A stretch of DNA of 64,000 nucleotides, taken from positions 33,938,501-34,002,500 of the forward strand of contig CM027377.1 of assembly GCA_015680905.1 (NCBI GenBank), in the 5' to 3' direction. The position numbers and the translations under genes are program-made. Below the pieces are notes generated by a model. The model saw only the letters and a program-made list of their open reading frames with translations. It did no database searches and had not been told where the DNA came from. This document shows, piece by piece, positions 1 to 64,000 of this stretch. This DNA is from Coptis chinensis. Taxonomy: Eukaryota; Streptophyta; Magnoliopsida; Ranunculales; Ranunculaceae. Numbering within the stretch: position 1 is the stretch's first letter; the number at the start of each line of letters is the position of its first letter.

Positions 1-92
1 TGTTTATTTGTGACGGAAATGTGAGCGAGCTACGACCAAGTCCTAATATACCCACTGCGCAACAAACAAACCGCTGTTATTGCGATATCATT
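1..92 (-). pseudogene. aspartic protease fragment, cut by window edge
   Basis: The first ~90 bases resemble, with scattered changes, the stretch from about 28,463 inside the larger aspartic protease pseudogene (shared words such as TGTTTATTTGTGA). The matching part of that copy encodes the segment around NQGLF and LGLGG, between the two catalytic lobes. Only this piece is visible, and the rest either lies beyond the window or is lost. It belongs to the same family of relics as 27.9-36.7 kb. Confidence 0.55.
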
Positions 93-477
93 AAACATGG
101 AGTTATCTACCACACAGACTTATCATAGTGAATGATGTACGTCTCAGATGAACAAAATGCAGAAAGAGGTAACTTTTGCATAAACCGTAAACACAGGTTT
201 GTATGTTTCAGTTTTTCTTTGTATTTTGACTTGATACAAGTAACTTGAAGTAAATGGTGACAATCTGCAGCAGCACCGATCCAACAAAACTATGAGCTAA
301 CTAGCCAAAACACATATACCAACTTTTATAGATGCTTGGACTTTTGGATTTAAATATTTAACTAGCTCAGCTTCCTGAGCAAATCTCTTAAAATGGTAAC
401 TCAAAATGGTTAGGCGTCCACTAAACTGCAGATCTAGCCAAAGTTAATCCTGCCAGATACCTTTAACTTGTCTGTAT
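93..477. other. non-coding stretch, nothing recognised
   Basis: AT-rich sequence with no credible reading frame or repeat structure. It lies between a protease fragment and the 400-bp dispersed repeat. In the partner copy near 36.7 kb that repeat is also preceded by protease sequence, so this is probably decayed flank of the same duplicated block. Confidence 0.4.
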
Positions 478-883
478 TAAGATTCCGATAGCACTGGTCA
501 TTTAAAGAACAAGTCTTACGCCTCTGGTCTGGTAGCTGAAGGGAGGAACCTCGTGAGGAAGCTTGCAAGTGACCAGATGCAGATCACACCAAGAAACTGA
601 AGGACATTCAAAAGGGTCCCAAGCGAGCGGTTGATAGCCAAGTTATGTGAGGTTGTCTCAGCTCCTCGCACAGTGAAAGACAGGGCTGTTACCAGCTGTG
701 CCGCTCTATTCAATTGGTGTAGCCTATAAACCTGTACAAGTTTCAAAAAAAAAAAAATTAAAATCCAGTTAAAAGTTGTAAATTTAAAATGTACCCACTA
801 AAAGAAAAGTATTTTGTAGAGATGATCTTTGTGGCAAGTGATTCATAACCACAAAAAATTAGGTTTAAATTTATTTTGCATGT
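478..883. repeat. 400-bp dispersed repeat, copy 1
   Basis: This block is nearly the same as 36,724-37,128, in the same orientation. Both begin AAGATTCCGATAGCACTGG and end TTTATTTTGCATGT, with a poly-A run in the middle. Both copies sit next to aspartic protease fragments, so they look like one segmental duplication, not independent insertions. Short frames exist on both strands, but neither is kept open in both copies, so no protein is claimed. Confidence 0.8.
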
Positions 884-1926
884 AAAGTTTTACGTACGGA
901 CTTATTTTAAGTTAACTCGAGTAGCTATTTTTTATAGAAGTTATTTGATTTGATTTAGAGAACAATATAGTCAAACTTATTAGTAAATATATTTTTTTCA
1001 ATCTATTTATTTCAATTCGTTCAAAGTTTGTTATTTTCTTGGGCATTTTCCAAATTCAAAATAGTTATATAACGTGAAACTATTAAATTAGGTTACAACC
1101 AGATTTTTCAGATTACTTGTTGGAGAATATGAACATGTGTGATTTGTCTCTCGGTTGTGTTTTGACTCATAGTCCCACATTGCCTAGCAAACACTATTTA
1201 TTGTAGACTTTTCTTGGTCCTAGGGTTGTGCCCTTAGGATACAAATGCTTTTGGGCTTGAGAGTAGACTCACTCAAAGGCTATACTATACACTCCCCTAC
1301 CCCGTTGTGGCATCGTGTCAAGTCAGGTTCGAGCTACATGTGTGTTCTAAGTTAGTGGTGCTTAGCCAAATTCCCTAAATTGATTTTTGGTTGTTTCCTA
1401 TTTGCTTTTGGAAACTTCATTTGGCTTCCCAATTATATGAGATTTCTAATTCTTTTTTACAAACTAAAGATCGGCTTTTGCACTATGTATATGTGATTTT
1501 TAGTCAAAATCCAAAATATTTTTTTTTTTTCCGCTAAACATATCTTCTTCTTCAAGCGGGAATGGATCGATCATGACTAAGTCCAAATGGTTAAGCTCCA
1601 ATAAAGCCAAATAGCTCAGATCCATAAACAAACATGCCTCAGTCCTTATTTAATTATTTCATATGTAGGCTTGGTACAACCTAAGCCCGAGTCCAGACTT
1701 GGTAATTACACAAGGACCCGACCTTGTAGAGTTAGGAAACATGTAGTCTATATTGATTTGATTAGCATATTCCAATGAACGAGAATGGATCCAATCTCGC
1801 CGTTGATGCAAGATTGAGGCCGAATAGGAAGCTTTATACTCTTATTAGGACTCCTACATCGTTCTAAGCTCCCAATATATACAGAGGGAAAAAACCCTAG
1901 ATGAACTACACGAGTAAGACTAAGCA
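884..1926. other. non-coding stretch, nothing recognised
   Basis: No open frame of note and no repeat ends that I can pair. It contains short T-runs and a text-like stretch (1,140-1,340) with moderate GC that may be old repeat sequence. It ends at the target-site duplication of the DUF4283 retrocopy. Confidence 0.35.
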
Positions 1927-1943
1927 AATTTCTCTTCTTGTTT
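1927..1943. repeat. 17-bp direct repeat, left copy (target-site duplication)
   Basis: AATTTCTCTTCTTGTTT occurs here and again exactly at 9,730-9,746. The left copy runs into a T-tract that reads as a poly-A tail on the minus strand. That arrangement is what target-primed reverse transcription leaves. Confidence 0.75.
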
Positions 1944-4142
1944 TTTTTTTAAAAGATTAAGCTAGGGTTAAGGCAGATCCCCACCTGTTATTATTGCAAA
2001 AGGTTAAACCTTACAAGCCTCCCTACGAGTTAGATCATTAAAAGGAGGAACACAAAAACTCTACCGACAGGCTTTAAGCCTAACATACATAATAACATAC
2101 TAGTCGCCCTGCAATCAAACCTAATAAAGTAAAGATAGTAGTCCTACTTCCTAGTCATGATTTCTTTAACAATCTTAGGATGATCCTTCCTAAGATGAGT
2201 CTCAAAGGCTCATAATTGCAAAAGAAACCTTCCTTGCAAGCACAACACATAAGTGAGTCCCAAAGTATCATCCAAAATTTTTTGGGTGTAGTCCTCAAGA
2301 TTTCTCATCTTTTTGTTTTTTAGTAACGACTTTACTTTCTTCATCATTGCCAGCGTAGGCTCTACTTCTTCTGAATCACGCTCTTGGATCCGCTTGCTTC
2401 TTTTTGGCTTCACAATTATCCATTGATTTTGATCCTTAAAAGACGCTACATACCTTGATGAGCTCTTTTGCAAAACAATTGTTGGGGATACTGCATCCGT
2501 AAAGAACTCAGTCTCATTCTCTAAGAGATCATCATCTTCATCCTCATTTCCAGCAACTACCCCTTCATACATGTTTCGTTCTCTACTATATGGCAGTTGG
2601 TTAATCGGAATACCTCTAGGCTGACTATGGATTGGTGTAACCATATTACTCTTATCTCTCTGGTTACTTGAAGTTCCTCTTTGCGAAAAAGTGTTCACAT
2701 GAGGAATATCCATAGTTTCCCCAATCATATTTACTATAGGAGTTGGTATCTCAGCAGGCACATAAAGTACTAGCTGAAGTCCAATAGAAGGATCAGTTCC
2801 AATCTCATGTACACCAGTATTGAGCTCTTCAATCTCTATTCCATTCCCCTGAGCACCACTACTCTGGCTATTTGGTTCATGTTGGACAGTTGTACCAATG
2901 GGCTGCTCCCGGATCTCTTTGCCTCTATCATTTCTTATGCAACTTGTTCCTGCACCATCAGAGAAGGCATTAGGACGACTCCTAACTCTCCATATTCTTC
3001 TATTAACATCTTCTCCACTTCCATTGCTAGCATACGTTACAGTATTCCTCATAGCATTCTCATAGCTTACATTGGCATTAGGAGTCATTCTTTCATTCTG
3101 CCTTCCTTCCTGTGAACTGGTTACATTGTTAGCATCCAATCTAGTAGATTGTACAGTATTGAGTCTACTCATTCTTCCACTTCTGTTAGTGGTATTCAAC
3201 CTCCTTGAATTTGCATCACCCAAACTTTTGACACTTCTCACATCTTTTTGGGATCCAAGGGTACTCAAACGAGATGATCCATTCATCTCCTGGTGCTAGT
3301 TCAACTGTAAATGAATCTGGAAGCTTGGCAGAAACATTTACCTCAATACATAGTCGAGCATAATCGATTTGTTTCTTTTGCTTTGTAGCTTCATCCTGAC
3401 TGAAAGGAATGCCCACCTTGCTAGCTACGAACCCCAAACCATCATCAGTCCACAACTCCTTAGGGACGTTGTGACATTTAACCCTCACAGGGATTGTTGT
3501 TACCATTGCTCAATGTTTTTCAACACTTCGAGTCCATGGACTTATGATAAAGCAATGACCACCAATAAAGATTGGACCTTCCTCTAAAACTGCTTGATGA
3601 GCTTCAATACTCGAGAATTTGAAGTAGAACAGATCTTTATCCGCAACAATCTCAAATGACCCTTTATCTTTCCATCGCTGTTGAAGGACGTTTTTCACAT
3701 ATGGGAATGAGAGGCGCTGTTCTATAAAGAATCCCACCACATAGTCACTCCATTCATTACATCCTTGCATAATCAAATCCATCGGTACCTGAGTAACACC
3801 ATTCACTTCTGTAAAGTGAAGTGTTTTAGTGTTTTTTTAAGAGCAGATGCTCTATTTTGAAGGAACAAGCTACTCCATGATGATGCAAGAGGGCAATCGG
3901 CAACTAGTGGAAATCCAAATGAGGAAGGTCTTTGCCACGGAGGAGATAAATGGCTCTCATTTGGTGTAGCACCAACGATGGGGTAGGACCAAAGACAAGT
4001 GGGCCGATGAAGTGGAGTTGGATGGCAAGGAAGAGGAGGAAAAGAAGATATACTACTATCCATCGATAGATCGGTCCTAACTCCGAGGTATCCATGTTCT
4101 CGGATGAGAAATCTCACATCCCTTGGCATTTTCCGGATCAAA
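1944..4142 (-). mobile_element. retroposed LINE-ORF1-like (DUF4283) sequence, main part
   Basis: Minus-strand element ending in a poly-A tract (T-run from 1,941). A long coding region (about 4,141 down to 2,144) encodes an N-terminal DUF4283-type domain (motifs VVGFFIEQRLSFPYVKNVLQ, FFIGGHCFIISPW-like) followed by the region leading to a zinc knuckle (IPKRCEKCQKFG). A Ser/Asn-rich, low-complexity tail ends LRKDHPKIVKEIMTRK. This is the usual plan of plant LINE ORF1 and derived DUF4283 genes. No reverse transcriptase lies between the two target-site duplications. The frame changes near 3,805, 3,508 and 3,250, and there is an in-frame stop at 2,210, so the copy is dead. Either a retrocopied DUF4283 mRNA or an internally deleted LINE fits. 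Confidence 0.7.
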
Positions 4143-4170
4143 CACTACACCATAATAGGATATTTGCAAC
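4143..4170 (+). repeat. CACTA left terminal inverted repeat
   Basis: 28 bp starting CACTACACC and ending TTTGCAAC. It pairs with 9,510-9,536 with one extra base and two substitutions. Confidence 0.85.
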
Positions 4171-4194
4171 ACGCACCTTTTTTATTTGCAAATT

Positions 4195-4315
4195 ATTTAG
4201 CGTTAGTAAGTTTCCAACGTTAAATAAGCGTTGGTAATGTTGTAAAACGTGGCTTTATTTGGGTGAATTTCCGGAATTAATTGCTAACGCTTAAAAAGCG
4301 TTGGAGAAGTGTTAC
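4195..4315. repeat. CACTA left subterminal repeats
   Basis: Several copies of an AACGCTTAAAAAGCGTTGG-like palindrome and half-sites (TAGCGTTAG, AACGTTAAATAAGCGTTGG). The same unit recurs many times at 9,250-9,510. In En/Spm such arrays bind the TNPA protein. The binding role here is inferred. Confidence 0.75.
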
Positions 4316-4933
4316 AAACTTAAAAATTTCGCGAACAGAGGGAAACCAAAAATATCGAAATATAAAACATAATTTTTTTTTTTTTTCTCCTCTCTCTCTC
4401 TCTCTCACCGCCGCATTATTTCAAGATCCCTAATTTTCGCACTCCTCAAAATCAAATTCCATATTGACCGAGTAAACAGTCAATCAAAGAAAGAAGAAGA
4501 AGAAAACAAGGAGTTTGGAAGTCCGTTTTGACACAGTCGTATTTTCTTGCAGTTTGAGATAATAATCTTTCATTTTCTTTCTAGTTACTAACTTAATTAA
4601 CTAGTCCTGATTATCGACATTGCAAGAAATGGATGAATTCTATTTTTTTCATTCCTTTCTTAGCGATATTTTGCAAGAAATGGGTTGTTTAGTTAGTTTA
4701 GTTAGTATCTTAGAAATGGATGTTTAGCTAGTGCTTTTCTATACAAAAAACAGGTGGAGGTTTTCATGACTTCTCTACCTTTCCCCTGCTTAAATCCTTG
4801 ATACACACTATATAAAAACATTTTGTTGTAATCTGTTCAATGTTCATTGAAAATGGTTGATGATGTATGAATGATGGGTTCTTGATATGTCCTTTGTTCT
4901 GTTGATAATGGTATTTGTTTGGTCTTCTCTCAG
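4316..4933 (+). other. leader-like stretch before captured ARF exon
   Basis: Contains a (CT)n run at about 4,387-4,406, then T- and A-rich sequence that looks like a plant 5'-UTR and intron. It may be the 5' leader of the captured auxin response factor gene, or sequence that could start a transcript through the captured exons. No frame of note. Confidence 0.3.
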
Positions 4934-5325
4934 GTGACAAGAATAGCTCATATGCTGAACTTTGGCATGCATGTGCCTGGCCTTTTGTTAATGTTCCTCG
5001 TGTTGGGGAGAAGGTTTTCTACTTTCCCCAAGGTCATTTAGAACAGGTATCATTTGCCTATGTACTGTTACATTCATTTTTGTTAATGTTAAAGTTGAAT
5101 GGCGTACAATTCCAACATGATCGTAAGTCTTGAAAGACACCCCATTCATGGGCACATTTAGATTGCAAATAAAATTCATTTTGGTTCTTCTTGGATTAGT
5201 GGAACTTATATGAACTCTGTTTCTTGTAGGTCGAGGCATACACAAATTAAGAATCTAATGGTCAAATTCCAAAACATGATTTACCTTCTAAAATCCTCTG
5301 CAGTGTTATGCATGCTCAACTTATG
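4934..5325 (+). pseudogene. captured auxin response factor (ARF) exons
   Basis: Exon 4,934-5,046 encodes an [20 protein letters not shown] stretch followed by [10 protein letters not shown]. This is the conserved start of ARF proteins just before the B3 DNA-binding domain, where the family has ELWHACAGPL. It is bounded by AG and GT. The second exon, 5,230-5,325, encodes VEAYTN, a stop, then LPSKILC followed by VMHAQL, matching the next ARF segment. Phase and intron placement fit a genomic copy. The Gly of HACAG is changed to Trp, and a stop follows VEAYTN, so it cannot make ARF. ARFs are nuclear transcription factors of auxin signalling. The B3 domain and everything after it are missing. Confidence 0.85.
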
Positions 5326-5443
5326 GTATGCATACTTTTACTTTTCCTGCATATTGAATAATATGCATTGGATACAGTTGTTTTTTCTATACAGAGAGTA
5401 TGGTTCAAGTTTTAACTTTCCTCGTGTATTCAATTTTTTTCAG

Positions 5444-5704
5444 GATTATAGTGAAATGGCCCTAGCCTATAGGCCATCTCTTGCAGATGCAACCTATGAC
5501 TTCAAGTACGGTGTGAGAGCAGTGCAGGTGACCTCTTTTTCTAGTAGTCAGACTCGTTGTAAATCTGATTTTGTGCACACTCTTTAACATTGCTGAAAAT
5601 TGGAAATGTAGGGTGGTGGTAGATCTTCTGCGAGGGAAACCATTGGTAGAGTTGCAGCTGGTGCTGTTGCAAAGATTATTCTTAGAGCATATGCTGGAAC
5701 AGAG
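5444..5704 (+). pseudogene. captured chorismate synthase exons
   Basis: Exon 5,444-5,527 reads DYSEMALAYRPSLADATYDF then KYGVRAVQ. Exon 5,612-5,704 reads [20 protein letters not shown] then [11 protein letters not shown]. Both are hallmark chorismate synthase sequence, including the [13 protein letters not shown]/substrate-binding signature. Splice sites (CAG before, GT after) are kept. The enzyme makes chorismate at the end of the plastid shikimate pathway. Only two internal exons are present, about 60 of some 430 residues. They follow the ARF piece in the same orientation, so a readthrough transcript could splice them together. Confidence 0.9.
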
Positions 5705-5806
5705 GTAGGTTTCTTATGTTTTTAATTGCACGCTAATGTTCATACACCAATATTTTTCCTTTTTGGAGGATTTCTAATTAAAATTTAGCTTGAATTAAGT
5801 CAGTAG

Positions 5807-6068
5807 GCTATGGTAGCTGGTCATTCAGTTTATACTAGTAGTAGTTGTGGGAAAGTTGATAAGGAGGATTCATGGTTTTTAGAGAGTTATCAGAAACATC
5901 CTGGACAGGCTACTACTTTTTTGAGGCATATTAAGGAAGGGGTTGATATTGCGTCGAAAGACGAGGAGGCTTTACTTTTGTTTAGTGGTGGGGAGACTAG
6001 GAAAGATGCTGGTCCTAGAAGTGAGGCTCAGAGTTACTGGGCTGTTGCTGAATCAAAAGACTGGTTTG
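5807..6068 (+). pseudogene. captured DUF218 (YdcF-like) protein exon
   Basis: The frame reads MVAGHSVYTSSSCGKVDKED, then a WFLESYQKHPGQA segment and LLFSGGETRKDAGPRSEAQS. This matches the conserved start of the plant DUF218 domain protein, an uncharacterised family with a SGG(E)T(R) nucleotide-fold-like motif. The exon ends at DWFG followed by GTGAGT, a good splice donor, and is open throughout. It is one exon of a longer gene and lies 100 bp after the chorismate synthase piece, same strand. Confidence 0.8.
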
Positions 6069-6263
6069 GTGAGTTTGTTATTGTTTTTTGAGTTGTTTGA
6101 TTATTACTTGTTAGATATAAGTGCTCTCCACAATTTTCATTGCACCATCCGAGCTGCAGTGCAATGAAAATTACTTTTTGTACTTGAAATCTTGAATATG
6201 ACACGCAAGACACCACAGATATGATCGTCTGTAATTACCTTTATTTACATGTATTTAACATAC

Positions 6264-6445
6264 CTGTGAGACCATCTCACGTAGTGCTTGGGCTAACAAC
6301 TCCCAAAGATGACAACATTCCTTGCTAGACGGATCTGAGCTTCTTCTACCTATAATTGTTATGACCATACGTCCTCCCGGAATTACTTCTTCAGAACGTG
6401 AGTTCAAGAATAGCGTGAAAAACTTTTTAGCTGTATCTCTAGATG
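6264..6445 (-). pseudogene. captured SABATH methyltransferase fragment
   Basis: Minus-strand frame reads [20 protein letters not shown], then [20 protein letters not shown] and ELLAQAL. This is the SABATH (salicylate/jasmonate carboxyl methyltransferase) segment that has FL.SRSEE..PGGRMVLT..GR. It ends at a splice donor (CAG then GTATGTT on the minus strand). It is one partial exon in the opposite orientation to its ARF, chorismate synthase and DUF218 neighbours. The usual family length is about 370 residues, and roughly 60 are here. Confidence 0.8.
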
Positions 6446-6500
6446 TAGGAAACTTATACCCATGAATATGGATTTTCAAAGTCCTCTAAACTATTTTCAG

Positions 6501-6756
6501 GTTGATTGGAATGTTTGAACTCATGTGGCCTTATCTGGACAAGGTGTGTGCTAAAGCTTATAAAATTATTAATCATGCAAGTGTCTTCTAATACTCTTTT
6601 TGATGGGTTAATTGTTGACGTTTGTTGTTTAGGCCATCTGCAAGACTGCAAAGAATATTGCAAAGCCCATTATAGCTGAGCAAATTCCAAAATATAAAAT
6701 TGATTCAGTGGAGTTTGAAGAACTTACTTTGGGCTGCCTGCCTCCAACTTTTCAAG
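6501..6756 (+). pseudogene. captured synaptotagmin (SMP domain) exons
   Basis: Exon 6,501-6,543 encodes FELMWPYLDK. Exon 6,633-6,756 encodes AICKTAKNIAKPIIAEQIPK and YKIDSVEFEELTLGCLPPTF. This is the SMP lipid-transfer domain of plant synaptotagmins (SYT/NTMC2 type 1), ER-plasma membrane tethers. Splice borders are preserved (CAG|, |GTGTGTG, TTTAG|, |GTTTG). There is a small frame disturbance near the start of the first exon. The transmembrane anchor and C2 domains are absent. Confidence 0.85.
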
Positions 6757-6894
6757 GTTTGTGATGCTACTCTTTAATTGGTAGTTTCTGCTGATAAATC
6801 ATCTTATTTGTATTGGGTTTGCAGTAAGTCATCGTGAATGCTAGTTTGGGCTCTCAAATTAGAGTGTGGGTTGAATTAGAATATGGGTTGAATT

Positions 6895-7589
6895 AGGAGT
6901 AAATACCATAAGAGCGTGCACTACCTTAAGATATGATAAAACCACCAAAACCATAGCCCAAAGAAGAGCTTTTGGAAATATCCGACTTGGATTTTGTACC
7001 TCCCCTGCCAATGTACCTGCTTTATCCCAGTAATTTAAGTTCCAAAACATACTATTAAAGTATCCCCTCCAATCCACCTTACTGAAATCAACAACTAGCC
7101 ATTTTTTAGGCCTTATTTGAGGAATTGAAAGAAGTCCCATTACTAAAAATGGCAAAAGCGAAGGCGGACAAGGGAAACAAATGAAACCCAACAATATTGA
7201 GTCCTCGATGATTCAAATATGTCAAAGACACCGCGATGAAGTCCCAACAAAGCCGGAATTCGAAAGCAATCAACCGGTTGAAAATTGTGAAAATAACGTG
7301 TCAAGTAATCCGAAAACAAAATGGGGTAAAGTGCATTATCCGAACTCCATCAACCACTTCCGAATCCTTCCCGAAAACACCAAAAGGGCCCAAACGCTGC
7401 TGAAATTCGAGAACATACCCGCCATTTTTCGGGATAGCTTGTAGCAAGTTCACCAGAACTAAGGCTTCGAACACTCCAAAGTAGAGGAAAAATTAAAAAA
7501 CCAAGCAAAGATAAAAGGGGACCCCTCCCGCCTTGATCAATCTTCAACCCCAAAAGGTCCTCCGGAGACTTCATAGAAGATAAGAGCAA
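6895..7589 (-). pseudogene. captured polyamine uptake transporter (PUT/LAT) fragment
   Basis: Minus strand, intronless. From high to low coordinate: LLSLLGFLIFPLLWSV, then FGPFWCFREGFGSG, ILFPxxLDYL-like and NIVGF-like stretches, then RPKKWLVVDFSKVDWRGYFN and WNLNYWDKAGTLAGEVQNPS. This is the N-terminal half of the amino acid-polyamine permease family of plants (PUT/LAT, a multi-pass membrane transporter), which has few introns. The frame shifts several times between 7,440 and 7,195, so it is dead. Orientation is opposite to the SYT piece before it. Confidence 0.8.
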
Positions 7590-8239
7590 TAAGGGGTAAA
7601 AGTGTTAGTTTTGGATTTGCTTTCATAGTGGCTTCCGGGCATTAGAAGTTCCATTCAGTTCTTCTTCACCCATGAAACAAAACCTCCAAATCAACTAGTA
7701 TAAGCAACACACGGTGAGGATGGACCGTAGGTTGCATATATTGTAGAGGAAAAAGTGTAACGCCAACATCGCCTTTCGCATTTGTTACAAACGAAAAGCT
7801 AATGAAAGCCTACAAATGGTAGTATTAAGGTCTTATCAAGTCCACCGCGTGATGTAAGGGGGTACATCAATTGGTGATGCCCACAACAAAACCACATTAC
7901 AAATGCACAAGTCCTTAAAAGTGGAGTATCTTATCTTGTTGTTAGACTTCATCATCCAATTTAGTCATTACTAATCTTAAACTCCATTTATATGCCCGTT
8001 GATGAAATACTAGTTACTTACTTTTCTTTATCCCGATGCTTTATAAATTTCATTCCATAGGTTTGGGATACAAGGCAACGTACTTGCTGCAATTCTTTTT
8101 GGCGCCATGAAGATTGAAGAGTACATTTCGATATGACTTATCAAATGGATTCGTTGAAACTTTTGGGAATGAGGTAAATCTATTTTATTTCATATTTATG
8201 ATATTACGTTAGTTCTTTTATGCAACTCCTCGGCTTCGT

Positions 8240-9115
8240 ATATGTTTCTTATTGAGGAATGGATAAATTGATTCATGATGACAAGGGCAATGCTACTATT
8301 TCTAATGATGGTACTACTATTATGAAACTTCTTGATGTTGTTCATCTTCTTTGCTAAGATTCTTGTCGATATTGCCAAGTCTCAAGAATCTGAGGTATAC
8401 AATAGAAAACAAATTTACTAATTTTAGTGATTGGCTGACTAAAAGAGTGAAATTTTTATGCTAAAGTTTATATTTATCTTAGAGTGGGTTATGATGATTG
8501 CATTACTACAGCATTTAATAGCTTATACTTTAGAGAAGATAATGACCATTAACAAGGACATTGTCTCAGAAAAAGTTGAGAGGGTATCATTAATAATTGT
8601 ATTGGTTAGGTTTTAGGGATAAATTTGGAATTCACTTGTAATTTTAATGATCGGATTTATTGTCTACAGGTGGGTGATGGAACCACTAGAGTAGTTCTTT
8701 TTGCGGAAGAGTTTTTAAAGGAGGCCAAACTTTTCATTGAGGATGGTGTCCACTCAAAGTCTTATACGTAGTTTTCGAGCTGCTTCCAATTTGGTAAGGA
8801 ATTTGGATCTTTTGGTTTGATTGGACGGATATGTTCATGAGAAATTGTTCTAGAAGCCATGAGTTTGCTACTTGTATTTCAGGTAATTAGCAAAATTAAG
8901 GAACTTGTTGCGAGTATAGAGGGGAAAAGTATGGAAGAAAATAAGAGTTTGTTGGCAAAGTGTGCTGCTACCACACTCTCTTCAAAGCTTTTTTTTTTTT
9001 TTTTAGGAAAAGACCTCACTCTCTTCAAATCTGATTGGTGGTGAAAAAGAATTTTTAACATCTATGGTTGTGGACTCAGTTATTTTAATTGGCAACTATG
9101 ATACATTGTTTATTG
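8240..9115 (+). pseudogene. captured CCT-eta (TCP-1 eta, CCT7) chaperonin exons
   Basis: Three exons of the cytosolic chaperonin eta subunit. 8,240-8,394: [20 protein letters not shown] then [23 protein letters not shown]. 8,670-8,793: [28 protein letters not shown]. 8,883 to about 9,115: ISKIKELVASIEGKSMEENK, LLAKCAATTLSSKL, then GGEKEFLTSMVVDSVILIG. VGDGTT is the ATP-binding motif (usually followed by T/S). Splice sites are intact around exons 2 and 3. A stop, a frame change and a 30-bp insertion at 8,987 break it. The subtype call rests on IHDDKGN..ISNDG plus CAATTLSSKLIGGEKEFF, which are typical of eta. Confidence 0.85.
8987..9016 (-). mobile_element. 30-bp poly-A retroposon stub with 13-bp target duplication
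   Basis: CACTCTCTTCAAA occurs at 8,974-8,986 and again at 9,017-9,029, flanking a T-run plus AGGAAAAGACCT. On the minus strand this reads AGGTCTTTTCCT followed by poly-A. It splits the captured CCT-eta exon, so a severely 5'-truncated retroposition hit the transposon after capture, or hit the donor gene copy before it. Confidence 0.65.
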
Positions 9116-9249
9116 TATTCTTGTATTCATTGTTTATTGTAGGTTTAGCTGGTCTCGCTACAAAATATGATAATTTTTTTTTTATTAGCAACCCATCAGC
9201 AACGGTTTATAACCGTTACAAACGAATTTTAAATTATATTTTTTTAAAT

Positions 9250-9510
9250 TAACTAACAACTTTGCAACGGTCACAAACCGTTGGTAAAATTTTTAACAAA
9301 TTACCAACGCTTAAAAAGCGTTTGTGAAATAAAAAACCGTTGCAAAGGTTTTAAATATGTGTACGAAATAATTATAATAAGCGTTGGAAAGTTCTATTTG
9401 CAACGCTTAATAAGTGTTGGAAATTTCTGTTTGCAACGCTTTTTAAGCGTTGCAAATATTTCCAACGCTTAAAAAGCGTTGCGAAAATTATTAGCAACGC
9501 TTTTTTGCCG
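9250..9510. repeat. CACTA right subterminal repeats
   Basis: At least six copies of the AACGCTT / AAGCGTT unit, several as AACGCTTAAAAAGCGTTGG palindromes, mirroring 4,195-4,315. An ACCGTTGCAAA-type variant appears near 9,340. The array ends directly at the right inverted repeat. Confidence 0.8.
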
Positions 9511-9536
9511 TTGCAAATAGCCTGTTATGTGTAGTG
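9510..9536 (-). repeat. CACTA right terminal inverted repeat
   Basis: Ends TGTTATGTGTAGTG, the inverse of the element start CACTACAC. Followed by AAC. Confidence 0.85.
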
Positions 9537-9746
9537 AACCCCACCATAAAGGGAAGGTTTTGAGTTTGTTCTTATGGCAACCAACGTTCTAAGGATATAA
9601 CTTTACTACTTGAAGAAAAGAAAAATGCGAGATTACTCTTATACCCTTAGAGAAAATGAGGTAAGTTATTTCTAAGTTGGGCGCTTATTTCTCAAGTCCC
9701 CATTGAAGCTAAGATGAGTTTTTGGAACCAATTTCTCTTCTTGTTT
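9537..9746 (-). mobile_element. DUF4283 retrocopy, 5' part, and right target-site duplication
   Basis: Minus-strand sequence running into the CACTA. When the transposon is ignored, this stretch adjoins 4,142 and supplies the 5' end of the retrocopy. The 17-bp duplication at 9,730-9,746 marks its border. The retrocopy without the CACTA is therefore about 2.4 kb. Confidence 0.6.
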
Positions 9747-9903
9747 GAGACTTGATCCCCATACTGAAGGGTACGTATGTAGCTCTCCAAAGTCAAGTCT
9801 CACTGATCCCATCTCAACCATCCCCTTTGTTACACCTTTTATTAGTTTAGGGAGATTTACCCTAAACAACAAGGACCAAAGAAAATGGTGGATTTTTCAA
9901 AGT

Positions 9904-10235
9904 TTATAGTGTTGCCAAGTAGCAGAGCAGTAAGCATCCAGAACAGATTGTAGGCATTTTGACTTGAGTTAAATCTCTTTTACCAAACACAATGAGGTCA
10001 TTTGTATACAACATGCGTGAGAGCCCAACACTTCCTTTGGCAATCTTGATAGGAGTAATAAATCTATTAATCTCAGCTTTTCTAAGCATTTTTGACAAAG
10101 TATCAGTCAGAAGAATGAAGAGGTAAGGGGATAGAGGATCCTTTTGTCTGAGTCCTTTTCTTAGGGGTCAGGAGATGGTTATAAGAGGTGAACCATTAAG
10201 AAGGATCTTATATTTGATAGTAGAAAGGCATAAAT
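9904..10235 (-). mobile_element. LINE reverse transcriptase relic
   Basis: Minus-strand frame reads LLNGSPLITIS, then GLRQKDPLSPYLFILLTDTL and SKMLRKAEINRF, then LSRMLYTNDLIVFGK. This is the fingers/palm part of a plant L1-type LINE reverse transcriptase. The catalytic YADD is degraded to YTND, and stops are present. It lies just upstream, in the minus-strand sense, of the retrocopy insertion site, so an old LINE was probably the target. Confidence 0.8.
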
Positions 10236-12769
10236 AACCTATACTGACCCATTTTTACACTTATAAGTAGCAAAATATATCAAATAAAAAGTCTACCACT
10301 TATAAGTAGTTGAAAAAGGAACACCAAAAAAAAAAGTGGTCCACCACTTACGGTTTAGAATAAGTGGAAATGCACTTGTGAAAAGGGATATGCAAATGCT
10401 TCATTCCACTTTCTTGGAGAGTTCCTGACCATGTGGAAGTTTGGGGACCATTTCAACCATATCAGGACTGAAGTGGCCAATTGGGAAATATGAACTTAAA
10501 AAACATGTAGCGACATTGCTATTCAAATAGGATATGCTCAAGATGTAGTAAGAGATTATGTTCTCAAAACATGCACCAACTGTAATTATTACTGTATTCT
10601 ATAATTCTTCTGGTACAATAGTGGCTGTCGGATTGTTGTGGTTGTACGTCTTATTGTTGTTTAAATAATAAACAACTTTATGGAGAAGACATTATTTGTA
10701 AGAAAGTGTATTATGATTTTAAGATTAGGCAGAGTTTCACTAATAAAGAATGCTCGTTGTTTCCTGATATTGAGGTTGCATTTGATTTATATCTGACTTC
10801 TTAAATACAAATGAGCTACATTAAATTCTCAAACACTAAAAAATGAAAAAGAAAAAAAATTACTAATAGATAATATAAATTTTTACTCATTTTTAATAAT
10901 GTTTTAGAACCCAAATGAACAAGTAATAAACACAAATTAAATGAGCACAACAAGACCTCCTCCAAGCAAACTGCACATGTTGTTACTTCTCTCAAGTCGT
11001 CTTCATCAAACTTCATGGACATCAATGCTTCAACAACATGTTGATACTTCTCTCAAGTCGTCTTTATCAAACTTCATGGACACCAATGCTTCAACAACAA
11101 ATAGTATAGCGGGTACTAGGTTCTATTCATTATCGTCTTCTTCCATAGGCTCTTGATCATGTCCTATTAACTGGTGACATAATTCTTTCTTCCGGCATGT
11201 AAATTTGTTCCCCAGAATTAAGAGCATACCCGGAATCCAGATTCTTTTACCCAAAAATTTTAAATAAAAAACCTTACACACTTAGAGATTGTGTTATATA
11301 GATCGAAGAGAAATTTTGTCGTGTGCACCTGATGGTTTGTTGAAAATCTGTCAAAGACGCCCAGAACTTTGTTGAAAACTTAATCTGCCAAACAAAACCA
11401 GAAATTTGTTAATCCCCATTGGAGCACTTCTTTGACACTAGCCACTAGGCCAACTAATAATGAAAGGTTGGGGAAGCCCCATTATAATCTTGTAAAAACT
11501 AAGAACGTAAATAAAAGCAATACCAAAATGGTCAAATACTTAATGGATGTGGATGTCGACAACAAATTATGAAGTTGGTTTTGAAGATGATTTCCTTGAT
11601 TTTCAAACTTACTCTAAAATAAGAATTCTTGAATTATGTCATCTTGAAAACAGCTACAATTGCATTCTCTTAACCTCGACTGAGAAGTGAGAAGTGAGAA
11701 GTGATAACTAATGCAGGAGTCTAGTTAAGATAGTTATTCTAACTAGCAAAATGCACGTGCTATGCACATGGTTAATATTGAAAAGTAAAAAAAAAGCACA
11801 AAAAATATAATAGTTTTAGGTGGATAGTAGATACGTACTTAGAAACTTACATTATAGATTTGTTTATTTTGATGCATCTCCTATAAATGAGAACACGTTG
11901 ATGTAATATATCTTTACCAAAACAATAAATAAATAACACATTGATGTGTGTAAGCACATTATCTAAGATTGAAAAGTTGTATACTTGTATATGTGTGCAA
12001 CATTTTCCAAGATCCAATTCATTTCATTGCAACAACCAGAAGGTATAAAGAAAGTGTTAACAGCACACCATCATTGGCATACATCTTACAATTAGTATGA
12101 TGTCTTGAATATAGTTTGAACACACTATTACATCCTAAATTAGTATATTACATCTTCCAATATCTATGTGCGGTTACTATACAAAGCCAGTGTATTTTGG
12201 ATTCCACACAATTTCTGAAGGATCATCAGTCCTACATGAGATAGTCCTACTTGGCACAAACGAAAGGGGTAAGTGTAGGCTTATTTTAGTTCCATGCCCT
12301 TGTTGGTGGAAAGGTTTCATGAGGTATGACCGACTACCTCATTACAATTTAAAAACAATTAAGTTTACTATCTGCTCAAAATTTTAGTGTAAAATCATGT
12401 TATATGAGATGGTAAGAGTAGCTAAACATAAACCAAGGTCTACTTGTAGTAGGACTCGGGGTATTTTTTCGGTTACCCAAATACCCAATCAATTTTTTCA
12501 TGTTACATTTTAACATCTATAATTACAACAGAGGAATTGGGATGTTCTTCAGCTATGACGTTGACACATATCCTAATATGCTTATGGCCAACTACCCTGC
12601 ATCTCTGCTACTTATTAACATTAACAGGATTTCATTAGTAAACCTAGGCTGACCTTAGTTGTGTTATCTAAAAAATCAAATGAAATATCATTCGAATCAG
12701 AGTACGTAACAACCGAAAAATAGAAAAGCAAAAAAATGGGTGGAAACCTAAACTAAATAGTATAACAGA
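10236..12769. other. repeat-rich non-coding stretch
   Basis: No solid gene. A minus-strand frame near 10,930-11,030 reads KFDEDDLREVTTCAVCLEE, which looks like the start of a RING finger (CxxC only) but goes no further. It overlaps a 61-bp direct duplication (10,984-11,044 and 11,045-11,105). A phrase at about 11,745-11,770 (AATGCACGTGCTATGCACATG) is an imperfect palindrome of the kind found at repeat ends. Confidence 0.4.
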
Positions 12770-13177
12770 TAGGGATGTCAATGGGCCAGGACAAGCCCGA
12801 AGCCCGATTGAATCCGAACCGATAAGATAAGGACTTAAACTTTAAATTTAGCCCGATAAGATTATTAGGCCAGGTCTGGACATACCTATGTCCGATCCGA
12901 TAATGGCCCGGCCCGAAATTTATAATAGTTTATGTGTTTTATATTTAATATTATTAATATATCTATTATATTTACTGGAAGTTAACATAGAAAATTGGAA
13001 GCCATATCAGTTAGTATTGTGCCTGCCACACAAGAGTTGTGGGTTTGATTCTTCCCACTTACAAATTTGATTAAATTTTAGACAAAAATAACAGTTCAAC
13101 TCAAAATATCAAATATGATTTGGGCTGGGCCTAGACCTAGGTGTGTCCTATTCAGGTCCGACCCGTTGACAGCCCTA
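12770..13177. mobile_element. hAT-like MITE with nested SINE piece
   Basis: Begins TAGGGATGTCAATGGG and ends with the inverse of TAGGGCTGTCAACGGG. The flanks are ATAACAGA and ATAACATA, 7 of 8 bases alike, as expected for an 8-bp hAT target duplication. 408 bp, no coding sequence. Repeated CCCGAT/GGCCCGG words follow the left end. Confidence 0.75.
12996..13060 (+). mobile_element. tRNA-derived SINE-like piece inside the MITE
   Basis: The stretch ends GTTGTGGGTTTGATTCTTCC, where GGTTTGATTCTTCC resembles a pol III B box (GGTTCGANNCC). It is preceded by CATATCAGTTAGTATTG, a weak A-box candidate. Fits the middle of a tRNA-type SINE. The ends are not resolvable. Confidence 0.4.
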
Positions 13178-13470
13178 ATAACATAGTAACATACCTTCAG
13201 GTACACAAACTTAAGTATATATGATATTGTGTGTGAAGACACGGATTAGAACCAGTCTAAACCCTTAAAAAAACCCTTAGTAACCATTGACATTGGCATT
13301 TGCTGTAAAAAAATTAAAGTTTGAATTTTCATGCTTTAGAAAATTTTATTGTGCTTTATTTGACGGGAACCATTGATAAGAATTTCAAATTGACAAAACT
13401 GATTTAGTTATTACGTGGATACTTTTTGATAAGCATTTCGAGCTTTTTAACAGTTATCTGTATATAATAT

Positions 13471-13713
13471 ATTATGTATAGATAGCAAATGCGCACGCCC
13501 TTTAGGTGCAAATAGAATGAGTCTTTAAGAAACTTGATTGTTTGTAAGCCAACAGGGAGCCATTGAGAAAGAAAAGCATAAACACTACGCATATTATGCA
13601 TAGATAGCAAATGTGCACGCCTTTTGGGTGCAAATAGAATGAGTCTTTAAGAAATTTGATTGTTTGTAAGCCAATTGAGAGCCATTGAAAAAGAAAAGCA
13701 TAAACACTACGCA
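13471..13713. repeat. 122-bp tandem duplication
   Basis: Units 13,471-13,592 and 13,593-13,713 both start ATTATG(T/C)ATAGATAGCAAATG and end in GCATAAACACTACGCA. They differ at a handful of positions. Non-coding. Confidence 0.85.
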
Positions 13714-14659
13714 CATGCGCTTTCGCCAATTTTATAACCAAACATGGTAAAATAGAACAAAAACAATCACCATTTTAAAGTAAAATATTTGTTTATCCAC
13801 ACTTTCTCCAATCATTTTACAACAACGAATACAAAACAAAGAGCATGCTCAAAAAATAAACAGATGAAGTCCTTCCTTTGTCAATTGTCATGTGATGAAG
13901 TTGCAGGAACATTTGGTAGTATAATAAAGTAGCACTTGTGCTAAGTCCATTAGATGAACCTGCAGTCCCAAATGGAACAGTAGTAGTGTACACACCCAGA
14001 GATGTATTGCTCGATTTCCACCTTCCTCTTTCCTGATTGGGGAGCTTCACACTATAAAAACATACATATGCGTCGCCAATCCCACATCACTCCATAACCT
14101 ATTGGTGCATTTTCTCTTCTCTTTGTTGGTCCATTTGTTTGTTTGTTCTTATTCACCACTTGCAAGTATATGTGCCAATTAGACTACCATGTAAATAATG
14201 TGAACAACTAAATGTGCAAATGATGTGTCGGTTTTCTTCACAAAGCCATTGCATCCGTCATTCCCTCCGACGTGATTCTAGACTAATAAAACTTATTATA
14301 AGCTTTTTTTTTTTTTTTTTATTTTGCTTGAGGGTTTAAAAACGTAATATTGAGTGTAGTGCTATGACCTCAAACCCAAAGCTACACCACCAACTAGGCT
14401 CTGTCATAAGGCTAGTTGTCTGACGAAAATTTAATTCAGTAGAAGCACATTATTATAATATGAACTTTGGGCCATAGGCACCTGCTGTCATAAGTAGATA
14501 TTCAAATAATACCTACATCAAATATGAAGAAGTTCAATGACATGCATGTTTTCATGTTAGTAGCGGCATGTGAGATTGTGAGTACATAGACAATGAAGTA
14601 AAGAAGTAAATAACAAATTGAGGATTTTAATAAAGGTAATACAAACAGAGGGATACATT
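13714..14659. other. non-coding stretch, nothing secure
   Basis: A minus-strand frame at 13,817-14,050 (77 codons) has no recognisable domain. Otherwise T-runs and AT-rich sequence. Confidence 0.3.
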
Positions 14660-14816
14660 CATAGATTTCTAAATCGCAGGAACGACATTGATCTCATATG
14701 CGATTGAAAGACAATAAAACATAGCTACAAAGCTCCAAATGAGCATCCGCATGGGACTGAAAGGCTTAGGGAGAAAATAGTCTCCACAGAGATGGCCTTA
14801 CAAGATTTAAAAATCA
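14660..14816. repeat. 157-bp direct repeat, copy 1
   Basis: Nearly identical to 15,414-15,570. Both start CATAGATTT and contain CAGGAACGACATTGATCTCA and GTCTCCACAGAGATG. The 600 bp between them includes an exon-like piece. Confidence 0.9.
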
Positions 14817-15135
14817 GAGATTGTTGTATGACATATCACTGCATATAGTACAACATAATCAGTTAAGTTGTTCCACAACCAAGGAATGGAACACTGGCTT
14901 GAATAGATGGAGATTAAAACTTCCCTTAAGTCATAGATATACATGTTCTCCACAATATAAAATATGTTAAACAAAGACAGACTAAGCATAACAAACAGAA
15001 TTGAATAACAATACATACATGGTAGTGATTTCATCAGAAAGCTTATTTGATGGTATTGATCCATTGAGCTGTTCCAGCTGAGATATATGGAAATTGAATG
15101 TCATAACCAAAGTAAACATTCTCATCATCAATCAC

Positions 15136-15310
15136 TAAAATGCAGCTTATCTCCACCCTTGGAAGTGGTGAGATTTACCATTGATTCATTCTCCGATAAG
15201 AAACTAAAGAAGTTACCAGCCAAACGCGCAAACTTATAAGTCGCCAAGACTTGGTATTCTGCTTAGGTCTGGAACTGGTCCTTGCAAGCTGCAGTTCCTA
15301 AGACTCCTGG
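15136..15310 (-). pseudogene. unidentified exon-like fragment
   Basis: Minus-strand frame reads [18 protein letters not shown], one stop, then [20 protein letters not shown] and FLSENESMVNLTTSKGGDKL. The amino-acid make-up looks like real coding sequence, but I do not recognise the family. The internal stop suggests a relic. It lies between the two copies of the 157-bp repeat. Confidence 0.3.
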
Positions 15311-15413
15311 TAAACCAAAGGAAGGTCGAGTGAAACAGTTTTTAAAATAAGATTTTAAACAAATGCATCGGATATAGCTTTGATGCGATTCAAGCATATA
15401 CATCGTTTATTTA

Positions 15414-15570
15414 CATAGATTTAAAAATCACAGGAACGACATTGATCTCATATGTGATTGAAAGACAATAAAACATAGCTACAAAGCTCCAAATGAGCAT
15501 CCACATGGGACTGAAAGGCTTATGGAGAAAATAGTCTCCACAGAGATGACCTTATAGGATTTAAAAATCA
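15414..15570. repeat. 157-bp direct repeat, copy 2
   Basis: Partner of 14,660-14,816, with about ten differences. Confidence 0.9.
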
Positions 15571-16445
15571 ATAAGAATTGCATGACAGAAATAAAATGCA
15601 GCAACATTCTCGCTGACTAAAACAGTAATCCAAATAGAATGGACGTGGTTTTAACTGATTAAATCATACAACAATCATAGTCAACAATTAAGCATAGTTT
15701 TCACGAAAGCAAGAACTAATCCTACATGCAGAATACTATCGTAAGAAAAGAAGAAAAAATACTAAGGTACAAACCTATGCAATAGTGATAGAAATCTTTA
15801 AGTTCCATTACAACCTCGATCATATAAAGCAGAAACACTCGTTTTAGGAAAATTTTAAAAAAAATCCTAACTGATCGGAGAAGAAAAAAAATATGATAAA
15901 CCTTTAACTATTGTGAGAAGAAGATTTAACAAAAGCAATCTGTGCCAATGAGGATCTAGATCAAAAGTATTGCATAATGTCACCATCACCCGTGAAGCCC
16001 CAATGGAGTTGATTAAAAAAAAAACCAGTTAAATTAAGATAAACAAAGTGGTGGTCTCTTCTTCAATATGATGGTTTTAAATTGTTTCACTTGCCCCAAC
16101 CCAAGGACCACAACTACTGGTTCACTTGCAGCAATGTCTACCATCTCATCAACTTTCTGCAAGTATTTCTAAACACATTCAGACATACCAATATCAAAGT
16201 ATTTCAAAACACATTCAGACATACCACTATCACAGTTCAAGTAACAAAGGGAGAGCGAATGAAACAATGAAGTTAGATGCATTTTCTTTACCACATAGAT
16301 GTAAGTATAGACATGAGAGAAAATAGCAATTCTTTTAACATACCACATACAACATGAAGGTTTGCTGAAATGAGGGGTTCCTTTGCCGCCGACTCTCTTC
16401 CTTCTACAAAACCAAGTCGAATCGGCCAGTGAGACCTGCTATATG

Positions 16446-16584
16446 CTATGGAGAAGGCTCAAATAGCAGCCTTGATTGTGTTGTGTCATGGTAAATTTGT
16501 AGGATCTCATTGTAGAGATCAATTAGGTAGCTCTCCAACTCAAATTCTTTATGAATTGAGAACCTATCCAGCATGAGGTTCTGC
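16446..16584 (-). pseudogene. unidentified terminal exon-like fragment
   Basis: On the minus strand a pyrimidine tract plus CAG precedes a frame reading QNLMLDRFSIHKEFELESYL, then IDLYNEILQIYHDTTQSRLL and FEPSP, then a TAG stop. It looks like the last coding exon of a gene. I do not recognise it, and no upstream exon is identifiable with confidence. Confidence 0.35.
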
Positions 16585-17904
16585 CTGAAAAAGATGCAAG
16601 TTTGTTACAACTCATTCTCTATGTGCTATTATGGCATGTCTTGCTCTTGCATCTGTATCATCAAGCCAAGCTCTTATAACTTTGAGAGAAGGTGTGTGTT
16701 GCTGATTATGTTGTGAGTGTTTTTCTTGAATGCAGCCAAATATGATATATGCCAAAAATCTCATATTTGATGGCAATGTACGACACTCAAATAATAGTAT
16801 TGGACCTAAATAAGAAACCATAAAATCTTTTATAAATACTGCAATTACAGCTAATAAAATAATCGTGGCCTTAACTATGATGCACCAAGTTTCAAGCTCA
16901 ATAAATGATGTAAGCTACATTATAAAATAGTGCAATTTCTATGTAATATCAACAAATCAAGAAGATCATGACCTTAGCTTCTAAGGAGTGACAACGCTTA
17001 ATGATCAATCTGTACTTATCTCATTGCAAAGTGTGTGAAGTTGGTCATAATGCCATCAAAGTACAATATATATTTTGCTTCAGACTAATTTGCACGAATT
17101 GAAAAACCACATCATTGTTATATTGGTGTTAACACGTACGGTATAAGCAATAGTGTTTTAACACATTCGTTGCATCCCTTGAGCTAATAATGCAAAATAT
17201 AATCTATGAAAATAAAAGGAAGCCAATACTAATGAGTCATAATTTTTTCTTCTATACCCTATTAATAAATATATGTATAACGCAATAGCTAAACCATGTA
17301 TATGAGATAAGGAATTGTTGTGTCACTGTAAAGCTCCCCACCTACAACCAATTTCAAGATGAAACTGAAAGAACTATAAATGGGAAAAATAGACTTACAC
17401 CGAGTCTATGACCACCACCAAAAACTCCGTTGCTAAGAAAGTAGGAGTAGCAACTTAACAACTCTCAAGAACTACCAAGCTTAAGAACCTTTGCACAACA
17501 CACCTGCTGATAAATGGTTAGTACATTTCCAGTTCTCCTCAACAAAGGATGACACATGTTTATAGTGCAATCAAAACACAATCATGATGCTCAAATTCAC
17601 AAACAAATTATCAAATCCACTTACTAATTGAAAACCGTATATACATTTGAGATCATACATTTGCTAGTTGAAAATTTAAGACTTGTCATAGTTTCTGCTG
17701 CCTACATTTTTTCTTTTCCTTTCTCCTTTAACTTTTCTGCATTTTCCTTCATTAATAGAATAAACACTTATGTAGCCAAAAAAGAAAAACTCCCACTCCC
17801 AATCCCCATCCATGAGCATATTCATTTCAATTTGACTTTTTTATAAAACCTACACAGGAAAAGCACCACTGAAATTTGTTGGAGCAAGCATTGTTAAGAC
17901 TTAC

Positions 17905-18004
17905 ATGCCCTGAGGAAGTGTTAAATCATTGGTGCTTGCATACAAAAACAATGACCCTCCACTCTCAATGCAAAGAAACTTGAGAGATGGACAACCACAG
18001 TAGC
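17905..18004 (-). pseudogene. unidentified 100-bp internal exon
   Basis: Minus-strand frame reads YCGCPSLKFLCIESGGSLFL then YASTNDLTLPQGM. It is flanked by TTGCAG and GTAAGT, a textbook exon. Family not recognised. It may belong with the exon at 16,446-16,584 as one gene, or be another captured piece. Confidence 0.4.
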
Positions 18005-18866
18005 CTGCAAAAAGTTAAATATTGTTGGAACTTCTAAAATGCAAAAATGTGTTTGTGCAAAAAGTAGGTTAGTTTCTCTGGACAAAAATCACCAAATCTT
18101 CGTAGAAAGGTGTCTTCTCAGGAAGCAAAGCACGATCCGCATCGTCCCCTTGATAGCATATTGTTCACATACCTTCTCGCCTAGTTGCCCGACTCCAAAC
18201 TTCGGGATGAAGCGGACATAAAGGCAAAGATCTTGGCGGCTCTGTCGGATCAAGATAACTAATATCATTATCCCGAATACACACTAAATAAAAAGAACAT
18301 AAAAATACTTCTTTCCTTGAGATAGTCCGTTTTACGGAACCTTAAACAAATGTACTTTGGACCGAGTCCCATAAGAGCCCGAAGTAATTGTATTGCACGC
18401 ATAATCGAGATTCAAAGGAACTTTAGTCTTACACATTCGGCTATTTCCGCATTTTCATACATAGGACAGATAGAAAGTTTTGTAATTTTTACGTTCATAC
18501 ACAGGGTAGAGAGAAAATGTTGTACATTCTTACTCTCTTAATTTCAAGATGCCATAATTGTTTTACTATTCCACTCAAAATTTATACAGTTGAGTATCTT
18601 TTTTGAGGGTTTGGCAATCCCAAGTACTTGAATCTATGCATAATTTAGAAACCAACATCCACATGTTGCTAGGGCACAAGTTGCATGCGGCGTGTTAGAA
18701 CATAATAACACAGCCCTATTATGAATGAAAGAATAAGAGTATCTCATGTTAGATTGCAATTTCATTTGGTCAACAAACACATACATCTGGAAAAAATGAA
18801 ACCAAGACATTGCGAGCACTTGTTTAGTGTTTTTTTTAGAATAAACAACTCCATACATCGCCATGT
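18005..18866. other. moderate-GC stretch, not assigned
   Basis: 18,085-18,240 is richer in GC and free of stops for about 60 codons on each strand, but no family is evident. The rest is AT-rich. Confidence 0.3.
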
Positions 18867-18976
18867 TAGTAACTGGGGCTCGAACCCGCCAGTATCAAAA
18901 AGTTACTGATCTCATTTACAAAAAATAAAAAAAAATAAAAAATAAATAAAAAATAAATAAAAAAATAGTAACTGGG
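18867..18976 (+). mobile_element. short A-tailed retroposon with 11-bp target duplication
   Basis: TAGTAACTGGG occurs at 18,867-18,877 and exactly again at 18,966-18,976. Between them is a segment starting GCTCGAACCCGCC (close to a pol III B box on the plus strand) and ending in an A/AAT-rich tail at 18,919-18,965. Best read as a 5'-truncated tRNA-type SINE. Confidence 0.55.
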
Positions 18977-20754
18977 CAAGTGTAAAAGAAATTATCTTAA
19001 GATTTTAATACCAAAATGAATTCCAAATAACACCAATAGGATTCTATATATAATCATCAATGCTTTTACAACACCAGCAAGAGAAGTAAAAAACAAATTA
19101 ACCTACTAAAACCACAATTGAAGCAAGTTTTGCAAAAAGGGGTCCCATAGCTTTTGGTGGTTGGGGACTACCTGATCATAAATATAGTAATGTACAATAC
19201 TTTAAATGTTTGACTGCCTACTCATGTGTAGTAGCTTATAGGATATTGCACATACTTTAAGATCCATGTTACGAAATAAGAAAAAAAAATTAAAACCGGT
19301 CATGTATCCTGTAACTACATAGAGAACGTATACACTATAGTTCATTTTTGTTCCATTGTTTATCAAGTACTTAACCATTTGAAATCTGCAACTTCGTTCA
19401 AGATCAGGCTATCAAAGGATGTTTAAGTTTTGAGAGTATTTAATCAAACATCCAAGTCAAAATATTCTACCAACACTCAGTAAAGAATCAAAGATGAAAC
19501 AAAAAAGTTGGGAAGGGCTAATTATACAACGTACCTCAGCCATATATGGAGATAAACACCTTGTTAATGAATGGCCTCCACTATTTTTCCAAACCGTTCC
19601 AATTAGTTTGATGCTGCCATTCCAAAAACTGAAAGGTGTGTCATGGTTGCTAGAACTTAGAGAACTCTGACATAGGAAGCCATCAAGCCACCTACACCCT
19701 TAACTGAGGTTGAGCACTGAAAGACACCTTTTTCTCCCGTCGATTGGACTCATCTCCACCTGTGGTGCTGCTCCACCACTCAGATTTGGAACGATTTACC
19801 CTCAACTGCAGTGAAGATTCTCTTTCTTCCCCCACGAGATCTCGTCATCTGTACTTGAAATGCGAACTAACTGCTTAACGGCACCACCAGAGCACCAGCC
19901 CCACCAAAGTTAGGCCATCTCCATCCAGGTGAAGATCCATTTTATTAATTACAAAGCGGATGAGGACTGTTTGGAGCTAGTTAGTTTTGTCTGCATATGC
20001 TTTGCACTTTTATGATAGAAGAAAATGCAATTCATCGTTATAGCAAGAACATCATTCAACAGCTAGGTCCCTATTCAACTATAAACCTTGGAAAAAAATG
20101 TCAAACTGAGATTACTATTTAAGTATCAAAAGATAAGTGTAGATATTAGCACACAAACAGCCGAAAATTGTAACCCTATGTTTCTTGCTTTCTTCAAGCT
20201 TTCTCCTTATGCAGCTTGTTACTTGTTAGCGTAACTCAGAAGGTAAAACTTAAATATTCAACAAATGTTTATGTTTGTTTAAGTTAGATTGTTCACATGA
20301 CATGACATTTTTTATCTTTCTTGATTTATTTATATTTCTTTCTAGAAATTTTCAAGAAACTCATTCTTTTTTTTACTTTTAAAATGAGACATGCATCGAG
20401 AAGGCCTTCAGGCTCGAGGCTTAAAAGGGGTAGTATAATAACATTTTGAACAGATTTGGTATAAATTTATATAGCGTCTACAGAGGTACAATTTTGGGGC
20501 AATGTAAGTTTGAGGCCAAGGAATTAGTATACTGCTATGCAAGGTTTCAATGTACAATGTGGGACTATATTAAACATCTCATCATATACATCCTGATACT
20601 ATCTAAAATTCTTAGTTACCTTTTAGTTTGCAGACAAAGGGGATGAACCATACTTGCTCTAGATATAATTCTTGTATCACATTAACCTAACTAATTAAAG
20701 GCCATGGATAGAATAAACACTGTAAAAAAAAATATAAACAACTTACAGAAAGCA
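18977..20754. other. non-coding stretch, nothing recognised
   Basis: No frame with a recognisable product. 19,640-19,930 has higher GC and may hold decayed exon sequence on the minus strand. I could not assign it. Confidence 0.3.
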
Positions 20755-21258
20755 AGTTTACGCCATTGCCATCAAGTAGAGGAAAGTGTGATGACAATTC
20801 CGGTGCGATAATAATATCACTTGAAGCTATAATGGACTTGTTTGTCCTTGGCCATAGATTGTCAACTGGAGATCCCAATAACCTTCGATATGACAGATAT
20901 TTCAGTAAGATTGGGGACAGTTTCAAAAAGTTTGAAAAGGAATAAGGAGAAAATGGAAAGTTAATCAAACATGTAATCTTTGAAATCTAGGAGCAATTCA
21001 GGAGCTCTATACGGTGTTGTGCAGACCTGCAACCACGGTTATGCGTAATCTTGTTAAACAAATGATAAAAATTAAAGTTTAATCATAAACATTGTTCTTT
21101 TCTTGTTAAACAGGCAAAATCAATCCAAACTTTAACATACATACATTAAGCATTATACACCTCTGTTGGAATGATAAATTGCCAACTTTGTCCAAAGTCT
21201 GCTAGTTTAAGCTCCCAATCCTTAAAATTAACCAAAATGTTCTCAAGTTTCAAATCCT
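20755..21258 (-). pseudogene. cyclin-dependent-kinase-like fragment
   Basis: Minus strand. 21,258-21,150 encodes DLKLENILVNFKDWELKLAD then FGQ, which are kinase subdomains VIb-VII with the catalytic-loop Asp, Asn and the DFG motif. About 21,015-20,985 encodes TPYRAPELLLDFKDY (subdomain VIII). 20,905-20,760 encodes RRLLGSPVDNLWPRTNKSII then PELSSHFPLLDGNGVNLLS, matching the CDK insert and C-lobe (GTP..WPG..., ..GIDLLSKML). Stops and frame changes lie between. The glycine loop and PSTAIRE part are absent. Confidence 0.65.
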
Positions 21259-21267
21259 TGCTAGTTA

Positions 21268-21946
21268 AGGATCTCCGCAGCAGTAACAATGGCACCTCCT
21301 GCAATGGCATCCATAACAACTTTGTCTCTGCTACTATTAGTGGCTGCAAATACAATTGCCCCAGTTAACGCACCTCCAAGCATTGCATTCTTTTGCAAGA
21401 CCTCAAAAATGATTGAAATGAACACCACCACCACTAAATTAATTGTTGGATTCACTCTTGATTCTTACCCAAGAAAATGAAGAAGGAATATTATACTACT
21501 GATCAAATATTATTACGTACAGATCCCGCTCAAGAAAATGAATAATCCTGCGGAATATCATGACATTGGCAGTAATAAATAATATTGCTATTCATGAATA
21601 GCAAAACAAAAACCCCAAAATTGGGAGAGCACACTTGGCTCCCCTTTCCGGTCTCTCATAGTCTTGAGCCAAAACCAATTTCATTTTCTAGAGAATGTAC
21701 TTTATAGATAGCAGGACCACAGAAAAGGCATACTAAAGTATGAAATCCATAACAATAAGCAAAGACTAAAAACAGAGTTAGCCGTGACCAATGTATACAT
21801 AAGTAGTTGTCTGGACAAAAAAATTAAGCAATGGTATGAAAAACCACAATCTGATACAGGAAAGAGAGTAGAGATTACCCAATCTCTGGTGCCACGTATC
21901 CTCTCCATTCCATATTCCATTCCAACATAAACTCCAACTACAGACC
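21268..21946 (-). pseudogene. OEP16-1-like outer envelope channel exons
   Basis: Exon 21,946-21,879 encodes GSVVGVYVGMEYGMERIRGT then RDW, followed by a GTAATC donor. Exon 21,392-21,268 encodes KNAMLGGALTGAIVFAATNS then SRDKVVMDAIAGGAIVTAAE. Together they are the C-terminal half of chloroplast outer envelope protein OEP16-1 (Tim17/22/23-related amino-acid channel), which ends ...ATAAEFINYLT. The N-terminal exons are absent and the last residues are replaced by the CDK-like fragment. Confidence 0.8.
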
Positions 21947-22212
21947 CTGTACGTGTAATAGCATTCTCTTCAAATTAATGAAGTATGTATAGTAAAGAAA
22001 AATATAAAGCTTTGGATGATTACACTTGCCTTGGATGATTATTACTGCAATCGATCACAAGGAAGACCCAAGTAAGATATCACAAATGATAAGCTCATGT
22101 GGAAAAACCACAAAAGTTCATAACGCCATAACAGTGAGTTTCTTAGTCATGGGTAAGGAAAATTTATTCAATGGAAATAGTACTTGAGACAATGACCAGA
22201 AGTACGAAGTAC

Positions 22213-22388
22213 CTCTGTCTGGAATTCCTTTTCTCCTTGCCTAGAGTCTGTAGCAAGGACTTTTACTGCAACAGTCTCTCCGGTTGACATTTGAGCTCTG
22301 TAAACAGGACCAAATGCTCCTTGCCCAATCACCATTGTGAAATTATGAGTTGCTTTCTGCAATTCTCTGTGCAAGCACCGCATGAAGC
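22213..22388 (-). pseudogene. receptor-like kinase N-lobe exon (CRLK-type)
   Basis: Minus-strand exon reads LQKATHNFTMVIGQGAFGPV, YRAQMSTGETVAVKVLATDS then RQGEKEFQTE, followed by a GTACTT donor and preceded by ACTAG. It contains the glycine loop (GQGAFG), the VAIK-type lysine (VAVK) and the C-helix start. It is very like the calcium/calmodulin-regulated receptor-like kinases CRLK1/2. No other CRLK exon follows. The next coding piece downstream is OEP16, so this is a mosaic, not a kinase gene. Confidence 0.8.
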
Positions 22389-23127
22389 CTAGTTAAATAA
22401 AGAAACGGTGAGGAAACTTACAACTTCACTGAGGAATGAGAGTTACAAACAAAAGTTGAAATTCATTGGAACAACTGTGCTTCAAATTTCATTCATGCAA
22501 CCAAAATCAGCTACCACTTCTTTCACACATATGGTCATTGCCATGAATCATGACATACTCATAAGTCATAATGATAGGTTATATAAGAATTCTCATTCAC
22601 AGTCCATTCAGTTATATAAATAAGTATTTATTAATTTATCCCATAGAGTTTTGTGCAAACAACTAAAACTGAATGACTAAGAACTAATTACACAGACATC
22701 AACAAGCCATTTCATAAGGCCTAGAAGTTACTATAGCTCAATCTATTCCCTATTCGTTTTTCTGGTCTGCAAAGGGCTTAAATGAGTTATGCACCAGAAG
22801 TTGTATTTGTTACAACGACAGCTTTACCCATTTTTCATTTTTATTCACACCCAGTCTTGATTAAAAAAAAACATGAACTAAGAGGACGAAGAGATGCAGG
22901 TTTAAATCAATATCGAAATCAAGTAATCAAATAGAGGAGAAATATATTACCTTTTGAAACCGATATATTTTTTTTTCGCTTTACTTATAATAATTATTGG
23001 CATTAGAGAGAGACAATCGGTTTGTTTTTTTTTTGGTTTTCAATTTAAGTTTTGATAAGGGAGAGCAAATTAGAGGAGATTTGGGAGAGAGAAGAAGAAG
23101 AGAAGAAGAAAAGAGACGACTGGTTTC
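22389..23127. other. non-coding stretch
   Basis: AT-rich, with an AGAAGAAG-rich purine run at 23,085-23,115 (CT-rich on the minus strand, leader-like). No gene recognised. Confidence 0.35.
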
Positions 23128-23810
23128 TTGCATTTAATTTCGGTATAAAAGGTAATAATTTGGCAATTAATGTGAAGGGGAAGTCGCGAACAATTGAATA
23201 GTGGCGAATAGTGGCATGTAGTTGATTTTCCATATGAATTTACACATATGTCCTTAAGGTACTATGTAATCTTAAGGGTATAAATAGTAGTAAAATTTGA
23301 AATTACAAAGTAGCCCTTCTTAAAAGCATTGAATAATTTTTTTGAATATTTTATCAAAGGTATTTCATGGTAGAAAAAAGGCTGGTCCAATTTAAATGTC
23401 CATGTTAATTATGGTGTACTCTACTAAATGAGATATGGGTTAAGTATTGTTACCAACAGGCCCCCCCCCCTCGCCCTTAAGATTGCATTTAATTTCGGTA
23501 TAAAAGGTAATAATTTGGCAATTAATGTGAAGGGGAAGTCGCGAACAATTGAATAGTGGCGAATAGTGGCATGTAGTTGATTTTCCATCTAAATTTACAC
23601 ATATGTCCTTAAGGTACTATGTAATCTTAAGGGTATAAATAGTAGTAAAATTTGAAATTACAAAGTAGCCCTTCTTAAAAGCATTGAATAATTTTTTTGA
23701 ATATTTTATCAAAAGTATTTTATGGTAGAAAAAAAGCTGGTCCAATTTAAATGTCCATGTTAATTATGGTGTACTCTACTAAATGAGATATGGGTTAAGT
23801 ATTATTACCA
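23128..23810. repeat. 355-bp direct duplication
   Basis: 23,128-23,455 and 23,483-23,810 are nearly identical, both starting TTGCATTTAATTTCGG and ending GGGTTAAGTATT(G/A)TTACCA. A C-run and 25 bp of odd sequence lie between. The end of each copy equals the first ~20 bp of the fold-back MITE that follows copy 2. Confidence 0.9.
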
Positions 23811-24125
23811 CCCCCTAGATGAGCCAATTAGGATTTTCCCCCCACTAGATGGGAAATTAGGGTCTCCCAAACACACGGTCAATTTGGTTTGACTGTTAAC
23901 TTTTAAGTCAATTGGCTGAAAATGACACAATTGCCCCCACCTAATTAAAATTGAACATTTGTTTTTTGAAAATAATGAGGGCATTTGTGTAATTTTCAGT
24001 TGCTTGACTTGAAATTTAACGGTCAATCCAAGTTGACCCGTGTGTTAGGGGAGACCCTAATTGGCCATCTAGTGGGGGGAAATCCTAATTGGCTCATCTA
24101 GTAGGGGGCTAATACTAGTTAACCC
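23792..24125. mobile_element. fold-back MITE with ~140-bp arms
   Basis: Left arm from GGGTTAAGTATTATTACC through CTAGATGAGCCAATTAGGA. The right end gives the inverse, GGGTTAACTAGTATTAGCC and CTAGATGAGCCAATTAGGA. The arms continue to pair through ACACACGGTCAA and GTTTGACTGTTAA. The whole 334 bp can fold into one hairpin. No clear target duplication. No coding sequence. Confidence 0.8.
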
Positions 24126-25338
24126 TTCTAATATTTCTTCACCTTGTAAAAGCAATCAATAGATATGGCTGAAGTACAGTTCTAAGTTCTGACATGAGAC
24201 AGATTCAATGTCTCTTCTTTGCACTAATGAAGCTTTCCTAAGATGATTATCATATAAACAACACTCAATTTGCAGGTCAGTGTTCCAGAAAGCCAAATGT
24301 AATGAACCGAAAATAGGCCAAGTTAGCTGCTACTTACAAGTTACAACTTATATCCAAATACTCGCCAGAGCAAGTTTTCCTTATCCAGCCATGCTAGCAA
24401 TATTCTAAATGTACCGCAATATCCTTAGACTTCAGGCTCCCGATGCTGTCTTGCTTATTATAAGATGCATTCACATTGTAAAGCATCTAGGCCACAGAAA
24501 ACAAAATGTAAGAACACCTTTTAAGTTTGTGCAATGCTTGGGGGGCGAAGTATAGCATAAAGTTTATATAGACTATGTACTAGAAATCACTATTAGGATT
24601 CACCATAACCACAATGATATTACTACTGACAACATTGATAAAATGGTAACATGGGCTGCATCACAGGGCTACTCTGGTTATGGATACGGTTGTCCAGGAT
24701 TACCATTAGAAATAAAAACCGAGTTGCCTACATATGAGCTGATACATTTCTAGGTACAATTACTCCAGTACGTGAGATATAAAGATGAAGTTTTTTTCAG
24801 TTGACGAAAAAAACTGGAAAGTAATGGCAGATATAAAAGAAAAAACAGAGGAATGTTTCATTTCCCAATTCTGTAACGCTTGTGATACAATATGTAAAGA
24901 ATTGAAGGCAGTATACATTATAAGTTACCATCTCAAAAAAAAAAATTGATATGTTACACCAGTTGTCAAGCGAACTTACTCCTTTGTCAGAGCATAGGAT
25001 CACATCCCTCGTTGATAGAAGTAGTATGACTAGTTTGTGAGATGTTGGTGATTTCTCTCCATGGAGAAACATTTCTGCTCAATTCAATCATTAAGGATTA
25101 GTCGAGTCAGTAACCATAGTGCTGAACGACTCTTGAGCAGGAAAGCACTGTAAGCTTGCCAATCACCTCTGAACTGTGGCTTCTTCTCTTGAGACTACAA
25201 AACAACCTTCTTAAAGATCCCTGCTGTGTGGTTTACTCTAAAGTCAAGGACCAATTCATTGACATGGAAATCACATAATTACTTTATATTTTGCAAGAAC
25301 TTCGAACTAGAAATTACTAACCAGAACAGCTGCAGCAT
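24126..25338. other. 3' flank of the PPR gene
   Basis: No coding sequence recognised. Lies downstream of the minus-strand PPR gene and probably includes its 3'-UTR. Contains short A-runs. Confidence 0.35.
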
Positions 25339-27534
25339 TTAAACGATAACCATCTCAAACATCAGGATCTCTAAAATCCCATATATCTCAGCTGATCGCA
25401 AGTGGTTTCCATCCTCAGAATAGAAAGAATGCACTTGGTTTCTCACCTCGATCCAACTACATCCACCAATCTTCTTTAAATTTCTTCCCTTCATCAACTT
25501 CCTAACAGATGAAACATCTTTCCATCTCCCAGCAGAAGCATAAATATTGGATAACAATACGTAACCTGCTGAGTTTTCAGTTGACAATTCCCAAAGCTTC
25601 CAAGCAGTCCTTTCTGCCATCTCCTCATTGTTATAAGTACTACAAGCACTCAACAAAGATGCCCATGCATTAGTTTCTGGTTGGAATGGCATAGCTTTAA
25701 TAAGTTCTTCGGCCTCAGTAAGGCATCCAGATCGAGCCAGCAAATCAACCAGGCATGTGTAGTGTCTGCCCTTTGGCTTTATACCATAAACCCTTTCCAT
25801 TGATTCAAAGTGCCTAAAAGCTTTATCAACAAACCCACAATGAGAACAAGCAAAAAGAACAGCTGAGAATGTGAGCTCAGTAGGAGCCACAGCTGATCTC
25901 CTCTCCATCTCTTCAAATAGATTAAGAGCTTCCTCTGCAAATCCATTTTCTGCAAGTGCTTGTATCATAGCAGTCCAAGAGACTTCATTCTTCTCCTGCA
26001 TTCTCTTAAAAACTTTTCTAGAGCTCTTAATGTCTCCAGATTTGGCATACATATCAGTCAGTGCGGTGCCGATGAAGACCCCATAGTGTATTCCAAGTTT
26101 GATGATCTTACCATGGATATCCTTGCCTTTCTCTAGGGAAGCCAAGCTTGCACAAGCACTTAGGACACTTGAGAAGGTGAAACCATTAGGATTTTCCCCC
26201 GATAAAAGCATCTGGCTAAATACTTCTAACACCTTCTCACAGTACTCGTTCTGTATATAACCCGAGATCATTGTGTTCCAAGAGACAATATTCCTCTTTG
26301 GTAACTGCTCAAACAACTCCTCAGCCTCTTCTAGTTGGCCATTTAGACTATATCCAGAGATCATCGAATTCCATGAAACCACATTTTTCTCTGAAATAAA
26401 GTCAAAAACACGCCGACCATCTTCGTCCTTCCCACATTTACTATACATGTCAATCAGAGGGCTCCCTATAAAAACCTCCCTCTCCATCCCACTTTTTATC
26501 ATATGCCCATGGATATTCATTCCAAGTTTCAAATCCACAAGACTAGCTGATGCACTAATAATGCTGGAAAAACACGAAAGGTTCGGTTTGAACCCTTCAA
26601 GAACCATCTGATTGTATAATTTCAATGCTTCTTCGGCATCATCATTCTGACTGTACCTTGCAATCATTGTACTCCAAGAAACTTCATTTTTCTCTGGCAT
26701 CGTTTCAAAGATCCGCCTCGCTTCTTTCAACTCGCCAATCTCAACATAAACATCTAGAATTGTGGTCCATGAAACAACATCTCTCACCTCCATCTCATCA
26801 AAAACCCTCCTAGCCACTTCAGTCTCCCCCATCCTAAGACTTAATGTTATTATAGAATTACAAACCGATACATTATGCTCAAAGCCATATCTAACTATCA
26901 AACCCAACAAACTCCTTCCACAATCAAAATCACTCAACCCTATACAAGCTTTAATAACACTAGTAAAAGTAACAGCATTTGGACTAATTCCACAATTTAA
27001 CATTTTCCTAAAAACCATCAAACCATCAAAATTCAAACCATTTTTAACAAAACCATTTATCATAGCAGTCCAAGAAACCACATCCCGAAACGGGTTTTTC
27101 TTAAAATACAAAACTGACTCTTCAACTTTCCCATATCTCATTAACCCAGAAACTAAAGTACTCCAAGATACCTCATTTCTTTCAGGCATTTCATCAAACA
27201 AACGACAACCTTCATATACATTACCATCCTGAAACTTAGCAGAAATCATACAGTTCCATGCAACAAGATTAAACCCACCAAATTCTTCAAATATTTTATC
27301 AACTTCAACTGGTTTTTTAAAACTTAAGTACATGTTTAAAAGCTTAACGGCTATATATTTATTTGATGAAATGCCCATTTTGATTAAATGACCATGTATG
27401 TTTCTTCCTTCTTGAATCCAACCTTGGGTTGAACATGTTTTTATAAGGGAGTTACACGTGTCAATATAAGCTTTGAATGATGTTTTTTTGGGGTTGTTAA
27501 GTTGAAATAATAGGCTTGTAACGGTTTTTTTCAT
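25339..27534 (-). CDS. PLS-class pentatricopeptide repeat protein with E domain
   Basis: 731 residues, one uninterrupted exon, as usual for plant PPR genes. Residues 1-30 (MKKTVTSLLFQLNNPKKTSF) are basic and hydroxylated, like an organelle presequence. About 15 P, L and S repeats run from about residue 60 to 600, shown by the recurring [NV]VSW[NST].M[IL][SA]..Y / A..[VL]F..M pattern (for example NVVSWNSMISGYSLNGQLEE). It ends with E1/E2-type motifs (PETNAWASLLSACSTYNNEE, then GYVLLSNIYASAGRWKDVSS, then GGCSWIEV) and about 25 more residues, with no DYW deaminase. Such proteins bind organellar RNA one base per repeat and recruit a DYW partner for C-to-U editing. The target is not predictable here. 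No neighbour is functionally linked. Confidence 0.93.
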   Translation of the reverse strand: MKKTVTSLLFQLNNPKKTSFKAYIDTCNSLIKTCSTQGWIQEGRNIHGHLIKMGISSNKYIAVKLLNMYLSFKKPVEVDKIFEEFGGFNLVAWNCMISAKFQDGNVYEGCRLFDEMPERNEVSWSTLVSGLMRYGKVEESVLYFKKNPFRDVVSWTAMINGFVKNGLNFDGLMVFRKMLNCGISPNAVTFTSVIKACIGLSDFDCGRSLLGLIVRYGFEHNVSVCNSIITLSLRMGETEVARRVFDEMEVRDVVSWTTILDVYVEIGELKEARRIFETMPEKNEVSWSTMIARYSQNDDAEEALKLYNQMVLEGFKPNLSCFSSIISASASLVDLKLGMNIHGHMIKSGMEREVFIGSPLIDMYSKCGKDEDGRRVFDFISEKNVVSWNSMISGYSLNGQLEEAEELFEQLPKRNIVSWNTMISGYIQNEYCEKVLEVFSQMLLSGENPNGFTFSSVLSACASLASLEKGKDIHGKIIKLGIHYGVFIGTALTDMYAKSGDIKSSRKVFKRMQEKNEVSWTAMIQALAENGFAEEALNLFEEMERRSAVAPTELTFSAVLFACSHCGFVDKAFRHFESMERVYGIKPKGRHYTCLVDLLARSGCLTEAEELIKAMPFQPETNAWASLLSACSTYNNEEMAERTAWKLWELSTENSAGYVLLSNIYASAGRWKDVSSVRKLMKGRNLKKIGGCSWIEVRNQVHSFYSEDGNHLRSAEIYGILEILMFEMVIV

Positions 27535-27874
27535 GTTAGTTTGTTTTTGCAGAGGTAGTTAAGTTAGTTGATGAAATAGTATTATTGGTGGGTTCCACCT
27601 TGCCACGACATTACTTACTGGGCCTGAAAGAACATTCCAAACAGTAATAGACGAAGCCCATAATCAGAGAAACATGGACGAAATCCAAATAGGCTTTCCA
27701 TGAAGACTGAAAACAATTGTAACACCTCCCCCAAACCTACAATCCTAAACACTTAATTGATGGGCCTCTCATTCCCACCAATTATATCCACCACTCTTTT
27801 ATTAGAGTTCGTTACATTATTAGAGTTCGGCCATAGGAACACATACATACGTCTATTAACTTCACTTTTGAAGC
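27535..27874. other. PPR promoter region and spacer
   Basis: Upstream of the minus-strand PPR start. No clear TATA box. The stretch separates the PPR start from the protease pseudogene end. Confidence 0.3.
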
Positions 27875-29220
27875 TTAGCACTTACCAACAGTGAACCCAA
27901 TTAAGGATCTACCAACATCAAAACTAACACGCATGCCTTGTTGCTGTGTGTTCCCAATAATCGAAGTTCGTTGAGATGTCGTCGCAAATGACAAACAGAA
28001 AACATTTTCGGCAACTTTAGTGAAGTAGTTATTATCCGGTAACTCCAACGTTTTTGTATCAAAAAGAAATGCAACACTTGGAATCCCAGGTGGTCTGGAC
28101 GTCAGTTCATAACAAGTATCATATAAAGAAAAGCCTCTAGGGGGTGGTAACCCCTGGATGCCTTTAATAAATTCATCGCAACACATTGTACACTTCGGGT
28201 CGAAACCGAGTCACTGTCGTCCCGGAATCAACAATAACTCCACCATCTCCACTCTGGTCTAATGCAAATGCTGAGGGAGAAATCGGTAGCATCTGTCCAC
28301 CGACACTTATTCCAGTTAAACCCAAATAATAAAAAGTGTCCATTTTACTATTACGAAGTAATGGAACCGTAATAGCATCGCTGGGTATAGCTAATGAGCC
28401 AAACTCAAGAGTTGAAGCTGAAGTAGCGTATCTATCAACCAAACAATAAGAAAATGAGGGGCTGTTTATTTGTGAAGGAAATGAGAGGGACTTCCCGCCT
28501 AGTCCTAGTAACCCAGCGGACCCCCTAAACAACCCCTGATTCTTGCGACCGCACCCAATAGCAATGTTTCTAGTGGTGGAGTCGCCAAATGTTACCGTTG
28601 TTACGGTTTCATTGCGAAGTCTCCCTCTGTGAGACTGTGAAGGAAATGTCTCCATAATCAACCCGGTAAGCACATGTACTAGTACTAGTGTAACAACCGG
28701 ATGGGTCAAGTTTACTACATTGTTGTGAGTCACACGCGAGTGTTTTATATGAACTTGACATGGATGGATCAAATAATGGATCAGTCTGCGGATAACACGT
28801 ATCACAGGGTGTGCATTGTATCCAAGTAATGTCGCTACCAGTATCAATTGAAGTATACAATTGTTTAGCTGGAGTACCATAGCCGAATCGAGCAAAGTAC
28901 TCACCACTTCCTTGACTCTTTCCTGAAGTAATTGGAATTTCTAGATCCATGGGCTTAAGATCCGAGGTACCATTTCCATGAATGGCTCGGTATATTTTCT
29001 TCTTAAGAAAATTAACACGAGCTACATCACGCTCAAGTCTGTCAAGAGAAATTTCTTTGAGACTTTTAAATTGAGACTTGTAGAGGGCATTTCGAGGCTA
29101 AAGCTTGAGACTGAATGATGAAATGTTACGTTATTGTAGGAGGGTTCGCGAAAGAACAGAAGAAGGCGACAGAAAAAGAAAGAACGTTGTGAATAGAGAT
29201 AGAAATTTTAGTTCCACCAT
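27875..29220 (-). pseudogene. A1-family aspartic protease pseudogene (ASPG1/CND41-like), nearly full length
   Basis: Minus strand, ATG at 29,220. Signal-peptide-like start MVELKFLSLFTTFFLFL, then a propeptide piece (LKEISLDRLERDVARVNFLK) and mature enzyme from GEYFARFGYGTPAKQLY. The first catalytic motif is DTGSDITWIQC (28,850 area) and the second is DSGTTVTRF (28,215 area). The C-terminus is SIIGNTQQQGMRVSFDV. Intronless, as in this plant subgroup. Frame changes near 29,130, 29,080, 28,640 and 28,185 break it, though both active-site Asp motifs survive. Family members are secreted or plastid proteases. Pieces of close relatives lie at 1-92, 30.7-31.7 kb, 35.3-35.9 kb and 36.6-36.7 kb. Confidence 0.9.
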
Positions 29221-29411
29221 GGTTTATGATTGGTAGTGAAGAATATTGCATATCACTATATACAATTTATAAGAAGATTATAAGAAAAACAGACAAAGTG
29301 TTAACATATTGACTTAACTAAAGACAATGAACAAGTGTGTTGCATGGAAACGTTCCTAAAGACGAGTGAATGAGATTGGAAAGAGATTGGAGGACGACTG
29401 ACTTCCTTTAC
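29221..29411. promoter_or_regulatory. likely former promoter of the protease pseudogene
   Basis: Directly upstream of the minus-strand start. An AT-rich stretch at 29,255-29,275 (TATATACAATTTATAAG) could have served as TATA region on the minus strand. Inference only. Confidence 0.25.
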
Positions 29412-29414
29412 TTA

Positions 29415-29876
29415 GAGCATTCCCAATCACAGTAAATGGAGCGAAATTGACAATTTTCACCGTTTTTTGGGAAAAAAATCCTTGCCGGTCATTTGTGACT
29501 AAGTGAAAACGAGAGTAGCAGTTGCTACCGAGAAAGTAGTTGAGTTGTGAATTTTGGACGGGATGTTTTATTCCGTCTCGTGTGTTTTATTTTAATTTTA
29601 TTTTATTTATTATTATTTTTTTTCCCCGGAAGGAATGCTTCATTGCGTCTCACGATTTTTTTCGGTTTTTTTTTTTAAAACTTTAGACATAATGTTTCAT
29701 TTCGTCCGGCACATTTTTTCGATTTTTACATTCAAACGGAATCAAACATTCCGTCCGAGATTCAAACTCACCTTTGTATTGGACAACCTCACCTTGCTTT
29801 TCACAAAAACGGTAGGAAACAAGGAAAATTGAGTTTACGTGGAGGTGAAAAACTCTCACTTGCATTTGGAATGCTC
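29415..29876. mobile_element. Tourist/Harbinger-type MITE
   Basis: Begins GAGCATTCC and ends GGAATGCTC, flanked on both sides by TTA (29,412-29,414 and 29,877-29,879), the classic PIF/Harbinger target duplication. 462 bp, non-coding. The interior has repeated TTTCGTCCG / AACATTCCGTCCG words in both orientations. The GAGCAT terminus is shared with the larger element at 44,516-47,554. Confidence 0.85.
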
Positions 29877-29879
29877 TTA

Positions 29880-30689
29880 ACATGACTTTAAAGTCAATTT
29901 GCGGTGTTTTTTGTGTACAATTATAGATACCAATCAACCAATGTGTGGTGTAGACCTAAAGAAGAAGATAGAGAGTACTAGGGAGTACGACTTTTTCGTT
30001 TTTGCTGGAAACCAAGTTTTATTTATTTATTTATAAATCTATATTTACAAACAAACACCTCTAGCATTATCGCAGTGATTTTTTGCTCCCAACGATATTT
30101 TCTTCAAGGGCTCCAAAGCCAATCAAAAAGCAACACATGTATATAATATTTTGAAACTACCAATAACTGCTCTTTTCTTAGACTTACCAATTTTCCCTTG
30201 TCAAAATTTAAAAAGAAAATCCTAAAATATTTGCAAAAAAAAACAGAAAATGATCTTTCAAATGTGTTCATCTTCTATGTTGACTCATGAATAGAGTGAT
30301 TCCCCATAAATCTCTTTTTTATTGGGGCTCAAATGATAATTATTGAATTTTTTTTATTAAATAAAATAACTAAAGAAAGAATTGTTGACCAATGGGTAAA
30401 ATCGGAAGTGCAAATCTAAAGAAATATGTTGCTAGCTGGATCTTTAATATAGTTGACATGTGTTGCTTCTTGATTGGGCTTGGAGCCCTTGGAGGAAATA
30501 TTGTTGGGAGCAAAAAGTACTCCATCATAACCTAACGTGCATGCCTTGTTGCTACACGGACCTACTATTGCGACTCACTATTTGGATAACGTTGGTTTGC
30601 ATTGCAATACACACAGACACGTATCTCTATGTAAATCAATGATTATGATTTTTGACACATCAGTAGGTCAAATAAGTGGGTCAGTCTAG
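29880..30689. other. non-coding spacer
   Basis: AT-rich, no gene recognised. A short plus frame at 30,460-30,642 has no family signature. Confidence 0.35.
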
Positions 30690-31690
30690 CATTACTGGTT
30701 GTGAATAATCGAAATTTGATCCAGATGTCGTCGCAAAGGAGTGAAAGGACAAACAGAAAACATTTTCACCAACTTTAGTAACTTTAGTGACGTGGTTATT
30801 ATTCGGTAACTCTGTTTTTGTATCAAAATGAAATCAATAATTCCAGGGAGACCGATTATAGAGACTGATTTCAGTGACCTGTTGACGTGTCCCTCCCTCT
30901 CACGTGGATAACAAAACAAGCAACCAAAAAAAAACACACACACACACACACACAAAACCCATCCATTTTCCTTCTTCGTCTCTCTCACCTAAAACCCTCA
31001 TGGCCTCCCTTTTAATTGAACATGTGTAACTTTCTTTTCCTTCTATCTCTTCCATAGTTCTTGTGTCTTTGTGAAGCCACCACACATTAGACCCTAAAAC
31101 TCCAAATTAGTATTATAGTAGATGAATATAACACTCAAAAATTAAAGCTTAAACCAATTAATCTATCACAGTCAAGATACTTAAACCAACTATTTGTCCG
31201 AGTGGTTTGTATTTTAGTGAGGCAAAATAGACAAGTCTTTTGATTATTAGAATAAATTAATCAATCAAGTGATTATTTGAATCTTAATTTTACTTTTCTA
31301 TTTAGTGATTTTTTTGGTTTCCCACATCTTTATTTCTCACTGACACTATTAGAACACAAAGATTTGAGAAGATTGTGGGTGGAGATAAGAGGTTCAAGCG
31401 GGATTACAGAAAAATTAATGTTTTGGACTTGTTAGACTTGAAGAGGAGGAAATAACAAATTAAGATAGATCTGCGGTTTTGTTACACACATGAGAGAGAT
31501 GGACACATCATCATGTCACTAGAAACGGGCTCCATTATGGGTCTCCCTAGAATTACTGAAATGAAATGCAACCCTTGGAACTTTGGAAGCCCAAGTGGTC
31601 TGGATGTTATCTCTACACTATATGATAGCTGGGTAATTAGGAACCCTCTCCACTGTCGAGTAGGCAATTTGTAATCTCCATAGTTGCTCA
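30690..31690 (-). pseudogene. aspartic protease 3'-part fragment, split by a MULE
   Basis: The minus strand at 31,690-31,568 encodes RGFLITQLSYSVEITSRPLG and VAFHF, matching ...RGFSLYDTCYELTSRPPG..VAFLF of the 28-kb copy. After the MULE insertion, 30,830-30,700 gives FDTKTELPNNNHVTKV then ENVFCLSFHSFATTSGS. Together they form the C-terminal lobe with no catalytic Asp. The piece is interrupted exactly at the MULE target site (AAATGAAAT). Confidence 0.75.
30835..31558. mobile_element. 724-bp Mutator-like element (MULE) with perfect 9-bp target duplication
   Basis: AAATGAAAT stands at 30,826-30,834 and 31,559-31,567. The ends CAATAATTCCAGGGAGACC and (inverted) CAGTAATTCTAGGGAGACC pair for about 55 bp with some changes. 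No transposase. The interior has a (CA)n run at 30,933-30,954, then a CT-rich leader-like stretch, an ATGGCCTCC start and a TCTTCCATAG acceptor-like site, which may be the captured 5' end of a host gene. Confidence 0.85.
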
Positions 31691-31691
31691 A

Positions 31692-32031
31692 TTTCGAAAC
31701 ACCTCTCTCACAAAAATTAGAACAAACCCCCTATTTATTAATAATTTAGAAAAATCTCTCTAATATCACTTAAATTATATAATTATCCCCAATTTCCCTG
31801 GCTAATATTAGAAAAAAATCTCTTTTATTAATAATTTTAAAAAACCTTTCTAATATCACTTAAATAACATAATTATTCTCTATTAAAAAAATTAAATAAC
31901 ATAATTATTCCCTATTAAAAAAAAAAAAATAGACGAGCCTTTTCCTAGATAATTATAATTACCAATTACAATTAGAATCCAAAAATCATGTTAACTATTG
32001 AAATTGAGGGACGGGTTTCAAGATTTTAAGA

Positions 32032-32064
<33 letters not shown>

Positions 32065-35000
32065 CCAATCTTGCAGAAGATGTCACTCGAGACCCAACAC
32101 ACATCCCGGGGCTAGGAGGAATCTCGAGGCTGACACCCATCCCAATTCTACCGAAATTTCGGCAAAGTTTCATTTGTTTAATCGACATTCGTAAACCCTA
32201 AAACCTGTCATAAACCTGGACATTTCATAATACCCTTCCAACAACCATATATATACAAAATCTTCACCCTATACACCACTGTGATGCCCATATACATATC
32301 CCAAAATGTTTATGATGAACTACACTCCAATACATCAAATAAATACATCAAAATGAGCGGAGCTCTATATATATATATACAACCAAAATGACTAGACTAT
32401 CTCTATACAACCAAAAGTATGAACTTGACTCGGTCCTCGTCAAGCATAAGGAAATCCTCCCAAATCACCATAACCGTTATCACTAGGGTTAGGGAAAACC
32501 TCCTCCGCAACTGGCTTGTCTGAAATGTTAAGTAGGATGAGCAAACAACTATGCCCAGTACATAGCCAATAAATAGTTACTTATAGAAACATTTAAAACA
32601 TGCAGGGTTTCCATAAAAGTATTCAAATATCGTGACTATATATATCCATCACTAACTAGCAGAAATCATCTCGACATGCTTCATTGATATACAAAATATA
32701 GTTTTTCACAATCATCATACAACTATTGTGGCCGCTGCATCCTATTAAAATGGTGAGGGTACGACTGGTACTTTTCAAATTTCCACAGGCAAATCTCGGT
32801 TCAGTACTTTTCAGTGTGAACCATGCACCGTTGTTTTCCTGATTTTACCGGCAGGGAGCTGAAATGCCGTTGTTGTGTTCGTACACACAAAATCCCCAAA
32901 GCTTTTAGGGCTCAGGTAGGCCCTGTGACCACGACCCCCATACGGGCTGTCACCTAACTAACGGTGGTCAACCGTTCGACGACTGCAGACCGCCAGATCC
33001 CGACACATCCGTGAGTGGACTAAACTCTCACTCCTCACGTCTAAACCTCATCGAGGTAGCATGTAACCCCACACAAGCTAATCACCATACAGCATGACAC
33101 GTACAAGTATGGTTATCTAGAAAAATAGAAAAGGAATTCCCGGACTACATCCAAATTGATGCATCCCTTTAAAGGTGGCCCACCACCTCGAAAGGTGTAC
33201 ACCACATTGAAATCTAGAGCGAACTCCCCGCCTCCTAAATTGCGACAGCTTCCTTCTTTATAGGAATTCACAATTCCTTTTCTAAATCCCCTCGTGATAA
33301 GCATAGTAATATCTATATATATACTACAGATACCGATTGTTTTCAAATACTCTAGTTACATATTTAGCTTTTCTTTTAAAATTGTTGATTCTGTAGGTGT
33401 GAGTTCCTGGATTTCCCACTATCGAGTAAGAACAACCTATGACTCCCAAACGGGCCAGTCATAGTAAATAACAACCGATAATTTCCAAACGGCGAATCAT
33501 CGTAAATAACACAACCATCCCGGGAACAATCCAGAACCTCCCACCTAGTTACAAACACCCGGGTAATCCTCACCCGCATACAAAATCCATCTCTCTGTCT
33601 CCTTACTGAGACAAGAGACGCGAACCCTTCCCAAAACAAGTTTTTCTCTTTTAACAAAGAAAACAAATCTCCGCTACCCCGATTTTACCAAAAAAACCAT
33701 TTCACACGAAAGCTATCTATATATACAGTTTATATCGAGGAAATACAGTGCAAAACATGAATATCATATATACATGCATGGTTGATACGCAACTATCTAT
33801 TTCCTATTTAAACAATTCAAATCATGCATGAAAATAAGCAGACTATATATTGGTATGTAGGTTCCTACCTTAGCAAGCTCCTTCTCCTCAAGCCCACTTA
33901 ACCAAATCGAGCCCGCTTAACCGAATCAACTCGGATTCACTCCTATAACAGCATATACATATACGTCGGTTGTTAGGATTGATCGAATAACGAGGAATTC
34001 TTAACTAGTGTAAGCCGAGAAGAAATCTCGACGTTAAGAATTGGGTTTCGGATAAATTTTCATCTAACTACCGTTAACAGAGCTACAGGCCATTTCTGGC
34101 ACTGTTACTCTGACGGTCTCTACGGCTATTTCGGGCCATGGCAGGCCCTCATATCGACGACAATCCTATCACATCCCAATTCCAAGTCCAAATTTCAACT
34201 ACAACCAATCCCACGCCCCTCGATTCATATTAAATCTAACAACAATTACTGTCGTGTTCCTTATCAATCGTGCATTACTCAAACAAATCCTAAACAAGTT
34301 TAAACTACAATAACTTCTCTAAAATAAAGTGAATGTAGATAATTCTTACCGAGTCAGCAAACAAACTCGCTCCTCTAGCTTTCTTCTCTATCAGTTTCAC
34401 TTCATTCTAGCTTCTCCAACTGCTACTGCCAAAATACCACACACCCCGTTCAATATTTTCATCAATACATCACAAGCTATCGACATCGAGTTTAAACTAT
34501 TTGATTGAGGCGAAAATAACTCACCTTTCACTTCGATTTCGCTTGGTACGCTCGAAATTCACTAGCTACTCCAACTGCTACTGCCGAAATACCACCCCAT
34601 TCAATTATCTCTCATCAAATACCACCAATTAAATCGAAATCAAGTTTACACTATCGATTGGAGAGGAATTAACTCACCTGTCGCCGCGATTTTGCTTCGG
34701 TATGCTCGAATTTCAAGGAGATTTCGAATTCTCCCACTTCAGTTTAGTGTTTCTAGGTTGGAGTGTGAAGAATTGAGGGTTGGATCGATGGGAATTGAGT
34801 CTCTCTCTCTTAGGGTTTTTAAAAAGTAGTGAAATTGGGAAAAATAGGTGCGATTTGATTTGGGGATTTTGTTTGGTGCGATTTTGGTCTAATTTTTTTG
34901 CCAAAAGACCATCTTGCCCTTACCTTCTAATTTAGCATCCAACCCGGTTTTGAATCCCCCGCCCTCGCGTAACGCGCCAAGTTTATGACGCATATACGTA

Positions 35001-35337
35001 ATTGGCGATTGGTCGTTTGGCGATTTGTCCAGTTTTACAGTTTTCGGGTTTGCAGTCGATGGACTCTTATTGACTATTAAATTATTTAGTTAGGTGCCCA
35101 CGAGGTTACTACGTATCGAATTATTTTATCACTTCTTATTTATCTTCTTTTCGATTTTTAGTATATTCTAAGTAACCAATTATATGAAATCTAAGAACTT
35201 TTCAAGTGGTTTTCCAGAACTAATTGGATTTCCTCGGTCGGTGTTAAATTAATTTACGTTACGTCAGCTAACCGTCTATCCGACTGGCCCAGTACGTAAT
35301 CGCCCCTAAGGTTCAAGTGTCTTTTACTAATTTACCC
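31692..35337. other. 3.6-kb non-coding block of unknown class
   Basis: No frame encodes a known protein. 31,725-31,930 is AT-rich with internal repeats. An A-run of about 28 bp stands at 32,037. From 32,080 to about 35,330 the base composition is more even, and it carries short splice-like and UTR-like text on the minus strand. I see no paired terminal repeats. It may be a non-autonomous retroelement or transposon relic, since protease fragments flank it on both sides, but the class is open. Confidence 0.35.
34412..34717. repeat. 150-bp tandem duplication within the block
   Basis: Two copies (about 34,412-34,560 and 34,567-34,717) share CTCCAACTGCTACTGCC, a TCGA(A/C)ATC(A/G)AGTTTA word, and an AACTCACCT / CGATTT / GCTCGAAT run in the same order, with moderate divergence. 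Confidence 0.7.
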
Positions 35338-35930
35338 TTAATAATAATTTAGGACTTTACACAGCATGGTTTGCATACTTGTTTCATAACGAATATCGAG
35401 GAAATCTTCAAACTCTCCACGAGGTGGTAATTGTAACCCTTGGGTGCCTTTAATAAATTCATTGCGCAACATATTGTACACTTGGGGTTGTCGTCCAGGA
35501 ATCAACAATAACTCCACCATCTCCACTCTTGTCTAATGCAAATGCCGAGGGGGAAATCGGTAGCATCTGTCCACCGACACTTATTCCAGTTAAACCCACA
35601 AAATAAAAAGTGTCTATTCTACTATTACGAAGTAATTAATGGAACTGTAATAGCCATCACTCGAGTTGAAGCTGAGGTAGCGTCTCTATCAACCAAACAA
35701 TAAGGAAACGAGGGGATGTTTACTGTTTATTTGTGAAGGAAATGAGAGGGAGCCCCTGCCTAGTCTTAGTAACCCGGCAAACCCCTAAACGACCGGCCCT
35801 GATTATTGCAACTGCCCAATAGCAATGTTTCTAGTGGTGGAGGGGCCAAAAGTTAAGGTTTCCATTACGAAGTCTCTATGCATCTGTGAAGGAATTGTCA
35901 CTCGTCACCTGTGATAGTCCTGGGCGTGGC
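35338..35930 (-). pseudogene. aspartic protease central fragment
   Basis: Minus strand. From high to low coordinate it shows the GDS/FATET region, NQGLF/LGLGG region and a segment matching ISVGGQMLPISPSAFALD, then the VYNMLRNEFIKGTQGL part of the second lobe. Closely related to the 28-kb pseudogene but with many breaks. Both ends are abrupt. Confidence 0.75.
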
Positions 35931-36170
35931 CCGAAGAGGGGCTATGATGGAAAAGCGCCTATCCCGGATATGGGTGACGGTTGCGTCATGGTGTGATCTC
36001 ATTTCGCTTAAGTAGCTGTCTAAATATCATGGCTATAATTAATTGATCCATAAAATCCTAACATCAAGGTTTTTTCCGGATCGTTTCGTTGTGAAGTTTG
36101 TGAGAACTCCACAGTTAAGCGTGCTCGAGCAGGAGTGGTCCAAAGATGGGTGATCTCCTGCAAATCCACA
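35922..36170. mobile_element. 5S-rRNA-derived segment, fossil of Cassandra/TRIM-like type
   Basis: 36,104-36,160 contains GAACTCCACAGTTAAGCGTG and GATGGGTGATCTCCTG, diverged from plant 5S rRNA but collinear with it. The flanks are unlike a 5S gene or spacer. Short terminal-repeat retrotransposons of the Cassandra group carry 5S-like sequence in their terminal repeats, so a solo relic of that kind is the best guess. It is old and incomplete. A plain 5S pseudogene is the alternative. Confidence 0.5.
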
Positions 36171-36175
36171 ACACT

Positions 36176-36667
36176 TACTATATTTTACTTTGATCAAATC
36201 AAAACTGACTTGTATCCCCTGTTGGTGTACATTCCTAATAATTGGAACTGTGGCAAATGCAAATCATGGAAAATAACACTATTCACACATTTGCCACTGT
36301 TTACCACTGTTTGATATGATTTCTGACGTGTGGCAAATGTTTTGAGCTTTGCCACAACTAGTGATTTGCCATGATTTTGATGGCAAAATTTACTCAAGGG
36401 GGAGCTATGTAAATTTTGCCACAGCAAATTACACACAAATTTTCCACAAACTATTTGTTATCATATAATCAAACAGCAACAAATCTAGATTTGCCACAAA
36501 CTATTTGCAATTGTCACTTTGATTACCACGACAAATTTGCCATTGGCAAATGCTGACAAAACTTGTCTTTGCCATAGCTCCTATCAAACACAGCCTATAT
36601 TTTACTTTGATCAAATCAAAACTGACTCGTATCCCCTGTTGGTGTACATTCCCAATAATCGGAACTG
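36176..36667. repeat. 70-bp duplication around a TGGCAAA-rich insert
   Basis: 36,176-36,245 and 36,596-36,667 share ATTTTACTTTGATCAAATC and CCCCTGTTGGTGTACATTCC. The 350 bp between them is full of TTTGCCA / TGGCAAA words in both orientations and ends CCTATCAAACACAGCC, a common MITE-type end. The other end is not clear. Confidence 0.55.
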
Positions 36668-36727
36668 ATCCAGATGTGGTTGCAAAACCCAAACACAGAA
36701 TGTTGTTTCCAACGTGCACCATATAAG
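36596..36727 (-). pseudogene. aspartic protease C-terminal fragment
   Basis: Minus-strand frame encodes NNILCLGFATTSGSVPIIGN then VHQQGIRVSFDLIK, the conserved last 35 residues of the family. It joins directly onto the 400-bp dispersed repeat. The first 20 codons of this piece are duplicated at 36,176. Confidence 0.75.
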
Positions 36728-37128
36728 ATTCCGATAGCACTGGTCATTTAAAGAACAAATCTTACGCCTCTGGTCTGGTAGCTGAAGGGAGGAACCTCGT
36801 GAGGAAGCTTGCAAGTGACCAAATGCAGATCACACCAAGAAACCAAGGACATTCAAAAGGGTCCCAAGCGAAGCGGTTGATAGCCAAGTTATGTGAGGTT
36901 GTCTCACTCCTCGCCGACGATGAAAGACAAGGCTATTACCAGATGTGCGCTCTATTCAATTGGTGTAGCTATAAACCCGCATAAAGTTTCAAAAAAAAAA
37001 AATTAAAATTCAGTTAAAAGTTGTAAATTTAAAATGTACCCATTAAAAGAAAAGTATTTTGTAGAGATGATCTTTATGGCAAGTGATTCATAACCACAAA
37101 AATTAGGGTTTAAATTTATTTTGCATGT
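36724..37128. repeat. 400-bp dispersed repeat, copy 2
   Basis: Partner of 478-883, same orientation, a few indels. Adjacent to a protease fragment as in copy 1. Confidence 0.8.
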
Positions 37129-37353
37129 CCTTAGATATATATTATAGCTGTACCCTCTTGCCTCTATTTTTTGAGCCTTTAGAGAGTGTCCACGTCATAC
37201 AAGTAATTACTAAAAATCAGAGCGAAAAATCGGAAGTTTCGAAAACGTTTGAGACCAAAATAAGAAATCTGAGCTTCTTTCTTTACGAGTGGGTTCTTTC
37301 TACTTCATAATTTCATATACAAAAACTCTCTTTTGCACGCAATACAAGAGCAG

Positions 37354-38663
37354 TGGTATGACAGTGGATGTTAAAGTTGATACCTGTTCTAATGTAGGTT
37401 GAGATTTCTCAATAGAATTGCCAAGCTCAGTGATTTTTCTTACCAACTTTACACTTCTACCAAAGATGCACCCTTGGGTAAGTAGTTAATTTTACTTTGA
37501 TACTTAAAATAGTGTTTATGTTTAAAAAGAGTACCGAAAGTAACGTTATTCAACACTTTGCGTAAAGCGACCCTCGCAGTTCCAATCGGGTTATAGACCG
37601 TCCCGATCCAAGGAATGTGTCCTTCGCGATTCATGACTTGCAGTTGCATAGAAAAGGAAGCACACCGGCATCAATAAGAGATAAATACAAGCAAAGATAA
37701 GGTTTGAATTTCGGATGCTTTTTCTTTTTTTTTTTTTTTGTTTTACTTGCGATTCTTTTGTTGCATGAAGCGCAATAAGAACTCAATCCAATTCTAACCG
37801 AAAGTGCTTTCTCAAAACAGTTCAAATGTGTGGCAACAATGACATCTCCTTCAAATCCCTCGAGTACTTTGAAGATATGAAAAGATGGTCGAGCTATGGT
37901 TTTGGGCTTGGCTATAAATGGAGATCTCTTATTGATTTTTAAGGAAGCAAAAGAACCTAGGAGTTAAAGTTATTAGAGTTCCATTCTTCCGTCAGTATTT
38001 TTTTTTTTATTGTGAAGAAATCTGAGTGAAAAAAAATGAGGTTGAATTTGGAAGGAAAAAGTTTATAAGCTGGATTAAGATGAATGTTGGATACTTGGAT
38101 GCGAAAGGTTATTTATGCTTTTTATAGTTCTCGGGCTTTAAATGGGGACTGCTGACTCTTAGGAGGTTAGATGCTATGTGTCAATGAAATGAGATTTGTT
38201 GCTACGTGTCAGCAAGTAAATTGACAGATACGTTAACTTTGTGGATGTGTTAGTCCCCTCTATTATATAGTTCCCAACACGTGGCGTTGAGTTAGAGCAC
38301 AGGGTGCTGGGATTGCTTTTGTGATTTTTAAGGATGTGTATACTGCGAATAAGGCTGGATTTTAGAATGGAGAAGAAGTGATCGATTGGGAAGTTCTTTT
38401 CTGTTATCAAGCTTCTGTTAGGGAGAAGGAAATGGAAAGTTGAACGGGCTCCTTCAGCAACTCACATTTATTGGAATCATTTGGGTTCAATGAGATTATC
38501 GTTGAAATTGCGTAGAGTGTTTGTTAATTCACTTCTTTTGTTGATTCTGTAGTTCTCCTCATACTATGATCATTGCTCTCAAGACGCATACTCACAGGTA
38601 TCAACAACCCTAACTGTGAATGAAATCGTTCCATCTACCAAGGCGGTACTCAGCTCTAAAGTT
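37354..38663 (+). pseudogene. VDAC (mitochondrial porin) exon pair
   Basis: Exon 37,354-37,392 ends VDVKVDTCSN and is followed by GTAGG. Exon 38,598-38,663 opens after CACAG and reads VSTTLTVNEIVPSTKAVLSS then K. Joined, they give the VDAC stretch VDVKVDT.SNVSTT.TVNEIVPSTKA. VDAC is a 19-stranded outer-membrane channel of about 275 residues. Here only some 33 residues remain, with the family intron between. After SSKV the sequence departs from VDAC. No other VDAC exon was found nearby. Confidence 0.75.
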
Positions 38664-41600
38664 AACTCCGTGCACTCCGTGCCGTATTGCAAAACAAGGG
38701 TATTTCTTAAACCCTTGGCAAACGGAACAAGGACGAATACCCTTTATAGGTATAACTACTCGATTTGTTGGTTGGTTTAAATGGATTTCTCTGTTTTCTG
38801 TAAATCTAGGTGTTGGGTTTGTTTGTTGTTGTTGTTGTTGTTTTTTTTTTTTTTTTATAATATTGATTACTTTTACCAACAATTCAAATTTGGGTATAAC
38901 AAATAGATTGGTGGCAATAGTAATTTAGTGAAATCCATTTTGTTGTTTAAATAGATTGGTGGAAATTTTGTTGGAGCGAAGAGTCGAAGATATATAACCA
39001 AAGTCCTCGAATTCTACTCAGTTTTAGATACGTTAAGACCAGCAAGTTATGTTTAGGTTGTGCGTCGACCTGGGTACCCAATACAGCTAAGTTTATATGA
39101 TGCCATATAATGAAACTTATTTGTATCGAAACCTCGAGGCATTGGTGTGCACAATTAATATATTTAAAGCATGTTTAGTGTTTTTTTTTTTTTTTGCATA
39201 AGTGTATGTTACAGTTGAGGAAACGTAAAACTTCAACTGCTTTGATGTGTACTATCTGGAATCACATTAACTGGAATAATTGCATTAATTTATACCAATT
39301 AGCAGGGTTAAATTTTACATACTATCTCTTACTTTTGATTATTGCGAAATTGTCATGATGTAGTATACAAGGACCACGATATGGTATACTTTTGAGTAGC
39401 TAATTTTTTGATTACTATGGTATATGGTTATATTACATATGGAATTGTTGATTATTAACGAAAAGTTATTATTATTGATTTTTCGTTTGAATTGAGCAAA
39501 TTGCACACATACTAATCGAACTTCCCGTGAGAACTACTATTCTGTATTCAAAATTTTCTATGAGTAGCCTGTTACGTTTATATGAAAAATATCAACATAG
39601 ATCGGTGGTCTATAAGAACAGCAGTGTGCTATTTGTTATATAAATTTGTTTTTGAGTAACTACAATTCGGTTGGTTGTTATGTTCAAAATTTTGTGCTTT
39701 CTTGCAGGCTAGTCTACCTAAAAGGAATAACGGTATTGTACAAAGAAGGCAACAGTTACCTTTAAAGGCAGTAAACTGACACAGAAAAATGGTTAGCTTC
39801 ATGGACCCTCTAAATACATTGAACTTACTCATATTTTAGTGGACTTCATTTCAATGGCCACATGAAAAGAAAATTGTTGTCTTTTTTTATCTAATATCTT
39901 TGTCCCAAGGCATGGTTTTATCATCTTATAGCATATTAGTGGATATTAGGTACACAGATTCTTCGTTTGATAGGTTTCTGTGTCTTTAATATGTGCTGCA
40001 AAGATCTCTTCTAAGTTGATTGTGTTTTCCAGAGTTTTAATGTTTCGAATGAACGAGCTGTTGCAGTGGTCATCGTCCCAATTTAGACAGTTGAAGGGTG
40101 GTGATTAATGGTTTCCACTTGGTCAAAACCAAGGTAGACAACATCCAATCTTGGACATAACAAACCCACATTCAGGTAAGTAGGTAGTAAACCTTTTCCA
40201 TTAATTGCAATCAACTTAGCTTTGAATGCACTTTAACACATTTTCCATCATTGATTACATGCTCTGCCATGCATTTATATGATTATTACTATAATAAAAA
40301 AATATTTTACTGTTTAAGAGTGGTTTATACAAAATGTATGTCCTATGGACTTCAGATCATCCATTAAGTATAGCAATCACGACATGCATGTCAAAGAGAA
40401 GTTGTTTACTATTCATGTTAGTCTATTTTTATTTTTACTATTTTAATGCTTATAATGAATAGAAAAACAATGACTGACCAACAACCGACAAAGACAGAGA
40501 CAAAGGCATTTGATTCATGATCTCGCATGCAACAAGAAACACACCGTTTCCCCCTCTTAAAGATAGGTTGCACCATATGCGCCCCTTCTCCCTTTGTGGT
40601 ACTATTTCAAGTTCATTGATTTAAAATTGACCTACGGGTGTATCTTAAAAGTATTTGCTAATGTGTCTGCTATTTTAATTGAAACATTTTTTTTATTATT
40701 TTGTATTCGGGGGCCAGTGCCCAGTGGTTCTTACCATATCACAATGATTTTTCCACAATTTTCAAGTCTTGCATTCATTTCTAACTTACAATGTTGTTGC
40801 ATCGCTATAGACGATTGACAAGAAGGTTACAGTAGCAAGAGCATGAAAGTGGAAATGAATTAATAATTGCTTCATAGTTGTTTACCTATGTACTGGCTTA
40901 CTTACTTACATACTGATGCTCCTACATTAAATAAAACATGCAGTTCACTACCTTTTTCATTATATTTGCATGGCAACATGGAAACGCTAAACTTCTGTAG
41001 GGCAAGGATGCTACTCACTTTTGGAAGAAGTCACTTCTTTAGTTGCACTGTTGTAGCATTCATCTATTTGTGTTCAGTAAGAGCTAAAATTTATTATGTT
41101 GTACAAAATACTCTGTTACAACAATCAAACTTCTATTAATGTTGGTTACATTCAAAAAGAAAGTTCATTCCATTTGTTCACTATGAAATATAATCTATTG
41201 CGTTTTTTTACGTTTTATGTTCTGGCATTCATACTTAATATGCAACCATAAATGATATTTATAATTGAAACTACTTTTTGAACTTTGAAATGATGGTTAT
41301 TCCCAAATAGAAATGCAGTCTTGGTAATGGGTTTGAATGCAAATTCTTGAGGGTTTGAAGGCTATACCTATTTCTGTGGTTGGTTGATTATTAAAATTTG
41401 GTATTGGAGCTAGGTTTGGAGTCATGGTTAAGTGTTTTGAATTGAAGGGAAAATGGTGTTAAGGGAGAAGGGAAGCTACCTAGACAATAATGAGTGTCAT
41501 AATGGAAAGAGTTATCACTGCCATTGGAATTCTTAAGCTAGATGTGGCTAAGGTTTATTAGAACATGGCTGTAGTGCATTTAGGTTAAGGTCGAAGCTGC

Positions 41601-42079
41601 TAACATGTGTACCTTGAAAATGGCGTTAATGATGTTGTGACACTTTGTTGTTAGCAAGCTACTTTGTGATGTGGTCTTGGGACAATAAATATTTACTATG
41701 CGAGCACGACGCGTTAGCTCAAAAAATTTGTTCTATCTCTTTAGAGTACTAATACGTCATCTTTTAAGCTTATTTTCCAAATTCTTTAAAAATGAACTAT
41801 TTAAAAAGACCGGTTATGGGGATCAGATGGTAAGTGTTCTTAAAAGTAACAAATTCACAATATCATGAAGAGAAAAATAATCAGACTTTGTTGGTTATTG
41901 TGTTAGTAAAGTATGTTTTTTTACTAAATTACATTTGAATGGTTTAGAAGCTTATAGTCCTTTTTATTTTCTTAGAATGTAACTATGTAACCATTCTATC
42001 TTTAGTTATTCTACTTCTCAGATTGTTATTTTTGTATTCCTTGATTTGATGTTCTCAACTACGTCTTATCTTCCTGTAG
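38664..42079. other. intron-like or intergenic stretch
   Basis: AT-rich, with T-runs (38,837, 39,180) and a (GTT)n run at 38,820. Two exon-like pieces on the plus strand with splice-like borders, 39,707-39,779 (ASLPKRNNGIVQRRQQLPLK) and 40,032-40,175, could not be assigned. No secure gene. Confidence 0.3.
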
Positions 42080-42168
42080 ATGTGAAGAAACAGATTCAAG
42101 CTTTTGCCTCTCAGACTATTGCATCCCATTTCTCATCTACATTACAGTCTGCTTTCAGCGTTGTCTGA
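42080..42168 (+). pseudogene. unidentified terminal exon
   Basis: After TTCCTGTAG the frame reads VKKQIQAFASQTIASHFSST then LQSAFSVV and stops. UTR-like sequence follows. Looks like the last coding exon of a gene. Family not recognised. Confidence 0.35.
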
Positions 42169-43067
42169 ATTTTTCATTGGTTTGCATAGTAAACTGGAGT
42201 GACTGAATCAAGAGAACGAAAAAAAAAGGGGGTTGTACCTGGTTTTGTTTGTATCTGTATTTTTTGATACCTACTATGCTATTTCAGACTGTGAATAGTT
42301 CTGCCATAGTTTAATTTCTTGATCACTAGGTCCAAAGTTTCAGTGCTTTGTAAGATGAGAATACAAGAAGGCTGATAGAAATTGAAGTTCCAAAAAGTGT
42401 ATTGGGTTGGTTTGTCGTGATTTGTATTACATGGTACTTGCAGTTCGACCTTTGTAAATAAATGGCTCCTTATACATGAGAATTGTTTTTCCCGTTTGTT
42501 TATGGAAATGGTTCTAGAGCTTTTTTTAGTTGCATCGACTTTTAGTTTCTATTTATTTTCCTTACTGGGGTTTCTCTGTACACTCTCGGGAGAGCGAATA
42601 ATCTATATCATGTCTTTTGTTATCAATCTGAAATAATATTTACCTCATGCTTTTTCTTGAATTTACACTTCAGAGTTCAGACATCTGTACTCTCGGTGTA
42701 ACCTCCCAGCAGTAGTTAGCAATTCAATCCTAATCTATCTGTAGAATAAAGTCAGATACTGTTTTTTTTTTTTTTTTTTTTTTTTTTTGTCTTGAAAGTT
42801 CAGTATTAAATTAACCAACTAAATGAATGATTTAGAAGCCAATTAACTTTTTTACAGTTCTTAATTGATTCAAAGGTTGTTGAAACGCAGATAAGCATTC
42901 AGTACTTTTTGTAGGTTTGACCTTCGAATTTTCAATTTCAAAGTGGGCTACTTTGAGTTTAGAAGCCCAGATCCAAAAAAAGTCATCGGTTCCTAGATCA
43001 CTTCTCATTTCTAGGAGAGTAGCTAAGGCCCCATTTCTCATTTCTTGGAGATAATAGTGAGATAGAA
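42169..43067. other. non-coding spacer
   Basis: Contains a T-run of about 26 bp at 42,763. No gene recognised. Confidence 0.35.
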
Positions 43068-43184
43068 ATGGAGGAAGCGACTGGATTGGTGAAACACTTA
43101 TTGATGGCAAAGTTTAAGGACGAGATTACCCAAGACCAGATTGATCAACTCATCAAGGGATTTGCCATTCTAAATAAATACTGA
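43068..43184 (+). pseudogene. Dabb (stress-responsive A/B barrel) protein fragment
   Basis: The frame starts at an ATG and reads MEEATGLVKHLLMAKFKDEI then TQDQIDQLIKGFAIL before a stop. This matches the N-terminus of plant Dabb-domain proteins (MEE..G.VKH.LLAKFK....EKI..LIKGYA.LVNLI). The catalytically undefined barrel needs about 100 residues, and 38 are here. It breaks off where NLIEP would follow. Confidence 0.65.
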
Positions 43185-44403
43185 TTGAGATTATACTAGC
43201 TAATTATGCAAGTATTGCACTTACTTTTCCTAACTAAGCATCAGCAATAAGGCAATTCACATTGTCACTCAGAACAACAAGCAGCTTTCCGTCGGGGCTA
43301 ATGTAAGTGTTCTCTACCAGGACATCAAAGAGTTAGCAGAATATTCCAAATATGACAGCAAGTTGCTTGCCACAAATTGTGTTAAAGTGGTTGATGCTGC
43401 AGTGTACTCACATTCACGGACCAGGGGAAGGTGAACCCACCAAGGCAAGCAAAATTTTCAATGTCAAAGACCCTCACTACAGCATCATTGTTTGCTGTCA
43501 TCAGTCTTACACTCCATCTGCTCAACGTAAGTAAGAATTTCTATTGCGTGGTTTTCTTTTGGTAAATATCTAATTTCGACAATGCTTTTCTACTTCGACA
43601 TTTCAACATCAACATTGTGTAGACCTTATTTTACCTGTTGTAACCTAGCTTGAAATTCATGTTACTTCACCTATTTGCAAGACAGATTATTAAATGTGAC
43701 ATGGGGAATGACCTTAAAATAAAGATCCATCATTGGAATAGCTAGATCATGCTTAGATAACTTCAAATTGGACACTGCTAGCGCTCTTTGTGACTTCAAT
43801 GATTGCTTTTGCTGTTTAGTATGCCTATTTTACTTTATATATTTCAATATTTGTATTTTCTTGCTACATGAGTGCTTACAGATACAAAGTTAAATACTTG
43901 CATAAATGAGTTTTTAGGAAATTTTGTACCATTAAGATGTTTTATCGCCTTTAATAATAACCATGTACCATGGGTTGATCTTCCATACTACAGTCTAATT
44001 AATATTGGAGTCTATGAGTTTTTTTCTTAAGAGTTGAATCAGATTCAACAGTTTGGTTTTACCCCACTGTTGCATTTGCTTTGTTGTCGTGAAATTAAGC
44101 ATGTATGTTCATTGTTAATGTCTAATACTCTCTGTGTTCTTTTTTGCTCATTGAATATTGACTTGATTTAATTGATCTTCATTAATACTACATTGTTTTC
44201 GGTAGGATGATTAGCCCTTTCTTGACTCTTAAGACAGCAAGTTTATTTTTGCAAGCCATTGAGATTTGCTGATAACCTTTTCAAGTTGGTCTTGAATTAT
44301 TTTTCTTATTGTATTACAGCGAAGTCGAATCTGGATCAAGACATCAAGTCAAATTTATAAATCCTCTTTCAGTTTTGATGCAATCTCTTGCAATCTCTTT
44401 CAG
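43185..44403. other. spacer with one unassigned exon-like piece
   Basis: 43,321-43,430 after a CTACCAG site reads DIKELAEYSKYDSKLLATNC then VKVVDAAVYSHSRTRGR. No family recognised. The rest is AT-rich. Confidence 0.3.
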
Positions 44404-44496
44404 AAAGCGTATGATTTGGTGTTGGTGGAGATGGTGGATAGAGGGTTCATGCCTCGGAGATTTACTTTCAATCGAGTTGTGATGCCTGATGGTTAG
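44404..44496 (+). pseudogene. PPR fragment
   Basis: After CAG the frame reads KAYDLVLVEMVDRGFMPRRF then TFNRV and stops. This is one P-type pentatricopeptide unit (A..L...M...G..P...TFN.VL). It lies right beside the Harbinger-type element. Confidence 0.6.
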
Positions 44497-44515
44497 TTCA
44501 TAACCTGAAGCCTTA

Positions 44516-47500
44516 GAGCATCTTTAGCAGTGATATCAACTAGAGATTTGGTGTTTTTTCAACTTCAGGAGAACTACATGTTGATGAAAACACCAAAAAA
44601 ACACCAAACCAAACAGCAAATCGACCAATATTTGGTTCCAGGTTTGGTGCTGTATCAAATCACTCACGCGGTTTTGCCAAAACCGCGCGGTTTTTCCAAC
44701 ACCGCGTGGGCTTGGGCTGCTAAATGGGCTTCTATGGCGCGGTTTTGCCAAAACCACGTGCGTTTTTTCTGAAAATTAGAACTGTGGTGCATAGAACTTG
44801 AAAAATTATGAGTTGTGCATAGAAGTTAAGAAATTAACAATTGTGCAATTGAAGAAATTAAGAATTGTAATTCAAAATCGAAAAAATTAAAGAAATTAAA
44901 AACCTATGATTATGATTATGCATTCCAAAATCTATGATTATGATATAATCATTTTAATATCCAAAATAATCCAAAACCTATCATATTACATCAAATTTAT
45001 TTAGCTCTCTTTTTACACCCCTTACCACTCGATCCCTCTCCTCTCTATTTGGACGCTTCAAACCGCCTCTCCTCTAAGTTCCTAATCCGGAGACCGATGA
45101 TCTTCTCTCATGCGCGACGGAGGTTAACTACTTCACTGAAGTTCCTCATATCCTTGATGTTGCTGCGTGTGTACACTTGCCGCATATCCTCATCACTTTT
45201 CGAAGTCTCGGCCATAATGCGCATTTGGGATTGTTGATATGTCCGAGAATAAGCCTCCTCTCTTTCTTGGCTATAATGATACAGGCAGTCCTCATCCCAT
45301 CAAACATAAGAACCCGGTTCTCATATCTTTCCTAACCTCGGCACCAAAATCTAAGAAAATACAGTGTGAGTACATATTATATATATAATGAAGAAGATAA
45401 ATAAAACAATTAAACTCACCATGGTATACTGATCAATATGCGGCTCTAACTCAGAAAAATGAGCATGAGGCACCTCAAGAATGGAAATATAAGTAGGCTC
45501 CCCATCAGGTCCACACACGACAAACATCTGAGGATTACTTGGCGCATTACCGAGAGTCGGCCGATATGCATTCGAGGTTGTGGGTTTGTAAAAGGCTCGT
45601 GGCGGATGAGGAATACGTAGCTCACGTCTCATCCCTTCCAGGCCCACAAACTCGAAGTTGCTAGCCCGACCAACAGGAGGCAACAACGAACCCATGGAGA
45701 CACAGTTCCACCATCTATAATACTGATCACCAGTCTGCTCAACAACAAAAGAAGACGCATCTGGCCAAGGACCACCACTGGCATGAACTTCATGAACTTG
45801 AATTCTACCCCACGACTTTGCATCACTAACATCTGGCATGGGAGCACATGGAACTCCATAACGCCCAAATATCCGCCTCCAACATCCGCCGCCACAAGCA
45901 CCAAACCCGATAAATACGCGTCGCGGCAAAAAAAACAACTCTGTGACGTGACAACACACAAGCATGCTGTACAACTGGATCGTCAAAGGCAGTAGACAAA
46001 CGCCAAGGTCTCCACTCAATAGATGACAATGATCTAATATCAATCTGAGCACGAGCCATACAGATATTATTCCTAATCTGCCCTCTGTTACGAGTCAAGT
46101 GAGGCCCTGACCAACTAGCAAATCTAGGGCGAGTATCAGCAATCATGTCTATGTTAGGACAAAGACATCGAAAGTACTCATAAAACCAAATCTCTAAAAG
46201 TCCCGTGAATCCTGCAATCTGAGGACTTCTACTTCCGAATGTCTGTGAAGCTTTATCTAACGCCGATATCAATGTGGCATATACTGAGCTACCCAGGTCA
46301 TAATCTCTCATAGTATGCAAATCAGATACATAAGCATAATATCCCAGTCGTACCGTAGAATGACCATTGGGAAACAAAACATGCCCAATAAAAAACATAA
46401 AAAAACCTAACATACCGACAAGACCCCTCACTACCCGTAGAATATCAAAAAGCTAACTCCGCTCGTGTATCAGGGATGCAAGAGGGGTTCCATATATGCA
46501 GTCTTAATATGAGATAGCTTAATCCCAGAAGAATCATAAGCATCCGCACCCAAACGAGGAAAACTCATAAGCATAATATCCATATTCTCATAATTTGTAT
46601 GAAAAGGTATCGGTTGGCCTATATCTTTACTCAACCCATAAATCATAGTGAAGTCTAGTGGTGTGAACCCTAACTCCACACAAGGAAAATGAAATGTATG
46701 AGTTCTACTCCACCATCTTTCTACTAAAGCTATGACCACTGCCCAATCAACCTTCTCATAATCCGTATCAATCAAAATACCCAAAGGTGTATACAAAATA
46801 TTATTTCTAATATGTACAAACTCATCCAAACTCCTAATAACCTTCCACCACTCTCTAACACCAAGTAAAGCCGATCTAACTCGGTAGTCAACAACATGCT
46901 GATATTATATAAAAAAAATAATGCGTATAAGATAAATAATTAATTGGTCCAACTCAACTAATTAATATTCAAAATATTTAATCAAAACTAATTAATTACC
47001 CGAGTATTAGCCATCGCACTCGACACGTGTTTTGTATCACGTGTAGAAGACAAAACTTCCATATCAAGTGCTTCTCCAGGTGCAAATTGCTAATCGAAGT
47101 CGTTCATCTGATACTCCAGTACATAGGGATGTCTATCAACCGGCGCGACATCCTCGGGTTCTTCTTCCCCACTGTCTTCTCCCCCACCGTATTCTACTTC
47201 CTCAGGTTCTTCTCCCTCATCGCCAATGTCATCTGTGTACTGCCAATCATCACCGTCGAAAGGTTCAAAAGGATCCATATCAAATTTTAAGAGTTTAGGT
47301 AGGTTTTTGTTTTTTTTTTAACTAAGGAGAGGGTTTTATAATTGTGAGAAGAGGTGAAAGTGACTAAACCGCGTGGCTTTGGAGCTGTTTATATAAGTAG
47401 CAGCTGCACGCGGTTTTGCGAAAAACCGGCTTTAGTTTTTTTTGCAAAACCGCGTAGTTGCTTGGTGTTTTTTTTATGTTGCTCCTAAAGTTGCTTGGTG

Positions 47501-47554
47501 TTTTTTTGGTTTGGTGTTTTTTTGGTTCAAAATTTTGGTTTGCTAAAGATGCTC
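44516..47554. mobile_element. PIF/Harbinger-type transposon carrying a plant mobile domain gene
   Basis: GAGCATCTTTAGCA at the left and TGCTAAAGATGCTC at the right are perfect 14-bp inverted repeats, flanked by TTA on both sides (44,513-44,515 and 47,555-47,557). Subterminal regions hold inverted runs of TTGGTGTTTTTTT and of AAACCGCG palindromes. 3,039 bp. No DDE transposase or Myb-like ORF is visible. The only cargo is a minus-strand PMD gene. Non-autonomous unless the PMD protein itself takes part. Confidence 0.85.
45010..47278 (-). pseudogene. plant mobile domain (PMD/MAIN-like) gene inside the transposon
   Basis: Minus strand, three exons. Exon 1 (47,278-47,000) encodes an acidic start, MDPFEPFDGDDWQYTDD, ending ANTR. 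A 101-bp GT-AG intron follows. Exon 2 (from 46,898) reads HVVDYRVRSALLGVREWW, then VERWWSRTHTFHFPCVELGF, the PMD signature (ERWRPETHTFHLP in the family), and a PMD core continuing past 45,500 (YYRWWNCVSMGSLLPPV). A GTGAGT donor stands at 45,420. Exon 3 encodes a coiled, charged tail (REEAYSRTYQQSQMRIMAET). There is one stop in exon 1 and frame changes near 46,450, 46,000 and 45,900. MAIN/MAIL1 host proteins act in silencing and meristem upkeep. TE-encoded PMDs are known, but their role is unclear. Confidence 0.75.
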
Positions 47555-47557
47555 TTA

Positions 47558-48904
47558 CTCCTTAGCATGTAATGTAACTTAAATATGGTTGTACTGATAT
47601 GAGTCATTTGTAACTTAATATTTGTTTTACCTGAAACAAGAATAATCAGCAAAAGATTGCTTTCAGAATATCTTTTCATGCTAACTTTACATGGCGTGTT
47701 TCTTTTTGTCATTGGATCATCTTTATCTTCCATTTCAAAGATAGCAAATGCTTATAATTAATTATCTTTGTCACCTTTGTGGATATGCTCCAGCAGATTT
47801 AGGCTCTTTTTAGCCTTTACGAAGATGGTTAGCATGGTTGCACTTCCTACTTGAAATGGCTTTCAGTATGTTAATCGCCAATCCTCTATTGCTCTGTATG
47901 AAGTTGACAGAGTCCATTGAACAGACGGGGTTCTGTTGAATGATCCTTATGCACCTTCCTTTATGCCCTACGATCATTTTCTCAGCATAATTTTCTATGT
48001 AGTGGGAATAAGATAATACTTCACTTATGAATTGACAAACAAAAACAGAGTCTGCTTAGTATCACAGGGTTCCAACTTGCAACACAGCTTTAAGAATTGA
48101 TTGTGACAAGGAATGTTTACGGAATTTAGACAAAAAGATATACATCTCTACATATTAAATGGCTCTATAGTCTATATGGTCATTGATGTTGTGGCCTGAT
48201 TCTCAGTATCCTTTTACCTATGTGTGTATTTATCACCGTTTCATGCGGGGCCTGGGAAATACACAATTTATCAAAGACTACACAAGAAATTGCAGTCTCA
48301 ACTAAAAAATGGTGAAATTTAAGTCTGAAGGAGGCACGAGAAGTGTACCCAATCATGACAAGCAACAAGAAAATGATCAGCTCCACCAGTTTTGTTCCAA
48401 AGAGCTGAAAGAAGGTATAATCCAATAAAAAGTGGCTTTTGGCAGAATCTGCCAATGGTTTGCTTGCATATTCAATGAGGGTTATACATCAAGGCAAGTA
48501 TCATGAGGAGCTTGCACAATTTGCAGGAGGATCCAAGTATGTTTTGTGATATGTTTAACAAATAAGCTTCAGATCAAAGTGACCAGTAACATAGAAGGTT
48601 TCAGCGATGGACAAGGCTGAGTTAGGTCTTAAGCTTGTGTAAAATTTAGGCCGGGTTGTTGTGAACATCCTTTGCGGATGGCTGGATGTGCAACATCTAA
48701 TGCTCGCTATTTCATGAGAGAGAAGTTATTTAGCATGCCAACCTCGAAAAAAAGGAGCCAAGTTCTGAGGAACCTCTTTGCTCTTTTGCCACTAGCTAAA
48801 GTATTCTTCTGGACAGAGTCACATCCACTAGATGAAAGGAGGGTCACCAAAAATCTCGACAAGAACGAGAATCCATCAATCGTGGTGAAACCTCAAGGAG
48901 TCCC
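47558..48904. other. spacer with unassigned exon-like text
   Basis: 47,870-47,990 (plus) reads FQYVNRQSSIALYEVDRV, one stop, LLNDPYAPSFMPYDHF. It looks like coding sequence, but I cannot name it. 48,672-48,908 has a 78-codon plus frame with no recognised domain. Confidence 0.3.
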
Positions 48905-49250
48905 TTAATGTGATCTGCACCCCAACAATCTTTGACATGAATTTGATGGCGGTATGGCGTCTCTCCACATACTCTCAAATTCTTGAACACACCTAATTGA
49001 AGAACCACCACTTAAATTGAGTATGCCAAAAGCAAAAACAAGCTTCTCACCGTGGATCGCACAAAACCTCTTCCTTCTCTTCTTGATCAACATCTTGCAG
49101 AACAAAATCAGTATTGGGAAGATAACCTGCAAGTCTCATTTTATCACCCAACTCCTCTAGGAATTTGTAGATTTTATCACTCTGTTCATTTCTCTTATCA
49201 CCTGCTGAATTCCTAGAGTGCCATGTCAATTTCCTAAACACACCCAATTT
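48905..49250 (-). pseudogene. DYW-type PPR C-terminal fragment
   Basis: Minus strand: NSAGDKRNEQSDKIYKFLEE, then AGYLPNTDFVLQDVDQEEKE and, after a frame change, GEKLVFAFGILNLSGGSSIR. This is the E+/DYW deaminase region of an RNA-editing PPR (HSEKLA.AFG.L is the family form, with the zinc-binding/catalytic HSE here reduced to HGE). The DYW end is missing. It lies beside the homeodomain and Helitron pieces. Confidence 0.8.
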
Positions 49251-49401
49251 GCACTTATATAGTGTCCACTTTTTCCTAAACTCTTCCACCGATAGAAGTT
49301 TAAAAACTTAGAAATTAATACGTATTCTATATTCTTCATCTCCAATTCACGCAGTTTACAATAAATATTCATCACATTCATCTTTATCCCTCTCTTCCTC
49401 C

Positions 49402-49709
49402 ATGTCCATCATGAAGCGTTGGACACCAAAACCAGTTCAAAAAAGATTTTTGAATGAAATCTTTGATGGAGAGACCTGCAATCCATGTAAAGATAGAATA
49501 CAAAATATTACCAATGATCTCATACAACATGGTCTATTTCTGAAAAACAAATAAATAATTGGTTCAAAAACAAGAGAACTAATTTGAAAAGAAAACAAAA
49601 AGATATGGGCACATGCCCAGAAGAACCAAACAAGCGAAGTATGTATGCTTTTATAGATCGAATTCTAAAGCTTGGAAGTAAACTCTATCTTATGTTGTCT
49701 ATGTACTGA
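49402..49709 (+). pseudogene. WOX-like homeodomain fragment
   Basis: ATG at 49,402. Reads MKRWTPKPVQKRFLNEIFDG, then NPCKDRIQNITNDLIQHGL. After a one-base change comes SEKQINNWFKNKRTNLKRKQ. RWTP..Q...L..IF..G...P....I..IT..L...G.I.E.NV.NWFQN.RAR.KRKQ is the WOX homeodomain pattern, closest to the WOX13 clade. Helix 3 has WFKNKR for WFQNRR. The frame break falls at the turn before helix 3. About 60 more residues without a known domain follow. Possibly captured by the adjacent Helitron. Confidence 0.65.
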
Positions 49710-50265
49710 AATTAGTAGCCCTGTCTATTTTGAAGATTAAACAAATTGTTTCTGCATTTATTGGGCTGCAGACTCCTATTTTGATCAAGTAAATTTTTTT
49801 TTTTTTTGTGTACAGCAACGAAGGAAAAGGCTGGAAAAAAGACAAAAATAAATCCATCTGGCAAGATTAATCCCAAAAAAAAAAAAAAAAAAAAAAAGAG
49901 GTATGATCAAAATATCACATAATTTACCTTTTAGTTTATTATTTGTGACTGATTAAAATTTTTAAATAGTTATTACTAAATAAAGAGCTAGAGAACGACG
50001 GTTTAAATGAAGTCAAATATTAAGAAATAAGAGACTTGGTATTTCTCCAAATCAGTTCCATTCATATCAACTGGATGATGTTGATATAAATGACGACGAT
50101 TACCTCTCACAGATTAGTGGACTGATTCTGAAGATGATGATGTCAATTATTTTAAATCTAGGAGTGCCACGTATTTGTGATTTAGAAGTTTCACATACAA
50201 GTAAGTGTTTTGACACTAAATTATACCGTATTGCTATTTTAGTGTATGCAATAAAATAATCTAAT
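49710..50265. other. spacer before the Helitron relic
   Basis: T-run at 49,794 and A-run at 49,875. About 50,060-50,205 may be a decayed first exon of the Helitron gene (ends TACAAG|TAAG). Otherwise non-coding. Confidence 0.3.
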
Positions 50266-51340
50266 AATTGTTTTGCAGGAAGTTGTTTTGAGCCTTTAGA
50301 TATTGGTTGTCCAACTTCAATATGTTCTCATTGTGGAGCTATTGTCTGGTATGAAGAAAGGAATGATATGAGCAAAAAACCTACGAATCCTAGATTCTCA
50401 ATGTGTTGTCAGAATGGCAAAGTTCAATTGCCTCTTCTAAAAGAAACTCCTGAATTTTTGAGAAATCTATTGGATTGCAAAGGTGGACAGAAATCTTCAA
50501 ATTACATGGAAAACATCAACATCTACAACTCCATGTTTGCGTTCACATCCACTGGTGGTGCAGTACAGAGTTCAATTAACGATGGAAAGGGGCCCTTTGT
50601 TTATAAAATAAAAGGACAAAATCACCATAAAATAGGAACTTTGCTTCCACCGTAAGGAGTCGTCCAAGGTTTGCAATAATTTGTACATACATGATAATCG
50701 AAAAATGAAGTCTCACACAGGTTGAACTCACTCAAGAAGAAAAATTGTAAAGAAGAGGGCAAGAGACGAGTTAGATCCTAGCATTGTTCGAGGACTGATA
50801 GATATGTTGAATGTTACCAACAAACTCACTGAGACTTATAGAATGGCAAGGGATAGATTTAAAGAATGTCATGTAGCGCATATCGAATAAAAACCCGATT
50901 AATAGAAGACAAAAAGATGGAAAACTTTATAATTTACCATCATCAACAGAGGTTGCTGGTTTAATTGTTGGTAATGGTGATGAATTTAATGAGCACAGAG
51001 ATGTTATTGTGGACAAGAAAGGATTTGGATTAAGAGAATCAATGAATTACTTCCAAGTTTCATGGCAATGCAATATCCACTTTTGTTCCCCCATGCTGAA
51101 GATGGATATAGAATTGACATTCCATATAGAAACAATAAAGTAGTCGGAAAAAGAAAAAATATTAGCATGAGAGAATTTTATGCTTTTAGATTGCAACTGA
51201 GACACAATGAAGGCCAAACTATGGTTCGTGGAAAGAAGTTGAGACAACAGTTTTGTGGAGATTCTTATACAACTTCGTGGTACCAATTCCAGCTTGAAAA
51301 TACAAAGTTTGCATACAATGATAAAACTATTGTCTCTCAT
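50266..51340 (+). mobile_element. Helitron Rep/helicase gene relic (Helitron-like N domain)
   Basis: The frame from about 50,279 reads SCFEPLDIGCPTSICSHCGA, then NPRFSMCCQNGKVQLPLLKE, FAFTSTGGAVQSSINDGKGP and GQNHHKIGTLLPP. In other frames follow RARDELDPSIVRGLIDMLN and YRMARDRFKE, then AMQYPLLFPHAEDGYRIDIP and SMREFYAFRLQLRHNEGQTM. This order (zinc-finger-like CxxC, C/F..C, N-terminal Helitron domain) is that of plant Helitron helicases. The Rep HUH motif and helicase lie further on and are absent. Multiple breaks, with an abrupt end at about 51,340. Terminal TC/CTRR ends not located. Confidence 0.85.
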
Positions 51341-54171
51341 CAGTCAATCGATTCTGAGCGAAGGAACAAGACAGTCACTCACAGGTCAGTGTATCTCTTG
51401 AGTCCAATCTACACAGCTATGTTACACTTAAGTACATTGCCAATAAATAATTCTAACAGAAACTGGATCCTATGTTTGTAATATTTAAAATATCAAACAG
51501 GATACAAAATAGTACATACACTAGAGGGGCTAAAAGAATGATTCAACAAACCAAAAACACCAACTTCAATTATTTTTTATTTTATTTTTTCGAATTTTTA
51601 GCTATGTAAAGCAAGCAATGAAAGTTGGAATGAGTACACTATAAGAAGTTGTTAGGATAGTGATTTCCAAAAAGATGGCCTAGCTGACCACTTGAACATA
51701 CAAACTACAAAGTTATTTCAATAAAAGAAACTATCGTGATCAATCAACTAAGTGAGGAAGAAGGTGCCCCAGTATAGCATATAATGATGAAGAACAAATA
51801 TAACAGGCATACCCACATATGATTTAGGATGACCAAAAACAAAAATGTGAATCCTCAGGTTTAGATGTTTAAAATTATATCTTCTATAATTACAAAGCTA
51901 TTATAGTTTAAGTAGCTCAATTGTTTACATATCAGAGCATCATCTTGAGTTTTGCTTGAAACACTCATCACCAGAAAAGTAAGAAAATAAATCATAGAAT
52001 AACAGAGTCATAAATAAAGATAGATTTAAAACTGAGAAAAAGGACTATAAAAATATTGTATTAAAATCAAATAGCAACAGATGCAATTGGGAATAAAATT
52101 GGTGCCTAACAGTATAAAAATAGTATAGTAATTTCACAAACAAATATATAACTACTAATATGTCTACAACCACAACCACACTAAGTATTCATAGTCCACA
52201 TAGCACCAAGTTAAGAAATCAAGTATACAGGATGTAGATATTGTGACAAAAAAATTAAGTAACATGCACTTTAAACTAAATTTTTTACATACTATGTTCG
52301 CAAAAATATCCTACAATAAAAGCGCACCCAAAAACTGTAGCATCAATATAGAAAAACAATACATGACAGATTACAGAATGATACCTCAACAAGGAAGTAG
52401 TCTGCATAAGGCACATCACCTATTTCCTGTGATGTCTCAATAACCAAATGACTAGCAAATAAGAAACATTCAAATGTTAGAAGATATATACAATACGGAC
52501 GGTTTCAGCAGATGCTATTTAGAAAGGAAACAAAAGATATGAATGTGTTCAAAACATGTGTTACGAAGATATTAACAATCAAAGAAAACAAGAAAAAAGC
52601 ATATGAGGTACCCGTTTACAGAAACTCAAAATCTTTGGGCTTCCCGGCAAGGACCAAACTTTGCACGTTTAAAAACAAATCGCCAAATTTAAACTATAAT
52701 TCACTTAAATGTCAACTACTTAACCTAGAGATCTCCTAAAGTGCCTATCAAAGAAATCACCTTAGCCTATATTGCGTAACAGGTTTAGGTGTACAATAAA
52801 GTCACCTAGAGACACGCTAAAACCGACGAGTGATTTCTATGATAGATATGCGAGGAGTCTAGGAGATTGTTGTGCCATATAAAATCTATACAGGAACAAC
52901 TAAGAAATACAACTATTTTAAGTTTACTTGGAAACAAACAGTAGAAGTGCACTCTTACCAAAGTAAAATTTGATTGGATGTTGAAAGGAAAATTCACGGG
53001 CATGACCAAATTGTGTATGTGCAGACCAAGATGTGCACCTCAAATCTGAAAGATATAAGAATCCATATACTGAATGAATGATGTGATAGCAAAAGCATAG
53101 AGCACCACTGAGGAAAAGACAATTTATTTAGTCATCCGGGCAAAGGGTAAACATGTATATGAACTAATTTGACAGAATCCACAATTCAAATTTAGTGTCA
53201 AGAATGTTGGAGTAAACCAAATGCCATCGGACTTGAAGACAAGTTTCTTTGATTCCATTATGTCCCTCCGAATCCCAAATTCTTTAATAGGTTCCTACAG
53301 ATATCAAGTCACATACACAAGACATTGCACACCCCCACCAAGAAACCTCGTAAAAGAAATAAATGAATAAAAAATAAATGTCCGTTTAGTGGGTGTAATT
53401 CTCGAGTTCATAATGCAGCAGTGTAAACACTTATGTGTGCATACTTGCATCTAAGCTTTCGCTTCGTAACAAGCAAAGCAGGGAGACCTTCTCAACAAAA
53501 TTAATCAGTAGGCCAGAATTCTTGCTTCATAATACATTCCAATATCTGACAGGACAAGTACATGTAAGAGAGCGAACCATAAGTCTAATTATGTTATTAA
53601 TAGAAATTTGCTTCTATATCTCCATTTTGTGCCAAACACAATAAGTGGTATCATATTGGTCGGTGATCACAACTCACTAGAAAGAATAATTATATGTACA
53701 GCCATACCCCAAGTATACCATTCAAAATAATATACTACAAAACAAAAAATGTACAGACCCTTTTCAACTGTTGTCTCTTATAAACAATAGGGTAGCCAGA
53801 TAGGATAGTACATTAAAGAACAAAGTATTATACCCTTAATACGTAAAGATGCAAATGGAAAGGTGGTTGAGATAACCACGGTAATACAAGTTAGAAAGTT
53901 CATACGTGGAAAGGGGGGGGGGGCATCAAAACACTAATCCTCTTAATGCACCCAAAAGTACAACACAGAGTAGTGGGTGAATTCACTATACAAATTTTAA
54001 ATTATTTATAGCTTGCCACTTCATGAGGTTGTTACATTTTTTTCAATACAGAGGGTTATGGCCCCTTATTGATGCACCATAATCTGTGAGTGCTTTGGAC
54101 TTTAATTACAACTTGGCTAATGGATCACTTCTAATATTTGGCTTTTGGCCTTTTGTAGATTATTTATGTGA
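51341..54171. other. 2.8-kb non-coding stretch
   Basis: AT-rich, no frame with a recognisable product on either strand. A G-run of about 12 bases stands at 53,913. Could be intron-like sequence or decayed repeat. Confidence 0.4.
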
Positions 54172-55040
54172 TTGTGCCATGGTCAATCTTTACAGATTGT
54201 ACCAGTTCCATCGTCTAAAGGATCTTTAAAGGTTATGCTCTTACATGGGAATTTGAATATTTGGGTCTATGAGGCGAAAAACCTACCCAACATGGATATG
54301 TTTCATAAGACCTTAACCACAAACAAAATTGAAGGGAATGTATCAAAGGTAAACAGTGATCCCTATATCACTGTTTGAGTGGCCAATGTTGTCGTCAGCA
54401 GAACGTACGTTATTAGTAATAACAATAACCCAGTTTGGACACAACATTTTAGTGGTCCTTGCTTATCAAGCATCACGCCGCGCGCATTTTGTTGTTAAGG
54501 ACAGTGATATTGTGGGGTCCCAAGTTATTGGAGTCGTGGCAATCACAGTAGAAAATATAATATCAGGAAACAAAATTGAAGGATCTTTTCAAATCCTTAA
54601 TATGTCAAACAGGAAGCCATGTAACCCTGGAGCTATATTGAAGATATCTATTCAATACATACCAATTGAGAGATTGACTACCAGGAGTTCTAGGTACATA
54701 CTTCCCTCAGCCAAGGAGGGAAGCTAACATTATACCAAGATGCCAATGTTCCTGACGGTTTCCTTCCAGCTTTGAAGCTCGAAGGTGGGGTGCCTTATGA
54801 GTACGGGAAATGTTGGTATGACATATTCAATGCAATTAGTCAAGCCTGGCGCTTGATTTATATTACTGGTTGGACAGTGTACCACAAAGTTTGATTAGTT
54901 CAAGATGTTGCTTCTGGATCAGATGTCATTATAGGGGATTTTCTCAAGTCCAAGTCGCAGGAAGGTGTGAGGGTGCTGCTTTTGATATGGGAAGATCCTA
55001 CTTCAAGAAGCATCTTGGGTTTGGATTCATGATTGTAGCC
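54172..55040 (+). pseudogene. phospholipase D gamma-like pseudogene, 3'-truncated
   Basis: The frame opens GQSLQIVPVPSSKGSLKVML, then LLHGNLNIWVYEAKNLPNMD and SDPYITVSVANVVVSRTYVI-like text, the C2 domain of plant PLD beta/gamma. Shifted frames give HFVVKDSDIVGSQVIGVV, then GGKLTLYQDANVPDGFLPAL and LKLEGGVPYEYGKCWYDIF, then YITGWTVYHKV and SKSQEGVRVLLLIWEDPTSR. The sequence departs at about 55,040, before either catalytic HKD motif. A 12-codon insert after HKTL is unlike the family. At least four frame changes. Full-length PLDs have about 830 residues, and about 290 are represented. Confidence 0.85.
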
Positions 55041-55225
55041 GAACTTCACTGCCTGAGGAAGATCTCCTGGACTAGCAAGGAAGTATACGGTCTAATTCCC
55101 AGGCCTACATAAGGACTTCTTCTACCAAAAGAATCCTATTTATACTTAACTTCCTAAACAAACCTATCTAATAAGAATCCTATTAATACTAAACTTCTAA
55201 TGACATAAGAAAACCTAAACAAACC

Positions 55226-55237
55226 TATATATATAAA
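55226..55237 (+). promoter_or_regulatory. TATA box of dsRBM-like gene A
   Basis: TATATATATAAA, about 35 bp before a likely transcript start. A 5'-UTR donor (CAAAG|GTAAAC) follows at 55,275. Confidence 0.5.
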
Positions 55238-55403
55238 AAACCAACGATCCTCCTAACACAAAACAAAAAACAAAGGTAAACTTTCAGTTTTTTCTTTTAG
55301 TCTAATTTACATTAGTTTTACATATATAACTGAGTTCTTTTTCTTTTTTTCATTGCATACAATAGAAGATATTCAATCAAAGCTTAAGAAAGAGTTAACA
55401 AAA

Positions 55404-56677
55404 ATGGATAAGGTAAACTATTTTTTTTTTCCAGTATCTTATTTAATAATTTTGTTGATTTCTTTTTATGATTCAACTGATGATAAAAATAATAATAATA
55501 ATAATAATAATAAAGTTTAAACACATGAGATATTAGCGTAAGCGTGTAACGATTTATTTTTTATTATTCTTTTAATTCAAAATTATATTGAACTATATTG
55601 AACTTAAGACCTGTATTAGTGTAACAACCACTCACTATTAACTGTTCCTGGAACCCCTCTTACCCCTCCTCTTTATAATTATTCTCAATATTGTGAAATC
55701 AGTGGGACTGTGGGAGAGATAAGTCTCGAGTTGAAGCTATTGAATCAATCAATCCAACATGACAATTATTGATGAAATTATATGAAATATAAGAGCAGAC
55801 CTAAGGAGAACATATCAACTTTCAAATCATCCATATGCTTTAAAATTTATTTCAAGGGGGAAAGGTGTGTGTGTATAAGGTACGGTATAGTATATATATG
55901 TAACTAGAGTATAAGAAAATGCATGTTTTTATATCAAAATTATGTAATGCTGGAACAAAGTTTAGTGGTATATATATACCTGCACCTATTCACTATAGCC
56001 CACTTTGACACACATTTGCTATCCTCCCACAAAGCCTACAAAACAGTAAAAGATCCATCAATAAAACAAAACCTAAAATTTGCATGTTCTAAAAATACCA
56101 AATTACTATATGCCCTGACAATGGTGATACTGCATATTTCTGTATAATATAAACTAGTGTAATTTTTAAAATGCAGCTCATGGATTATGAAACCAAACAC
56201 AAAATTTCACTCAAGACAGCGTTGAGGGAAATTCTAATCAAGGAAAAAATTCATGGAGAACCAGTTTACATATCAAATATTGAAAACAACCAATACGCTG
56301 CAGATGTCATAATAGATTTGCCGATAATGAGAGAAATCTTCAAAAATCCGAATTATCCTATAAGCCAATCATTTCCGGGGACGTATCAAACTAAGAAAGT
56401 GGACTCAGAAAATGCAGCTGCAGGAAACGCTATCCACTTTCTACAGCAGGTATACAAATTTAAGGTTTTAGACGTCAACCACAAAGAAGTCATTACTAAA
56501 CGTGAAGAGCTACAAGCAAATACTAGAGAAAAACAACTTCATCAATATATTGAAAACTTGAGAAAAGAAAATGCCTATTTGAATTCAATAAATGAAGCAT
56601 TGCTTATAGGAGGACCAAATTGGGATATGGACTACCTAAGCATCCCAAATAATCCATCAGATTTGGATGAGGATTAA
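55404..56677 (+). CDS. small dsRNA-binding-motif-like protein, gene A
   Basis: ATGGATAAG at 55,404-55,412 ends at a GTAAAC donor. The second exon starts at 56,177 after ATGCAG, in frame, giving MDKLMDYETKHK... of 169 residues. Residues ~15-100 look like a double-stranded RNA-binding motif: helix SLKTALREILIKEKIHGEPV, then Y-initiated strands (VYISNIENNQYAADVIIDL), and a last helix SENAAAGNAIHFL. The lysine-rich KKxAK loop of true dsRBMs is lacking, so RNA binding may be weak or lost. A charged helix follows (TKREELQANTREKQLHQYIE), likely a coiled coil. A 5'-UTR intron (55,276-55,363) is likely. Paralogous to 59,492 and 63,485. The frame is intact. Function unknown. Confidence 0.65.
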
Positions 56678-56845
56678 CGTAGTGTTTTTCAAGCTGAATT
56701 CTATATTGGATGAGGATTAGCACAGTGTTAGATCCATCAAATTTATGTTTTTGTTTTTTCAATTTGAATTATCTATAGTTCATCATAACTTAATGAAAGA
56801 CATATACAGAGTCGTTCAAAATTTTCTTTTGATGACATTAAGAAC
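56678..56845 (+). other. 3'-UTR of gene A
   Basis: A GATGAGGATTA phrase occurs twice (around the stop and at ~56,708), and a GAGGATTAGTA phrase also follows gene B's stop, hinting at shared ancestry of the 3' ends. Confidence 0.35.
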
Positions 56846-57480
56846 CTATTTTGGCTTGACTCCAGCTAAGGTCATCTGAAACAAAACCTTTTGCTCCTCA
56901 CATGTTAGCCTACCCCCATATGTATGACCCCCTAAGTCGGTCTTTGGCGGGTGGTTGTGACGACCACATTCAACACTCACCTTCCACTTATCATCACGAC
57001 CAGGCAAGTAAATCCCCCTAAGCAAGAAGGGACAATCACACTTCTTTGTGCCACTCTTTATCTTTCTTTTCTTTTTCTCATGTTGATCCTTCACTATTTT
57101 CTTATGCCTTTCAAAGTTCACGTCATAGTCAATACTTATTCCAATTTGATTTCCTTCTTTCCAATTTCCAGAACAGCCGTAAAAAGGATATACACACGGC
57201 TAATAATGAGGCCGACACGGTTAAGTGGACCAATAAATCTGTTCACATGTTAGCCTACCCCCATATGTATGACCCCCTAAGTCGGTCTTCGGCGGGTGGT
57301 TGTGACGACCACATTCAACACTCACCTTCCACTTATCATCACGACCAGGCAAGTAAATCCCCCTAAGCAAGAAGGGACAATCACACTTCTTTGTGCCACT
57401 CTTTATCTTTCTTTCCTTTTTCTCATGTTGATCCTTCACTATTTTCTTATGCCTTTCAAAGTTCACGTCATAGTCAATAC
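56846..57480 (-). pseudogene. FAR1/MULE transposase N-terminal fragment, duplicated
   Basis: Minus strand: FERHKKIVKDQHEKKKRKIK, GTKKCDCPFLLRGIYLPGRD, then KWKVSVECGRHNHPPKTDL and GGHTYGGRLTCEEQKVL. C..CPF.LR......W.....CG.HNH is the WRKY/GCM1-type zinc finger at the start of MULE transposases and FAR1/FHY3 relatives. The DDE catalytic part is not present. It exists twice because of the 345-bp duplication at 56,898-57,587. Lies between paralogous genes A and B. Confidence 0.75.
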
Positions 57481-57587
57481 TTATTCCGATTTGATTTCCT
57501 TCTTTCCAATTTCCAGAACAGCCGTAAAAAGGATGTACACACGGCTAATAATGAGGCCGACACGGTTAAGTGGACCAATAAATATGT
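56898..57587. repeat. 345-bp tandem duplication
   Basis: Copy 1 is 56,898-57,242 and copy 2 is 57,243-57,587, nearly identical (about five differences), so recent. Both start TCACATGTTAGCCTACCCCC and end AGTGGACCAATAAAT. They contain the transposase fragment above. Confidence 0.92.
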
Positions 57588-58400
57588 TCCTACTATTTCT
57601 TATATAGTTATATCATCAGCAAAAAAAAAGGTAACATTCGAAACTGACGGTTTCATCAGCTTTTTACCACCTCTCAAAAGTCAAAACCCCCTAATCCTAG
57701 ATTCCATCTCCAAAAAAATTTGTATCAAACTTTTACAATCAATGGATTCTTTCAATAGATACACCTCTCAAAACTACGCACCATCAGCACCCACGTTACC
57801 CGATAATTACGGAACAAGAACCACTTTCTCCACCAACCCAACCTAATTGCAAAGTAACATAGTATACTATATATGTCCTCAATAAAGCCTTCTAAACTGA
57901 CAGACCCCAAAGAATACAACTTCTTAGTTAATAAAAGTGATATGGACTCTTGAGCACAAACTGTGGATAGTTGAATATTCTAGGATCATTCTCTTTACTA
58001 ATGGCATGCCCTTTACATTAATTCTTTAACTAGAGGTGTATCCAGAAGCAAAATTATGATCCATCAAATTTAGTGTTTCTAACCTCAATAATGCAACAAT
58101 CTTTTCCAATCATTTGCATTTTGTTGCCATAACATAATATACAAGTATATTACACAACCGCGATAATTCAACAAAAATATTCTAACAAGTGTATCAGTCA
58201 AATAACTGAGGCCAAAAAAAGAATGCTCAATATTACTCAATTATATACTTTTCTAGAACATACAATGCAAATTAAACCCTAATTAAGAAATTATAATCAA
58301 GAAAACAAATTAATAATGCGAAAAAAGATACTAACCTGTGCAATCATTCTGTGTGAAACCTTTCTTAAGTAGCCTAGATCCGGAAACACATAACACTGAA
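57588..58400 (+). other. spacer with a 34-codon frame
   Basis: 57,742-57,846 reads MDSFNRYTSQNYAPSAPTLP then DNYGTRTTFSTNPT and stops. It looks like an unstructured protein start but is too short to call. The rest is AT-rich. Confidence 0.3.
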
Positions 58401-58530
58401 TCCATCGGCGAACTGACCACGCAACATTTATCTCCTAGATGTAGAAAGAGATGCTCAGATGCCCATATGACGCCTGGGAATTGAACCTACAATAAACTGC
58501 AACTTCACGCTAGATGTCAAACACCTTTGC
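58401..58530 (-). other. possible SINE/tRNA-like piece
   Basis: On the minus strand GGTTCAATTCCCAGGCG matches a pol III B box, and TAGCGTGAAGTTG about 20 bp upstream is a weak A-box candidate. It ends in a good splice-donor-like CACAG|GTTAG. Ambiguous. Confidence 0.25.
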
Positions 58531-58792
58531 TTGCTAAAACATTCTCAACTGCTTTGTCCGTCTCCATGGTAACATCATCATCTTGACTACTAATATTCTT
58601 CTCATAAACTTTCAAATCTGGATCTTGATTAAAAACTGCTGGGGTGGAAGTATTCTTGGTTAAATCTTTGTCAATATCATAAACCCTTGAAAAGTGATCA
58701 CTATTGTTTTGCTCCTCTACCATTGAATCAAGAAACGTCCAAGATTTTGAAGTGTGAGTAACATTCACATAATCAGATACATATCTTACCAT
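58517..58792 (-). CDS. unidentified 91-residue ORF
   Basis: Minus-strand frame starting MVRYVSDYVNVTHTSKSWTF, acidic and Ser/Asn-rich, ending TDKAVENVLASKGV. It has no domain I recognise and no clear splice borders at the start. Composition suggests real or once-real coding sequence. Not related to genes A-C as far as I can see. Confidence 0.3.
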   Translation of the reverse strand: MVRYVSDYVNVTHTSKSWTFLDSMVEEQNNSDHFSRVYDIDKDLTKNTSTPAVFNQDPDLKVYEKNISSQDDDVTMETDKAVENVLASKGV

Positions 58793-58799
58793 GAAGATT

Positions 58800-59491
58800 G
58801 GAGCAATTTAATGTGAAAGGAAGCTGCGTGGGAAAAAGAGGTAGCAATTCAAATTTGAATTGAATTTGATATACAGTACCCGCTTAAAACATATGTTATA
58901 ATTTGTTGGGCCCAGGCCCAACAGTAATAGTATACTTATAGGTTTCTAAACCCAATAGCTTCTACCTAATTTTAAAAAAAAATCTAATTTAAAATAAGGT
59001 GATTTAGCTTTAGGTTGTCCCAATAATATGGGTATTTGCATTGGACCCAAAGTTTTACGTTTCTTAGCTTTAGGTAACCCTATCGTTAGTTAATGATTCA
59101 TTTATCAAGTTTGACCGTCTATTGTGGTGTGTCTGGTGTTATGCCCTTTCAAAATGCAACAACTACCCCTCACACGTTTTGCACGTGCCCACACCATAAA
59201 ACTAAAAATCCAAATTTCAAAATACCCAACACGTGTCATAATCCATGCTCCTAATAGAGTGGAGGCTGCAAAAAAGGAGAAGCTTGCTGTTCCAAAATAT
59301 CAAAATTTAAGAGATATACAAAACTAAAAACCTATGAAAAGTGAACTTCCAATCACTTAGTAAAACATAATCTATTAACCTAAAAAAAAACAATTTAACT
59401 ACACCTATCGAAAAACCAGGTAGCCTATTTTCTTCCTCTTCTTTATTATTTACAATTATTTATTGACTTCATTTTATTATGTATATTGCAG
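58800..59491. other. upstream region of gene B
   Basis: Non-coding. A CCAG|GTAGCC site at 59,421 could be the donor of a 5'-UTR exon spliced to 59,492, as in genes A and C. No clear TATA box. Confidence 0.35.
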
Positions 59492-59976
59492 ATAATGGCG
59501 TATAAAAATTACAGCTTATGTAAAAAAAAATGCTAAAGGAAATTCTAGAAGCAGGACTTAACATTCAACAAGATCCGGTCTACAACACAGAATTAGAGAG
59601 CGGACGATTCAAAAGCATTGTAACATTAAAGGTACCAAAAGACTTATTCTTTAACAGTGAAGACGTCATAGTTAAAGAAATTGATGGAAGCCCAACATAT
59701 TATGTTGCAAAAGCAGAGGATTCAGTAGCTTTTCACGCAATACAGTTTATAAAGGATGAACGTGATATGGAAATTGAATACTTCAATTTCAAAGAACTTA
59801 TGAAGAAAAGAATAGAAGTTGAAGAGAAACAAAATCAACTCGACATCCTCAAAAATATTATGCTAGATTGTTTGGTTGATGATAAACACAACAAAGATAA
59901 AATATATTATCTCGAAGAAAAAATTAAAGGAATGAAGGGCATGGAGAGTTCCATAATAAAGAAAAGAAAACCATGA
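59492..59976 (+). CDS. small dsRNA-binding-motif-like protein, gene B
   Basis: After TTGCAG the exon starts ATAATGGCG. From ATG 59,495 the frame would read MAYKNYSLCKKK and then stop, because the A-run at 59,522-59,530 puts it out of phase with the main frame. The main frame is open from ATG 59,530 to 59,976 (148 residues): MLKEILEAGLNIQQDPVYNT, strands RFKSIVTLKVPKDLFF, final helix EDSVAFHAIQFIKDE. A charged coiled-coil follows (FKELMKKRIEVEEKQNQLDI) with a basic tail KKRKP. The fold matches gene A and C. Either translation starts at 59,530 or the copy carries an A-run frameshift. Function unknown. Confidence 0.55.
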
Positions 59977-60554
59977 GGATTAGTACTTTAATACCAAAAC
60001 TTTATTATGTTGGTCACATAGTATTTTTTTAATGGCCGAGGTTTGACGCTTCTTATTTATGAAAGTTTGTAACTATTGAGTCCGTTAATTTTTAGTTTAA
60101 ATTTATAATATTAGCATGCTCGCTTTTCCAATTCGACTACTTCAAGTTATATTGTGTTCGATATCAAAAAAATATAAGTCATTTGTCACCTTTGGAGTAG
60201 GTATTCGTATCATAGCATTGTTTCGTTTGCTGACCTTCTAAAAGAAGTGAGTAATTGTAAATAAGTGGATGCCCTGAACATTCAACAAAATAAATCTTTG
60301 ATGCGGTGTCTTCCAAATATTAATGAGATAGTGAGTTCTTCCTTCAGTATTCTAATGCCAAATACCAAATGATCTTTAAAAAAAAACACACCATTGGAAG
60401 TGCGAAAGAATTAGGCAGTCAGCAACATTCTTAGATGTCTAGATTTTTTTAGTATTATCGGACGGTTTTGCAACTCCATTATATAAACTCTCCTAAATCA
60501 CCACAAATTACCACAAGAGCACAATCGATTATGAAAATGGTGAAACCTCATGTT
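59977..60554. other. spacer after gene B
   Basis: Likely 3'-UTR then AT-rich sequence with no gene. Confidence 0.35.
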
Positions 60555-60950
60555 ATCCCTCAACAATCTCTCTCCTCAGAGACACACCACACATCACAGT
60601 GTGGAAATCCTCACACACTCTGAGTTTCTTTACAATCCTAATGGGGATTCCAACAGTCGTAGTAAATAGTCCAAATGATATATGTAAAAGATCCTCCAGT
60701 GCTTCCTTGATCTCTTTTGACTTTGGGTGCGTAATGTCACCAGCAAATAACTCATGTAAAATCCCATCCTCTGCTTCCATTAAGCTGCAGCCAGGGTTCT
60801 TTCTGACTCCTTTTTCTCTAATCAGGATTTCCATGGTTCCGACAAGCACCAAAGAGTGCTCCACACACGCCTCAATAGGCATCGTCGCTGCAAGGTTTAA
60901 GGCTTCTTCCAAGTGTCCAGCACAACCAAGAAGATCTACCATTACTACGT
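60555..60950 (-). pseudogene. PPR E/DYW fragment with internal deletion
   Basis: Minus strand: VDLLGCAGHLEEALNLAATM, then REKGVRKNPGCSLMEAEDGI and LHELFAGDITHPKSKEIKEA, then directly FGLFTTTVGIPIRIVKKLRV and CEDFHTVMCGVSL. The E domain joins the late DYW domain without the middle portion that has the HxE zinc site (about 35 residues lost). The end (GDYW) is missing. The frame is open across the deletion. Confidence 0.8.
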
Positions 60951-61011
60951 CAAAAAAAACCACCAAGAAGATGAATATCTAGATTTTGGGTATATTCAGA
61001 TTTTGGGCAAT

Positions 61012-61310
61012 GCCTAGCCACATGACTCATTCGGACAGTCATGACCCAGGTGGCCAGTCTTCCTGCAATTGTTGTATGCCTTATCATTTGTGCAGTCAAC
61101 AGCTATATGGCCAGTCTTATAGCAGTTGTTGCAAACCCTGAGGTCACCAGGTGGTAGAGAAGGCGCGCTGAATCTTTGGCAATGTGACCCGAAATTTTAC
61201 CGAAAAGTATGGCATATCACCTCATTTTGGTAGTCAACGCCCCATGTGGCGGGCTCACGACAATTCCAGCACAATGACTTAGTGGAACACTCAGCAGCTG
61301 CAATATGCCT
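61012..61310 (-). pseudogene. CCHC zinc-knuckle protein fragment (GIS2/CNBP-like)
   Basis: Minus strand: ECSTKSLCWNCREPATWGVD, then a broken knuckle, SAPSLPPGDLRVCNNCYKTG, HIAVDCTNDKAYNNCRKTGH and LGHDCPNES. The plant CCHC nucleic-acid-binding protein with SAPPLPPGDLRLCNNCYKQG HIA.DCTN is plainly the source. One knuckle has lost a Cys (CNNC changed to YNNC), and a stop occurs near 61,190. It follows the PPR fragment within 60 bp on the same strand. Confidence 0.8.
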
Positions 61311-62761
61311 GATAACAATGCCAAGGAAAGATAACATATCCATATTAAATTTTTTGGATGTAGATGGAGGAGGAAAACACAGGGTAGGAAATCAAAATTA
61401 TATTTTGTGGGATTAAGGTTTGTTCTGATATTTTACATGAGTACAGAACAACATGTAAGGTTGGCTTAGGGGATGAAAGTTTACAAACAGCAAAATTAAA
61501 CACAAATACAAATCAATGGAATTACCATATCAACTATATTAGCTTTAGATATATAATTTCAAAATCAAAACAATGTTTATTTTCCGGATAAGCTAGAAAG
61601 CATCCTTATTACAATAGCTTTGACCAAAACTGAAAGATACTTAATAAACTTGGATCAAGTTTTGACAAACTTGAGTTGTGACAGGAGCTGCTCTGTTCTG
61701 TACTCACTGAGTAATCATCAAAATGTCTACTGCAGGCATTAGGGCTCATCTTTGCTAATAACATGTGGCAGAAATAGTTTTGCTTTAGTTCTGCGTAATG
61801 ATGTGGTGAATATCTTTGATCTGCCCTTTAAACATGATCGTTGGTTAAATAGCCATTCCTACTCTTTGTACTCCCTCTAGATTGCCCAAAATCCATTTCC
61901 ACAACCTTGACATTGTCTTCAATGTATTTATCCATTTACATGCAGAAAAATCAGATTGCAGATTAAAGGGTGAAGAAATAATCTTTAAACATGGGATTTT
62001 CCATATTCCAAGTTAGCTATCTATGTTGAAAAAATGTCTCTCTGTATAGCAATGAAGAAGTACCTTAGTAATCCAATTACAGTTTGTAAAGCTCAGGCAA
62101 CTAGAACATCCTTCTTTATGTTTGGGGATGACTGGACCAAATTCCCAATCACACCAACCTGACATGCACAAAAAATAATTCTGAAAATGATATAAACGTA
62201 TTAATAAAATAAAATAAAAAAAGGAAAAAATATCAGTTATGCCTCATGCACTCATCTGTCCTAACCTTAAGATTGTTCTTACTGTTAAACAAGATCTCAC
62301 AAATAGATTAAACAAGTACATAGTACTAGAAGTTGCTAAAGTTTAGCGATGAGTTCAACAGTTTCACTAGATGTTATAGAATACGAATAATTGAACTACG
62401 GTATGTTCCAACTAGATGAGAAACGGCAAAAATAATTTCATATATGTGTTATAATTACAAAGCAAATACAAGAGCTTCACCTTCGTTTCCAGCAGCACAG
62501 TCCATATCCACATCTGTATTTAATTTAAGAGATTTAGACGTGAAATCAATTGGTATGTTGAAATAACCAACCTCAAACATGAAAAAGAAAAGAAAATCCT
62601 CAAGTCTATACATGAAAAATATAATGGGCTTAAGCCCATGTTAAAGACACCAAACCATATTTGCGACATTAGCCGAATAGTACAATTATAGATATACATG
62701 AAATTAGAATAATACACAAACTAAACTTCTAATCAAATAGGGATCCCTAATCAATTTAAAA
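61311..62761. other. 1.4-kb non-coding stretch upstream of gene C
   Basis: AT-rich; no frame with a recognised product; no repeat ends paired. Confidence 0.35.
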
Positions 62762-62771
62762 CTATAAATAC
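62762..62771 (+). promoter_or_regulatory. TATA box of dsRBM-like gene C
   Basis: CTATAAATAC, a canonical plant TATA box. A 5'-UTR exon would run to the AAAAG|GTACAC donor at 62,852 and be spliced to 63,485 (TTTCTTAG|CTATC). Confidence 0.5.
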
Positions 62772-63085
62772 ACCACAACAATGCCTCAAGTAAAATAATT
62801 TTAAGAAAACTTATCATCATAAACAAGGATTCAGAGCTACTACAAAAAAAAGGTACACATTCCAATAAAAAAAAAATCAATCTTATTAGATTTTTTTAAT
62901 AATATTAGTTAACATGTGTTATTTTAATCCATGAATTAAGCATAAATATTTGAACAAATAGTTGTATGAATAGGTTGAACCAATTGAACCATCGATATTC
63001 TATCCGTAGGTAAAAACACAATAGCAGGAATACCAATGACAGTGGAATAAGCAGAAAATAAAACAGTCATACCCAAATTTCACTA

Positions 63086-63288
<203 letters not shown>

Positions 63289-63484
63289 TTATAATTCTGT
63301 CATATCATGTCTAATAAGTTGATATAATGTTCTAAATATGGATCTACAAGAAGCATAAAAGGTACGATTTTTTAAAACAAGTATCTTTTTTTTTTTTTTT
63401 GTGTGTATTGCTACATTTAGTTATTTCGATTAAAAAAATAATCTTCTACTTACTACAATGTGAACATAACATTTTTTTTCTTAG

Positions 63485-64000
63485 CTATCTTATACAAAAA
63501 CACATAAAAGGATCACAATGGAGATGAGAACAGAGCAATATTCAGGAGGGATTGAAGTGTCATTCAAATCTATGCTAGAAGAAATAATGAAAAAGCTAAA
63601 TCTGGATCAACCTGTTTACGAAAGTTCAATACATAACGGAATGTACAATGGAAGCGTCAGGGTGAGAAATGATGTAGTTGGTGTGGAAGGTGCGTCTGAA
63701 ATATCCATTGAAGAGACTGAAAACACTGCAGCAAGATGGGCAATTGAATTTACACAAAAAGTTAATGAATTCGAAGTTGTTGACTACCACTTCAAGGAGT
63801 TGAAAATCAAGCGAAAGTTCTTCAAAGAACAACAAGAAAGAATCGAATTCCTCGAGAAATCAATGAATATCAAACAACGAACAAAGGCAAGTTTTTTTAT
63901 TTAATATGATTTTTCATATGTTATATATAACTAACTTTTTAAAGTTTAGGTTTGAAGAATTGAAGCACGTCGCGGAATATCCAGTACAGATATTAGAAGT
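63485..64000 (+). CDS. small dsRNA-binding-motif-like protein, gene C (runs off the window)
   Basis: ATG at 63,518, 33 bp after a TTTCTTAG acceptor. Reads MEMRTEQYSGGIEVSFKSML, EEIMKKLNLDQPVYESSIHN, strands YNGSVRVRNDVVGVEGA, helix EETENTAARWAIEFTQKV, then a charged coil FKELKIKRKFFKEQQERIEF. It is the clearest dsRBM match of the three (L..IM..L.L..PVYESS...G.Y.GSV.V....V.G.....I..ENTAA..AI). KKxAK is again replaced. The frame stops at 63,904 in FFI, but a GCAAGT site at ~63,893 and a TTTAG at ~63,949 suggest a GC-AG intron with coding after it. The end is outside the window. Confidence 0.65.

Follow-up and report, generated by a model that had tools for sequence, protein, structure and literature searches.

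A probable Pack-CACTA transposon carrying decayed pieces of seven host genes in Coptis chinensis

In Coptis chinensis (goldthread), a 5.4-kb CACTA-type element at 4143–9536 holds fragments, now degraded, of seven plant genes unrelated to each other, which raises the question of whether a single transposon collected them and whether the resulting chimera amounts to a gene. Our analysis of the window (the whole 64-kb stretch of DNA that contains the element) indicates that 4143–9536 is very probably a non-autonomous transposon of the Pack-CACTA type, whose interior was replaced at the DNA level, probably stepwise, by host-gene pieces that have since decayed. The features are collected in Table 1.

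The outermost letters of the element are CACTA...TAGTG. When CACTACACCATAATAGGATATTTGCAAC was aligned to the reverse complement of the 9536 end, CACTACACATAACAGGCTATTTGCAAC, the two corresponded across 28 columns, apart from two mismatches and one gap. The local score was 21, against a maximum of 12 among 3000 random 30-mer pairs drawn from the window, which bears out the matching CACTA ends proposed in the first-pass annotation. The 3-bp target-site duplication is imperfect, with two of three positions in agreement (AAA/AAC), and therefore an origin of the two ends from different elements is formally possible; given the terminal and subterminal repeats that they have in common, it is unlikely. 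A search of the window with the 5′-end pattern recovered the 5′ end plus four chance-level matches and missed the 3′ end, which is one base short; the 3′-end pattern recovered its own end, along with two further sites at 3 mismatches each. The exact motif CACTACAC occurs four times in the window, at the two element ends and at 14354 and 25757. Both of the latter lie on the minus strand, and no partner end for either was found within the 64 kb.

Next to the ends we observed 18-bp palindromes of the type CAACGCTTNNNAAGCGTTG, arranged in two arrays that enclose the gene pieces, as had been claimed. The 5′ array has two of them, at 4215 (2 mismatches) and 4285 (0–1 mismatches), and the 3′ array has seven, five with 0–2 mismatches and those at 9265 and 9495 with 3. 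A scan of the whole interior found no palindrome between the arrays at up to 4 mismatches, and the rest of the 64 kb gave weak matches only, the best three at 3 mismatches. The density of half-sites reaches its window peak in the 3′ array, for which the folding z was −13.5. Five single half-sites occur in the element interior.

Table 1. Features of the element and its flanks (window coordinates)
Feature	Position	Strand	Details
5′ flanking trinucleotide AAA	4140–4142		3′ flank 9537–9539 is AAC
5′ terminal inverted repeat	4143–4170	+	CACTACACCATAATAGGATATTTGCAAC
5′ subterminal array	4208–4316	+	two palindromic repeats; palindrome scan
Sequence preceding the ARF exon (CT-rich stretch; AT-rich sequence)	4317–4933	+	its ORFs gave no above-cut-off Pfam match
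Gene model IFM89_017877 (310 aa)	4840–8771	+	nine exons, stop codon included; 8/8 introns GT–AG
IFM89_017877, exons 1–5	4840–4855, 4934–5046, 5444–5527, 5612–5704, 5807–6063	+
IFM89_017877, exons 6–9	6501–6543, 6633–6756, 8483–8583, 8670–8771	+
ARF fragment	4934–5325	+	exons 4934–5046, 5230–5325; intron 5047–5229; PDB match
Chorismate synthase (CS) fragment	5444–5704	+	exons 5444–5527, 5612–5704; intron 5528–5611; Pfam, PDB
DUF218 (C57A10.07-like) exon	5804–6068	+	protein matches; donor GTGAG at 6069
SABATH carboxyl methyltransferase fragment	6258–6485	−	Methyltransf_7 match about 6264–6425
Synaptotagmin/SMP (SYT) fragment	6501–6756	+	exons 6501–6543 (frameshifted, by eye), 6633–6756
Polyamine transporter (At3g19553 type) fragment	6928–7673	−	residues 1–250 of Coptis IFM89_014757
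CCT-eta fragment	8259–9107	+	pieces 8259–8394, 8670–8793, 8883–8989, about 9029–9107
3′ subterminal array	9196–9519	+	seven palindromic repeats; palindrome scan, strong folding
3′ terminal inverted repeat	9510–9536	−	CACTACACATAACAGGCTATTTGCAAC (read on minus)

Pfam, PDB and protein matches upheld all seven donors named in the first-pass annotation (ARF, CS, DUF218, SABATH, SYT, polyamine transporter and CCT-eta), as well as their split into five on the plus strand and two, SABATH and the transporter, on the minus. Matches were obtained for the pieces of ARF (PDB E 1e-19), CS (Pfam 3.8e-18, PDB 8e-17) and SABATH (Pfam 2e-16, PDB 6e-17). The DUF218 and SYT pieces alone matched no Pfam family, and their assignment rests on protein matches: 80 of 89 residues of the former are identical to Nelumbo P0004, a PF02698-bearing protein, and 38 of 42 of the latter to P0003, whose record carries the domains PF17047 and PF25669 and no name, and which we take to be a synaptotagmin.

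The transporter piece stayed below the Pfam cut-off for AA_permease (20.8 vs 24.6 bits), and many of its close matches carry the name polyamine transporter. Its identity was 215/241 to Coptis IFM89_014757 and 192/240 to Thalictrum P0130, the two proteins to which it was aligned in this manner, and no intron was seen in the alignment to IFM89_014757. The CCT-eta piece (Pfam 1.5e-33, with T-complex eta as the top PDB matches) is identical to Coptis IFM89_025577 at 129 of 145 residues and to Vitis P0242 at 121 of 145; it reaches about 9107, past a poly-T insertion between its last two parts. For these two donors, the closest protein among the matches listed was Coptis' own. No own Coptis gene for ARF, CS, DUF218, SABATH or SYT appeared among the matches listed, the protein searches covering the best 120 of 7897, 2538 and 7701 matches within candidate sets that were themselves capped.

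Parental introns and splice sites have been kept in the captured pieces, meaning that capture occurred at the DNA level, as was first proposed. About 1.2 kb of the interior (4317–4933 and 7674–8258) has no assigned source; the former stretch could belong to the 5′ UTR/intron of ARF, or else be native 5′ sequence of the element. Scars of former ends, which a fusion of elements could have left where one captured piece meets the next, were looked for with the end patterns and the palindrome, and none turned up.

No transposase domain was detected by Pfam in the 46 ORFs of at least 45 aa that overlap the element, an absence that fits only a non-autonomous CACTA member. What we found, i.e., CACTA ends around host coding DNA with no transposase, is the arrangement that defines a Pack-CACTA. 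Rfam returned nothing in the window. Weak, sub-cut-off Pfam matches to DUF6326, Alpha-amyl_C and VGPC1_C in three ORFs were taken for chance.

The pieces have accumulated different kinds of damage. The transporter piece has 12 frameshifts, as positioned by alignment, and the CCT-eta piece has two relative to IFM89_025577, besides the poly-T insertion. The second ARF exon contains an in-frame TAA, and the DUF218 exon, read from its parental acceptor at 5804, has TAG as its first codon. The CS and DUF218 pieces together carry no lesion in 148 codons, or one if this TAG is counted; at the transporter's rate, such a shortfall has P = 0.0008 (none) or 0.007 (one). When the transporter was compared with the ARF, CS, DUF218 and SYT pieces pooled, P was 0.04 (with the ARF and SYT lesions counted by eye), and when it was compared with CCT-eta, P was 0.10, or 0.19 with the insertion counted. 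An uneven lesion load between pieces is hence suggestive only.

A deposited Coptis protein, IFM89_017877 (P0001, 310 residues), was reproduced exactly by nine GT–AG-joined exons within the element; UniRef labels it "chorismate synthase". Its open frame requires that the second ARF exon (with the TAA) be skipped, that the DUF218 acceptor be moved by +3 nt, and that the donor be moved from 6069 to 6064. If splicing used the parental sites, stop codons would interrupt the ARF–CS–DUF218–SYT chain. The spliced chimeric transcript suggested by the first-pass annotation is thus possible on paper, and deposited as a model, but not through the parental sites; likewise, the junction it placed at 5807 is a usable alternative acceptor, whereas the parental one is 5804. 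A function of the chimeric gene is unlikely.

The same CS–DUF218 join is present in the predicted protein of a second Coptis gene model, IFM89_015103 (P0002), which lies on another contig, 114.4 Mb long as compared with 90.0 Mb for that of IFM89_017877. This protein and the window have five non-consensus DUF218 residues in common, of which each of 117 other homologues has at most two. The five residues could stem from a common Coptis parent gene, and the join is the stronger link between the two loci. By eye, the second CS exon and the beginning of DUF218 are read differently in IFM89_015103. Neither gene model is named in the main text of a Coptis root-rot study (PMC10101010).

Could the element have arisen differently? 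Its ends might derive from two neighboring insertions of one family, making it a composite that still sits at its birthplace and never moved as a unit. The flanks AAA and AAC do differ, and the fusion of neighboring elements is a published model for Pack-CACTAs, as outlined in the text of two reports (PMC8903248, PMC13317346). However, one mutation can explain the flanks, neither internal ends nor, with as many as 4 mismatches allowed, internal palindromes were present, and the CS–DUF218 join recurs at a second locus; moreover, seven donors of different families would hardly have lain within 5 kb of each other. We consider such a composite unlikely. That a Helitron, a Pack-MULE or repair filler gathered the pieces, the CACTA ends being incidental, appears very improbable. 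Helitrons insert between A and T and lack inverted ends, and Pack-MULEs have target-site duplications of 8–11 bp. Here the element sits between A and A, and its CACTA...TAGTG ends are inverted, which speaks against a Helitron; a comparison of the 9-bp flanks, CGGATCAAA and AACCCCACC, revealed no duplication of the Mu type, which speaks against a Pack-MULE. The captured pieces also occupy most of the space as far as the 3′ array. In favor of such a route, Helitrons and MULEs, too, collect gene pieces (PMC2773423).

As to the product, one may argue that the chimera became a working gene, whose 310-residue protein is made and important, since a nine-exon open frame with GT–AG junctions has been deposited and the CS and DUF218 pieces are less damaged than the transporter (0 or 1 lesion per 148 codons). 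Yet that frame depends on exon skipping and on a displaced DUF218 acceptor and donor, the sister model IFM89_015103 reads differently at the two places noted above, every fragment is a small portion of its parent, and the IFM89_017877 entry represents one sequence only. We find a working gene highly implausible. Unlikely as well is the notion that the element is a live exon mixer, in which a plus-strand transcript combines in-frame ARF, CS and DUF218 pieces with antisense SABATH and transporter sequences, and so could give rise to small RNAs acting on the parent genes or to a novel chimeric protein, with mixtures that differ between copies.

For the Pack-CACTA transposon that we favor, the terminal CACTA repeats and the subterminal palindromes would be the sites for a transposase made elsewhere, probably TNPA/TNPD-like, that moves the element in trans. 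Capture may have proceeded via tandem insertion and aberrant excision, or via gap repair, and the pieces were probably acquired in steps. Afterwards, they would have decayed as pseudogenes, leaving a chimera presumably devoid of any function. The order of capture is testable, because the pieces seem to have decayed unevenly and CS–DUF218 recurs at a second locus.

CACTA capture of host DNA is covered by the papers cited here for soybean, Ipomoea, wheat, maize, rice, Arabidopsis and Chenopodium. The first-pass claim that capture from many donors by CACTA elements is rare was too strong, in view of the cases documented in soybean, Ipomoea, wheat and maize (PMC1947982, PMC5105172, PMC4290129, PMC8903248). 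The 5.7-kb Tgm-Express1 of soybean is likewise a CACTA element packed with exons and introns of unrelated host genes, with splice sites kept; it has five donors as opposed to seven, and its chimeric transcripts, from a host gene promoter, were seen by RT-PCR, whereas Coptis offers a predicted gene model only (PMC1947982). Pack-CACTAs, as described in PMC8903248, are similarly non-autonomous, with CACTA ends around host coding DNA and several loci per element, the highest number of distinct loci being found in maize; the Coptis element differs in its host, which is new, and in its own end and subterminal sequences. The Tpn1 family of Ipomoea comprises non-autonomous En/Spm-type elements whose interior, between 28-bp ends, has given way to host gene sequence; they too have subterminal repeats, which are tandem repeats of 122 and 104 bp instead of 18-bp palindromes (PMC5105172). 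On wheat chromosome 3B, 140 CACTA capture events are reported, some giving chimeric genes; there, 17 captured genes may reflect exon shuffling, the parental genes numbering 36 in total, compared with seven donors in one element here (PMC4290129). Seven exceeds every single-element count considered here from these papers.

The Coptis element is a rich example of the already known Pack-CACTA kind: within Ranunculales, a clear, high-count case of a CACTA element that has collected host exons, introns included. It also illustrates a route by which such elements enter gene catalogues, IFM89_017877 being a chorismate synthase in UniRef and yet a chain of exon pieces inside what is very probably a transposon.

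The element begins with CACTACACCATAATAGG and ends with CCTGTTATGTGTAGTG, and its terminal inverted repeats are identical in 25 of 28 alignment columns; this alignment scores 21, whereas 3000 pairs of 30-mers drawn at random from the window reached 12 at best. Two copies of a subterminal palindrome of the pattern CAACGCTTNNNAAGCGTTG lie inside the 5' end and seven inside the 3' end; of these nine, seven have at most two mismatches and two have three. A pattern scan of the window found no palindrome between the two arrays at up to four mismatches, and the best occurrences elsewhere in the 64 kb were three places with three mismatches each. Half-site density reached its whole-window maximum at the 3' array, whose folding z was -13.5 against 100 shuffles. 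The flanking trinucleotides, AAA and AAC, form an imperfect target-site duplication. Because the inverted repeats match and palindromes are present at each end, we assign both ends to one family, in agreement with the CACTA ends and palindrome arrays described in the first-pass annotation.

Conceptual peptides identified the cargo as pieces of seven unrelated plant genes, and PDB, Pfam and whole-protein matches bear out the earlier count of donors and their strands, five plus and two minus. Alone, the DUF218 and synaptotagmin pieces matched no Pfam family and the transporter piece gave a Pfam match below cut-off; consequently, these three identities rest on whole-protein matches.

Location and evidence for the element, its cargo and other features of the window
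Feature	Position	Strand	Observation
CACTA-type element	4143-9536		
ARF piece		plus	PDB ARF1, E 1e-19
Chorismate synthase piece		plus	Pfam 3.8e-18; PDB 8e-17
DUF218 piece		plus	80/89 residues identical to Nelumbo protein
Synaptotagmin/SMP piece		plus	38/42 residues identical to P0003, an unnamed protein with PF17047 and PF25669
CCT-eta piece		plus	Pfam 1.5e-33; best PDB matches T-complex eta
SABATH methyltransferase piece		minus	Pfam 2e-16; PDB salicylate methyltransferase 6e-17
Polyamine transporter piece, At3g19553 type		minus	Protein matches
T run between last two CCT-eta pieces	8970-9032		T run, then AGGAAAAG, with a 20-bp repeat on either side (ACCACACTCTCTTCAAAGCT / ACCTCACTCTCTTCAAATCT, 90% alike)
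LINE-like debris on each flank of element	2210-3836; 9907-10167	minus	Left, DUF4283 domain in two ORFs; right, reverse transcriptase match below cut-off; order along minus strand at odds with a single LINE
Direct repeat, ~400 bp	478-883; 36724-37128		Copies separated by 36 kb; similarity 90 and 92% in the two pieces
Tandem duplications, two	23128-23810; 56898-57589		Unit lengths 355 and 345 bp; 98-99% identity in each
731-aa ORF	25339-27534	minus	PPR repeats and E motif; apparently ordinary PPR gene
Two copies	28147-28599; 35433-35860		85-95% alike piecewise; ~7.26 kb apart
ORF overlapping first of these copies	28173-28907	minus	TAXi domains matched
Plant mobile domain ORF	45826-46431	minus	PF10536 match in one ORF
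ORF overlapping the PF10536 ORF	45351-46052		No match

Parental introns with GT-AG sites are retained in the ARF, chorismate synthase, synaptotagmin and CCT-eta pieces, meaning, as the first-pass annotation proposed, that capture was from DNA and not from spliced RNA. The transporter piece starts at its parent's first methionine, and alignment to that parent revealed no intron.

Leaving aside the gene model within the element, the top matches among the proteins listed were Coptis' own for both the transporter piece (IFM89_014757, 215/241 aligned residues identical, versus 192/240 for Thalictrum) and the CCT-eta piece (IFM89_025577, 129/145, versus 121/145 for Vitis). The former carries 12 alignment-placed frameshifts, the latter two frameshifts and a poly-T insertion; the T run with its 20-bp repeat looks like a truncated retroposon tail with a target duplication. 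The chorismate synthase and DUF218 pieces had no lesion in 148 codons (P = 0.0008 at the transporter's rate); counting the DUF218 TAG raises this to one lesion (P = 0.007). This lighter damage may mean that the two pieces were captured later, or may be a matter of chance given the small number of fragments; the difference does not demonstrate constraint.

The junction of chorismate synthase with DUF218, in that order, recurs in a second Coptis gene model, IFM89_015103 (156 residues). This second model and the transporter and CCT-eta parents lie on contigs of 114,376,183 nt, the model within the element on one of 89,969,453 nt. Five non-consensus DUF218 residues are common to IFM89_015103 and the window; among 117 other homologues, 78 lack all five, 30 have a single one and 9 have two, which is the maximum. 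Since a shared Coptis parent could explain these residues, it is the join that marks IFM89_015103 as the same chimera. By eye, its second chorismate synthase exon is read differently from the window, and this predicted protein probably represents a diverged copy.

A Pfam scan of all 46 ORFs of at least 45 residues overlapping the element matched no transposase. Judging from the family, the transposase of an autonomous relative would bind the ends and subterminal palindromes and mobilise the element. Capture in steps, with amplification afterwards, is favoured by the presence of cargo on both strands, by the uneven decay of the pieces and by the second chorismate synthase-DUF218 locus. End-pattern and palindrome scans of the element found no internal end scars between captured pieces. 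The Rubin and Levy mechanism is reportedly one of gap repair. Capture models, in the excerpts consulted, comprise this mechanism (as cited in PMC8978399) and one in which adjacent insertions fuse following aberrant excision (PMC8903248; PMC13317346).

According to excerpts of the literature compared, Tpn1 elements have interiors replaced by host sequence (PMC5105172), wheat 3B shows 140 CACTA capture events (PMC4290129), among Pack-TYPE elements, maize Pack-CACTAs carry the largest number of distinct loci (PMC8903248), one 22-Mb maize region holds five CACTAs with gene fragments (PMC2773423), and soybean Tgm-Express1, of 5.7 kb, draws on five donors and has been shown to yield chimeric transcripts (PMC1947982). 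The Coptis element therefore belongs to a kind already known, and the supposed rarity of many-donor CACTA elements is overstated: capture is documented in all these plants, but seven donors exceed the five of Tgm-Express1 and every other single-element count in those excerpts. Among the papers listed for the Coptis chinensis genome and CACTA, titles and opening abstract lines mention no such element in Coptis, and the word CACTA is absent from the main text of the Coptis genome papers examined.

The top protein match of the chimeric query was IFM89_017877, a Coptis chinensis model of 310 residues named "chorismate synthase" in UniRef. Nine GT-AG-joined window exons, from 4840-4855 to 8670-8771, reproduce it exactly, an identity that points to Coptis chinensis as the source of the window, so the element has already been deposited as a gene. 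The chimera of ARF, chorismate synthase, DUF218 and synaptotagmin envisaged in the first-pass annotation has an open predicted counterpart, but splicing at the parental sites meets stops at residues 44 (ARF exon 2), 129 (the first DUF218 codon), 218 (the synaptotagmin junction) and 245. The model stays open by skipping ARF exon 2, using an acceptor at 5807 and shifting the DUF218 donor to 6064. The first CCT piece is absent from the model as well, and its exon 8483-8583 has no family match above cut-off. Such choices are gene-finder behaviour and no evidence of transcription. Automated annotation, as an excerpt of the maize study puts it, would list most or all transposon-borne fragments as genes (PMC2773423). 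IFM89_017877 (4840-8771), a model assembled from exon pieces carried by a transposon, deserves correction as an annotation error.
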